Source: Pseudobdellovibrionaceae bacterium
Lineage (GTDB): Bacteria > Bdellovibrionota > Bdellovibrionia > Bdellovibrionales > Bdellovibrionaceae
Direction of reading: 5' to 3'
Assembly: GCA_019637955.1 (NCBI GenBank)
Contig: JAHBUS010000013.1
Location: forward strand, 1-47,248
Length of the DNA: 47,248 nt
Part shown: positions 1 to 47,248 of the stretch, in pieces
How positions within the stretch are numbered: position 1 is the first letter of the stretch
Layout of the letters: every line of letters starts with the position of its first letter
The notes under the pieces: generated by a model
What the model was told of the DNA's origin: nothing
The model's database searches: none
The model's input: only the letters and a program-made list of their open reading frames with translations
Program-made: the position numbers and the translations under genes

Positions 1-61
1 GAACCCTTTCGAGTTCTCTCGCGTTCCAGGCGAGTGCCTTAAACCGCTCGACCACCTCTCC
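1..61 (-). tRNA. tRNA-Ser (anticodon GGA), cut by window edge
   Basis: Read on the minus strand, the sequence starts GGAGAGGTGGTCGAGCGG, a typical class II tRNA-Ser acceptor and D arm. It continues into an anticodon stem CTCGC/GCGAG enclosing the loop CTGGAAC, which gives anticodon GGA (plus-strand 25-27). The start of the long variable arm follows (GAACTCGAAAGGGTTC). The T arm and 3' acceptor strand lie outside the window. The serine identity is supported by the anticodon and the long variable arm. Confidence 0.9.
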
Positions 62-125
62 GCACGTGCGGTATTTGAGGATCTAGATCTACCAAAGGGG
101 CCTCCCCTCTGTGAATCAAGAACCG

Positions 126-138
126 CAGGCACCTGGCC
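126..138. repeat. CAGGCACCT intergenic repeat, copy 1
   Basis: CAGGCACCTGGCC lies in the 130-base gap between the tRNA-Ser gene and the nucleoside phosphorylase gene. The reverse-complement core AGGTGCCTG recurs after dps (36163-36187) and the same core CAGGCACCT occurs at 37250-37258, always between genes. Confidence 0.45.
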
Positions 139-191
139 ACGCCGCGTCTACGTCCCGGCCTTGAGCCCTCGCTTTATCCCCTTGGAGGTCT

Positions 192-1073
192 GTGGTAGCT
201 CTGAAGGCTATGGTTCAAAAATCCTCTCTTCAGTCGTACACCCAACAGCTTCAAAAATTGGGGGCCGATGTCCCCTACGCCCACGTCGTTTTAGGATCGG
301 GCTTTGGCACCTCCTTGGATGCCTTGCTTGCGAGCGATTGGGTGAACCTCGGCGAGATTAAGTTCGGCGATGTCGAAGGGCTCATCGCCTCGACCGTTCA
401 GGACCATGCCGGTAAATACCGCCTGTACCGTCACAAACCCACGGGCAAAGTCGTGCAATTTCAGATGGGCCGTCTGCACGGTTACGAAGGTCACGACCCC
501 CGCCTCGTCGTGCGCACGGTGATGATCCCGCGCGTGGCGGGCGTGAAAAACTTTTTGCTCACCAATGCCGCGGGCGGTTTGGACCGCGCCATGAATCCGG
601 GCGATGTCATGATCATCGAAGATCACGTCAACCTCACGGGCAAAAACCCGCTGATCGGTCACAACCCGGTTGGCCCCGATGGAAAAGAATTAGGCCCCCG
701 ATTTCCCGACATGGGCCACTGCTACAAACCCGAATGGCGTGCGCGTTTACAAACGCACCTTGAAAAGCACGGCCTCAAAGTTCACAAAGGAATTTATCTC
801 GGACTCTTGGGCCCCACCTTCGAAACGCACGCCGAAGTCCGTTTGTACTCGGCTTGGGGCATGAAGGCCGTGGGCATGTCGACCGTGTGGGAGACCATCG
901 CGCTTCACCACTCGGGCGCGCAGGTCGCGGGCCTTTCACTCATCAGCAACTTGGGCGCGGGACTGGCGAACGTGTCGCTGGATCACGAAACGATTCTCGA
1001 GACCTGCCGCAAATCGGCGGCCGAGATCATGCTGGGCCTGGGTGACTTCTTGTCGCAGGATCTGCTCAAATGA
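192..1073 (+). CDS. punA: Purine nucleoside phosphorylase, trimeric PNP family
   Basis: Phosphorolysis of purine nucleosides to base and (deoxy)ribose-1-phosphate in cytosolic purine salvage. The phosphate-binding GSGFG lies near residue 35, NAAGG near 125, GPTFET with the base-contacting Glu near 211, and the AVGMSTVWE segment ends close to Asn253 of ISNLGAG. The Glu and Asn pattern is that of 6-oxopurine PNPs (XapA/PupG/PunA type). The start is uncertain: GTG at 192 follows GGAGG (184-188) very closely, and the in-frame ATG at 210 has GAAGG only two bases away. The protein is 287-293 residues, slightly long for the family. The stop overlaps the next start (ATGA), so the enzyme is translationally coupled to a deaminase of the MTA/SAH type. 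It might therefore act on methylthioinosine; see findings. Confidence 0.9.
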   Translation: MVALKAMVQKSSLQSYTQQLQKLGADVPYAHVVLGSGFGTSLDALLASDWVNLGEIKFGDVEGLIASTVQDHAGKYRLYRHKPTGKVVQFQMGRLHGYEGHDPRLVVRTVMIPRVAGVKNFLLTNAAGGLDRAMNPGDVMIIEDHVNLTGKNPLIGHNPVGPDGKELGPRFPDMGHCYKPEWRARLQTHLEKHGLKVHKGIYLGLLGPTFETHAEVRLYSAWGMKAVGMSTVWETIALHHSGAQVAGLSLISNLGAGLANVSLDHETILETCRKSAAEIMLGLGDFLSQDLLK

Positions 1074-2410
1074 AAAAACTTTTCGACTGGGGAATCCGGG
1101 CTAGCTGGGCCTTGCCGATGAACGGCGAGGTCTCGGTCGAAAATGATTTCTTCTTGGGCGTTAAGGGCACCGACATCGCCTTCGCAGGCCCTTACAAGCC
1201 CTCGCACAAAACGCAGTCCAAGAAATTCATCGATGCCAAAGGCATGGTTCTTCTCCCGGGCCTGATCAACGCGCACACTCACTTGCCGATGACCTTGTTT
1301 CGCGGACTCGAAGACGATGTTCCCCTCAAGGTTTGGCTGTTTGAGCGCATTTTCCCTCTAGAAAAAGAATTCGTTTCGCCCGATTTTGTCAAAACCGGAA
1401 CCGAACTCGCGGCGCTGGAGTGCATCCGCTTCGGCACCACGACGGTTTCGGACATGTACTTCTTCGTTGAAGATTCGGCCAAAGCCTGGGACAAAGCGGG
1501 CCTTCGCGGAATCTTTGGCCAAGCGTTCATGGACTTTCCGCTCCCCGAAGACAAAAAACTGGGGCCGGATCATTTTGGGCGCTTTCACGCGTTAAGAAAA
1601 AAATTCGCCAAATCCGACCGTATTCAAATCGCGCTCTCGCCTCATGCGCCTTACACCTGCAGCGATGACCTCTTAAAAAAGATCGCGGCCACCTCCAAAG
1701 AAACCGGCGCTCTCTTGCACACGCACCTCTCGGAGTCGGTGGACGAAGAGCCGGAATCGCTCGCCAAGTTTGGCAAGACGCAAACGGAGCGTTTTCGCGA
1801 TCTCGGCGTCTTAGGGCCCAAGACCATTTGCGCGCACGCGGTGCACTTGACGCCTTCGGACCGTCAGATCTTAAAAGACTCCGGCACGGCGGTGATTCAC
1901 AACCCCGATTCGAATCTCAAACTCGGCTCGGGCGTGGCCCCGGTCGCCGAATACCTTGCCGAAGGCGTGCGTGTCGCGCTCGGCACCGATGGCTCGGCGA
2001 GCGCCAATGACCTCAGTCTTTTTGGCGTCATGGATCTGGCGACCAAGGTGCAAAAGCTCACGCACAACGACAACACCGCCATGATCGCCTCGCAGGCGCT
2101 GTGGATGGCCACCCAAGGCGGCGCGAACGCGCTCAACTTGGGAGACCAAATCGGCTCGCTCTCGCCGGGTAAAAAAGCGGACTTCATTCTCGTGGATTTC
2201 AACTTTCCCCACTTGCAACCGGTTCATGACCCGATTTCGCACCTCGTGTACTCGGCGCAAGGTCTTGAAGTCGACACGGTCTTCTGCAACGGCAAGATGC
2301 TGATGAAAGCGAAGAAACACGTCTCGCTCAAGCCCGCCGCGATTTTTGCGAAGGCCGAGTCTTACCGAAAAAAAATCCGCGCTTTTTTAGCGAAACTGAA
2401 AGCCTCTTAA
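1070..2410 (+). CDS. mtaD: 5-methylthioadenosine/S-adenosylhomocysteine deaminase-like amidohydrolase
   Basis: A 446-residue metal-dependent amidohydrolase of the MtaD/TrzN/SsnA branch, which hydrolyses the 6-amino group of adenine nucleoside thioethers. Visible metal ligands and active-site motifs in order are NAHTHLP (His69/His71), SPHAPYTCSDD, LLHTHLSES, CAHAVHLT and LGTDGSASANDL with the catalytic Asp. The C-terminal beta-sandwich holds the usual LSPGKKADFILVD motif of the family. The ATG overlaps the upstream phosphorylase stop by four bases, so the two are an operon for deamination followed by phosphorolysis. Substrate preference among MTA, SAH and related nucleosides cannot be read from sequence. 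Confidence 0.85.
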   Translation: MKKLFDWGIRASWALPMNGEVSVENDFFLGVKGTDIAFAGPYKPSHKTQSKKFIDAKGMVLLPGLINAHTHLPMTLFRGLEDDVPLKVWLFERIFPLEKEFVSPDFVKTGTELAALECIRFGTTTVSDMYFFVEDSAKAWDKAGLRGIFGQAFMDFPLPEDKKLGPDHFGRFHALRKKFAKSDRIQIALSPHAPYTCSDDLLKKIAATSKETGALLHTHLSESVDEEPESLAKFGKTQTERFRDLGVLGPKTICAHAVHLTPSDRQILKDSGTAVIHNPDSNLKLGSGVAPVAEYLAEGVRVALGTDGSASANDLSLFGVMDLATKVQKLTHNDNTAMIASQALWMATQGGANALNLGDQIGSLSPGKKADFILVDFNFPHLQPVHDPISHLVYSAQGLEVDTVFCNGKMLMKAKKHVSLKPAAIFAKAESYRKKIRAFLAKLKAS

Positions 2411-2420
2411 GAAGGTCCTG

Positions 2421-2990
2421 ATGAGCGAAATCGACATCGTCGGACCGATGCCCAATTCGTGGCGGCCAACTTCGAGGCCCGTGATTTTCGTCGATGGCGG
2501 ACAGAAATGGCGTCAGGGCGCCGGTGTGCAGGCTCTTTCGATCGGAGATGGCGACTCGGATCCCATCGGCCCCATGGACGTGCGTCTCCCCGCCGACAAA
2601 GACATTTCGGACTTTGGCTTTGCGCTCTCGCAGCTCGCCGAGAGCGTTCAAAAGATCTCGCTGTATGGTTTTAATGGCGGCCGCTTCGATCACGACTTGG
2701 CCAATCTGGGCGAACTGCATGCGTTCTTAAAGACCCGTCACGCGCACGTGCAAATCGAGGGGCGCGGTCACGCGGTGAGCGCTGGCGCATGGACGTTTCA
2801 AATCCAGGGCTTGTTCAGTGTCTTGATGCTCGAGGCAAACCCCGTCACGATTCAAGGCGACTGCAAGTACAAGCTTGAACGGCACACGCTCACGCCGCTT
2901 TCAAGTCATGGTCTGAGCAACGAGGGGTTTGGCGAAGTCCAGGTCGAAAGCACCGGACCGGTTTTTGTTTTCACCGGTCTGAAGGATTAA
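2421..2990 (+). CDS. Thiamine pyrophosphokinase-like protein
   Basis: A 189-residue protein with the thiamine pyrophosphokinase (TPK) pattern: VDGG near residue 25, SIGDGDS, the acidic ADKDISDFGFAL segment, and GFNGGRFDHDLANLGEL. These correspond to family motifs DGG, GDxDS, DKDxTDxxxA and GxxGGRxDHxxANL. The C-terminal half contains LSSHGLSNEGFGEV, matching the SxGLSNE loop that contacts thiamine. TPK makes the cofactor TPP from thiamine and ATP. Deviations (GDGDS for GDFDS, ISD for TD) are mild. The ATG is preceded by AAGGT about seven bases upstream and lies ten bases after the deaminase gene, so it is probably in the same operon. Its stop overlaps the stop of the convergent FAH gene. Confidence 0.75.
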   Translation: MSEIDIVGPMPNSWRPTSRPVIFVDGGQKWRQGAGVQALSIGDGDSDPIGPMDVRLPADKDISDFGFALSQLAESVQKISLYGFNGGRFDHDLANLGELHAFLKTRHAHVQIEGRGHAVSAGAWTFQIQGLFSVLMLEANPVTIQGDCKYKLERHTLTPLSSHGLSNEGFGEVQVESTGPVFVFTGLKD

Positions 2991-3964
2991 ACCGAAACAA
3001 CTTTCTGTTCGATGGTGCCGAAGAGCGATTGTCCGCTGCCGTCTTCCATCCAGATTTTGACCTGATCGCCGGCTTTCATAAAAGGCGTCTCGGGTTTGCC
3101 TTTGTTGATTTGCTCGAGCGTGCGTTTCTCGGCCAAGCAGCTTGAGCCCACGGTCGAATCTTCATTCGCCACTGTACCGCTGCCGATCAAAGAGCCCGCG
3201 ACCAGATCGCGAGTCTGCGCGGCGTGCGCGATCAACTGACCAAAGTGAAAATGCATCTCGCCCGCATTGGCGCGGCCAAAAAATTGGCCGTTCAACTCCA
3301 CCCGCAAAGGCAAATGAACGCGGCCGTCTTTCCAAGCCGCCCCCAACTCATCGGGCGTCAGCGCGAAGGGAGACAGCGCCTTGGTGGGTTTGCTGACAAA
3401 GAAGCCAAAGCCCTGCGCCAATTCGCCGGGGATCAAACCACGCAAAGAGACGTCATTGATCAACACGAACAGACGGATCTTTTTCAGAGCCTCTTCGGGC
3501 GTGGTTCCCATCGGCACGTCGTCGACGATCACGCCGACTTCGGCTTCAAAGTCCGTCCCGTGCGAGAAATCCCGCTGGGGAATCGGTGCCGTGGGCGCCA
3601 AGAACTTGCCGCACTCGGCTTGGTACATGAGCGGAACGGTGTACAAGGTCTCGGGGGGCTCGGCATTGCGAGCTTTGCGCACGAGCTTGATATGATGAAT
3701 GAAGGCCGAGCCATCGGCAAAGAGCCAGGTGCGCGGAAGCGACGACTGCAAATCCTTTTCAACCAGATCAAAGGTCCCCGGTGCGTTTCCCGCACGCAGG
3801 GCTTGATCGAGAACTTTCAGTTTGGGTTCGGCCGTTTTCCAGTTCTCGAGGGCTTCGCGCAAACAAGGCGCGACGCTCGAAGCACGAACCGCCTGACGGC
3901 GGTTCGGGTGGATCAGAATCAGCTCCCCGTCCAGCGACGGGCTTTTCAGTGAACCCAGAATCAT
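2987..3964 (-). CDS. Fumarylacetoacetate hydrolase family protein
   Basis: A 325-residue FAH-fold hydrolase; FAH enzymes cleave C-C bonds of diketo acids, here most likely fumarylacetoacetate to fumarate and acetoacetate. The metal-site segment HGTDFEAEVGVIVDD, the LINDVSLRG stretch, GFGFFVSKPT and the C-terminal GSLIGSGTVANED are characteristic. The length matches the bacterial single-domain fumarylacetoacetases of about 330 residues rather than the 420-residue eukaryotic type. The ATG has AAGGA seven bases upstream. A maleylacetoacetate isomerase gene (4592-5245), which makes its expected substrate, lies nearby on the other strand; that context is the main reason to favour the tyrosine pathway. 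No homogentisate dioxygenase is in the window. Confidence 0.82.
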   Translation of the reverse strand: MILGSLKSPSLDGELILIHPNRRQAVRASSVAPCLREALENWKTAEPKLKVLDQALRAGNAPGTFDLVEKDLQSSLPRTWLFADGSAFIHHIKLVRKARNAEPPETLYTVPLMYQAECGKFLAPTAPIPQRDFSHGTDFEAEVGVIVDDVPMGTTPEEALKKIRLFVLINDVSLRGLIPGELAQGFGFFVSKPTKALSPFALTPDELGAAWKDGRVHLPLRVELNGQFFGRANAGEMHFHFGQLIAHAAQTRDLVAGSLIGSGTVANEDSTVGSSCLAEKRTLEQINKGKPETPFMKAGDQVKIWMEDGSGQSLFGTIEQKVVSV

Positions 3965-3986
3965 GGCAAATCCTTTTTTAAACGGA

Positions 3987-4526
3987 TCAGTCGAACGTGA
4001 TCATGAAGTTAGCCGCCACCGCGTTCGGATTTTCGAGGTTGTCGGCGACTTTCGAGAACAGGCGCTCGTAGTAGAATTCAAAACCCATTTGCGGAGCAAA
4101 TTTGAAGCTCGCGCCCAATTGCATGCCGATCGGGGCCGAGCTCACGCCCTCGCACGTTCCGCCGCCGCAATCTTTTGACAAATTGAACCCCAGGTTCGCC
4201 CCCAGGAAAGCGCCGCCGAAATCGCTGAACTTGTACATCAAGCCCACGGGAATTTCGAAGTAGGTGAACTTGGCGTCCACCGCCGCCGCTCCCGAGGTCA
4301 GTTCGTAGTTGCGCTGGGTGTACATGAAACCCGTGCGGACATTCCAAGCGTCTTGGATCTCAAACTTCGCGACCGCGCCGCCTTGGAAGTTGGTTTTCCC
4401 GTTGACCTTCACGCCCGTGGTTTTCGCTTCGGCGTTGTCGCCGCGAATCCCGAGCACGATGCCCACATCTTGGGCCTGCGCAGCAAAACCCATCATCATC
4501 ACGACCGTCATCAACCACATTTTCAT
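3987..4526 (-). CDS. Small outer-membrane beta-barrel protein
   Basis: A 179-residue protein with a signal peptide (MKMWLMTVVMMMGFAAQAQ, cleavage after AQA). The mature part alternates hydrophobic and polar residues in strands separated by glycine-rich turns, for example NVRTGFMYTQRNYEL, YFEIPVGLMYKF and GAFLGANLGFNL. It ends in an amphipathic strand terminating in Phe-Asp. This fits the OmpA-N/PorT-type eight-stranded barrels of the outer membrane. A loop near residue 120 holds two cysteines (CGGGTC) that could be disulphide-bonded. The ATG has AAGGGGG six bases upstream. It sits just upstream of the FAH gene (22-base gap), so both may be co-transcribed, but no functional link to tyrosine breakdown is evident. 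Confidence 0.7.
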   Translation of the reverse strand: MKMWLMTVVMMMGFAAQAQDVGIVLGIRGDNAEAKTTGVKVNGKTNFQGGAVAKFEIQDAWNVRTGFMYTQRNYELTSGAAAVDAKFTYFEIPVGLMYKFSDFGGAFLGANLGFNLSKDCGGGTCEGVSSAPIGMQLGASFKFAPQMGFEFYYERLFSKVADNLENPNAVAANFMITFD

Positions 4527-4591
4527 AGGAAACCCCCTTGGAATTTCGACGTTTTTGGAGTGTACAATGCGGACTCAGAGGAGTCCACCGT

Positions 4592-5245
4592 ATGACCGAG
4601 TTTGTCCTTTACAGTTATTTTCGCTCGTCCGCGTCTTACCGCGTCCGCTGCGCCCTGCATCTCAAAGGCCTGAAATTCGACTACAAGGCGGTGCATTTGC
4701 TGAACAACGGGGGCGAACAGCACCAGGCCGCTTACCGCGACATCAACCCGGGCCGCGAAGTCCCCAGCTTGATTCACAACGGGCGCGTCATCGGGCAAAG
4801 CATGGCGATCCTGGAGTATCTGGATGACGTCGCCGCCGGGCCTCGCCTGTTTCCGAATGATCCGTACCAAAAGTCCCTCGTTCGTCAGTTCTGCGAAAAC
4901 ATCAACTGTGTTCAACCTCTCCAAAATTTGCGAACGGTGCAATTCCTAACCGGCGATTTGGGACTTCCTGAAACACTGAAACAGCGCTGGCTGGATGAGT
5001 GGCTGGGCCGGAGTTTCGAAACGCTCGAAACGCTGCTGCAAAAGCATTCGGGAACCCACTGCTTTGGCGATCAAGTGGGAGCGGCGGATTGTTTCTTGGT
5101 GCCGCAGATCTTCGCGGCCAAACGGATGAACGTCGATTTGTCACGTTACACCAACGTGCTTCGCGTGGCTCAAGCCGCCGAGGCCTTGCCCGCGTTCCAG
5201 GCCGCGCATCCAAGCCGTCAGCCCGACACGCCCGCCTCGACTTAA
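4592..5245 (+). CDS. maiA: Maleylacetoacetate isomerase (zeta-class GST)
   Basis: A 217-residue zeta-class glutathione S-transferase, converting maleylacetoacetate to fumarylacetoacetate in tyrosine/phenylalanine breakdown. The N-terminal thioredoxin fold begins LYSYFRSSASYRVRCALH, in which SSxSxRVR is the hallmark glutathione-activating motif, followed by NPGREVPSL and the GQSMAILEYLD segment. The C-terminal helical domain has GDQVGAADCFLVPQ, the family's AD(C/I)xLVPQ signature. The longer open frame starts at 4538, but ATG 4592 has CAGAGGAG eight bases upstream and gives the normal N terminus. It is divergent from the outer-membrane barrel gene, with promoters expected in the 65-base interval. 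Confidence 0.92.
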   Translation: MTEFVLYSYFRSSASYRVRCALHLKGLKFDYKAVHLLNNGGEQHQAAYRDINPGREVPSLIHNGRVIGQSMAILEYLDDVAAGPRLFPNDPYQKSLVRQFCENINCVQPLQNLRTVQFLTGDLGLPETLKQRWLDEWLGRSFETLETLLQKHSGTHCFGDQVGAADCFLVPQIFAAKRMNVDLSRYTNVLRVAQAAEALPAFQAAHPSRQPDTPAST

Positions 5246-5258
5246 GGGCCCGCGGCGA

Positions 5259-5522
5259 CTAGGCGCCCCCGCCAAATTTCAGATTTAAATAAGACGAGAG
5301 CGTCTTGAGGGTGTCAAAGTTCACGGCTTTGACATCTTGAAAATTGATGGTCACGCCGAAACGCTCTTCGAGCAGGTTGACCAATTGGATGATCGCGTAA
5401 GAATCGAGGATGCCCTCTTGAAAGAGGTGCGTATTTTCATCGGCCAAGCGGTCCACGGCCTGGGGACGGATCTCGAGAAGAAGTCCTTTAAGAAGTTCGT
5501 AGTCAAACTTTGGGGTGGCCAA
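5259..5522 (-). CDS. Acyl/peptidyl carrier protein, last gene of the PP-loop cassette
   Basis: An 87-residue carrier protein. EGILDSYAIIQLV contains the phosphopantetheine-accepting Ser41 in an LDS context, followed by helix III features (EERFGVTINFQDV). The spacing Phe-x-x-Gly-Ile-Leu-Asp-Ser recalls DltC-type and stand-alone carriers more than the FabF-partner AcpP (DSLD). Start choice: a longer frame begins at 5561, but TTG at 5522 is preceded by GAGAGGAAG and gives the N terminus MATPKFDYEL. The 5' end overlaps the upstream unknown gene by 20 bases, so expression is coupled. It is probably the carrier on which the adenylating PP-loop enzymes upstream load their product; that is inference from context. 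Confidence 0.85.
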   Translation of the reverse strand: MATPKFDYELLKGLLLEIRPQAVDRLADENTHLFQEGILDSYAIIQLVNLLEERFGVTINFQDVKAVNFDTLKTLSSYLNLKFGGGA

Positions 5523-6075
5523 TTTTCTTCCTCTCGCGATTGGTGGCGGAGTACACGCCAATGCTCAAATTGAACCTTAAGTCCGTGTGATAGTCATCCA
5601 GCTCTTTCACACTTTGCAGAACATTGAGCTTAGCAAAAAAGTCCGCCCGGAAGGCACGGATTTTGGCCAGGAGCAGGCGTTTTTCTCCGGCCATAAAGGC
5701 CTCGTAGCGCTTGAACAATCCCGAAGGCAGCGGGAAGCGGCGCACCGCTCCGGGAGCGAAGACATGCTCCATCTCTTGCCGCGCAAAAACCAATCCGGTG
5801 TCGATATAGATGCCCACCTCGCAGCGTTTGCGCAATAGCTCCAAGCGCGCGGCTTCGGCTCCTTGCGGTGCCGGCGCGGCCTTCAGCCCCTGTTCAAAAG
5901 AATAGGTCGTCTCGAACTTTTTAACCGGAGGGACGGCTGGTCCCTGCAAAGCCCAAGTCTGCACGCCGTCCAACGGAAGAAAGAAGTCAGCCTCTTCGCT
6001 GCGCTTGCTCATGAGCACGCGGCCCGTGGCTTGGTCGGTGTAAAGAAAGGTTTTGGCGACCTTAAATCGTGGCAT
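5503..6075 (-). CDS. Unknown protein in the PP-loop/carrier cassette
   Basis: A 190-residue soluble protein that I do not recognise. There is no signal peptide or membrane segment. The N-terminal 40 residues (FLYTDQATGRVLMSKRSEE...FFLPLDGVQTWAL) look like a small beta structure followed by a helix, faintly similar in layout to PqqD-type peptide-recognition domains, but I would not assign it. The C-terminal half is helical and basic (AFMAGEKRLLLAKIRAFRAD). The start overlaps the end of the upstream PP-loop enzyme gene by 14 bases and its own 3' end overlaps the carrier gene, so it is a tightly coupled member of the cassette. Confidence 0.75.
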   Translation of the reverse strand: MPRFKVAKTFLYTDQATGRVLMSKRSEEADFFLPLDGVQTWALQGPAVPPVKKFETTYSFEQGLKAAPAPQGAEAARLELLRKRCEVGIYIDTGLVFARQEMEHVFAPGAVRRFPLPSGLFKRYEAFMAGEKRLLLAKIRAFRADFFAKLNVLQSVKELDDYHTDLRFNLSIGVYSATNRERKKIGHPKV

Positions 6076-7111
6076 ACGTCAGCAATTCCTCATTCGATTG
6101 GATGACCCTGAGGTCCTCCCCGATCGCGATGCGTTTCTCGTCCAAGAAGTACATCTTCTCGAGGCTCTGAATTTTGATCAGCTCGAGCTGGCGCGGATCC
6201 TTCGTAAATCTATGGATGTACTCTTTGGCGGTCCACTTGTACGAATTCATCGTCTTTTTAATTTTGAGATCGTGGTTGTCCATGGACCAACGTTGAAACT
6301 CGGGCGAATCGTAAAAGTGAATGATGTGCTGGCCGTAGCGAAGTCGCAGATCCGCCGTGGTCATCTCGTAGAAGCGGTATTTCACGTGCGACCACTTCTG
6401 CGTGAAATTGAACCACCAGACAAAATCGTGAAGCGAGCGCACCGGAAACGGGCATTCTTGGTTGATCGGGTAAAACCGCTCGGCTAACGCCTCGGCGCTC
6501 CCCGCATCGGGCGGCGACCAGGCTTTGAGCATTTTGGCAAAAGCGTCTTGATAGTTTTCGTGGATCATCCCGTCGCCGTGGATCTGCGCTCCCGGCAGCA
6601 GCATGTCCGAACCGAAAAGCTGATCCCCCAGTTCACCCGTGATGAGCAAGGCCCCGGGCTCTTTGAGCAAGCGGTCCATCGTTTGGAGCGAATTGATCCA
6701 GCGAAAGCGCCGGATGTGGTTCTGAAAAAACGTGGGATTTTCGTCGATCGAATCGTGGCTCATCGAGATCACGATTTTTTTTTGATCCTCTTCGGACCAG
6801 GTCCGCATCAGCGCCACGAGAAGAGCCGTGCTGTCGATTCCGCCGCTGTACGAAACGATGTACCGGGAGCGGTTCATTTTGAGCAGCTCGAGCGCGCGCT
6901 GATCGCAGCAATCGTCCCAGCCGAGACTCTTGGCGCCTTTCAGGTCTTCTTTGAGCGTGGGCAGCTTTTGCGAGAACTGCATGAGATCAGGCTTGTAGTC
7001 GATGCGGCTCATGGAACGGTCAAAGGGATGCACCAAAAGAGCGGGCTTCGAGACGAAGGGTCTCAGGTCCACGGTCGTCTTTTTGGTGAAGTTCAGTAAG
7101 GTCTCTATCAT
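6062..7111 (-). CDS. Asparagine-synthetase-type PP-loop enzyme without glutaminase domain (copy B)
   Basis: A 349-residue protein with the adenylating PP-loop of asparagine synthetases: YSGGIDST at residues 88-95 and the pyrophosphate-side motif GELGDQLFGSD at 159-169. The N-terminal class II glutaminase domain of AsnB (catalytic Cys2) is absent, replaced by about 80 unrelated residues. Family members activate a carboxylate as acyl-AMP and form an amide (AsnB, beta-lactam synthetase, lasso cyclase). Without a glutaminase this one would need free ammonia, an amine substrate, or a thiol acceptor such as the cassette's carrier protein. It is a clear paralogue of the upstream gene, sharing DSIxENPxFxQN, a WWFNF/WWLNF segment, HFYxxxxFQxWSM and SYKWxAKE. 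It begins five bases after that gene ends. Confidence 0.82.
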   Translation of the reverse strand: MIETLLNFTKKTTVDLRPFVSKPALLVHPFDRSMSRIDYKPDLMQFSQKLPTLKEDLKGAKSLGWDDCCDQRALELLKMNRSRYIVSYSGGIDSTALLVALMRTWSEEDQKKIVISMSHDSIDENPTFFQNHIRRFRWINSLQTMDRLLKEPGALLITGELGDQLFGSDMLLPGAQIHGDGMIHENYQDAFAKMLKAWSPPDAGSAEALAERFYPINQECPFPVRSLHDFVWWFNFTQKWSHVKYRFYEMTTADLRLRYGQHIIHFYDSPEFQRWSMDNHDLKIKKTMNSYKWTAKEYIHRFTKDPRQLELIKIQSLEKMYFLDEKRIAIGEDLRVIQSNEELLTYATI

Positions 7112-7116
7112 CGGCG

Positions 7117-8226
7117 TCAGAAAGACTTAAAGTCATTGTCGGGGTTGTACCAGTCTTCGACCGGCAACGACGGGTACATGCGAATGTCCTCGTCGATAAA
7201 ATTCTTTTGCAACTGGTGAATGATCACGTGCGAGAGCGAGCCGCGCTTGATCTTGTTTTTACGGTACCAATCGTCTTTGGTGAACTCGTAGATCGTCTCC
7301 TTGGCTTCCCATTTGTAGGACTCCCAGGTGTTCTTGATCTTCTTGTCCGGATTGTTCATCGACCACAACTGAAAGTCGTCGGTGCCGTAGAAATGGAAGA
7401 AGTTGTTCTCGATGAACTCTTTGTCGATGTTCTTGGTCGTGAAATCCGAGGCGTAGGTCAGCATGCGGAAGTACACCGATTGCCATTTGATCGAAAAGTT
7501 CAACCACCAAAAGAAATCGGCATGGGTGCCGGTCGGGTTCGGCCGGCGCGAGTAGACGTCTTCAAAGAGATTCACGTACCAATCGACGACTTTCATGTCG
7601 TGCCAACGCCCTTCGAAGAGCTTGAGCATCTTGGCGCGGTCATACTTCTCGAGGATCGAGCTTTCGCCGTACATATTCATGAAATCGCGCATGATGTCCG
7701 ACCCGAAAAGCTGATCGTTGTACTCACCGCCGATAAACATGGCGTCTTTCGAGAACAGATGCGGAAATTTGATCGAAGCCTCGAGGCGGAGTTTTCCCAT
7801 CAGGTAATTTTGATAAAAAAGCGGGTTCTCGCCGATCGAATCGCGGCTCATCAACACCCGCATGCGGCGCTTTTGCGCTTCGGTCGCGTTTTTCAAGAGC
7901 GACGACATCACCAAGGTCGAATCGATACCGCCCGAGTAGTAAACATAGATCGGCAGCTCACGCTGGTCCGACTTTTTCAGAAGTTCAAGGGCGCGCTCGT
8001 CGCAAATCTGCGAGTAACTCTTGGTGAACGGGCGGTAGTCCGGCATGAGCGAGAAGGCTTTGGTCTTGACCGGCGTCTTTAAATGTCCCGTGCGGTCCAC
8101 GACGACGACGTTAAATCCCAAGAGATCGAAAATACGGGCAAAGAGCTCGATTCCCGGAAGCTCGTTGTACTGCGGGTGAACCACCGTCATCGGATTGTAG
8201 AAGTAGAGCTTCTTAGATCCGAGCAT
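7117..8226 (-). CDS. Asparagine-synthetase-type PP-loop enzyme without glutaminase domain (copy A)
   Basis: A 369-residue paralogue of the next gene downstream. The PP-loop YYSGGIDST lies at 97-104 and the second nucleotide motif GGEYNDQLFGSD ends near residue 177. DSIGENPLFYQN, FFWWLNFSIKWQ and SYKWEAKETIYEFTKD are shared with copy B. The first 75 residues, which hold no glutaminase Cys, may be a structural or partner-binding region. The protein is cytosolic and presumably adenylates a carboxylic acid. Keeping two diverged copies side by side suggests either a heterodimer or two sequential couplings. The start overlaps the preceding unknown gene by 14 bases, which implies translational coupling. 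The substrate is unknown. Confidence 0.82.
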   Translation of the reverse strand: MLGSKKLYFYNPMTVVHPQYNELPGIELFARIFDLLGFNVVVVDRTGHLKTPVKTKAFSLMPDYRPFTKSYSQICDERALELLKKSDQRELPIYVYYSGGIDSTLVMSSLLKNATEAQKRRMRVLMSRDSIGENPLFYQNYLMGKLRLEASIKFPHLFSKDAMFIGGEYNDQLFGSDIMRDFMNMYGESSILEKYDRAKMLKLFEGRWHDMKVVDWYVNLFEDVYSRRPNPTGTHADFFWWLNFSIKWQSVYFRMLTYASDFTTKNIDKEFIENNFFHFYGTDDFQLWSMNNPDKKIKNTWESYKWEAKETIYEFTKDDWYRKNKIKRGSLSHVIIHQLQKNFIDEDIRMYPSLPVEDWYNPDNDFKSF

Positions 8227-8923
8227 TCAGGTAAAACTCCCTGGAGAATTCGCGCATCAAAAGGGCGATCTCCTCTTTGTTCTTCGTTTTCGGGATCAGA
8301 TCCATGTACTTGAGCAGAACCTCTTCGGTCTGAAATAGACCCATGGTGACCAGCTCGTATTCGAAAATAATCTGATCCGCGGCGCGGTCCAAATCCAGGC
8401 CGCGAACTTGGGCGTATTGGCGCAAGAACAGATGCGGATTGGCCTCTTCCGCGCCCTCGCGCTTTTCGCGGCGGTGGGCCTTGGCTTCGCTGTAACGGAT
8501 CGAGTGCACGGCTTCCCAGCCGATTTCCGAAGGCACCACGCGCTGGCGCGTGCGGCTGACCAAGTAATTCACGCGGTCCAAACAGCGCGATTTCTGAATC
8601 ATGAGCTCGGAGCGTTGGGTGAGATCTTTATCGAGAAAATCGGTTCCGGTGGGCCGCAGAACCAAGAAAAATCCGCGAATGTGAAATTTGTAATCGGTGA
8701 TTTTTTGCGGCGGCATACGGGTGAGAGCGCCCGCGAGATTTTTTGAATCGTGCACGATCGGCTTGTCCGAAGCCATGATCCCGAAGGCGGCCTCGGGGTC
8801 ATTCGCGATCAACGCGCGCGCCGAATTCGCATGCATGCAAATACACAAGATCCGGTAGGTTTTGAGGTCCCAGACCAAGTAGACATGATCCGGGAGCTTC
8901 GATTCGGAAGGTGTATCGTCCAT
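8213..8923 (-). CDS. Unknown soluble protein in the PP-loop/carrier cassette
   Basis: A 236-residue protein that I do not recognise. It starts MDDTPSESKLPDHVYLVW and shows a beta-rich N-terminal third (VYLVWDLKTYRILCICMHA). A helical, strongly charged C-terminal half follows, with a Lys/Arg/Glu-rich segment around residues 150-165 and a regular amphipathic C terminus (FQTEEVLLKYMDLIPKTKN). No signal peptide, membrane segment or catalytic motif is apparent. It overlaps the following PP-loop gene by 14 bases and lies 52 bases after the membrane-protein gene, so it is a full member of the cassette. No strong ribosome-binding site is visible before ATG 8923. Confidence 0.7.
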   Translation of the reverse strand: MDDTPSESKLPDHVYLVWDLKTYRILCICMHANSARALIANDPEAAFGIMASDKPIVHDSKNLAGALTRMPPQKITDYKFHIRGFFLVLRPTGTDFLDKDLTQRSELMIQKSRCLDRVNYLVSRTRQRVVPSEIGWEAVHSIRYSEAKAHRREKREGAEEANPHLFLRQYAQVRGLDLDRAADQIIFEYELVTMGLFQTEEVLLKYMDLIPKTKNKEEIALLMREFSREFYLNARI

Positions 8924-8975
8924 CCATTGAGGATTGCAAACGCACCCGGGGGGCGCAAGAATTTTGTCGCTAGGC

Positions 8976-10331
8976 TTAAGTCTTAAGAACCGACATGATT
9001 TTGAACGCGAGGTAAATCGCGCCCGTATTCACCGCGTAGGTCGACGCGATCGCGAGCCAACCCAACCAAGGTCCCTCGTGACGGGTCTGGCGGAACCACC
9101 AACGCTGCGTGGTCACCAACAAGACAAACTGAATCAAAAAATGGAGCAGGATAAACCGCTGATAGTTTTGCTCGATAAAGACCATCTCCGGAAGCAGACG
9201 AAAACGGGTCAGAAACATCGCGAGCGTCACCAACGCTCCATTCCGCATGCAATAAAACACGAAGAACGAGGTGAACATGACCAAAATCTGTTTACGCGTG
9301 AATCTCAGCAGCGGAACAAAGATGTGACGTTGAATGAACTCGTAGTGGTAGACGCTCCCGCGCTTCCAGTAATCGGCCGGCGAACGCGCCAACCAGGCGA
9401 AATTGGTCGCGTCCCGCGCGTGCATGGCGTAGAGGCGCGCGACCCCGACCACGATATTGAACAAACCGACATCGCCGATAATCGCGACGACATAGCTCAA
9501 GAATGAGCGCGAAAGATCCGCGTCCGCGCCCTGAGCGAAGTACAAGTTGTTCCAGAAAAAACGAGCCTGGAGAAGCGCGAAGCCCACCAGGATATTGATC
9601 ATTCCTTGCCACCAAATCGCCTTGGCGGCCTCGTAACTGTTTTTCTCGATGTAAGAATCCGGCGGCCAGAGCACCGCCTTGGTCACGTTGACCGGACTGA
9701 GGAGAATTGAGCGGTCCACCTTCATGTATGAGGATGCCAGCGAGAGCGTCCACGCCACGAAGACAATGTAGTGCATCTTCAATTTCGAGAAGATGCCGTA
9801 GGCGTTCATGTTGCGATTGGTGAGCAGCAGGTGGATCTCAAAGAGGTACATCAGCGATACGGCGATCGTGAAGATCCAAAGCAGCCGCCGGTGCCACGGC
9901 TTCTTGATCGTCCCCAGCACGACGTAGGTGACAAAGATCATCAGCGGAACACCCGCCGCGAGAATCGCAAACTTCCAAGACGGCAGGCGCCTGAAAAACA
10001 GAAGGTAGCAGTTAAAGCCCCACAAGGCGCTCAAGACAAACGCGTTGAACGCCGTCCGAAACCGGGGCTTTATAAAATAGGAGACCAGCGAAAAACCGAT
10101 GAGAATCACGAAGGCGTAGCCCGCCATGCGCGCCAGCATGAACTGCCCGCTGAATAACAGACCGATTTTTTGCTCGGTCATGTCGTCGATGCGCATTTTC
10201 GTGAAGTACGAAAGCAAGAGAGCGACGGCAAGCATCGGGAGCAGAGCCAGCTTTTCGTGACTGACGAAGAACGAGTTGCATTTGCGCTCAAATCGCCGCA
10301 ATGCCAGTTCGACTTCTGAAGGGTAGATCAA
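8976..10331 (-). CDS. Polytopic membrane protein, MBOAT-like in outline
   Basis: A 451-residue integral membrane protein with about ten hydrophobic segments from residue 27 to the C terminus. The segment RSPADYWKRGSVYHYEFIQR followed by HIFVPLLRF resembles the cytoplasmic re-entrant motif of membrane-bound O-acyltransferases (xSxxDFWRRWxxSxxxWLRDYIYxPL). The position where MBOATs keep the catalytic His (usually WHG) reads YCMRNGAL here, so the classical His is not evident. The start is probably TTG 10331 with AAGGG about nine bases upstream. It lies 23 bases downstream of the heme O synthase gene. With a carrier protein and activating enzymes downstream, a role in transferring an activated group to an exported acceptor is plausible but unproven; it could also be an unrelated transporter. 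Confidence 0.6.
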   Translation of the reverse strand: MIYPSEVELALRRFERKCNSFFVSHEKLALLPMLAVALLLSYFTKMRIDDMTEQKIGLLFSGQFMLARMAGYAFVILIGFSLVSYFIKPRFRTAFNAFVLSALWGFNCYLLFFRRLPSWKFAILAAGVPLMIFVTYVVLGTIKKPWHRRLLWIFTIAVSLMYLFEIHLLLTNRNMNAYGIFSKLKMHYIVFVAWTLSLASSYMKVDRSILLSPVNVTKAVLWPPDSYIEKNSYEAAKAIWWQGMINILVGFALLQARFFWNNLYFAQGADADLSRSFLSYVVAIIGDVGLFNIVVGVARLYAMHARDATNFAWLARSPADYWKRGSVYHYEFIQRHIFVPLLRFTRKQILVMFTSFFVFYCMRNGALVTLAMFLTRFRLLPEMVFIEQNYQRFILLHFLIQFVLLVTTQRWWFRQTRHEGPWLGWLAIASTYAVNTGAIYLAFKIMSVLKT

Positions 10332-10354
10332 GCCCGCAATCCCTTACCGGAGCT

Positions 10355-11233
10355 TTAATTCGATTTGATGAACAAGAAGTTCCACTTGTCGATCACGGGG
10401 ACGTACAAAAAGACAAGCAAACTGATGTTCACCCACATAAAGAAAGCCAGCCATCGCTCCTGCCCGACTGATTTCCAAAAGCGGTAGAACTCTTGCATAA
10501 TCTTAAAAGCAAACGGCAGAACCAGCAAAATATAAATCCAGCTGGTCTGGACGAACCAAGGCGAGGCCACCGCCGTCGCGACGTAGGCAAAGGTGTAGAG
10601 ACCAATGTGATAGAGCGTGCGCGGAACTCCCAGGGCGACCGAAATCGTCGGGACCTTGCCATCGGCGTAGTCGTCACGGTAACGGATCGCCAGGGCCCAG
10701 AAGTGGGGCATTTGCCAAAAGAACATGATCAAGAACAGGTAGACCGAATCCAGCGCGAAGATATGGTCCGAGTTGGCGGCGTACCCGATGGTCACGGGCA
10801 GGGCGCCCGGAATCGCCCCCGGGACCGCGCCAAAGATCATCTTGGGCTTCCACCAGTAAGTGTAAACGCCATTATAAAGAACGACGGTGATCCAGCCGAG
10901 CAAACAAGCCAGAGGCGAGGCTTCCAGAAGCATGTTGCTGCCAAGGAACAAAAAGACCAGGGCCAAAATCAAGCCGGCGGCGGGCTTCATTTTTCCGGAG
11001 GCGATCGGGCGCTTCGAGGTGCGCTTCATTTCGCGGTCCATTTTGTACTCTTGAACCTGGTTGAGCGCGAGCGAACCCGAGCTCAAAAAGAAAATCCCTC
11101 CAAGCGTCCAGAACAGGTGGTTCCAGCTGAAGGGACTTTCGATCATGAAGCTTGTCGCGTAACCCGCCAAACCAGAGAGAACGACAAAGATGACGATCCC
11201 GAGTTTGGTGAGGTCCGCATAAAGGCGAAACAT
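10355..11233 (-). CDS. ctaB: Protoheme IX farnesyltransferase (heme O synthase)
   Basis: A 292-residue UbiA-superfamily prenyltransferase of the inner membrane, which adds a farnesyl group to heme B to make heme O, precursor of heme A for the oxidase encoded upstream. The first Asp-rich active-site motif reads NQVQEYKMDREMKRTSKRPI, matching the NxxxDxxxDxxxxRTxxRP pattern with the expected Asn first; the second conserved loop includes YRDDYADGKVPTISV (DxxxD). About eight or nine membrane helices are present. It starts five bases after the CoxIV gene and closes the oxidase operon proper. No heme A synthase (CtaA) gene is in the window. Confidence 0.93.
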   Translation of the reverse strand: MFRLYADLTKLGIVIFVVLSGLAGYATSFMIESPFSWNHLFWTLGGIFFLSSGSLALNQVQEYKMDREMKRTSKRPIASGKMKPAAGLILALVFLFLGSNMLLEASPLACLLGWITVVLYNGVYTYWWKPKMIFGAVPGAIPGALPVTIGYAANSDHIFALDSVYLFLIMFFWQMPHFWALAIRYRDDYADGKVPTISVALGVPRTLYHIGLYTFAYVATAVASPWFVQTSWIYILLVLPFAFKIMQEFYRFWKSVGQERWLAFFMWVNISLLVFLYVPVIDKWNFLFIKSN

Positions 11234-11238
11234 GCGGA

Positions 11239-11568
11239 TTACGAGAAGATGTCTTGGACCGGCAGGCGCGTCCAGATGTCGAGCACGCAGAAGAATGCCA
11301 GAACGGCCAGGAAGAAGAATCCCGTGCCGAAAATGATTCGATTGCCGTTGCCCTCGTATTTAAGCCCCATGAAGTAAGCCATGACGAGCATCGCTTTAAC
11401 GAAGGCGATCAAAAAGGCGACCGGCGTGGCCAGAACGCCTAAGTGAATGAACTTCGCGGTGAAGACCGTCAGGATCGTCAGCACCAGCAGCGCCAGGCAA
11501 ACGTTACGCAGGATCGAGAACGGAATAATGTGATGCTCTTCGTGACCGTGATTCGCGTTTTGTCCCAT
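11239..11568 (-). CDS. ctaF: Cytochrome c oxidase subunit IV (CtaF type)
   Basis: A 109-residue protein with three hydrophobic segments and a His-rich amphipathic N terminus (GHEEHH), the usual form of the prokaryotic COX4 subunit of caa3/bo3 oxidases. The central AFVKAMLVMAYFMGLKYE contains the family's conserved K-x-x-x-V-x-x-x-F-M-x-L pattern. It packs beside subunits I and III and supports assembly. It is placed between ctaE (3-base gap) and ctaB, the standard order. Confidence 0.88.
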   Translation of the reverse strand: MGQNANHGHEEHHIIPFSILRNVCLALLVLTILTVFTAKFIHLGVLATPVAFLIAFVKAMLVMAYFMGLKYEGNGNRIIFGTGFFFLAVLAFFCVLDIWTRLPVQDIFS

Positions 11569-11571
11569 GTG

Positions 11572-12228
11572 TTACCCCACCAAATAAAGAAGAGGAAAGA
11601 GGAAGATCCAGATCAAATCGACGATGTGCCAGAAAATACCCACGCCCTCAACGGCCGTGAAGTAGTGCGGGTTGAACTCGCCTTTCAAGTGGCGGTACAG
11701 AACCCAGCCGATCAAGCTCATCCCCAAGACCACGTGGATCCCGTGAAGACCGGTCATGCAGAAGTAGAACCCGAAGTAGAGCGGGAGCTGCTGACTGACG
11801 GCCTCATGATAGTGGAAGAACTTTCCCGGCAAGAGCCCGTGTTGGATCTTCGAGGTGTACTCGAAGTACTTCACGATCATAAAGATGAACCCGCACAAGA
11901 TCGTGATGATCAAGCACATCGTCGCCTTCGAGTTCAGGCCGCGCTGGATGTAATGGATCGACAGGGCCATGGTCCACGAACTCGCGATCAGCACCACCGT
12001 GTTGAGCGCGCCCATCTTCCAAGCCAAGTGGCTCGCGCCCTCATGAAAAGTCTCCGGGTAAAGAGCGTGAAAAATGAAGTATCCCACGAACAGACCGCCG
12101 AACATCAAGATCTCGGTCACCATGAACACCCAGATCCCCTCTTTCGAAGTGAGGAACTCGTGCATGGCATCGCGGAAGTGATGCGCGTAGTGGTGTTCGC
12201 CCTTTGCTGTTTGATTAACGGTACTCAT
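11572..12228 (-). CDS. ctaE: Cytochrome c oxidase subunit III
   Basis: A 218-residue seven-helix subunit III of heme-copper oxidases. Characteristic stretches are [18 protein letters not shown] (with the helix III-type Glu), the GLNSKATM loop, and [16 protein letters not shown] near helix V with conserved GLHG-x-HV, followed by [20 protein letters not shown]. The longest open frame starts at 12255, but the ATG at 12228 gives the natural N terminus [10 protein letters not shown]. It overlaps the ctaD stop by 14 bases, suggesting translational coupling. Subunit III stabilises the proton-pumping core. Confidence 0.93.
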
Positions 12229-13801
12229 AAGGCCCCGCAGTGACGACCGGTTCAACTTCGAAGTTGTGGTGCGTCGGTGGTGATTGAACTTGCCATTCCA
12301 AAGTCTTCGCTCCCCAAGGATTCGCTGGAGCGATTCGTTTCGACATCAAACCTTCGATGATGACGTACAGGGCGACCAAGAAGCCGACCCCGATGGTCCA
12401 CGCACCGATCGAAGAGATTTTATTGAGCGATTCGTAAGCGGGAACGTAGTCCGCGTAACGGCGGGGCATGCCCATCGCGCCCAAAACGAACTGGGGGAAG
12501 AACGTCACGTTGAAGCCGATGAAGATCAGCACGAACGAGATGCGGGCCCAGAATTCGTTGAACATTTTGCCGAACATTTTCGGGAACCAGTAGTAGAGGC
12601 CGCCCGTCAGCGCCATCAGCGTTCCGCCCACCATCACGTAGTGGAAGTGCGCGACCACGAAGTAGGTGTCGTGGAAGTGAACGTCAAGACCGACGGTTGC
12701 GAGCATGATCCCGGTCACGCCACCGATCGCGAACAGGAACAAGAAACCCATCGCGAAAAGCATGGGAGACTCGAAGCTGATCGAACCGCGGTACATCGTG
12801 GCCAGCCAGTTGAACATTTTGATCGCCGTCGGAACGCCGACCAGCATCGTCAGGAACGAGAACACGATGCCCGCGATTTCGGACTGACCCGAAACGAACA
12901 TGTGGTGACCCCAAACGAAGAACGAAACGGCCGCGATGCCCAGCGACGAGTACGCGATCGCCGTGTAACCGAAAATGGTTTTACGCGAGAAGGCTGCGAT
13001 GATTTCGGAGACGATGCCCATCGCGGGCAAGATCATGATGTAAACCGCCGGGTGCGAATAGAACCAGAAGAAGTGCTGGAACAGAACCGGGTCGCCGCCG
13101 CGCGCGGGGTCGAAGATTCCCACGCCCAAGGTGCGCTCCATGGCCAGAAGAAGCAACGTGATCCCCAGAACCGGCGTCGCCAGAACCTGAAGGATCGCGG
13201 TTGAGTACACCGCCCAAACGAACAGCGGGATTCGGCCCATGGTCATTCCGGGAGCGCGCAACTTGTGGACCGTCACGATGAAGTTCAACCCCGTCAGGAT
13301 TGAGGACATCCCCATGATGAAGGCGGCCATGACCATCGTGACGACAGCCGTGCCCGTTTTGATCGAGTAAGGCGTGTAGAAGGTCCAACCGGTGTCAATT
13401 TTCGTGGTGAACAAGGTCGAGATCGCCAGGATCGCTCCCGCCATGAACACGTACCAGCTCGCCAAGTTCAGCTTGGGAAAGGCCACGTCTTTCGCGCCGA
13501 TGTGGATCGGCAAGAAGAAGTTCCCCAAAATCGCCGGGATCCCCGGAACGATCACCATGAAGACCATGATGGCCCCGTGGTACGTGAGGATTTGATTGTA
13601 CGTGTTGCCGTCAAAGAGCGGTCCCGAAGCGAAGAGCTCCAGACGGATCAGCATCGCCGCGATCCCGCCGCACAAGAAGAAGAACAAAATCACGATCATG
13701 TACATCAAACCAATGCGTTTGTGATCGATGGTCGTGAGCCAGGACCAGAGGCCCTTTTCGTGATTAATATAGTTGTCACCAGAGGCGTGCGTATTTCCCA
13801 T
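12215..13801 (-). CDS. ctaD: Cytochrome c oxidase subunit I, A2-type
   Basis: A 528-residue, twelve-helix catalytic subunit with heme a/a3 and CuB in the inner membrane. Landmarks are the low-spin heme His in YHGAIMVFM, the CuB His/cross-linked Tyr motif [16 protein letters not shown], the CuB His pair in [10 protein letters not shown], and [12 protein letters not shown] with the a3 and a ligands. The helix VI sequence is YSHPAVY rather than GHPEVY: the D-channel Glu is replaced and the Tyr-Ser pair of A2-type (Thermus/Rhodothermus-like) oxidases is present. It lies nine bases after the CoxII gene and overlaps the CoxIII start. Confidence 0.96.
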
Positions 13802-13809
13802 GTCTCACC

Positions 13810-14793
13810 TCACTTCAATGTTTTGATGTACTCAATAAGAGCGGTTAGTTGATCTTCGGTCAGCAAGCCCTGCTGCGCGGGCATCAAGCCAGCCGAGAAT
13901 CCCTTTACGATATCGGCATTGGGATTCAGGATGGATTCGCGGATGTAGTTCTCGTCGACGGTCACGGATTTGCCATTCGCCATCGTGTGCCCGGTCGATC
14001 CCCAGAGGCCTTTCCACGAGGGTCCGACTTTCACCGATCCATCTGTGGAGTGACATGCGATGCAACCTTTCGAGTTGTAAAGCTTTTCACCCTTTTGCGC
14101 GAGGGTCAGACCCTCTTCATTTTCTTGGAGCCATTTTTCGAAATCAGGAGCCGGAACCACGTGCATTTTTGCCAGCATCGCCGAGTGGGCGGCACCGCAG
14201 TACTCGGTACAGAAGATCTGGTAGTCGCCGGTTTTATCGGCCTTAAACCAGAGCGTGGTGTAGCGGCCGGGAACGACGTCTTGCTTGATGCGCATCGAAG
14301 GAATGTAGAAGGAGTGCAAAACATCTTCGGAAGCCATCACAAGTTTCACGGGAATGCCCACGGGAACGAAGAAATCGTTCGTCGAGACCTTGCCGGACTT
14401 GTACATGAAGTCCCACTGCCACTGCTTGGCTTGAACGTGGATCTCGAACGCGTTCTCGGGCATCACGCGCATGTCGTGATAGACTTTCCAGCCCCACGCG
14501 AAAACGACCAAGAAGAGCACGAGCGGGATGAACGACCACAAGAACTCGAGCGCCATGTTGTGGCTGATGTACGGCGTCTTGTCGTTATCGGTACGACGCT
14601 TGTACTTCACGGCGAAGAAGATCATTCCGCCGATCAGAATCACGCAACCCAAAAAACTCGTCCACAAGAGGAACGAGTACAGGTTGTCGACGTCGGAGGC
14701 GATTTCGGTTCCGACGGGAGGCATGAAGCTCTTCCCAGCCGCGGATGCCGTGTTCACGGCGACCGTATTCATCAGTGCGAGAAACCAATTCAT
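13810..14793 (-). CDS. ctaC: Cytochrome c oxidase subunit II fused to cytochrome c (caa3 type)
   Basis: A 327-residue fusion. Residues 1-20 form a signal-like helix, two membrane helices follow (about 40-62 and 83-103), then the periplasmic cupredoxin domain with all CuA ligands: His160, Cys195, Glu197, Cys199, His203 and Met206 (CTEYCGAAHSAM). A C-terminal class I cytochrome c domain contains CIACH (244-248) and a candidate axial Met in AGLMPAQQG. The aromatic QAKQWQWDF electron-entry patch is present. CuA shows this is a cytochrome c, not quinol, oxidase. The open frame extends upstream to 14856, but ATG 14793 with GGAGA about nine bases before it gives the correct N terminus. Confidence 0.95.
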   Translation of the reverse strand: MNWFLALMNTVAVNTASAAGKSFMPPVGTEIASDVDNLYSFLLWTSFLGCVILIGGMIFFAVKYKRRTDNDKTPYISHNMALEFLWSFIPLVLFLVVFAWGWKVYHDMRVMPENAFEIHVQAKQWQWDFMYKSGKVSTNDFFVPVGIPVKLVMASEDVLHSFYIPSMRIKQDVVPGRYTTLWFKADKTGDYQIFCTEYCGAAHSAMLAKMHVVPAPDFEKWLQENEEGLTLAQKGEKLYNSKGCIACHSTDGSVKVGPSWKGLWGSTGHTMANGKSVTVDENYIRESILNPNADIVKGFSAGLMPAQQGLLTEDQLTALIEYIKTLK

Positions 14794-14819
14794 GGGCACA
14801 TCTCCTTCAATATCCGAAC

Positions 14820-15656
14820 TTAAACCCCAGGCTCCTGGCGTCGCGCTCGCAGCCACGCCGGAACCAGAAGAAGTCCCAACACTATAATGATGACCACCCC
14901 GCCCAGCTGAACCAGCCGGAACGCGTAGAGGACATATTTGCTTTGCTGGGGATCGTATTTAAAACAGTACATCACCATCGCGTCGACGATCGAGCCGACT
15001 TTGCCCTGACCGCCTTCGTTCAAGGCCATTTTAATGGTGGGGGCATCGAACATGATTCCGTGCAGGTAGCGGGTCACTTTGCCGGTGGGACTCACCACGA
15101 TTCCGGCCGAGCCATGCGCCCACTGCTTCTGCGCTTCATCCCATTTATAGGCAAAGCCCACTGCTTCGGTGATGCGCTTGATGGTGGCCTCGTCCGCGGT
15201 CACGAAATGAAAACCATTTTCGGTGCCGGGACGTTCGTACATTTTCATGTACGTCGCCTTCTTCGCTTTGGCGAGATCGGGACCTTCATGCGGATCAAAG
15301 CTCATCGCGATGACGTCGAATTTTTGGCCGGGCGACCAGTCCATCGGCTTCATGCCTTCGATCAGGCCGTTCAAATGAAAATTACAAAGGCCGGGACACG
15401 CAAAATAAACCAGGCTCAAGATCGCCGGCTTGTTTCCGTTGAAGAAGGTGCGCAAAGGCACGCTCTCGCCGTTCTCATTGCGAACGACTTCGTCGAGATT
15501 GAGCTGCGTTCCGAGCTTTTCGGTCACGCCGATCCCCTGCAGTTCTTTCGGCTGCACCGTCGACGCGGTTTGCGTCGACGACGGCGTCTCGACCGAACCC
15601 ATTTGGTTCGGCAGATTGGCGAAAGCAACTTGAAGAGAAAGCAGCAGTGCGAGCAT
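14820..15656 (-). CDS. Sco1/SenC family copper chaperone, membrane-anchored at both ends
   Basis: A 278-residue Sco/PrrC protein that delivers copper to the CuA site of subunit II. The N terminus is a signal peptide (MLALLLSLQVAFA). The thioredoxin-fold copper site is CPGLC (Cys87/Cys91), with the partner His in RYLHGIMFD. An additional C-terminal hydrophobic helix (GGVVIIIVLGLLLVPAWL) would anchor the domain from the other side; this extension is also seen in other caa3-linked Sco proteins. The start is ATG 15656, whose A is shared with the upstream TAA stop (TAATG). The longer frame to 15851 is antisense shadow. It lies directly before ctaC. Confidence 0.9.
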   Translation of the reverse strand: MLALLLSLQVAFANLPNQMGSVETPSSTQTASTVQPKELQGIGVTEKLGTQLNLDEVVRNENGESVPLRTFFNGNKPAILSLVYFACPGLCNFHLNGLIEGMKPMDWSPGQKFDVIAMSFDPHEGPDLAKAKKATYMKMYERPGTENGFHFVTADEATIKRITEAVGFAYKWDEAQKQWAHGSAGIVVSPTGKVTRYLHGIMFDAPTIKMALNEGGQGKVGSIVDAMVMYCFKYDPQQSKYVLYAFRLVQLGGVVIIIVLGLLLVPAWLRARRQEPGV

Positions 15657-16195
15657 TACTGAGCCGTTTTTGCAAATTCGGCGACTTTCGCCGGATCTTC
15701 CTTCACTTTGTTTTGAGTGATCGAATCGATGAACTGAACGAGAGCCCAGCGGTCTTCGGTCTTGAAGTGGCCGTAGGCCGCCATGGAGCTGCCGGGAATC
15801 CCGTGCGAGATCACGTTGAAGATGCCGATGTAACCGCCACCTTTGGTCCAATGCCCCTCGACGAGATTGCGAGGCTTGGGATTCAGGCCCGCGCCGGCCG
15901 CGCCATCGCCTTTGCCTTCATTGCCGTGGCACATGGCGCAGTTTTGCGAGAACACTTTTTTACCGTGTTTCACCATGTCTTCATGAGGAACCCAAGGCTC
16001 TTTGATGCCCGAAATGTCGACGGGTTTGGCATCGGCCAAGAGCTGTTCAGGCGACGGAGGAGTTTGCAAGTTTTCGCCAAGATCCACACCGGGATGAATG
16101 GCCACGATGTAAACAAAAAAGACGAACACGAACACCATGGAGAAGATGAACGCGAGCATTCCACCATGGTTATATTGATCACGGTTTTCCGACAT
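15656..16195 (-). CDS. Membrane-anchored monoheme cytochrome c
   Basis: A 179-residue protein with one N-terminal membrane anchor (about residues 13-33) and a periplasmic class I cytochrome c domain: heme motif CAMCH (Cys86, Cys89, His90) followed by GNEGKGDGAAGAGLNPKPRN, and Met in GSSMAAYG as probable sixth ligand. It is probably an electron donor or assembly partner of the caa3 oxidase, as it is the first gene of that operon. I chose ATG 16195; the open frame continues to a TTG at 16228 but with no better ribosome-binding site. The promoter should lie in 16196-16378. Confidence 0.87.
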   Translation of the reverse strand: MSENRDQYNHGGMLAFIFSMVFVFVFFVYIVAIHPGVDLGENLQTPPSPEQLLADAKPVDISGIKEPWVPHEDMVKHGKKVFSQNCAMCHGNEGKGDGAAGAGLNPKPRNLVEGHWTKGGGYIGIFNVISHGIPGSSMAAYGHFKTEDRWALVQFIDSITQNKVKEDPAKVAEFAKTAQ

Positions 16196-16220
16196 AGCGA
16201 GACCCACCAAATCTGAATCA

Positions 16221-16243
16221 CACCTCAAGGTGCACTTTAAGTG
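16221..16243. promoter_or_regulatory. Two abutting palindromes upstream of the oxidase operon
   Basis: The sequence CACCTCAAGGTG (16221-16232) is a perfect inverted repeat with half-site CACCT. It runs directly into CACTTTAAGTG (16233-16243), a second inverted repeat with half-site CACTT. The junction GTGCAC is itself palindromic. They lie 26-48 bases before the ATG of the first oxidase-operon gene. This could be a tandem operator for a dimeric regulator of oxidase expression. It is only a sequence observation and no regulator is identified. Confidence 0.35.
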
Positions 16244-16378
16244 AATTGTTAAGGCTTCTTTGCATCATGAAAGCTATATGAAAACAGCAGTATCGGCAAC
16301 AAAACCACGGCTTTAGCAAAGTCGATGACAGAATGCGAAATGCTTAATGTTGAGGCTGCTTGGAAGGCGGCGCCTGGA

Positions 16379-19360
16379 CTAGGCGACGCCGCGACCGATC
16401 TCAATGAAGGTCGGAATTTCGACCACGAACACCGTTTGCGAACTTGAGGAATCCAGGTACAACCGTCCCCCATGCCGATCCACAATTCCTTTTGAGATGC
16501 TTAGTCCCAGACCGGTTCCCTTGCCGATTTCCTTCGAAGTGAAGAACGGATCGAACATTTTGGCGGCGATCGCGGCCGGCACACCACCGCCCGAATCGAT
16601 GACGCGCACTTTGAGTAAGGACGGACTCGCTTCCAGTTCCAGACGGACCCAGGGCTGTGGCTTTTTTTCGACAGCATCAAAGGCGTTGTTCAGTAAATTT
16701 AAGAGAACCTGCGAAATTTGCTCCGTCCGGCCCCAAAAGAACCAAGACTCCTCGCCCTTGGCGACTTGGAGCTCAACGCCGTGGTTCCGGAACCGTTCCC
16801 GGCAAAGTTCCAACGCGTCCTCAATGGCATCGTGGATCGAAGACCGCACATACGGCTCGGCCGACGTCTCGCGCGAGATCGACTGCAAACCGCGGATGAT
16901 TTTCGCGATTCGTTGGACGGTGGATCCGATTTGGCGGGCGCTCGTCACCGCTTTTGCTTTGTCCAGCGATTCGACATGTTCGATCATCCGCTCAAGCAGA
17001 ACCGCTTTGCCTTGAATGATCGCGAGCGGATTGTTGATCTCATGCGCGATCCCCGAGGCCATCTGACCCAGAGAAGACATTCGCGATGACGCCATCATCG
17101 CCAGTTGGTTCTGATGCAGCTCCGTGATGTCTTGAACGGTGCTGAAATAGCCGTAGATCTCGCCCTTCTCGCCCTTGAGCGCCTTGGCCTGCCCGGTGAC
17201 ATGGGCCACATCGCCATTGGCGTGAAGAAACCGGTACTCACATGCAAAAGTTCCGCTGCTGAGCAGCTGCACCCATTGATGCGACACGGTCTGCGCGTCT
17301 TCAGGATGCAGCGCTCGCACCCAGCCTTCGCCGCGCGAGAGTTCGGCGCTGAGTCCCGAGATCCGCTCCCAAGCGGGATTGACGTACGTGCAGTGTCCTT
17401 GCGAATCGGTCATCATGATTCCGACCGGCGAGGTTTCGGTCAGGGCCTGCCAAGTTCGCCGGCGCTCATCAATCTCTGTGGTCATTTGCGCGGCCAAGCG
17501 CTCGGCGCGGACCGCAATGTACTGAATCGACGACAAGGTGACCGCCAAGAGAAGCGCCGCCAGCGAGCCAAAGAAACCGATCCAAGAGGCCAAAAGCCCG
17601 GAGGATGAGGCGAAATCAGGCCCCCGGCTCCAGTGAACGTGCAACGCGCGGTCGGCGACACGCAAAGACCCGACAACACTCGACGCCGACGTGTAGCCGT
17701 TCTCGTTTCCATCGAAAATCAGCGTGCGCTCAGATTCATCTTCAAAAATCTTCATCGCGATTTCGCGTCCGAACGGAAAGGACATCGAACTCATGAACTT
17801 TTCGAGAATCACCGGCGCGACCACCAAGCCTAAAAAAGCGCGGCGGCGCTCTTCGATCGACCCGACCGGCTCGCCGCGGGCATAAAGAGGAACGAAAATC
17901 AAAAAGCCGGGGCGGTCGACCTCATCTTGCATCAGCCGGATTTTTCCGGTGATGGTGGGCTCGCCCGTATCGCGCGCCCGAAAGGCCGCTTCTCGCCGGT
18001 TTTTTTCGGTGGCGATGTCCAGGTGCATGGCCTTTTCGTTCAAAGCGTGAGGCTCCATGTAGGTCGTGATCAAGCCCTCGCCCGGGGCGAGAATCTGGGT
18101 GCCGGGCTCAAATTTGGTGACCGGCCTCGCCTCGCCTCGAGGTTGATACTCTCGCGCGAGCGTCGACGAGAGCCGCTCGCGGATGGAGGTCGAAAAAATC
18201 ACGCCCATGCCTTCGATTCCCGGAAAGCGGCTCACTTTCATAAGCTGCTCCGTGAACAGGCGCCACTCCTCACGCGAGACGTGCTCAGACGCATCGATGA
18301 AACTTGCGCCCGACTCCAGAATGCGAACGTAGTCGTTCATGCGGTCTTCGATCGCCATGCGGGTCTGGGCCACTTTCAAGGCAAAGACGCTCTCATCTTT
18401 TGAAACCGAGGCGACATAAACGGAGTAAAAGGTCATTCCCGACACGGCCCAACCAAAGAGCAGCACCAGCTTGGGGCGGTCCAGAAGACCTTCTTGCTTC
18501 AGGCTCCCCAGGCCCAGCGACGTGATCATCATCCCGGCCAAGAAAATCTGCAGGTGGAGCAAGCTGTCGTTGAGCGAGACGCCGGCAAACGGGCCCTGCC
18601 CGCTCGCCGTTTGCAGAACCGCATATGCGGCCACCAAAGCCGAAATCAAATAGACATAAAAAGAGTCCAGCCAGACGGCGGCCAAAAGAAGACCCGCAAA
18701 AAGCAAAAACAGAAATGGAGGCCCGTAGGGGGACGCAAAGATAAAGACGGCCAGAGCCGCCGTCACGCCCAAGGCCACCAAAAAACGGCCGGTCACGCGA
18801 GCATCCGGCCAAGCCCTCTGCTTCCAAAGGACCTGCGCCTTGTAGCCGACCGGAACCAAGATCAAAGCGCCTAAGAAATCTCCGACCCACCATGTCTGCC
18901 AGTGTTCAAACACCTGCTGGGCCGAAATGACCCGGCCCCAGAACAGGGCCATCACTCCGATGCCCGCGCTGATGGAGACCGATGCCACCAAGGCCACCAC
19001 CGAAAAAATCGCGCGTGCGTGCAAGCCATACGCTCGGTCTTTCGACATCAGACAATTGAAAATCCAGCCGAAGGAGACGGCTTCAAGAACATTTCCAAGC
19101 GCGATCACGCTGGCGGTTAAAGCCGGCAACCCGGTCTGCCAATTGATCAAAAAAGCGCCGGCAAAAATCGGCAAAATCATGCGGCGGCCAAAACCCACCA
19201 CCAGACAGATCGCCACTCCCGTCGCCGGCCAAACCGGCGACGCGTGACGGCTGAGCGAAGCCATCTGCAATCCGACCCATGCCGAGGCGGCGTAGAGCAG
19301 CCCCATGAGGACGATCAAGGACACTTGCCAAATGACTGATTTAAAGCGCACTGAAAACAC
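16379..19360 (-). CDS. MASE1-CHASE-PAS sensor histidine kinase
   Basis: A 993-residue membrane sensor kinase. The N-terminal third is a MASE1 domain of about eight helices (it includes SPVWPATGVAICLVVGFGRR). A periplasmic CHASE-type domain covers about residues 310-560 (MAIEDRMNDYVRILESGASF, then an RRAFLGLVVAPV end segment), then one more helix. A PAS/PAC domain lies at about 640-750 (QALTETSPVGIMMTDSQGH). HisKA follows with MASGIAHEINNP (phospho-acceptor His773), and HATPase motifs are NLLNNAFDAV, DSGGGVP and GKGTGLGLSI. It would sense a small ligand at the membrane; the ligand is unknown. There is no receiver gene adjacent, so it is an orphan. The start is taken as GTG 19360; a second GTG three codons later is possible. 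Confidence 0.88.
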   Translation of the reverse strand: MFSVRFKSVIWQVSLIVLMGLLYAASAWVGLQMASLSRHASPVWPATGVAICLVVGFGRRMILPIFAGAFLINWQTGLPALTASVIALGNVLEAVSFGWIFNCLMSKDRAYGLHARAIFSVVALVASVSISAGIGVMALFWGRVISAQQVFEHWQTWWVGDFLGALILVPVGYKAQVLWKQRAWPDARVTGRFLVALGVTAALAVFIFASPYGPPFLFLLFAGLLLAAVWLDSFYVYLISALVAAYAVLQTASGQGPFAGVSLNDSLLHLQIFLAGMMITSLGLGSLKQEGLLDRPKLVLLFGWAVSGMTFYSVYVASVSKDESVFALKVAQTRMAIEDRMNDYVRILESGASFIDASEHVSREEWRLFTEQLMKVSRFPGIEGMGVIFSTSIRERLSSTLAREYQPRGEARPVTKFEPGTQILAPGEGLITTYMEPHALNEKAMHLDIATEKNRREAAFRARDTGEPTITGKIRLMQDEVDRPGFLIFVPLYARGEPVGSIEERRRAFLGLVVAPVILEKFMSSMSFPFGREIAMKIFEDESERTLIFDGNENGYTSASSVVGSLRVADRALHVHWSRGPDFASSSGLLASWIGFFGSLAALLLAVTLSSIQYIAVRAERLAAQMTTEIDERRRTWQALTETSPVGIMMTDSQGHCTYVNPAWERISGLSAELSRGEGWVRALHPEDAQTVSHQWVQLLSSGTFACEYRFLHANGDVAHVTGQAKALKGEKGEIYGYFSTVQDITELHQNQLAMMASSRMSSLGQMASGIAHEINNPLAIIQGKAVLLERMIEHVESLDKAKAVTSARQIGSTVQRIAKIIRGLQSISRETSAEPYVRSSIHDAIEDALELCRERFRNHGVELQVAKGEESWFFWGRTEQISQVLLNLLNNAFDAVEKKPQPWVRLELEASPSLLKVRVIDSGGGVPAAIAAKMFDPFFTSKEIGKGTGLGLSISKGIVDRHGGRLYLDSSSSQTVFVVEIPTFIEIGRGVA

Positions 19361-19392
19361 AACCGATCCCGCAGAAACGTCAATTTCTGTTT

Positions 19393-19421
19393 AGTATAGT
19401 GAATCACTTGTGCTTTGTATC
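19393..19421 (-). promoter_or_regulatory. Possible sigma70-type promoter for the MASE1 kinase
   Basis: On the minus strand a good -10 box TATACT (19398-19393) sits 17 bases after GATACA (19421-19416), which is a poor -35 box. The -10 box lies about 32 bases upstream of the kinase GTG start, in the only A/T-rich part of the 120-base interval between the kinase and the upstream hydrolase gene. Confidence 0.3.
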
Positions 19422-19480
19422 GGCCAGAATTTCGATCGCGACCTTTTGCGGGACGATAAAACAAAGATGCTTTAGTCGAG

Positions 19481-20305
19481 TCAAGCCCCGTACTTGAACA
19501 GAAAACCGTCGACAATGCGGGTGAAGGTCTCGGGATTCTCGACGTTGGTGCAATGGCCGTGGCCCGGAATCTCCTCAAACCGTCCCGCTTTAATAAGATC
19601 CGCCATCGCTTTCGAGTCGGCCACTGGCAGTAGATTGTCTTTTTCGCCATGCAGGACCAGCACGGGATGCGGGATCGTGGAAATTTCTCCACGCGTGTCT
19701 AGACCGTCGAGCGCGCGCAAAACCTTGTCGCCCACGGTCTGCGCCGCATGAAACGCGTCGGTCACAATCACGTCGTTAAAATAGGAGCTGTCCGCCTGAT
19801 GGCCCAGAATCGTCGAGCCGATCACCACGCCCACAAGACCGCGATTGGATTTCATTTGCTCGAACGCATCCGTCATCGCGTCGTTGAACTTGACGCCGGT
19901 TGCGCCCACGGGGTCCAGCAGCACGGCTTTTTCAAAAAGCGCGGGCTTTTTTGCCAGCATCAGCGCCGCGATCAAACCGCCCGTCGAGTGGCCCACCAAA
20001 TTCATTTTTCCGCGGCCGAGCGATTCGGCCAGCGCGATGAAATCGCGCGCGAACAGATGCATGTCCACGTCGGCCTGCGAACGCGGCGGCGTCGAGCGGC
20101 CACACCCGCGAAATTCGGCGAGGATCATCGCCCCCGGAAGTTTTTTTCCGGCGGCTCTTTGTTTCCAAACGTCGGCGGAGGGGTGCCACCAGCGGTTGCT
20201 GGCCATATTGCCGTGAATGAACATCGTGTCCTGTGGAAGCACGCCTTCGATCACTTCATACCCGATTTGGGCGCCCGAGCCGTCGTTCGTTTGGAACATC
20301 CTCAT
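19481..20305 (-). CDS. Alpha/beta hydrolase
   Basis: A 274-residue alpha/beta-hydrolase-fold protein without signal peptide. The oxyanion segment is FIHGNMASN, the nucleophile elbow GHSTGG (Ser), the acid Asp in LHGEKDNLLP, and the catalytic His in GHGHCTN. The strand and helix order is complete and the length is usual for carboxylesterase/thioesterase-like members. Its ATG overlaps the stop of the FabG-type reductase gene (ATGA), so the two are co-translated. Together with the divergent KAS III-like and ligase genes this suggests an acyl thioester or acyl ester substrate, but the specificity is not readable. Confidence 0.85.
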   Translation of the reverse strand: MRMFQTNDGSGAQIGYEVIEGVLPQDTMFIHGNMASNRWWHPSADVWKQRAAGKKLPGAMILAEFRGCGRSTPPRSQADVDMHLFARDFIALAESLGRGKMNLVGHSTGGLIAALMLAKKPALFEKAVLLDPVGATGVKFNDAMTDAFEQMKSNRGLVGVVIGSTILGHQADSSYFNDVIVTDAFHAAQTVGDKVLRALDGLDTRGEISTIPHPVLVLHGEKDNLLPVADSKAMADLIKAGRFEEIPGHGHCTNVENPETFTRIVDGFLFKYGA

Positions 20306-21054
20306 AAAACGATGCCGCCGTCGACGCTGATCACGGTGCCGTTGATGTAAGACGCCTGTTCCGAGGCCAAGAACAGGCAGGCGTTGGCGATGTCCGAAGT
20401 CTCGCCCAGACGGGCCACGGGCACTTTGCCGGCCATTTGCTCGAGCACTTCTTTGGGCATCGCTTTGGTCATCGCGGTCATGATGAAGCCGGGCGCCACC
20501 GCATTCACGGTGAAACCTTTTCGACCAAGTTCTTTACCTAAGGTCTTGGTCATGCCGATCACGCCGGCTTTGGCCGCCGCGTAGTTGGCTTGGCCGAAGT
20601 TGCCGTAAAGACCCACGACCGACGAAATGTTGATGATGCGCTTGTGCGACGACGAGGCGTTGAACTTTTCAAAGAGGTTCTTGGTCACGTTGAACAGGCC
20701 GGTCAAATTGGTGTTGATGACCGCGTCCCACTCTTCGGCGCCCAGTTTCGCGAAAGACTTGTCGCGGGTGATACCGGCATTGTTCACCAAGATATCCACA
20801 TTCCACGGCAAAGAAGCGACCGCTTTTTGGCAAGATTCGCGGTTGGTCACGTCGACTTGCGCCGTGTGAAGTTGACCCGAAAACTTTCCGAGTTCGCTTT
20901 TGGCTTTTTCGAGGGCGTCGGCCGAGTAGTCCCAGATGGACACGTTCGCACCTGCGGTCAGGAACTGAAGCGCGATTTGGAAACCGATGCCTTGCGCGCC
21001 GCCGGTGATGATGGCGTTTTTGCCGTTGAACGAGAAATTCAAATTGCTGCTCAC
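20302..21054 (-). CDS. FabG-type short-chain dehydrogenase (3-oxoacyl-ACP/CoA reductase)
   Basis: A 250-residue classical SDR. NAD(P)-binding GGAQGIG lies near residue 18, NNAG near 91, and the catalytic Ser-Tyr-Lys in INISSVVG and NYAAAKAG, ending in NGTVISVDGG as in FabG/PhaB. It reduces a 3-oxoacyl thioester to the 3-hydroxy form. It is the first gene of a two-gene unit with the hydrolase, divergent from the KAS III-like gene, so the four genes probably share a 157-base control region. Whether it is the housekeeping fabG cannot be said; the absence of fabD, acpP or fabF neighbours argues that it is a specialised copy. Confidence 0.88.
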   Translation of the reverse strand: MSSNLNFSFNGKNAIITGGAQGIGFQIALQFLTAGANVSIWDYSADALEKAKSELGKFSGQLHTAQVDVTNRESCQKAVASLPWNVDILVNNAGITRDKSFAKLGAEEWDAVINTNLTGLFNVTKNLFEKFNASSSHKRIINISSVVGLYGNFGQANYAAAKAGVIGMTKTLGKELGRKGFTVNAVAPGFIMTAMTKAMPKEVLEQMAGKVPVARLGETSDIANACLFLASEQASYINGTVISVDGGIVL

Positions 21055-21211
21055 GAGAGCCCCCTTTTGGTGATTGTGCTGTGTCTGATTGCCGTAGGCC
21101 TTTCAGAGTGTCAAACACGAAGAACTTGAGCAATTACTCTGGTTTTTCCGCTTGCCATCTCGGGCGCCGCCAAGGGATGACTGCCTGAAATTCAGCCACG
21201 TGAGGGGACCT

Positions 21212-22225
21212 ATGACAGCTACGACCGTTCGACGCGCCACCATCAAAGGCACCGGCATGTACGCTCCCGAGAAGGTCGTGAAGAATCAATTCTTCAACGA
21301 CATGTACAAAAAAGACATCGACACCTTCTTGCGCGAACAGCGCAACATCTTTGAACGTCGCTACATGGCCGAGGATCAAACCACCTCCGACTTGATCATT
21401 CCTGCCGCCGAAGAGGCGATGAAAAATGCGGGCATCAAGGCCACCGACATCGACCTCATCATCGTTTCGACCGACACGCCCGACTACCTCTCGCCTTCGA
21501 CCGCCGCGGTTGTTCAGCACAAGCTCAAAGCCACCAACGCCGGCACGTTCGATATCAACTCGGCCTGCGCGGGCTTCGTCACCGCCTTGGACATGGCCTC
21601 AAAATACATCGGCGCCGACAGCAAATACCAAAACATCCTCGTCGTCGGCGCGTACGCCATGAGCAAATGGCTCAACTTCGACGATTTCCGAATCGCGACG
21701 CTGTTCGCCGACGGCGCCAGCGCCGTGATCGTCCAACCTTCAAAAGACGAGAGCGGCGTTTTGGCGGCCGAGCTTTACACCGACGGTCAGTACCACGACT
21801 ACATGGGCGTCTACGCGGGCGGCTCGTTCCGTCCGATGACCCACGACGTGATCGAAAAGAAACAGCACCTTCTCGACTTCGCGAAGAAAATTCCGATCGA
21901 AACCAACGGCACGCACTGGCCCCGACTCACGCACAAGTTGATGGACCGCATTCACAAAACACCCGAGGACGTGAAGCATTTCTTCATGACCCAGATCAAC
22001 ATCAACAGCATCAATGAAGCGCTCGACAACCTGAAAGTTCCGCGCACGCGCTCGCACAACATCATGGACCGCTTCGGCTACACCGGCTCGGCGGCGGTGG
22101 GCATGGCGGTCGCCGATGCGGCCCGCGCCCACAAGCTCAAAAAAGGCGATCTCATCGTGCTGCTCGGCTCGGGCGGAGGACTTTCGATGGCCGCGCTGAC
22201 CATGGAATGGAGCTACGACACGTGA
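21212..22225 (+). CDS. KAS III-like condensing enzyme with altered catalytic triad
   Basis: A 337-residue thiolase-fold protein of the FabH (KAS III) family. The nucleophile Cys119 sits in INSACAGF, and the C-terminal GGGLSMAAL loop is as in FabH. The other two triad positions differ: HQAN is TQIN (Thr260) and GNTSAA is GYTGSAA (Tyr290). The His/Asn pair stabilises decarboxylation of malonyl-ACP in FabH, so this protein is unlikely to be an ordinary initiating synthase; acyl transfer or non-decarboxylating condensation is more likely. ATG 21212 has GAGGGG just upstream; the frame to 21152 is rejected. The stop overlaps the GTG of the ligase gene. Confidence 0.85.
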   Translation: MTATTVRRATIKGTGMYAPEKVVKNQFFNDMYKKDIDTFLREQRNIFERRYMAEDQTTSDLIIPAAEEAMKNAGIKATDIDLIIVSTDTPDYLSPSTAAVVQHKLKATNAGTFDINSACAGFVTALDMASKYIGADSKYQNILVVGAYAMSKWLNFDDFRIATLFADGASAVIVQPSKDESGVLAAELYTDGQYHDYMGVYAGGSFRPMTHDVIEKKQHLLDFAKKIPIETNGTHWPRLTHKLMDRIHKTPEDVKHFFMTQININSINEALDNLKVPRTRSHNIMDRFGYTGSAAVGMAVADAARAHKLKKGDLIVLLGSGGGLSMAALTMEWSYDT

Positions 22226-23718
22226 TCGAATTCGAGTTGGATTGGCTCAAACGCTGGAATCAGTACTCCCCTCAGAACGTCGCGATCAAAGATGGCGATT
22301 CTGGGCGCGAGATCACCTATTCGCAGCTCTTTGAGGCCGCCAGCCGAGGCGCTGAATATCTAGCGCAAGCCTACTCGATCCGCCGGGGCGATCGCGTCGC
22401 GCTTTTGGCGACCAATGAACTCGAGTCCGTTTTTCTCTTCTTCGCTTTGCAGCGTTTGGGCGCAACGCTCGTGCCGATCAATTTCCGCCTCACCAAGCGT
22501 GAGGTCGATCACATCGTGCGCGATTCCGAGCCCAGCCTGATCATCGCGCAAGAAAGCTTCTGGCCGCTCATCCAGGATTTCGCGCAAGCGAAGTTGCGCC
22601 TCCAAGGACCGGCGAGCTTCGCCGAGGCTCTCGAGACCGACGCGCAGGGGCCCGTCGCCTTTCAAGCCGAGAGCGAAGATGCGGCTCTCTTGCTTTACAC
22701 CTCGGGCACGACTGGAGCGCCGAAGGGTGCGGTTCTCTCGCACCGGATGCTGTTTTGGAATTCGATCAACACCACGCTGCGTTTGAACATCAGCCAAAAC
22801 GACGCCACCGCGATTTTTCTCCCCTTTTTCCACACCGGAGGTTGGAACGTGCTCACGACGCCGTTCCTGCACCGTGGGGCGAAAGTGATTTTCCTCAAAA
22901 AATTCGACGCGGATCAGATCCTCAAAGTCTCGGCGGACGAAAAGTGCACGATCCTATTCGGCGTGCCGACGACCATGGACATGATGGCGCGCTCGCCGCT
23001 CTTTAAGACCGTCGACCTCTCTTCGATGCGCTACGCGATCGTGGGCGGCGAACCCATGCCCGTCGATTTGATCCGCGTCTGGGATCAGAAAAAAATTCCG
23101 ATCCGCCAAGGCTATGGCTTGACCGAATTCGGTCCCAACGTCTTCTCGCTCAATGAAGACGATGCGATCCGCAAAATCGGCTCGATCGGTTTTCCGAACT
23201 TCTACATCGACATCAAAGTGGTCGACGATCAAGGCCGCGCGGTCGCGCCCGGTGAGGTCGGCGAGTTGATTCTCAAAGGCCCGATGATGATGACCGGTTA
23301 CTGGAAGAACGAGAAGGCGACGAGCGAAACCATTCGTGACGGCTGGCTCTACACGGGCGATCTCGTCCGTCAGGACGACGAGGGCTACGTTTACGTTGTG
23401 GGTCGCAAGAAAGACATGTTCATTAGCGGCGGCGAAAACGTGTACCCGCCCGAGGTCGAACAAGTTTTACGATCGATGCCGCAGATCCGCGAAGTCGCCG
23501 TGATCGGCGTACCGGACCCGAAATGGGGCGAGGTCGGCAAAGCATTTATCGTGAAAGACGGCGAGGTCTCGGCCGAAGAGATCCAGGCCTACTGCGCGCA
23601 GAATCTGGCGAAGTTTAAAATCCCCAAGCAGATTGTCTTCATGACGGATCTTCCCAAAGGCGACTCCGGAAAGATCCTCAAGCGCAAACTCAGCGAAGCT
23701 CAACCTACTGACACTTAA
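22222..23718 (+). CDS. Acyl-CoA synthetase / AMP-dependent ligase
   Basis: A 498-residue member of the ANL superfamily that activates a carboxylic acid as acyl-AMP and then usually as acyl-CoA. Core motifs in order are LLYTSGTTGAPKGAVLSHR (A3), GYGLTEFGP (A5), WLYTGDLV and YVVGRKKDMFISGGENVYP (A7-A8 hinge), and KGDSGKILKRKL with the A10 catalytic Lys. The size and GENVYP fit medium/long-chain fatty acyl-CoA ligases. GTG 22222 overlaps the preceding stop (GTGA) with GGAG nine bases before it; the alternative ATG 22207 lies inside that site. It is co-transcribed with the KAS III-like gene, so it probably makes its acyl donor. Confidence 0.9.
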   Translation: MIEFELDWLKRWNQYSPQNVAIKDGDSGREITYSQLFEAASRGAEYLAQAYSIRRGDRVALLATNELESVFLFFALQRLGATLVPINFRLTKREVDHIVRDSEPSLIIAQESFWPLIQDFAQAKLRLQGPASFAEALETDAQGPVAFQAESEDAALLLYTSGTTGAPKGAVLSHRMLFWNSINTTLRLNISQNDATAIFLPFFHTGGWNVLTTPFLHRGAKVIFLKKFDADQILKVSADEKCTILFGVPTTMDMMARSPLFKTVDLSSMRYAIVGGEPMPVDLIRVWDQKKIPIRQGYGLTEFGPNVFSLNEDDAIRKIGSIGFPNFYIDIKVVDDQGRAVAPGEVGELILKGPMMMTGYWKNEKATSETIRDGWLYTGDLVRQDDEGYVYVVGRKKDMFISGGENVYPPEVEQVLRSMPQIREVAVIGVPDPKWGEVGKAFIVKDGEVSAEEIQAYCAQNLAKFKIPKQIVFMTDLPKGDSGKILKRKLSEAQPTDT

Positions 23719-24118
23719 ACCTCATCTCGGTGGTGTAAGCATCACCGCCGGTCATGATGTTGCCCACGACGCCGGCGCCGCCGACAACCGCGCCCGCATT
23801 GGCTTCGTTCTGCCCGCCAAAGACTCCCATCCCCGAACCGACCACGGTGGCCGCTTTCGAAGCGTTGCGGGTTGTCTTGTGCGCGCTTTCACTCATGGAG
23901 CCGGTGTATTGAGTGCCCTCCGAAACAAAGGCCGCGGATTGCTTGTTGCGTTCGCTGCAGTAGTGATTGGCCTGCGAAATCGCATCGCGCTCGACTTCGT
24001 CTTTATCAGGCCCGCGCGTGACCACACGGTGAATCCCGTCGGCACTCGGACGCACATCACGGTGATGGGCGCAAGAAGCCAACAAGAGAAGAGCCGCGAA
24101 CATTCCGATTTTTTTCAT
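23705..24118 (-). CDS. Small lipoprotein with glycine-rich C-terminal segment
   Basis: A 137-residue predicted lipoprotein. MKKIGMFAALLLLASC is a lipoprotein signal with lipobox LASC. The mature part has a polar, His/Arg-rich stretch, then a segment rich in Gly, Ala and Val (ATVVGSGMGVFGGQNEANAG) that could insert in a membrane. A second Cys occurs in HYCSERN and a third near the C terminus. The family is not recognised. The open frame reaches 24181, but ATG 24118 is preceded by GGAGGATGGA and gives the signal peptide. Its 3' end overlaps the convergent ligase gene by 14 bases, leaving no room for a dedicated terminator. Confidence 0.78.
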   Translation of the reverse strand: MKKIGMFAALLLLASCAHHRDVRPSADGIHRVVTRGPDKDEVERDAISQANHYCSERNKQSAAFVSEGTQYTGSMSESAHKTTRNASKAATVVGSGMGVFGGQNEANAGAVVGGAGVVGNIMTGGDAYTTEMRFKCQ

Positions 24119-24157
24119 TCCATCCTCCTCAAATCCCGACCAGCTTAGGGCGGTTTT

Positions 24158-24191
24158 CGCAAAAAGAAAAGCCACGGTCATCGACCGTGGC
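24158..24191 (-). terminator. Intrinsic terminator after the DUF3011 gene
   Basis: GCCACGGTC (24171-24179) and GACCGTGGC (24183-24191) form a perfect nine-pair stem with a three-base loop. On the minus strand it is followed by TTTTCTTTTT. It lies 30 bases downstream of the DUF3011 gene stop at 24221. Confidence 0.85.
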
Positions 24192-24220
24192 TCTCTTGCT
24201 GTTTCTGGACGTTTCAGCTC

Positions 24221-24688
24221 TTAGTAGATTTCAACCAAGAACTGCGCGCGGCAGCCTTGCGAAACCCAGATGCGGTCCTGCCAGAGGCCCCAAGTTTGAC
24301 CGTAAACACAAGCTTGGCGCGAGAACTGGCGCTCGATGCGAGCCGAACGGATTTGACGTCCCACACGGCACTCTTGAGTGCGGTAGTCTTCCGATCCGCA
24401 CTGAATGCGAACAAAAGAGGGAGGCGCCGGCGGACGGTGCGGGGGCGGCGGAGGAGGAGGGCGGTGTCCAGGAGGAGGTCCCGGGGGGCGACCCGGAGGA
24501 CGGCCCGGATTTCCGGGATGACCAGGACGGCCGGGGCCAGGGCGGCCAGGACCGGGGCGACCGGGACCAGGGCCGGGACGGCCCGGACGGAAAGCTTCAA
24601 CATCATTGTGTTGGACTTGTTCAGCCAAGGCCGCCGGAGCCGCCGCGAACGCCAACAGGAACGAAAGAACGTAAACCATATTTTTCAT
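24221..24688 (-). CDS. Exported DUF3011 protein with Pro/Gly/Arg-rich spacer
   Basis: A 155-residue protein in three parts. First is a signal peptide (MKNMVYVLSFLLAFAAAPA, then ALA). Second, residues about 33-88 form a low-complexity spacer built from repeats of GRPGP, then GRPPG and a polyproline run. Third, a C-terminal domain with IQCGSEDYRTQECRV, FSRQACVYGQTWGLW and IWVSQGCRAQF matches DUF3011 (Cys pattern C-C-C-C, W and the final GCRAxF), a small secreted domain. Four cysteines probably form two disulphides. The function is unknown; the spacer suggests a tether across the cell wall or a matrix-binding module. The DNA of the spacer is itself repetitive. Confidence 0.85.
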   Translation of the reverse strand: MKNMVYVLSFLLAFAAAPAALAEQVQHNDVEAFRPGRPGPGPGRPGPGRPGPGRPGHPGNPGRPPGRPPGPPPGHRPPPPPPPHRPPAPPSFVRIQCGSEDYRTQECRVGRQIRSARIERQFSRQACVYGQTWGLWQDRIWVSQGCRAQFLVEIY

Positions 24689-24802
24689 CGTATCCCCTTC
24701 ATTTGTGATCTGTTTAAGGCACTTCAGCTTTAAACAAAATCAACGGAGAGGGGTCAAGAAAACGTGCTGCGTTGAGGTGTCCGTTTTTCTTCACGTGTTT
24801 CG

Positions 24803-25627
24803 TTATTGAAGAACGAAACGAATCCATTCGAGATGAGCATCCACGCGGTTGTAGAGCGAGCGTTGACGGCAGTGATCGAAACCATCGACGTTTTCATTCA
24901 CGCCATCCGCACTGTACACCGCCGAGGCCACGCCCACGATCACCGCGTTCCCGTTTTGATTGATGAGCGCGGGACCGCCCGAGTCGCCCGAGCACACGCC
25001 TTGACCGGCGGTTTGATCCGCACGGAATTGAAGGGGCGTGATCTCTGTTTTTAAAAGGGACAGCGTGACGGCGCGAAGAACGCCCGTGCCCTCGTCGCCC
25101 TCGGCATTTTCAACGCCGCGAACCCGGCCGTAACCAAGCGCCAGCACCGCCTCAGAACCAAAAGCCGCCGTGGGCAAAGCCGCGATGGCGGCCCCCGCGG
25201 GCAATCCACCAGCGAATTGGATCAGGGCAAGATCGTCTTGATTGTTCAGGTTGCGTTTGCCGTCGCTGAGTCGCACGACTCTTTTGACCGTAAGACCTTG
25301 GGCCGCGTCTTCGAAGGGCTTGCGTCCGAAGAAGACATCCAAGTTCGTCGCCTCTTTGGGTGCGCAGTGAGCGGCGGTTAAAATCCACTCCGGCGAAATG
25401 AAGGTGCCCGTACAAATGAAGGTGGGATTGCTGGGGGACTCGCCGTAAATCATTACGACCGAGGCGGCTCCGAACGTCGAAGCGTCGGCCTCGGTTCCAC
25501 CCACCACGCCCTGGCCCTGAGCCATCGCTCCCCGACCAGACGTGGGTGCGCAGGCGGCCAAGGCACCCGCCAGAATCAGGGTCAAAAGGGCTCCGCCCAA
25601 AGCGGAGAGAGAGCTCAAGTTCGTCAC
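24803..25627 (-). CDS. Trypsin-like serine protease, predicted lipoprotein
   Basis: A 274-residue S1-family protease. The N terminus ends in a lipobox LAAC (Cys26). After a short linker the chain reads GQGVVGG, a typical zymogen cleavage site before the mature VVGG terminus. The catalytic triad is visible: His87 in TAAHC, Asp in NQDDLALIQF, Ser in GDSGGPA. Other cysteines (FICTG, GVCSG, FDHCR) suit extracellular disulphides. Lipidation, if real, would leave the propeptide in the membrane and let the mature protease be freed by cleavage. Proteases of this kind are abundant in predatory and lytic bacteria. The gene stands alone. Confidence 0.88.
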   Translation of the reverse strand: MTNLSSLSALGGALLTLILAGALAACAPTSGRGAMAQGQGVVGGTEADASTFGAASVVMIYGESPSNPTFICTGTFISPEWILTAAHCAPKEATNLDVFFGRKPFEDAAQGLTVKRVVRLSDGKRNLNNQDDLALIQFAGGLPAGAAIAALPTAAFGSEAVLALGYGRVRGVENAEGDEGTGVLRAVTLSLLKTEITPLQFRADQTAGQGVCSGDSGGPALINQNGNAVIVGVASAVYSADGVNENVDGFDHCRQRSLYNRVDAHLEWIRFVLQ

Positions 25628-25782
25628 GGACGGTATCTTAGCCGTGTTGGCCGGGAGCTAACAGTGTTCGAATTTTTGACAGGTAAAAAACTCCCCGTCC
25701 AGATTCGCTTCCCTCTCTCGACAGCTCAAATCGCCTTTGTTTACCCTGAAGGGGTGCAATTCAACAACAAAGGATCACAATC

Positions 25783-27255
25783 ATGCGTTTAGGACTCTGG
25801 TCTCTCACCGCCATTTTGGCCGTTTCGAGCCTTGCGTTTGCGGGCCCCAAAAAGCGTAAACCCACCGCGGCCCCCGACCGCCCCCCGCAGTACGTTTTGC
25901 TGGCGTTCGACGGTTCGAAGGACATCAATTTCTGGAATGAGAGCACGGCGTTTGCCGACACGGTTAAAACGGATGAGGGCCGCGCCAATGTGCGCTTCAC
26001 CTACTTCATCAATCCGGTGTACTACGTCGAACACGCCAACCGTAAAGAGTACGTCACGCCCGGGCTGAACCGCACCGTGAGCTGCATCGGCTGGTCCGAG
26101 CCCACAAACTCGTTCCGCGAGCGCATCCAGGCCACGGGCCGCGCCTTCAAAGCGGGCCACGAGATCGGTTCCCACGCCAACGCGCACTGCGACCAAGCGG
26201 GCACCGATCCCGGCGACCCGATGTATGGTCACCCCTGGAGCGAAGACGACTGGCGCAGCGAATTTGATCAGTTCAATAAACTGATCTTCAATATTTTCGC
26301 CGTGAACAAACAAAAGGCCGAGCCGATCCCCTTCTCCCAGAGCGACATCGTTGGCTTCCGCGCGCCGAAGCTCTCGGTGACGAACGGCCTTTGGCCCACG
26401 CTGAAGCGCTTCGGCTTCCGCTACGACACGTCGAAGTCCGCATCACCCACTTACTGGCCGCAAAAAATGTCGTGGGGTGGATGGAACTTTCCCCTCGCCG
26501 AAATCAAGATCGCCGGCACCAACCGCCGCACGTTCTCGATGGACTTCAATTGGCTGACCTACCACTCGGGCGGCGTCACCAAACCCGGCCTCACGGAAGA
26601 AGAGCGTCTGCGCTTCAAAAACCAAATGCTCGACAGCTACAAGTACTACTTTAAGATCAACTACTTCGGCGGACGCGCACCGATTCATATCGGTCACCAC
26701 TTTTCGAAATGGAACAAAGGCGCTTATTGGGAAGCCATGAAGGACTTCACCAAATTCGTCTGTAACAAACCCGAAGTGAAGTGCGTGACTTATAAAGAGT
26801 ACGCGGACTGGCTCGACGGCTTGGCTCCGCAGAAGTACGAGTTCTACCGCTCGGGGCAATTCGAGAAGCTGCGTGACGACAACACCATCCGCAACATCTC
26901 GACTCCCACACTCGCGAACATCCGCTTGGACACCGGCAACCAAGCTTTCGAAGCCGTGGTGGACCCCGCCGACCAAGCCCGCATGAAAACCATGGGCTGG
27001 AAACCCCAGCTGCAGGTCGACTTCAAACCCGTCGAAGGCACCACGCTCACGCGTGAACAGCTGATCCAGATGGTGGGCCCAGGCAAAACGACGTTCGTTC
27101 GCGCCGCCCTGGTCAACAAATCGGGACAGGAACTCGACTGGCAGACGTACCGTATCGACGAGCTGGGCACTCCGAAAGAACTGATGTCTTCGGAGCCCAT
27201 CGAGAACCGCGCCCTCCAGGGCGAGGGCATCGACGCTCACACCACGCCTGAATGA
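25783..27255 (+). CDS. Exported polysaccharide-deacetylase-like protein
   Basis: A 490-residue protein with a signal peptide (cleavage near AFAGPKK). The first 360 residues follow a NodB/CE4 deacetylase layout: motif 1 is LAFDGSKD, motif 2 is the zinc-binding pair in EIGSHANAH, motif 3 resembles GFRAPKL, and a WLTYHSGG/HIGHHFSKW segment ends the fold. Motif 1 lacks one Asp of the usual TFDDG, so the catalytic base position is altered (FDGS). The C-terminal 120 residues are an additional domain that I do not recognise. CE4 enzymes remove N-acetyl groups from peptidoglycan or chitin. The ATG lies after a CAAAGGATC ribosome-binding site. Confidence 0.78.
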   Translation: MRLGLWSLTAILAVSSLAFAGPKKRKPTAAPDRPPQYVLLAFDGSKDINFWNESTAFADTVKTDEGRANVRFTYFINPVYYVEHANRKEYVTPGLNRTVSCIGWSEPTNSFRERIQATGRAFKAGHEIGSHANAHCDQAGTDPGDPMYGHPWSEDDWRSEFDQFNKLIFNIFAVNKQKAEPIPFSQSDIVGFRAPKLSVTNGLWPTLKRFGFRYDTSKSASPTYWPQKMSWGGWNFPLAEIKIAGTNRRTFSMDFNWLTYHSGGVTKPGLTEEERLRFKNQMLDSYKYYFKINYFGGRAPIHIGHHFSKWNKGAYWEAMKDFTKFVCNKPEVKCVTYKEYADWLDGLAPQKYEFYRSGQFEKLRDDNTIRNISTPTLANIRLDTGNQAFEAVVDPADQARMKTMGWKPQLQVDFKPVEGTTLTREQLIQMVGPGKTTFVRAALVNKSGQELDWQTYRIDELGTPKELMSSEPIENRALQGEGIDAHTTPE

Positions 27256-27267
27256 TTTTGGAGGGTT

Positions 27268-27294
27268 CCCGGTGTTTCAATTCGAGACACCGGG
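27268..27294 (+). terminator. Probable terminator after the deacetylase-like gene
   Basis: CCCGGTGT (27268-27275) pairs with ACACCGGG (27287-27294), and the stem can extend by three more pairs. The following bases ATTTCGTCTCTTT are only moderately T-rich, so termination may be partial and could allow read-through to the lipoprotein gene. Confidence 0.5.
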
Positions 27295-27346
27295 ATTTCG
27301 TCTCTTTGTGAACCGCCCCGTTTCGCGCTATGCTGAGGATCTGGGG

Positions 27347-27793
27347 ATGATGAAAATCAAGCTTCTTCTCTTTTCATGTCTTTTTCTCTCAATGGCGGCT
27401 TGCCAGTCCAAGCCGAAAAACGACTTCGCGCAATTGAAAACCGGCATGTTCAAAAACGAAGTGCTGGGAATCATGGGAAGCCCGCAGCGCACCCAGCGCT
27501 GGCACGGCATGGACCGCTGGACTTATATTTACTTCGATGACAGCGACCGGAACGAAAAAGAAGTCCACTTCGCCGAGGGACGTGCGACCTACGTGGGCGC
27601 GAGTTACGCTCCCCCCGTCTCGGCCGAACAGCAAGACCGGATTTTTGAAGCTCAAAATTTAGAAATCGAAAAGCAATTCGCCCTTCAACGCGAAGAAGCC
27701 CGCAAGGCGCGCCAATACTTTCCGGCCTACGAGGATGACGTGCGCGGCACGAACGAGATCCGCTACGTCCCGTCCTACGAGCCTTTGCAATAA
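27347..27793 (+). CDS. BamE-like (SmpA/OmlA-fold) lipoprotein
   Basis: A 148-residue lipoprotein with signal MMKIKLLLFSCLFLSMAAC (lipobox MAAC). The domain following it, LKTGMFKNEVLGIMGSPQRT then RWTYIYF, matches the BamE pattern (xxGMxxxEVxxxxGxPxxx...WxYxF). BamE is an outer-membrane lipoprotein of the barrel-assembly machine. An extra C-terminal 60 residues are charged and helical. Many unrelated small lipoproteins share this fold, so the true BamE role is not certain. The longer frame to 27272 runs through the upstream hairpin; ATG 27347 (or the adjacent ATG 27350) after TGAGGATCTGGGG is preferred. Confidence 0.72.
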   Translation: MMKIKLLLFSCLFLSMAACQSKPKNDFAQLKTGMFKNEVLGIMGSPQRTQRWHGMDRWTYIYFDDSDRNEKEVHFAEGRATYVGASYAPPVSAEQQDRIFEAQNLEIEKQFALQREEARKARQYFPAYEDDVRGTNEIRYVPSYEPLQ

Positions 27794-27796
27794 ACT

Positions 27797-28384
27797 TTAT
27801 TTCCTCAGAATCGGACTGTCGGATTCGCGGATGGTCTTTTCGCCTTCGCCGGATTTCTTTTCTTCCACGATGATTTCTTTTTCTTTGCGAGGACGCTTGG
27901 CCGGCTCGCCGTACTGCGTGCGCATCCGGTGCAAGTTTCGTTGAAGCTTCCCTTCCATCCCGACCAGCTCTTCGATTTTTTCGAGCGAGGGAATGTCTCC
28001 GGTTTGGTAAACGCGCTCGGGCGTCTGCGCCGCACGCTCCGGGAACCGGTATTTAAAAATCTGGTTTTCTTTACGCAGGTCCTCGGCGTGAGTTTTCCAC
28101 TCGCTATAGGTTTTATCGATTTCTTTGTCGAGTTCCGCCATGCGCTCGGCATTGGCGCCCGCCTTCTTGGTGCGGATCAACTCTTTGAGCTTGTCGTCGA
28201 GTTGCTTTGTTTTGGTCGAAAGCGCCGAGATGCGGTTTTGCACCTCCACCCAGGGCTTGTCGTTCTTAAGCTCCTCTTTGCCCGCCTCTTCCTTGGGCGC
28301 TTCGTTGGCGAAACCCGAGAAGGGCGCGAGCAGTCCCAAAACGATCACCGACCCGGCGAAAAACAGTCTGAAGTTAGGCTTCAT
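27797..28384 (-). CDS. Exported coiled-coil protein
   Basis: A 195-residue protein with a signal peptide (cleaved near GFANEA). The mature protein is almost entirely charged helix: heptad-like runs (VQNRISALSTKTKQLDDKLK, MAELDKEIDKTYSEWKTHAE) suggest a dimeric coiled coil. A short break containing FRYPE-like KYRFPERAAQTPERV follows, then a second helix with a strongly basic then acidic C terminus. The family is not recognised. The start overlaps the end of the zinc-ribbon gene by 11 bases, so it is translated from the same messenger as the secA unit. A periplasmic scaffold or chaperone-like role is possible but unsupported. Confidence 0.75.
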   Translation of the reverse strand: MKPNFRLFFAGSVIVLGLLAPFSGFANEAPKEEAGKEELKNDKPWVEVQNRISALSTKTKQLDDKLKELIRTKKAGANAERMAELDKEIDKTYSEWKTHAEDLRKENQIFKYRFPERAAQTPERVYQTGDIPSLEKIEELVGMEGKLQRNLHRMRTQYGEPAKRPRKEKEIIVEEKKSGEGEKTIRESDSPILRK

Positions 28385-29207
28385 AGGCTTTTTGCTTCCA
28401 ATGGAATTGAAGGTTGAGGTGCTGCAAACGCGTGACGATCAAACTGGTGCGCGCGGCATTCAGCCCCGGGAGGGTGATGGTGCCGTTACGGATCGGATGG
28501 TCTTTTAAATTTAGGTAGAGACGCGGGTCTGAAAGAACGTCCATCACTTCGGCGCGCAGATCTTTGTGGTCGATTCCCGAGAGCGTGAGCTCGAATTGCA
28601 AAGCCCCCATGTCGACATCTTGATTGCCGAACTCGGACACGTCCGAAAAGTCGTTGGCCGCGACCGGCGCCGCTTCGGGCTCGGGTGGAGGAGCGTCCAA
28701 GCCCTGATCGAACCAGTTGGCATTGTCATCGGCGGGTGGCGGCTCTTCAGTCACTTGCTCTTCAGTCACTTGCTGTTCGACGGCCGACTCTTCGGCCATG
28801 ATCGGTTCTTCCGGCGGCGCTTCAAAGCTGGCCATCGGCTCCATCGCCACTTCGCCCTCACCGGCCAACGACGAGGCGTCCTCAGCCGGAGGCGCTTCGG
28901 GCTCGGCCGCAAAAGGCTCGAAACTCGAACCCGTTTCGGGAGGCTCCGCCGTCATTGAATTTTCAAAAGGGGACTCTTCGAGAGGTGCGTCTTCAATGGC
29001 TGGCTCACTCTCCGCATCGGCTTGCGCCGCTGGCGCAATCTCTGCATCGGCTTGCGCCGCTGACTCATTCTCCGCGTCCGACTTGTCGGCCAGTTGAACC
29101 TGGCCATCCATGTCGATCATCAGCACGGCTCCGCAATTCATGCAGGCCACGATGCCGAAATCTTGGTCCAAAGGTTGTCCGCATTGAAGGCACGTGAGTC
29201 CTTCCAC
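28374..29207 (-). CDS. Zinc-ribbon protein with acidic repeat linker
   Basis: A 277-residue protein in three parts. Residues 1-30 hold a zinc ribbon (CLQC and CMNC). Residues about 35-190 are an acidic, Ala/Glu/Pro-rich disordered linker with internal repeats (SAAQADAE/PAAQADAE and QVTEE twice). The final 85 residues form a compact alpha/beta domain (MGALQFELTLSGIDHKDLRA...) that I do not recognise. No signal peptide, so cytosolic. It begins three bases after the secA stop and overlaps the coiled-coil gene, so it belongs to the secA operon. The linker repeats reflect DNA-level duplications around 28745-28780 and 29005-29070. Confidence 0.75.
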   Translation of the reverse strand: MEGLTCLQCGQPLDQDFGIVACMNCGAVLMIDMDGQVQLADKSDAENESAAQADAEIAPAAQADAESEPAIEDAPLEESPFENSMTAEPPETGSSFEPFAAEPEAPPAEDASSLAGEGEVAMEPMASFEAPPEEPIMAEESAVEQQVTEEQVTEEPPPADDNANWFDQGLDAPPPEPEAAPVAANDFSDVSEFGNQDVDMGALQFELTLSGIDHKDLRAEVMDVLSDPRLYLNLKDHPIRNGTITLPGLNAARTSLIVTRLQHLNLQFHWKQKAYEA

Positions 29208-29210
29208 CGC

Positions 29211-31913
<2,703 letters not shown>

Positions 31914-31925
31914 AGACCACTAAGT

Positions 31926-32513
31926 CTAGAGGTCTGAGTCCTCGGCGGCAAGGACGGCTGGGTCAAGAATGTGGTCTTCCGGCATTTCGCCCTTCTCACG
32001 CAGCTGACGCAGGAATTCGAAAGCCACGATGGCCACGGCTGTCGAGACGTTGTAACCCCGAACAGGACCTAAGATGGGGATCAAAAGAGTTTGATCTTCA
32101 TTCTGCTGCAAGAGGTCATCGGGCAGGCCCTTGGTTTCTTTGCCAAAGACAAGCCAGTCCCCTTTTTGAAACTGCACATCGTAATAATGGCGAGACCCTT
32201 TGGCCGAAAAATAGAACATCCGGCGCGGGTCTTTGATTTCGGCCGCCCAGGACTCTCGCGTTTCATGGTGCTTCCAGCTGAGATGCTGCCAGTAATCCAG
32301 ACCGGCGCGCTTTAAATTTTTATCGGTGATTTTGAAACCGAGCGGGCCCACCAGGTGCAGATCGGACCGCGTCCCCACGCAAGTGCGGCCGATGTTCCCC
32401 GTGTTTTGCGGAATTTCGGGCTCCACCAAAGCCACATGAAACAACGGCTCTGGAGCCTGGGCGGGCTGATGCCCTTTTAGAATTTGATCATCCGAGGTAA
32501 CGGCAAACTTCAT
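31926..32513 (-). CDS. trmL: tRNA (cytidine/uridine-34 2'-O) methyltransferase
   Basis: A 195-residue SPOUT methyltransferase of the TrmL/YibK type, which 2'-O-methylates the wobble base of tRNA-Leu isoacceptors. Motif order is VEPEIPQNTGNIGRTC near residue 30 (RNA binding), VFGKETKGLPDDLL (the GxExxGLP SAM knot) and PVRGYNVSTAVAIVAFE (RSLNxxxA/NLSxAVxI equivalent). Here the C-terminal motif is RGYNVSTAV, close to the family's RSLNLSNAV. The frame extends to 32552 through a TTG; ATG 32513 gives the usual length with a short N-terminal extension. The start overlaps the end of the upstream gene by 26 bases. Confidence 0.88.
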   Translation of the reverse strand: MKFAVTSDDQILKGHQPAQAPEPLFHVALVEPEIPQNTGNIGRTCVGTRSDLHLVGPLGFKITDKNLKRAGLDYWQHLSWKHHETRESWAAEIKDPRRMFYFSAKGSRHYYDVQFQKGDWLVFGKETKGLPDDLLQQNEDQTLLIPILGPVRGYNVSTAVAIVAFEFLRQLREKGEMPEDHILDPAVLAAEDSDL

Positions 32514-33096
32514 GGCCGAGTTTGGATAGCGCAAGACGTCGGCCCTTATCAACGATCATCTCAAGATTCATCAGTTCGCGGTACAATTGCAGGTCGATCG
32601 GGATGATTTCTCGGCCCGTGGCCGCTCCCAAACGCTGGATGTACATCTTTTGGCGTTCGCTGAGCTGCCCGATCAGAGCGGGTTTGGATTGCATGGCCGT
32701 GCGCCAGTCCCCGTTCTCGATGGGCGTTGCGGTCTTCGGCAGGTGCTTGGGATTTAAGAAGTACACCCAGCACTCCTGATAGCCGGAGGCGGTTTGCACT
32801 TCCTTCTTTTTGCGCCAATACAGGCTTTTCTCGGGACGGTCTTGGTCAAAGCCGTGAAATTGATCCAGCAAGCTCACAAGCGTCGCGGATCCCTTGAGGG
32901 TGACCAGCTCGCCCTCGATCAAATCGAGCCCACCTTCAAGGACGACCGGAAAGCCCACTTTCAAAGAGTAAGCGGTGCCCTGAAGAGCCGCCGCCTCCTG
33001 GGCCACGACAAAATCCTGGATTTTTTGAAAGTGGACGAGACCCTGAGTCATCGATCCATAAACAAAGAAAAGCTCTTCAGCTCCGATTTGATTCAT
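32488..33096 (-). CDS. Gamma-glutamylcyclotransferase-like protein
   Basis: A 202-residue protein. The first 120 residues match the GGCT/AIG2 fold: FFVYGSMTQGL near residue 10 (the YGSxxxG substrate loop), AYSLKVGFPVVLEGG, ELVTLKGSATLVSLLDQFHG with LDxxxG, and a closing Y-x-x-x strand (ECWVYFL). GGCT enzymes cyclise gamma-glutamyl amines to 5-oxoproline; the catalytic Glu position is not clear to me, so activity is uncertain. The C-terminal 80 residues (helical; LSERQKMYIQRLG...) are an extension. The longest frame starts at 33219, but ATG 33096 has GAGGGGG seven bases upstream. It is divergent from glnB, with 288 bases of shared intergenic DNA. Confidence 0.78.
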   Translation of the reverse strand: MNQIGAEELFFVYGSMTQGLVHFQKIQDFVVAQEAAALQGTAYSLKVGFPVVLEGGLDLIEGELVTLKGSATLVSLLDQFHGFDQDRPEKSLYWRKKKEVQTASGYQECWVYFLNPKHLPKTATPIENGDWRTAMQSKPALIGQLSERQKMYIQRLGAATGREIIPIDLQLYRELMNLEMIVDKGRRLALSKLGHEVCRYLG

Positions 33097-33357
33097 GATT
33101 CCCCCTCGAAACCAATCATCCTCAGTCGACTTGCAGCTCGAAAGCGCCTGGTGAAGCGCCGTGCCCTCTTTCAGGGCAGAGCGCGGAGTTACCAAAAAGA
33201 CACACCCACCGCAAGGCAAAATCGAGTGAAAGCTCGATCATTTCTTAAGCGAATTTTTGGGGATCAAGCACTTACCGTTTCGCGTTACCAAAAAGAGAAG
33301 TGATTTCAATACGGCGCGATCTTTGACCGCTCAGAAAATATTTTGCTAGGTTTGTAA

Positions 33358-33726
<369 letters not shown>

Positions 33727-33753
33727 GTTCGAAAACTAAAAAGGGAGGCAGGA

Positions 33754-35169
33754 ATGACGGCTCAGGAAGCGATTCAGTTTGCGAAAGAGAAGGGCGCCCG
33801 CATGGTGGACTTAAAGTTCTGCGACATGCTGGGAACATGGCAACACTTTTCTATTCCGATCAGCGGGTTGGATATGGATTTCTTCGAGGAGGGACTCGGC
33901 TTTGACGGAAGCTCGATTCGCGGTTGGCGCGGCATCGAAGAATCCGACATGGTCGTCAAACCCGATCCTTCGACCGCGAAAATGGACCCGTTCATGGAAG
34001 TGCCGACCGTGTCGTTCATTTGCGACGTGGTTCTTCCCGAAACTCTCGAGGCCTACGACCGCGATCCCCGCAACGTGCTTCGCAAAGCCATGGCGTACCT
34101 GAAGTCGTCGGGCGTTGCCGATACGGCCTACTTCGGGCCCGAAGCCGAGTTCTTCATCTTCGATGACATCCGTTTTGAGCAAACCAACAACGGCGCGTTC
34201 TACCAAATCGACTCGGACGAGGGCATTTGGAACTCGGGCCGCGACGAAGGTGGACACAACTTGGGTTACAAACCCCGTCATAAAGAGGGCTACTTCCCGG
34301 TCCTCCCGACCGATTCGCAGCACGACCTGCGCACCGAAATGTGTTTGGAGCTCGAGCGCGCCGGCATGCAAGTCGAGCGTCAGCACCACGAGGTGGCGAC
34401 CGCGGGACAGGCCGAGATCAACATCAAATTCGACAGCGCGCTGAACATGGCCGACAAGATGATGTGGTTCAAATACATCATTAAAAACGTCGCTCACCGT
34501 CACAACAAGACCGTGACCTTCATGCCCAAGCCCATCTACGGAGACAACGGTTCGGGAATGCACGTGCACATGTCGCTGTGGAAAGACGGACAGAACTTGT
34601 TCGCGGGTAACAAATACGCCGGCCTTTCGGAAACCGCGTTGTTCTTCATTGGCGGCATCTTGAAGCACGCCCCCGCGCTGTGCGGAATCATCAACCCGAC
34701 GACCAATAGCTACAAACGTCTGGTTCCGGGCTTCGAGGCGCCGATCAAATTGGCTTACAGCTTCAAAAACCGCTCGGCGGCGGTTCGTATTCCCAACTCG
34801 GGACCGAATCCCAAAGCCAAACGCATCGAGTTCCGCACGCCCGATCCGATGGCGAACATTTACTTGGCGCAAGCCGCGCTGTTGATGGCCGGTCTGGATG
34901 GCGTGATGAACAAGATCCACCCCGGAGATCCTCTCGACAAGGACATCTACGGTCTCAGCCCGCAAGAGGCGGCGAAAGTCCCGTCGATCCCCGGATCGCT
35001 CGAAGAGGCTCTCGTCAACCTGCGTGAGAAATCTGATTTCCTCAAGAAAGGTGATGTGTTTTCTGAAGACTTGCTGGAAACCTGGATCCAGTACAAGGTC
35101 GACAAAGAAATCCGCCCGATCCAACAACGCCCAGTGCCTTACGAATTTCATTTGTACTACGATATGTAA
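33754..35169 (+). CDS. glnA: Glutamine synthetase type I
   Basis: A 471-residue dodecameric GSI that makes glutamine from glutamate, ammonia and ATP. The N-terminal beta-grasp has [14 protein letters not shown] with the conserved Asp loop. Active-site landmarks are [48 protein letters not shown], and NRSAAVRIP. Tyr399 in [11 protein letters not shown] is in the adenylylation position, so it is the GSI-beta form subject to GlnE-type control. It is in an operon with glnB and ends at a strong terminator. Confidence 0.97.
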
Positions 35170-35196
35170 TTCGGGATATTTGGAGTCTAGCTTCCG

Positions 35197-35227
35197 AGGG
35201 GTTTCCGCAAGGAAGCCCCTTTTTTTT
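35197..35227 (+). terminator. Intrinsic terminator of glnBA
   Basis: AGGGGTTTCC (35197-35206) and GGAAGCCCCT (35211-35220) form a ten-pair stem (one G-T pair) with tetraloop GCAA, followed by an eight-base T run (35220-35227). It lies 27 bases after the glnA stop and 29 before the next start. Confidence 0.93.
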
Positions 35228-35256
35228 GCCGCTCGTTTAAGTTGAAAGAGGTTCGC

Positions 35257-35676
35257 ATGGCAGAGCAATACAAAACATTCATGGGCCATCTCTGGTACCA
35301 AAAAGAAGACAACGTTTACACCGTCGGTTTGAACGAGGACGCCCTCGATGAGATCGAAAGCATCTCATCGGTCGATCTTCCTCCCGAAGGCGAAGTGATC
35401 GAATCCGATGTCGTGCTGGGCTCGATCGAAACCGACAACGGTCCCCTCGATATTTACTCGCCCGTCTCGGGCAACGTCGTTGAAATCAACACCACCGTCA
35501 CCGAGGATCCCTCTTTGATCCAAGACGATCCGTACGACGCTTGGCTCTTCAAGATCGAATCCGACGAAGACGTCTCGGACGAAGATGAAGATGAGGACGA
35601 AGACGAGGATGATGAAGACGAGGACGACGAGGATCTCGACGAAGATGAAGACGATTACGAAGAGGACGAGGAGTAA
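35257..35676 (+). CDS. GcvH-like protein without lipoyl lysine, with Asp/Glu tail
   Basis: A 139-residue protein. The first 95 residues follow the glycine-cleavage H-protein fold: [47 protein letters not shown], and PYDAWLFKI. The hammerhead loop that normally presents ESVKA reads ETDNG, with Asn where the lipoylated Lys should be. It therefore cannot work as a GCS carrier. Residues about 102-139 are an almost pure Asp/Glu tail, giving a strongly negative charge. ATG 35257 after AAAGAGG is chosen over 35242. The stop is two bases from the dps start and the tail DNA supplies its GAGGAG ribosome-binding site. Confidence 0.8.
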
Positions 35677-35678
35677 CC

Positions 35679-36164
35679 ATGGCTAAAAATTCCGGACCCC
35701 AAATGGATATCGGCATTCCCGAAAAGGACCGCAAAGAGATCGTCAAAGGGCTTTCGCACTTCTTGGCGGACTCTTACACGCTCTATCTCAAAACCCACAA
35801 TTTCCACTGGAACGTGACCGGACCGATGTTCAACACGCTCCACCTGATGTTCGAAGGCCAGTACAACGAGCTGTGGACCGCCGTCGACTTGATCGCCGAG
35901 CGCATCCGTTCGTTGGGCTTCCCCGCACCCGGATCCTACGCCGATTTTGCGGCTTTGACGTCGCTCAAAGAAGCCAAAGGCGTTCCCAAGGCGATGGACA
36001 TGATCAAGCAATTGGTCGAAGGTCACGAGGCCGTGGTCCGCTCGGCCCGCAAAGTCTTCCCGACCGCCGAAGAGGCGGGCGACGAAGCCACTTGCGACCT
36101 GCTCACCCAACGCATCCAACTCCACGAAAAAACCGCCTGGATGCTCCGCAGCCTGCTCGAGTAA
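35679..36164 (+). CDS. dps: Dps-family DNA-binding/ferritin-like protein
   Basis: A 161-residue four-helix bundle of the Dps type, a dodecameric shell that oxidises and stores iron and protects DNA from peroxide. The inter-subunit ferroxidase site is visible: His in [10 protein letters not shown] and, on the next helix, [20 protein letters not shown] with the Glu/Asp ligands. The N-terminal tail is short ([12 protein letters not shown]) with one Lys, so DNA binding may be weak. It is translationally coupled to the acidic GcvH-like gene. Terminator hairpins follow. Confidence 0.93.
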
Positions 36165-36172
36165 GGTGCCTG

Positions 36173-36194
36173 AAAAGGTGCCTGGCACCTTTTT
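36173..36194 (+). terminator. Hairpin with T run directly after dps
   Basis: AAAAGGTGC and GCACCTTTTT form a stem of nine pairs with a three-base loop and end in five T. A half-copy, AAGGTGCCTG, stands just before it at 36163-36172 and includes the dps stop codon. The hairpin belongs to the CAGGCACCT repeat listed in findings. Confidence 0.65.
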
Positions 36195-36209
36195 GAAACG
36201 CGCGGCAAT

Positions 36210-36241
36210 AAAAAACCCTGGCTTGTTGGCCAGGGCTTTTT
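36210..36241. terminator. Bidirectional terminator between dps and the convergent lipoprotein gene
   Basis: CCCTGGC (36216-36222) and GCCAGGG (36229-36235) enclose a six-base loop. A run of A precedes the stem (36210-36215) and a run of T follows it (36237-36241), so the hairpin can stop transcription arriving from either side. Confidence 0.85.
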
Positions 36242-36264
36242 CGTTTTCGAAGTCTCTATCAAAC

Positions 36265-37203
36265 TTACTGGTTGCTCATCGAGAGTTCGTTCATGCTGAA
36301 CGCGCTGTCGAAAATCTCGTCACGCTCTTGCTCCGAGATCTGCTGACCGTTCAAGAAATACTGAACGGTGGTTTGACCCGATCGCACGAGGCGAGATTCG
36401 TACAACTGAATCGCACCACCGGCGCGGTCCATGTTGTAAACCAAAATCGACTGCTCGGATTTCTGACCGTTCTGTTCTCTTTGCAGAGTTTCGAGCTCAA
36501 CGCGAAGAGGAACGCGCGTACCGCTCGAAAGCTGATAGTAACCCGTCAGCGCACCACGAAGGTAAACCTTCATCGTGCCGCCCGTGTAGACGACGCCGCC
36601 TGAGAAACCGCCTTTGACGTTCATGCCGTTCATGTTGAGTTTTGAGGTCCAGGCGGGATCCAAGATCGCGCCTTCAAACTCCAGACGGCCTTCAACGTTA
36701 CCCGCGAGCGACTCAAAGTTGCCGTTGGTGATTTTAACGTCGGTGATCGTGGTGGTCGTGCTCGAGTTGTTGGTGCTGCGAACCGGGCAGGTGGCGCCGT
36801 AGATCGCCGCGGATTTGCGCCAATTGTTTTGCGCGCCCACCTTCAGCTCACTTGAATTTTCAGAAACTTCCTCGGGCTGTTTGAATGCGCAGCCGGCCTG
36901 AATCGCACGAACGAGTTCTTTTTGCTCGGGATTCAGCTTAGCCAAACGGTCCATGCGCTTGCGGTAGTCTTCTTGAGACTCTTTCGTGGGCTGGTAAGAC
37001 AGCTCCACGGCCGAGGTCAATTTTGCGTTCTTGAAATCCCCTTTGAGGGCGGCCTTCTCTTCGAGAGTCAGCGCTTTGCCGCTCGGGGCTCCCATGGTGA
37101 CGTTGTCGGGAATTTCAGTTTTTGGAGATTTTTTGTCGTCCGATTTCGAGCAGGCCGCAAGGCCAACGAACAGCGAAATCAGAACCAGTTTTGTAAACTT
37201 CAT
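36265..37203 (-). CDS. Unknown lipoprotein
   Basis: A 312-residue predicted lipoprotein (signal MKFTKLVLISLFVGLAAC, lipobox LAAC). A Lys/Asp-rich linker follows, then a helical region (residues about 45-110) and, from about residue 125, a beta-rich domain with repeated Gly/Asn/Thr turns (EGRLEFEGAILDPAW, GGFSGGVVYTGGTMKVYLRG). One cysteine pair (GCAFK, TCPVR) could form a disulphide. The family is not recognised. It follows pstB by about 100 bases on the same strand, so read-through from the pst operon is possible, but the gap has its own CCAGGCACCT repeat. The last strand ends in Asn-Gln, so it is not an obvious barrel. Confidence 0.75.
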   Translation of the reverse strand: MKFTKLVLISLFVGLAACSKSDDKKSPKTEIPDNVTMGAPSGKALTLEEKAALKGDFKNAKLTSAVELSYQPTKESQEDYRKRMDRLAKLNPEQKELVRAIQAGCAFKQPEEVSENSSELKVGAQNNWRKSAAIYGATCPVRSTNNSSTTTTITDVKITNGNFESLAGNVEGRLEFEGAILDPAWTSKLNMNGMNVKGGFSGGVVYTGGTMKVYLRGALTGYYQLSSGTRVPLRVELETLQREQNGQKSEQSILVYNMDRAGGAIQLYESRLVRSGQTTVQYFLNGQQISEQERDEIFDSAFSMNELSMSNQ

Positions 37204-37248
37204 GACACATCCTTTCGGCCGCGAATCTACCCGAGTGCCGAAAATTGT

Positions 37249-37258
37249 CCAGGCACCT
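37249..37258. repeat. CAGGCACCT intergenic repeat, copy near pstB
   Basis: CCAGGCACCT stands in the 100-base interval between the lipoprotein gene start (37203) and the pstB stop (37305). It is the same core as at 126 and 36163-36187. The interval should also hold the lipoprotein promoter; I see no convincing -10/-35 pair in it. Confidence 0.4.
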
Positions 37259-37304
37259 GATTTTCACAGGGAATATACTCATGTTTGTCGAAAGTTTGGT
37301 CAGC

Positions 37305-38056
<752 letters not shown>

Positions 38057-38063
<7 letters not shown>

Positions 38064-38977
38064 TTGATCTTCCTTCGGAAAGACGCACGGATGTAAATCG
38101 CGGCGCCGTTCAAGAGCAGGGTCAGCGTCAGCAAGATCACGCCCGCCGCGGCAGCGTTGACGTGAAACTCCTCTTGCGGACGCGAAACCCAGTTGAACAT
38201 CTGGATCGGCAAGACGGTGAACGGATCTTTAATCCATTGGATCGTGACAAAGGGAAACTCTTCGGTGAACGGGCTGGTCGGCAAAAACGCGATGAAGGTC
38301 AAAGCGCCGATCGTGATGAGCGGAGCCGTCTCCCCGATCGCGCGCGAGAGCGAAATGATCACGCCCGTGAGAATCCCTCCCGTTGAGTACGGGAGCAGGT
38401 GATGCTGAATCACCTGCCAGCGGCTCGCGCCCATGGCAAAAGCCGCTTCGCGGATGGTGCTCGGGATCGTTCTTAGAGCCTCGCGCGTGGTCACGATAAT
38501 GATCGGGAGAACCAAAAGACCGAGGGTCAAGCCGGCGGTCAAGATGCTCTGCCCGAAGCCGAACTTGTAAACAAAGATGCTCAGGGCCATCAGACCGAAA
38601 GTGATGGAGGGAATTCCCGCCAGATTCACGATGTTGAGTTCGATGATCGCCGTGATCCAGTTCTTGGGGGCGTACTCTTCAAGATAAACGCCGGCCGCGA
38701 TGCCCAAAGGAATGGCCGCCAGCGCCGTCGTGAACATCACGCACAAAGAGCCCACCCAGGCCGACAAGATACCGGCCTTTTCGGGCATGCGCGATGGGAA
38801 GTTGGTCATAAACGCGTAGTCGATCCGCCCGAGTCCCGTCGACGCCAAGTCGATGATCAAAAGCAAAAGCGTGATCAGGCCAAAGCCCAGAGCCAAAAGG
38901 CTCATGATGGCGAAAATATAGTCCTTCAGCTGGCGCCGCGAGAGCTCTTTGCGATCAAAAACAACGCGTTCACCCAT
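38057..38977 (-). CDS. pstA: Phosphate ABC transporter permease PstA
   Basis: A 306-residue inner-membrane permease with six helices. The cytoplasmic coupling loop is [20 protein letters not shown] (EAAxALGAsrwxxixxvvLP pattern), and [14 protein letters not shown] is the diagnostic PstA helix. The start at 38977 shares one base with the pstC stop and it overlaps pstB, so translation is coupled. Confidence 0.95.
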
Positions 38978-39906
38978 TAGTAAACCTCTCGGAAGCGCTT
39001 ACGAAGGGCGAAGCCGATCACGTTGAACGTCAAAGTCAAAATCAGCAGGGTCAAACCGGCCACGTAGATCGACTGATAGCCGACCGATCCGTGCGGAAGA
39101 TCGCCCAAGCTCACTTGCACGATAAAGGCCGTGATGGTCGCGGCGGGTTCGGTGGGATTCAAGGTCAGATTGGGCTGCATGCCCGCCGCGATGGCGACGA
39201 CCATGGTCTCGCCCAAAGCGCGGGAAATTCCCAGAATATAAGCCGAAGAGATCCCCGAGAAGGCCGCCGGAATCACGACGCGAAAGGCGGTTTGCATGCG
39301 CGAAGCGCCCACCGCGTAGGAGGCCTCACGCAAGTAACCGGGAACGGCGCGCATCGCATCCTCGGTCAGCGAGCTCACGTAGGGAATGATCATCACGCCG
39401 ATGACAAGGCCCGCAGCCAAGACATTAAAGCCCGGCAGGTTCGGCATGATCTTCTGGAGCAAGGGCGTGACGAACAGAAGAGCAAAGTACCCGTAAACGA
39501 CGGTCGGAACGGCGGCCAGAAGCTCGAGGATGGGCTTTAAGATCTCACGCGCCCGCGCGTTGGCGTATTCGCTCAAGTACGTCGCGATGATCGTGCCGAG
39601 CGGAATCGCCAACAAAAGGGCGATCACGGTCGTCAAAAAAGTGCCGCACAAAAGCGGCAAGATGCCGTATTTGGGCTCAGCGAAAAGCGGGGTCCACTCG
39701 CGCTCAGTTAAAAACTCGGTGAAAGAGACATGGGCAAAGAACGGGAGCGACTCGGACACCAGAATGTAGACGATGCCGAGGGTGACAAAGACCGAAGAGG
39801 CCGCTGCTGCGAACAGCACGGCCTCAATCAGAAGTTCTTTGATGCGGCGGATGCGGCGGACCGGATGGTTGGCCGACGTAAATTCCGCGAGTTTTGGACG
39901 AGCCAA
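38977..39906 (-). CDS. pstC: Phosphate ABC transporter permease PstC
   Basis: A 309-residue permease, partner of PstA. It has an extra N-terminal helix, then FLTEREWTPLFAEPKYGILP (the PstC-specific periplasmic WxP...YG segment), coupling loop EASYAVGASRMQTAFRVVIP, and RALGETMVVAIAAGM as the counterpart of the PstA helix. The gene begins one base after the pstS stop. Confidence 0.95.
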   Translation of the reverse strand: MARPKLAEFTSANHPVRRIRRIKELLIEAVLFAAAASSVFVTLGIVYILVSESLPFFAHVSFTEFLTEREWTPLFAEPKYGILPLLCGTFLTTVIALLLAIPLGTIIATYLSEYANARAREILKPILELLAAVPTVVYGYFALLFVTPLLQKIMPNLPGFNVLAAGLVIGVMIIPYVSSLTEDAMRAVPGYLREASYAVGASRMQTAFRVVIPAAFSGISSAYILGISRALGETMVVAIAAGMQPNLTLNPTEPAATITAFIVQVSLGDLPHGSVGYQSIYVAGLTLLILTLTFNVIGFALRKRFREVY

Positions 39907-39907
39907 C

Positions 39908-40957
39908 TTACATCTTTCCTTCGCGCTTCATCAGGTCCTCGATTTTCAGCCCCACTTCTGAGTGGCCACCGAAAACGGTTCCCGACTTGCCTTTGTTCAA
40001 GTGTTCGAGGGCAATATCGTAAACTTTGGCGGGCAGCGCCACCAATTTTACTTCGGGCACGAGCGTGCGCGCATTTTTGATATAGAACTCTGTAAATTGT
40101 TTCACCTCAGGGCGCTTCAAAGCGGTCTGGCTCACGTAAATGAAAGCCGGGCGCGAGAGAGGAAAGTACGTTCCGTTCTCAACGGTTTCGGTCGACGGCG
40201 AAATGGCTTTGCCTTTGACCGGCGCCTTGTCTCCACCAATAAGAGCCAAAGCTTTCAACTTTTTCTTGTTCGACTCGTAATAAGCCAGACCGAAGTAACC
40301 GAGCGCGTTCGCATCTTGGCTCACGCCTTGAACGATCGTGTTGTCGTCTTCCGAAGCGGTGTAGTCCCCGCGGCTCGATTTGGCTTTTCCGACAATGGCT
40401 TCGGTGAAGTAGTCGAAAGTTCCCGAGTCCGTGCCCGCACCGTAGAGTTTCAAGGGCGCATCCGGCCATTTCGGATTCACTTGGTTCCACTTGGTGATTT
40501 TACCTTGAGCGGCCGGTTCCCACATTTTTTTGAGTTCGTCCGCCGTGATCTCGTTCAGCCAAGTCGCTTTGGGATTCACCACGACCGCGATCGCGTCGTA
40601 AGCGATGGGAAGTTCGATGAAACCAACGCCGGCTTTTTTACAGTCAGCCATTTCCGAGGCTTGAATCGGGCGCGACGCATTTTGAACATCGGTTTCGCCG
40701 CGGCAGAATTTTTTAAAACCGCCACCGGTTCCCGAAATCCCAACGGTCACTTTCACTTTTCCTTTGGTCGAGCTTTGAAACTCTTCAGCCACCGCTTCGG
40801 TGATCGGAAAAACGGTCGACGACCCGTCGATCTTGACCATGACCGGTTGAGCGAGGGCTTTGGCGCCGATCAGAAGGGCCAACAAGGCGATCAAAGAAGT
40901 GGCGACCAATTGAAGATCGAAAGCATCGGACAGGCTTGTGTAGAACCGCTTCATCAT
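39908..40957 (-). CDS. pstS: Periplasmic phosphate-binding protein PstS
   Basis: A 349-residue solute-binding protein. The N-terminal hydrophobic stretch (about 17-37, ending KALAQ) is an export signal. Mature motifs are IDGSSTVFPITEAVAEEF, GISGTGGGFKKFCRGE, NASRPI and AGTDSGTFDYFTEAI, which together form the phosphate site of this family. The C-terminal ETVENGTYFPLSRP is also typical. Start choice: the frame reaches 41020, but ATG 40957 follows AAGGAGA with seven-base spacing. First gene of pstSCAB, under the Pho box at 41019. Confidence 0.95.
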   Translation of the reverse strand: MMKRFYTSLSDAFDLQLVATSLIALLALLIGAKALAQPVMVKIDGSSTVFPITEAVAEEFQSSTKGKVKVTVGISGTGGGFKKFCRGETDVQNASRPIQASEMADCKKAGVGFIELPIAYDAIAVVVNPKATWLNEITADELKKMWEPAAQGKITKWNQVNPKWPDAPLKLYGAGTDSGTFDYFTEAIVGKAKSSRGDYTASEDDNTIVQGVSQDANALGYFGLAYYESNKKKLKALALIGGDKAPVKGKAISPSTETVENGTYFPLSRPAFIYVSQTALKRPEVKQFTEFYIKNARTLVPEVKLVALPAKVYDIALEHLNKGKSGTVFGGHSEVGLKIEDLMKREGKM

Positions 40958-41018
40958 ATGGATTCTCCTTGAGGTTTCTGGTTTTCGACCCGAAACTAAC
41001 AGGGCCCTCCCCGGAGTC

Positions 41019-41036
41019 ATGTCAGGGCTTTGTCAG
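41019..41036 (-). promoter_or_regulatory. Pho box (PhoB-type operator) upstream of pstS
   Basis: On the minus strand CTGACA occurs twice with an exact 11-base period (41036-41031 and 41025-41020) in CTGACAAAGCCCTGACAT. That is the arrangement of a PhoB box (two 7-base CTGTCAT-like repeats with 4-base spacers). It lies about 62-79 bases before the pstS ATG and also directly before the start of the divergent EamA transporter gene (41044). Confidence 0.7.
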
Positions 41037-41043
41037 GATAAAT

Positions 41044-41937
41044 ATGAACCGCGTTATCACCCTTTTTCTGCTCCCGACCCTGATCTGGGGCTCCACCTGG
41101 ATTGCCATTAAATTTCAACTGGGCACAACGCCGGCCGAAATCTCGGTTTTCCTGCGTTTTACGCTCGCCACGCTGGTGACGGGTTTATGGGCCTGGAGCC
41201 GGGGACTGAAGCTTCGAGGCTACAGCCGCCGTCAGCACCTTGAATTTTTTGGACAGGGAGCCGCCAATTACTCGCTGAATTACATCCTCACTTACCATTC
41301 CGAGAGCTACCTGACCTCGGGTGTGGTGGCGGTGACGTTCTCTTTGGTGATTTACTTCAACATGCTGGGTCTCGTCTTTCTTTACAAAAGAAGGATCGAG
41401 CGCAGCACGTTGGCGGGCGCTCTGATCGGCGGGATCGGGATTTTGCTGATTTTCAGCCGCGAGGTGACGTCGCTCGCGTTCTCGCCCCAGGTGATTTGGG
41501 GATTGGCGCTCGGAATTATCGCCACGGCGTTCGCTTCCGTCGGAAACTTGATCTCGCTGCGCTTCCGCGAGCAGGCGATTCCGGTTTTGTCGTTTAACTT
41601 TTGGGGAATGTTTTACGGCACTTTAACGACGCTGGCGCTCGCACTGATCTTAGACCGCCCCTGGGAGCTGACGATGACCGGCGCTTATTGGGGCTCGCTC
41701 GTTTACCTGGCGATTGGCGGCACCGTCATCGCGTTTGCGACCTACATGACGTTGATTCAATTGATCGGCGCCGACCGCGCGGCTTACTCGGCGATCTTCA
41801 CGCCGGTCATCGCGCTGCTGATCAGCACGGCGTTTGAATCTTACAGCTGGAACTGGATGAATCTGAGCGGAATCGCGCTCGCGATCTTGGGCAACTTTCT
41901 GGTCTTGAAAAAGAAGAAGGCCGACGTTATCCAATGA
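41044..41937 (+). CDS. EamA/DMT-family transporter
   Basis: A 297-residue inner-membrane protein with ten predicted helices in two EamA repeats. The first starts LIWGSTWIAIKFQLGTTPAE (the WGS/N-x-x family start). The second ends with IGGTVIAFATYMTLIQ then YSAIFTPVIALLIS (the family's P in helix 9). Such proteins export amino acids or metabolites; the substrate is unknown. The open frame extends to 40936, but ATG 41044 gives a proper N terminus. It lies only eight bases after the Pho box, so its transcript must start close to or inside that region. Confidence 0.87.
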   Translation: MNRVITLFLLPTLIWGSTWIAIKFQLGTTPAEISVFLRFTLATLVTGLWAWSRGLKLRGYSRRQHLEFFGQGAANYSLNYILTYHSESYLTSGVVAVTFSLVIYFNMLGLVFLYKRRIERSTLAGALIGGIGILLIFSREVTSLAFSPQVIWGLALGIIATAFASVGNLISLRFREQAIPVLSFNFWGMFYGTLTTLALALILDRPWELTMTGAYWGSLVYLAIGGTVIAFATYMTLIQLIGADRAAYSAIFTPVIALLISTAFESYSWNWMNLSGIALAILGNFLVLKKKKADVIQ

Positions 41938-41974
41938 CGTTCACGGATGGCCGTGACGAGACAGAGGGGGCCTC

Positions 41975-42412
41975 ATGGGAAAAGCAAGAGTGCGCACATC
42001 GGTCGTGTGTCTGCACCAAGGAAAACTTCTCGGTTTTCGCGCCGAAGATCCGGTTTCGAAGACAAAGTACGTCTTTCTCCCGGGCGGTGCGATCGAGCCC
42101 GAAGAAACGGCTCCTGAAGCCGCCATCCGCGAGACTCTTGAAGAGACCGGATTTCAAGTCGACGTGTCGACGTCCGACTCGGTGGATAAAGAGTACGTCT
42201 TTCATTGGAAGGGCGAGGATTACGACTGCCTGACCATCTTTTACCGAGGCACCTTGCGTTCGCCCTTTCAGGCGCCGGTCCACGATGCCGAGTATCACCA
42301 AGGGGTTGTGTGGGTCCCGGAAAGCGAAATTGCCGCAACGTTCTCTTATTCGACCGAGATCCTTGAAGCCATCACCGAGTTGATCAGCCCCACACCAGGC
42401 GGGCCATCATAA
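41975..42412 (+). CDS. Nudix hydrolase
   Basis: A 145-residue pyrophosphohydrolase. The Nudix box is complete, spanning GGAIEPEETAPEAAIRE then TLEETGF (GX5EX7REUXEEXGU), giving the Mg-binding helix. The preceding strand (KTKYVFLPGG) is typical. It hydrolyses a nucleoside diphosphate linked to another moiety; the substrate is not identifiable. ATG 41975 follows GAGGGGGCC within eight bases. Its last 29 bases overlap the antisense microprotein gene. Confidence 0.88.
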   Translation: MGKARVRTSVVCLHQGKLLGFRAEDPVSKTKYVFLPGGAIEPEETAPEAAIRETLEETGFQVDVSTSDSVDKEYVFHWKGEDYDCLTIFYRGTLRSPFQAPVHDAEYHQGVVWVPESEIAATFSYSTEILEAITELISPTPGGPS

Positions 42413-42476
42413 ACATCGTGAATCCGGCAACAAACAGCGGATACTTGTAATCGAAAACGTCCCGTAATTTATCCAT
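42384..42476 (-). CDS. Predicted 30-residue membrane microprotein
   Basis: ATG (42476-42474) is preceded on the minus strand by AGGAGA (42486-42481) with ideal spacing. The frame reads MDKLRDVFDYKYPLFVAGF then TMFMMARLVWG and a stop. It has a charged N terminus and one hydrophobic segment of about 17 residues, the form of single-helix accessory subunits of membrane complexes. It overlaps the end of the convergent Nudix gene by 29 bases. The strong ribosome-binding site is the main evidence, and no homologue is recognised. Confidence 0.55.
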   Translation of the reverse strand: MDKLRDVFDYKYPLFVAGFTMFMMARLVWG

Positions 42477-42650
42477 GCGATCTCCTGATTCTTAGTTTCA
42501 CACGAAGGCGCGGCATTTTTTGTCAGAATCCCTCGATTTAACCGAATCTTTGATCCCACCGCTCAGCTTGATGCGTCCCATTCCTAGACTGTGGGGCGGG
42601 TCGGCGCAGTTTTGACGTGCTTCTTCGAAAGCGTTTGCTATGTTTTGTGA

Positions 42651-42965
42651 ATGAACTTGGCCACACTTCAGTCTCACACCGTTGAAATCGACAGCTCTCT
42701 CGAGGAGCTCATCCCCGGCTTCATGCAGAACCGTCTCAATGAACTTCCGGTCATTGAAAAGCTCTACAGCGATCGCGATTTTGACGGGTTTCAGAAATTC
42801 GGCCACAAGCTCAAAGGTTCCAGCCTGAACTACGGCTTTTCTCACTTAGGCCAGCTGGCGTCCGCTCTCGAGCAGGCCGGAAAAGACCAAAATCTCGCTC
42901 AAATCCGCACCTTGATCGACCAAATCGAAGATCACGTTCGGAACATCAAAATCGTTTTTATCTAA
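42651..42965 (+). CDS. Stand-alone histidine phosphotransfer (HPt) protein
   Basis: A 104-residue four-helix HPt domain. The phospho-acceptor is His52 in FGHKLKGSSLNYGF (family HxLKGSSxxxG), with a preceding helix ending in IEKLYSDRDFD. HPt proteins shuttle phosphate between receiver domains of hybrid kinases and response regulators. The two hybrid kinases convergently encoded at 42980-47248 each end with a receiver and neither has its own HPt, so this protein is their likely partner. No good ribosome-binding site is visible before ATG 42651. Confidence 0.88.
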   Translation: MNLATLQSHTVEIDSSLEELIPGFMQNRLNELPVIEKLYSDRDFDGFQKFGHKLKGSSLNYGFSHLGQLASALEQAGKDQNLAQIRTLIDQIEDHVRNIKIVFI

Positions 42966-42979
42966 ATGTCTGATCCTCG

Positions 42980-45013
42980 CTAATGGCGGGCCTGCTGCGA
43001 AAACTGGTAGACCCGGTCGATCAAAGCCACGCGGTTCACGGGTTTGGTCAGATGGTCATTGGAGCCGTACTCAAGGCAGCGCTTGCGGTCTTCGACCATG
43101 CCATGCGCGGTGAGCGCGATGATCGGCTTCTCAAATCCCTGACCGCGAAGTTTTGAAATCGCACCGTAGCCGTCGAGCACCGGCATCTGAATATCCATCA
43201 AGACCACATCGTGATCTCCACCAATGGCTTTTTCAACGCCTTCAAGACCGTTGTTGGCCAACTCGACCTGCGCCCCTTCCATCGTGAGGAAGCGGCTGAC
43301 AAGAACCTGGTTGTCCACCGAGTCTTCCACCAAAAGAACCTTCACGCCTTTGAGCGTATCGCGATTCTTTGACTTGGCGGTTTCATCCTTGCGCGAGTCG
43401 ACTTGCAACGACGACGTGAACGGCACGTCGGTCAAATCACCCGTCTCCAACGTGATGACGAATTCGCAGCCCTCGCCGGGAGGACTTTCTTCGACGACGA
43501 TATCCCCGCCCAGGGCGCGCGCCAACCGGCGAGACAAGGCCAGCCCCAATCCGGTGCCGCCGTACTTCCGGGTCATCGACGTGTCGACTTGCGTGAAGGG
43601 TTGGAACAAGTTCTGAATTTGATCATTGGTAAGGCCGGGACCCGAGTCTTTCACGCTGATCGCCAGACGTGAAGGGCGGCCTTTCTCAGCCGCTTGGTGC
43701 GAAACGGTGACACGGATCGCGCCTTTCGGACTGAATTTGATCGCATTGCCGATCAGATTGACCAGGATTTGCTGCAAGCGTGAGGCGTTGGAGTGAACGC
43801 GCTTGGGAACCTCGCCTTTCACGTCAAACAAAAGCTCCAGGCCTTTTTCACGGGCCGAGAGTGACATGAAGGTGTGAACGCCATTCAAGAAGTCCACGGT
43901 CGAGATGTCACCGAGTTCGATGTCGAGCTTACCGGCTTCGACTTTCGAGAGATCCAAAATTTCGTCGATGATTTTCGAGAGCTGCTCCCCGTTTCGGCGA
44001 ATAACGGCAATGGAGTCGTCGCGCTGAGCGGGCGTCGTCTTGGGATTTCCAAGAAGTTCCGAAAAGCCCAAGATGACGCCCAAGGGAGTGCGAATCTCAT
44101 GGCTCATGTTCGCCAAGAAGCGGCTCTTGGTTTCGCTGGCGGCATCGGCCATTTTTTTCGCGTGCATGAGTTCTTGTTGGATCATTTTTTGATCGTGAAT
44201 ATCGGTGGCCGCGCCGATCCAGCAAACCAAATCGGTCAGCTCATTGAACTCGGGAACCACCCGTAGCAGATGCCAGCGGTACTCGCCGGTTTTTCCGTGT
44301 CGGAAACGGCATTCGCACTCGAAGCCCGTCTGCGAGCGGAAGGATTCCGTCCACTTTTCATCGACGCTGGCCATGTCTTTGGGATGAACAACGCTCTCCC
44401 AGCCATTGCCGGCGCTCTCTTTCAGGGTCTTGGCCGTGTAGAGGTGCCAGAACTGATTGAAATACTCCATGGCCCCGTCCCGGCCCGCTCGAAAAACGAT
44501 CTGCGGAATCGCGTCGGCCAAGTTCTGGTAGCGGCGTCGCCCCTCAAGCTCAAGTTCGTTGAGAGTCCGCAGGCGCTCGCGGCGCTCGGCCTCCTGCAAG
44601 GCCTCGGCTTGTTCTTTGAGAAGAAGGTTCTTTTTAAAGAGGTCGACGAAAACCGCGACTTTCGATTTCAAAATGTAGGCGTCAAAAGGTTTGAAAACGT
44701 AGTCGACCGCGCCCACCGAGTACCCGCGAGAAATATTATGATCGCCCGTGGTCAGCGCCGTGAGAAAAATAATCGGAATGTTGCGCGAGCGTTCGCGCTG
44801 CTTGATGAGCGAGACGGTTTCAAAACCGTCCATCTCGGGCATTTGCACGTCCATCAAGATCACGGCGAAATCATGCGCCAAAACCTTGGCGAGCGCTTCC
44901 TTGCCGGAGTTTGCCTTTACCAGGTTGTACTCCGGGTTCGTTAAAACCGCCTCGAGGGTGACGATTCCCTCGGGGCGGTCATCCACTAAAAGAATATTGA
45001 TCTGTTCACTCAC
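42980..45013 (-). CDS. Hybrid sensor kinase REC-PAS-HisKA-HATPase-REC
   Basis: A 677-residue cytosolic protein. An N-terminal receiver (residues 5-120) has Asp55 in VILMDVQMPEMDG, then a coiled linker. A PAS/PAC domain lies at about 165-280 (LADAIPQIVFRAG ... WIGAATDIHDQ). HisKA with ANMSHEIRTPLGVILG (His near 310) follows, then HATPase with NLIGNAIKFSPKG, DSGPGL and [14 protein letters not shown]-terminal receiver (about 553-672) has VVLMDIQMPVLDG. There is no membrane segment, so input comes from the first receiver or the PAS. The start overlaps the stop of the upstream kinase gene by four bases (ATGA), which is strong evidence that both kinases work in one relay. Confidence 0.93.
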   Translation of the reverse strand: MSEQINILLVDDRPEGIVTLEAVLTNPEYNLVKANSGKEALAKVLAHDFAVILMDVQMPEMDGFETVSLIKQRERSRNIPIIFLTALTTGDHNISRGYSVGAVDYVFKPFDAYILKSKVAVFVDLFKKNLLLKEQAEALQEAERRERLRTLNELELEGRRRYQNLADAIPQIVFRAGRDGAMEYFNQFWHLYTAKTLKESAGNGWESVVHPKDMASVDEKWTESFRSQTGFECECRFRHGKTGEYRWHLLRVVPEFNELTDLVCWIGAATDIHDQKMIQQELMHAKKMADAASETKSRFLANMSHEIRTPLGVILGFSELLGNPKTTPAQRDDSIAVIRRNGEQLSKIIDEILDLSKVEAGKLDIELGDISTVDFLNGVHTFMSLSAREKGLELLFDVKGEVPKRVHSNASRLQQILVNLIGNAIKFSPKGAIRVTVSHQAAEKGRPSRLAISVKDSGPGLTNDQIQNLFQPFTQVDTSMTRKYGGTGLGLALSRRLARALGGDIVVEESPPGEGCEFVITLETGDLTDVPFTSSLQVDSRKDETAKSKNRDTLKGVKVLLVEDSVDNQVLVSRFLTMEGAQVELANNGLEGVEKAIGGDHDVVLMDIQMPVLDGYGAISKLRGQGFEKPIIALTAHGMVEDRKRCLEYGSNDHLTKPVNRVALIDRVYQFSQQARH

Positions 45014-47248
45014 GCTTGGACCTGTTGAACCTGAGCATCCTTCTTGAGCCAGAAGTGCATCATGGCCAAGAGATTTTTCGCATCCACGGGTTTGGTGATG
45101 TAGTCCGAAGCTCCAGCCTCAAGACACTGCTCACGGTCGCCCTTCATCGCTTTCGCGGTGAGAGAGATGATGGGCAGAGCCTCGAATTCTGGAATTTTAC
45201 GGATCGCGCGCATCGCCTCCAACCCGTCCATTTCGGGCATCATGGTATCCATGAGCACGATGCTGATCGACGGGTCATTTTTGAGACTCTTGACCGCGAT
45301 TTTTCCGTTTTCGGCGTGCGAGACGATCATGCCTTGGTTCTCAAGGATGCTGGTGATGGCAAAGATGTTTCGCATATCATCGTCGACCACCAGAACCTTG
45401 CAGCCCGTGAAATCCGCCTGCGGCGGCAATTCCGGCCGCGCGAACTCTTGTTCGGGCTTGATCACCCGGCTCACATCCTGGCCGATGTAATTTTGCGGCA
45501 AGTAGAGAGTGAAGGTGCTGCCTTCGCCGGGCGTACTTTCGACCTCGATCACGCCGCCCAAGAGGCGCGCGATCTCGCGGCTGATCGTGAGACCCAGGCC
45601 CGTTCCGCCGTATTTGCGGCTGGTGGTTCCATCGGCCTGCTGAAACGCTTCGAAGATGAGTTTCTGCTTGTCGGACGGAATCCCAATGCCGGTGTCTTTG
45701 ACCGAGAACGAGAGGATCGTCTTCGCATTCGACAGGGTGTCGATATTGAAGCGGCGGTCTTTTTTAAGCGTGCTGATATTGAGGGTCACGCCGCCGGTTT
45801 CGGTAAACTTGAAGGCATTCGAAAGCAGGTTTTTCAAGATCTGCTGCAAACGGTTCTCGTCGGTGATCATGTTCTTTGGAACGCTGGCATCGGCCGACAC
45901 TTTAAACTCGAGATGCTTGTGACCCGCGATCGGGCGGAACGTCTGTTCAAGGTAGTCTTTCACCTGGGCGATTTTGACGCCTTTGGGATCGACCGGCATT
46001 TTCCCGGCTTCGACTTTTGACAGATCCAAGATTTCGTTGATCAAAGCCAGCAAATCTTGTCCGGCGGAGTTGATCGTGCTCGCGAACTTGACCTGCTCGG
46101 GACTCAAGTTGTGGTCTTTGTTTTCCTCAAGCGTTTTCGAAAGAATCAGCAAGCTGTTGAGCGGCGTTCGCAGCTCATGCGACATGTTCGCCAAGAATTC
46201 GGATTTGTACTTCGAAATCAGCGAAAGCTGCTCGGCCTTCTCTTCGACGCTTCGGGACGCCAGTTCCACCTCTTGGTTTTTGACCTCAAGAAGTTTTGCT
46301 TTGTCTTCGAGCTCCTTGGCCTGGGCTTCGAGCTCCGCATTTGATTTTTTGAGCTCTTGCAGCAGCTCCTCGGTTCGCATCGACGATGAAATCATGTTCA
46401 AGATAACGCCGATCGAATCCATGAGCTGATCCAAGAAGTTCAAATAGTTCTGCGTGAAGGGCTTGAACGACGCCAGCTCAATGACCGCCTTCAGAGCGCC
46501 CTCAAAAAGAACCGGAAGAACGATGATGTTGGCCGGAGGCGATTCGCCCGAGGCCGATGAGATGCGGATGTAGTCCGATGGCGGGTGCGTGAGGAGGATG
46601 GTTTTCCTCTCGAACGCGCACTGGCCGACGAGCCCCTCTTTGAACTTGTACTTGCTCGACAGATTTTTGCGCTCGCTGAACGCGTAGCTCGCGATCATGC
46701 TCAGCTCTTGGCTGTCGTCGACGATGAAGAAGGTCCCCAACCGTGCGTCCACCAGAGGCGTCAGCTCCGACATGATGAGCTGAGCCACCGAGGTGATGCT
46801 GCGCTGACCTTGCATCATTCCTGAGAATTTCGCGAGATTCGTTTTCAGCCAGTCCTGCTCGGTGTTCTTGTCGGTCGTGTCCTTCAAGTTCCCGATCATC
46901 TGATTGATGTTATTTTTTAGGGCCGCGACCTCGCCCTCGGCTTCAACCGTGATGGATCGGGTCAGATCCCCGCGCGTCACCGCGGTCGAAACTTCGGCAA
47001 TCGCGCGCACCTGCGAGGTCAAGTTCCCCGCGAGTTGATTCACGTTGTCGGTCAAATCCTTCCACGTTCCGGAAGCGCCCGGAACCTTGGCCTGACCGCC
47101 GAGTTTTCCTTCGATCCCCACTTCACGAGCGACCGTGGTCACTTGATCGGCAAAGGTTCGCAGCGTGTCGGTCATGTCATTGATCGTTTCCGCCAGGGCG
47201 GCGACTTCACCTTTCGCCTCAAGGACGAACTTCTGATTCAAGTCTCCG
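45010..47248 (-). CDS. HAMP-array/GAF hybrid sensor kinase, 5' end outside window
   Basis: At least 745 residues, open at the right edge, so the true N terminus is not visible. It begins with tandem HAMP-like modules (GD-L-x-x-x-x-V-x-A-x-G-E-V-A-A-L repeats, about residues 1-120 of the visible part) like those of Nik1-type kinases. A GAF domain (about 140-290), a long coiled coil (about 290-345), HisKA ([16 protein letters not shown]), HATPase ([32 protein letters not shown]) and a C-terminal receiver with [12 protein letters not shown] follow. The HAMP stack is a hallmark of osmotic or cell-wall sensors, but the stimulus here is unknown. Confidence 0.93.

Follow-up and report, generated by a model that had tools for sequence, protein, structure and literature searches.

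A six-gene cassette in a Pseudobdellovibrionaceae genome combines phage-type AsnB-like ligases with a carrier protein and an MBOAT-related membrane protein

Introduction

In the DltABCD system of teichoic-acid D-alanylation, a carrier protein with an LDS site, an adenylating enzyme of the ANL type (DltA) and an MBOAT-related membrane protein (DltB) are encoded in one operon together with DltD; the MBOAT–SGNH polymer acylation systems PatAB and AlgIJ are compared alongside it here. Asparagine-synthetase (AsnB)-type enzymes usually form amides rather than loading carriers as thioesters, and we know of no AsnB-type enzyme that loads a carrier. The microcin/lasso cyclase McjC and similar AsnB-like RiPP enzymes pair the ligase with a small partner protein. 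AsnB-type chemistry supplies an ACP pathway in oxytetracycline biosynthesis, through OxyD (PMC6963833). OxyD, a malonamate-forming amidotransferase that provides the tetracycline starter unit, is AsnB-homologous like the ligases described below and feeds an acyl-carrier pathway, but it is one of the class II amidotransferases, is encoded in a polyketide cluster and works without a membrane partner.

Here we analyse a cassette within a window of 47,248 nucleotides, the whole stretch of Pseudobdellovibrionaceae DNA under study. An earlier note on this sequence had read the cassette as a single system, possibly a functional analogue of Dlt. A search of the literature found no paper combining terms for the cassette's components.

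Results

Six ORFs, all on the minus strand, form one tight run spanning 5259–10331, in the order M-U1-PPA-PPB-U2-CP:

8976–10331, minus strand: M, polytopic membrane protein of 451 aa with a TTG start, aligned to MBOATs by hhalign
8213–8923, minus strand: U1, partner of PPA, 236 aa, assigned from its position upstream of the ligase in viral loci and from its model
7117–8226, minus strand: PPA, asparagine-synthetase-type ligase without a glutaminase domain, 369 aa, assigned from motifs and a fold model
6062–7111, minus strand: PPB, further ligase of the PPA family, distant from PPA itself, 349 aa, assigned from motifs and clade
5503–6075, minus strand: U2, partner downstream of PPB, 190 aa, with no family match in Pfam or NCBIfam searches
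5259–5522, minus strand: CP, phosphopantetheine carrier protein, with a PF00550 match (1.5e-7) and an EGILDS-Y site

The overlaps between U1 and PPA (14 nt), PPB and U2 (14 nt) and U2 and CP (approximately 20 nt if CP starts at TTG 5522), along with gaps of 5 nt between PPA and PPB and 52 nt between M and U1, indicate that five of the genes are packed together, though not every pair overlaps. The six genes are one operon. The CP ORF as listed runs to 5561; judged from the sequence, a start at TTG 5522 behind the ribosome-binding site GAGAGGAAG, giving 87 aa, is more likely. The cassette begins only 23 nt after a cytochrome oxidase operon and has host-like GC and GC3, and the window contains no tRNA; on these three grounds a recent phage insertion was rejected.

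PPA and PPB both carry the motifs SGGIDST and GE.(N/G)DQLFGS. The PP-loop motif SGGxDS is invariant in alignments of 7 and of 60 family sequences, and the second motif is nearly invariant across the 60. PPA is predicted to adopt the synthetase-domain fold of the asparagine synthetase C-terminal domain superfamily: its model (pLDDT 94.9) aligns with TsnB9 at Z 13.4 (4.6 Å, 257 aligned), with beta-lactam synthetase at Z 13.0 and with AsnB at Z 11.9. The likeness to this superfamily, which also includes the carbapenam synthetases, thus covers most of PPA at Z 11 to 13, and extends to the SGGxDS PPi loop, the second Asp motif and a C-terminal Lys region. Unlike those enzymes, the ligases here are approximately 350 aa long, have a small partner gene that looks obligate, fall under Pfam cut-offs and lack any N-terminal glutaminase-type domain; Pfam and NCBIfam profiles find none in PPA or PPB, and both proteins begin approximately 80–90 residues before the PP-loop. 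PF00733 matches 7 of the 60 family members (best 2.9e-5), and PPB reaches 19.6 bits against the PP-loop family PF01171, under the cut-off. PPA and PPB belong to separate clades that both include phage relatives, and a recent duplication was rejected on this ground; the PPB clade contains a phage (L092), an alphaproteobacterium (L024) and, by identity, genome G069. Roles in lasso-peptide, tRNA-lysidine, LarE or queuosine chemistry were rejected, as the matches to such proteins were short and confined to the PP-loop, and nothing at the cassette was recognised as a McjC-type precursor peptide, protease or recognition element.

The carrier CP matches PF00550 with its LDS serine intact, and its best NCBIfam score is to the DltC model (29.6 bits, under the cut-off of 68), identifying it as a carrier but not as a DltC equivalog. 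M has no match to PF03062. It is a remote MBOAT relative at the profile level only, by hhalign with 97% probability over 76 columns of the signature region. The position aligned with the catalytic histidine, which in DltB is the invariant His336 (PMC11035591), is R in M and K in the homologue of genome G013. The active-site WH motif is found in 0 of 11 M family members versus seven of eight true MBOATs. The whole M family lacks the catalytic histidine, and a transferase role for M should not be assumed. The earlier note's reading of six co-directional genes with two glutaminase-less AsnB-type ligases and an intact LDS carrier is thus borne out, while its MBOAT-like membrane protein holds as to profile kinship and fails as to PF03062 and the catalytic residue.

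The model of U1 (pLDDT 87.6) consists of an N-terminal beta part and a C-terminal helical part, and its fold is matched by phage proteins only. Foldseek found no match in the PDB at E 0.001 or better, and the best VIA-align score, Z 6.2, is no higher than widespread helical arrangements give. One weak match was to a BFVD protein annotated as DUF4376 (TMt 0.62 over 128 columns, E 5.8e-3), and the DUF4376 profile PF14301 matched none of 46 U1 proteins. Proteins of the DUF4376 type act as chaperones for tail fibres (PMC7289586, PMC10579305). The C-terminal tail of U1 was considered as a ligation site and rejected, being weakly conserved and variable. U2 is present in two of 369 genomes of the phylum; genes following PPB-type ligases in L092, L024 and L162 resemble it in position and size. 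Homology between U1 and U2 is not claimed, since a value of 89% obtained with these unproven look-alikes falls to 6.5% with the two sure U2 sequences.

Together, PPA and U1 make up a phage module. The ligase is encoded on 199 viral contig stretches in IMG/VR versus nine in 84,980 prokaryote genomes, and no PP-loop relatives were found in PLSDB plasmids. Of 80 viral loci, 73 have U1 as the gene immediately upstream of the PP-loop gene, and 35 have a cupin nearby. A carrier gene was present on eight of 50 viral contigs checked, many of which are fragments, so linkage to a carrier is not a general requirement of the ligase module.

In the host phylum, a second genus has the order U1-PPA-PPB-U2-CP at 35–56% identity, with M 2.8 kb upstream and different flanks, and this recurrence indicates that the cassette is more than a chance set. 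The full six-gene set occurs in two of the 369 genomes, in differing surroundings; in G013, three genes stand between M and the remaining cassette genes. Among the 12 genomes with a clear M, 9 have a carrier gene no more than approximately 7 kb away from it, against an expectation of roughly 1–2%. The genes also occur independently, which counts in part against the single-system idea: M is found without ligases elsewhere in the order, and U1-PP loci, chiefly those of phages, can lack both M and a carrier. The cassette is a composite. Neither this make-up nor the phage-module nature of PPA-U1 appeared in the earlier note.

The cupin ties the two halves of the cassette together, accompanying U1-PP in phages and MBOAT-carrier genes in hosts. 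At locus L159 it lies inside an MBOAT-cupin-ANL-carrier-SGNH operon, and the same cupin accompanies PP-loop modules. Among 141 genomes of the order, the cupin occurs in six of eight genomes with PP (p 2.4e-6) and in 8 of 12 with M (p 1.8e-7), and M in four of the eight with PP (p 0.003), these p values being optimistic because the genomes are related.

Discussion

Our preferred reading, at a probability of roughly 40% and so tentative, is that phage-type ligase modules and a membrane module of the host have been put together as a carrier-linked amide-forming pathway. In its favour are the conserved gene order in two genera, the AsnB-type fold and motifs, the linkage of M to carriers, the co-occurrence of PP, cupin and M, the carrier and lipid genes near U1-PP in some phages, the gene grouping in G069 and the OxyD precedent. 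Against it stand the scarcity of carriers on viral contigs, the missing histidine of M, the looseness of its tie to the ligases in other genomes, its separation in G013 and the presence of the full set in two genomes only. As to which substrates are used, how CP serves the ligases, what M does and what is reached in the envelope, if anything, we infer the following course. PPA with U1, and PPB with U2, would each adenylate a carboxylate with ATP and then join an amine to it; as neither ligase has a glutaminase domain, the amine would be a free amine or ammonia, or be supplied by another protein. CP would carry one of the reactants on its phosphopantetheine arm, the acyl or aminoacyl part being the likeliest. 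M would dock the loaded CP at the cytoplasmic membrane and then pass the product to a lipid or across the membrane, or serve a transferase encoded elsewhere. The cassette pathway probably makes an amide-linked group, or passes one on, at the membrane.

A lipid or small-molecule pathway is an unlikely alternative, in which CP would bear an acyl chain, PPA and PPB would condense amino acids or amines on that chain, as in lipo-amino-acids, and M would keep or export the product, with no envelope polymer modified. It draws on the neighbours of PP-loop genes elsewhere: some U1-PP phages have a carrier, fatty-acid desaturase, fatty-acid hydroxylase, thioesterase or ketosynthase nearby, G069 groups a desaturase, PPB-type ligase, aminotransferase and fatty-acid hydroxylase, and these phage and G069 clusters together hold ACP and Asp/Asn hydroxylase genes as well. 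However, the window cassette has none of these lipid genes, and most viral loci have no carrier.

In both the cassette and Dlt, an LDS carrier, an adenylating enzyme and an MBOAT-related membrane protein share one operon, DltC is the closest NCBIfam model to CP, and the linkage of M to carrier genes adds to this; a Dlt-like arrangement is therefore plausible and partly supported. No ANL ligase (PF00501, DltA-type) is present among the six proteins, so AsnB-type ligases could stand in the place of DltA, and several M loci elsewhere add an ANL ligase, a true MBOAT and an SGNH/DltD-like protein to the carrier. In the strict analogue, a PP-loop enzyme would load an amino or keto acid onto CP as a thioester for M to transfer to an envelope polymer or lipid. 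This is decidedly unlikely, because the cassette lacks a DltA, a true DltB with its invariant histidine, and DltD or any other SGNH protein (found in related carrier-MBOAT operons such as L159). It also differs from Dlt in its two extra partners, U1 and U2. The nearest folds to PPA, moreover, are amide-forming synthetases, none of them a carrier loader as far as we are aware.

A chance operon, in which a phage-derived U1-PPA-PPB-U2 block lies beside an M-CP pair to which it is unrelated and with which it shares no function, would accommodate the separate occurrence of M and U1-PP, the module combinations that differ from genome to genome and the cytochrome oxidase operon 23 nt away. It is made improbable by the proximity of all six genes in two genera despite diverged sequences and different flanks, by the confinement of U2 to those genomes among the 369, and by the cupin shared between phage U1-PP and host MBOAT-carrier loci. 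Improbable too is a protein or virion modification system captured from phages, with U1-PP acting on tail or head proteins and reused on bacterial proteins and CP and M as mere neighbours: PP-loop genes adjoin baseplate and tail genes in Cygsa01 and head and connector genes in L102 and L094, and U1 faintly resembles the DUF4376 chaperones, but most viral copies sit amid DNA-metabolism and other non-structural genes, the fold likeness is weak (TM about 0.4–0.6) with no Pfam match, and host profiles tie PP to the cupin and M.

The window offers a cellular setting for the chemistry of the ligase family, with carrier and membrane protein genes alongside. Should the link to the carrier hold, it would be a new way of charging or decorating carrier-bound groups for the cell envelope. 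A doubtful but possible extension is that the undescribed phage-encoded AsnB-type ligases, with U1, U2 and the cupin, constitute a new carrier-linked amide-building pathway that Bdellovibrio-like bacteria have adopted and wired to the MBOAT-derived M, modifying or exporting a membrane component. Many large tailed phages encode a member of the ligase family together with its constant partner gene, yet most members score under the cut-offs of Pfam and NCBIfam. Direct tblastn of GenBank phages with three viral members and PPA returned one record, in which the ligase is annotated as a tRNA thiolase.

Organization of the cassette

The cassette combines modules of two kinds: ligase modules of phage type and a host carrier–membrane module. 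It lies on contig 5 of a 3.77-Mb genome (G000) that is closest, among the genomes of the collection, to members of the Bdellovibrionales, and the six genes described in the earlier note are confirmed.

5259-10331, minus strand: six genes after ctaB, in the order membrane protein (M), U1, ligase PPA, ligase PPB, U2 and carrier protein (CP)
5522, minus strand: candidate TTG start of CP, preceded by GAGAGGAAG
10355-14856: cytochrome oxidase and haem O synthase genes, directly ahead of the cassette

As only 23 nt separate the cassette from ctaB, the last gene of the cytochrome oxidase operon, it may be transcribed by read-through from the genes at 10355-14856. A search of the minus strand inside the six-gene run gave no promoter-like site, and the terminator-like stems are weak consensus matches. 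U1 overlaps PPA by 14 nt, as PPB does U2; from the TTG start, CP would overlap U2 by ~20 nt. In searches with the six proteins, CP matches PF00550, the other five match no Pfam family above cut-off, and none of the six matches an NCBIfam model above cut-off.

Phage-type ligase modules

PPA and PPB are synthetase domains without a glutaminase. They share the motifs SGGIDST and GE(Y/L)(N/G)DQLFGS and a C-terminal Lys region, all conserved in relatives, and 7 of 60 family members match Pfam Asn_synthase (best 2.9e-5). Structural neighbours of the PPA AlphaFold2 model (pLDDT 94.9, pTM 0.93) are TsnB9 (Z 13.4), beta-lactam synthetase (13.0), human ASNS (12.4), AsnB (11.9) and carbapenam synthetase (11.2), with GMP and NAD synthetases ranking lower (Z 8-9). 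In asparagine-synthetase family chemistry, a carboxylate is adenylated and an amine then attacks.

A combined pattern and tblastn scan located 9 ligase loci among 84,980 prokaryote genomes, as against 199 in IMG/VR viral contigs. Among 80 of these viral loci, a U1-type gene stands immediately upstream of the ligase in 73 (the overlap is mostly 4 nt across 81 U1–ligase pairs). Of the 80, 35 have a bicupin, 23 a fatty-acid desaturase and 20 the further PP-loop family PP6. Because genes for tail sheath, major head protein, head closure, PhoH, ribonucleotide reductase and exonuclease lie nearby, these contigs are real phages. On phage contig L102 (6030-7596), a PP-loop ligase and cupin are inserted immediately before scaffold-like and major head protein genes.

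The ligase tree places PPA within a clade of largely viral members; PPB groups with phage L092 and a sequence from an alphaproteobacterium, and L092 is also closest by identity to the ligase of a relative, G069. The bacterial copies have more than one origin: the tree contains five changes between bacterial and viral labels, at least three of them forced by well supported branches. In base composition the cassette resembles its host, and the capture is therefore old. The sole GenBank phage found with the ligase family, Pseudomonas phage Cygsa01, carries PP-loop genes at 10007-10915 and 11200-12156 of locus L105, adjoining baseplate genes and annotated as tRNA thiouridylase MnmA. This annotation looks wrong, since the product of 10007-10915 matches the AsnB-type phage family.

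The predicted U1 structure (pLDDT 87.6) combines a small beta part with a helical part. The folds closest to it belong to uncharacterised phage proteins (TMt 0.81), and among solved structures none matched above common helical arrangements. One lower-ranked match is annotated DUF4376, a family of tail-fibre chaperones (PMC7289586, PMC10579305); no U1 protein scores to this family by sequence, and membership was therefore set aside. U2 directly follows PPB, and similar-sized genes follow PPB-type ligases in L092, L024 and L162, with no detectable homology to U2.

The carrier–membrane module

Among 141 genomes of the order, the search for relatives of M reported hits in 14, of which 12 form a clear set once a canonical MBOAT (G115) and a broken copy (G042) are left out. 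Compared by profile with the MBOATs of these genomes, M scores 97% across 76 columns, W-R signature included. The alignment stops at the MBOAT active-site His, where M has Arg (Lys in G013); the corresponding His336 of DltB is the active residue (PMC11035591). The active-site WH motif occurs in 0 of 11 M family members versus 7 of 8 true MBOATs from the same genomes. M is thus MBOAT-derived, yet with neither the active-site His nor the WH motif in its family it is unlikely to be a standard acyltransferase.

Nine of the 12 genomes have a carrier gene no more than ~7 kb from M (G000, G013, G069, G073, G092, G047, G094, G059 and G095), where one to eight carriers per genome would give an expected ~1-2%. 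In G069 and G047, M shares one run with a carrier, a putative ANL ligase, a putative PLP decarboxylase and a true MBOAT, the ligase and decarboxylase being named by inspection of their sequences (PF00501 was confirmed for L159, a locus of G094).

Linkage and possible function

Of the order's 141 genomes, 12 have the phage-associated cupin. It accompanies a PP-loop gene in 6 of 8 genomes having one (p 2.4e-6) and M in 8 genomes (p 1.8e-7), and M is present in 4 of the 8 PP-loop genomes (p 0.003). These p values are optimistic, as the genomes are related, and G115 was counted with M. In G000 the cupin is on another contig. In G069 a cupin lies ~6 kb beyond a cluster (L162, 1895-8273) in which a PPB-type ligase and a small partner stand with a fatty-acid desaturase, an unassigned protein of 415 aa, an aminotransferase and a fatty-acid hydroxylase. 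In G094 the cupin belongs to a run in L159 (6137-11181) of MBOAT, bicupin, ANL ligase, carrier and SGNH protein, a Dlt-like set plus cupin in a Bdellovibrionota relative. Among 369 genomes of the phylum, just two were found to have the complete six-gene set, and the case for a single system therefore depends on these two independent arrangements together with the wider profile evidence.

We tentatively read the cassette, with a probability of about 0.4, as a carrier-linked amide-forming pathway, in which the AsnB-type ligases would form an amide linked to the carrier and M would act at the membrane end. AsnB-type chemistry is able to feed an ACP pathway in the case of OxyD (PMC6963833). The earlier note proposed a Dlt analogue, with AsnB-type enzymes replacing DltA and M in the role of DltB; its theme of ligase, carrier and MBOAT kin holds, but the single Dlt-style cassette gives way to a composite. 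A strict Dlt analogue has a low probability, and would require both thioester formation by AsnB-type enzymes and activity from an MBOAT without its His.

For the phage U1–ligase modules, the carrier link is real in places and not general, as 8 of 50 viral contigs have a carrier gene. In L028 the carrier immediately precedes PP6, and in L098 an acyl carrier lies near U1 and its ligase with desaturase, fatty-acid hydroxylase and thioesterase. TauD-type and Asp/Asn hydroxylases also surround this pair in L098 (5755-16646) and L099, a gene set that looks like a phage-borne biosynthetic cluster of lipid type. Another biosynthetic cluster is possible in L013 (851-10623) of genome G027, which encodes in one stretch a full-length asparagine synthase, carbamoyltransferase-like and SGNH-like proteins, a cupin, two PP6-type ligases and one of the PPA/PPB family.
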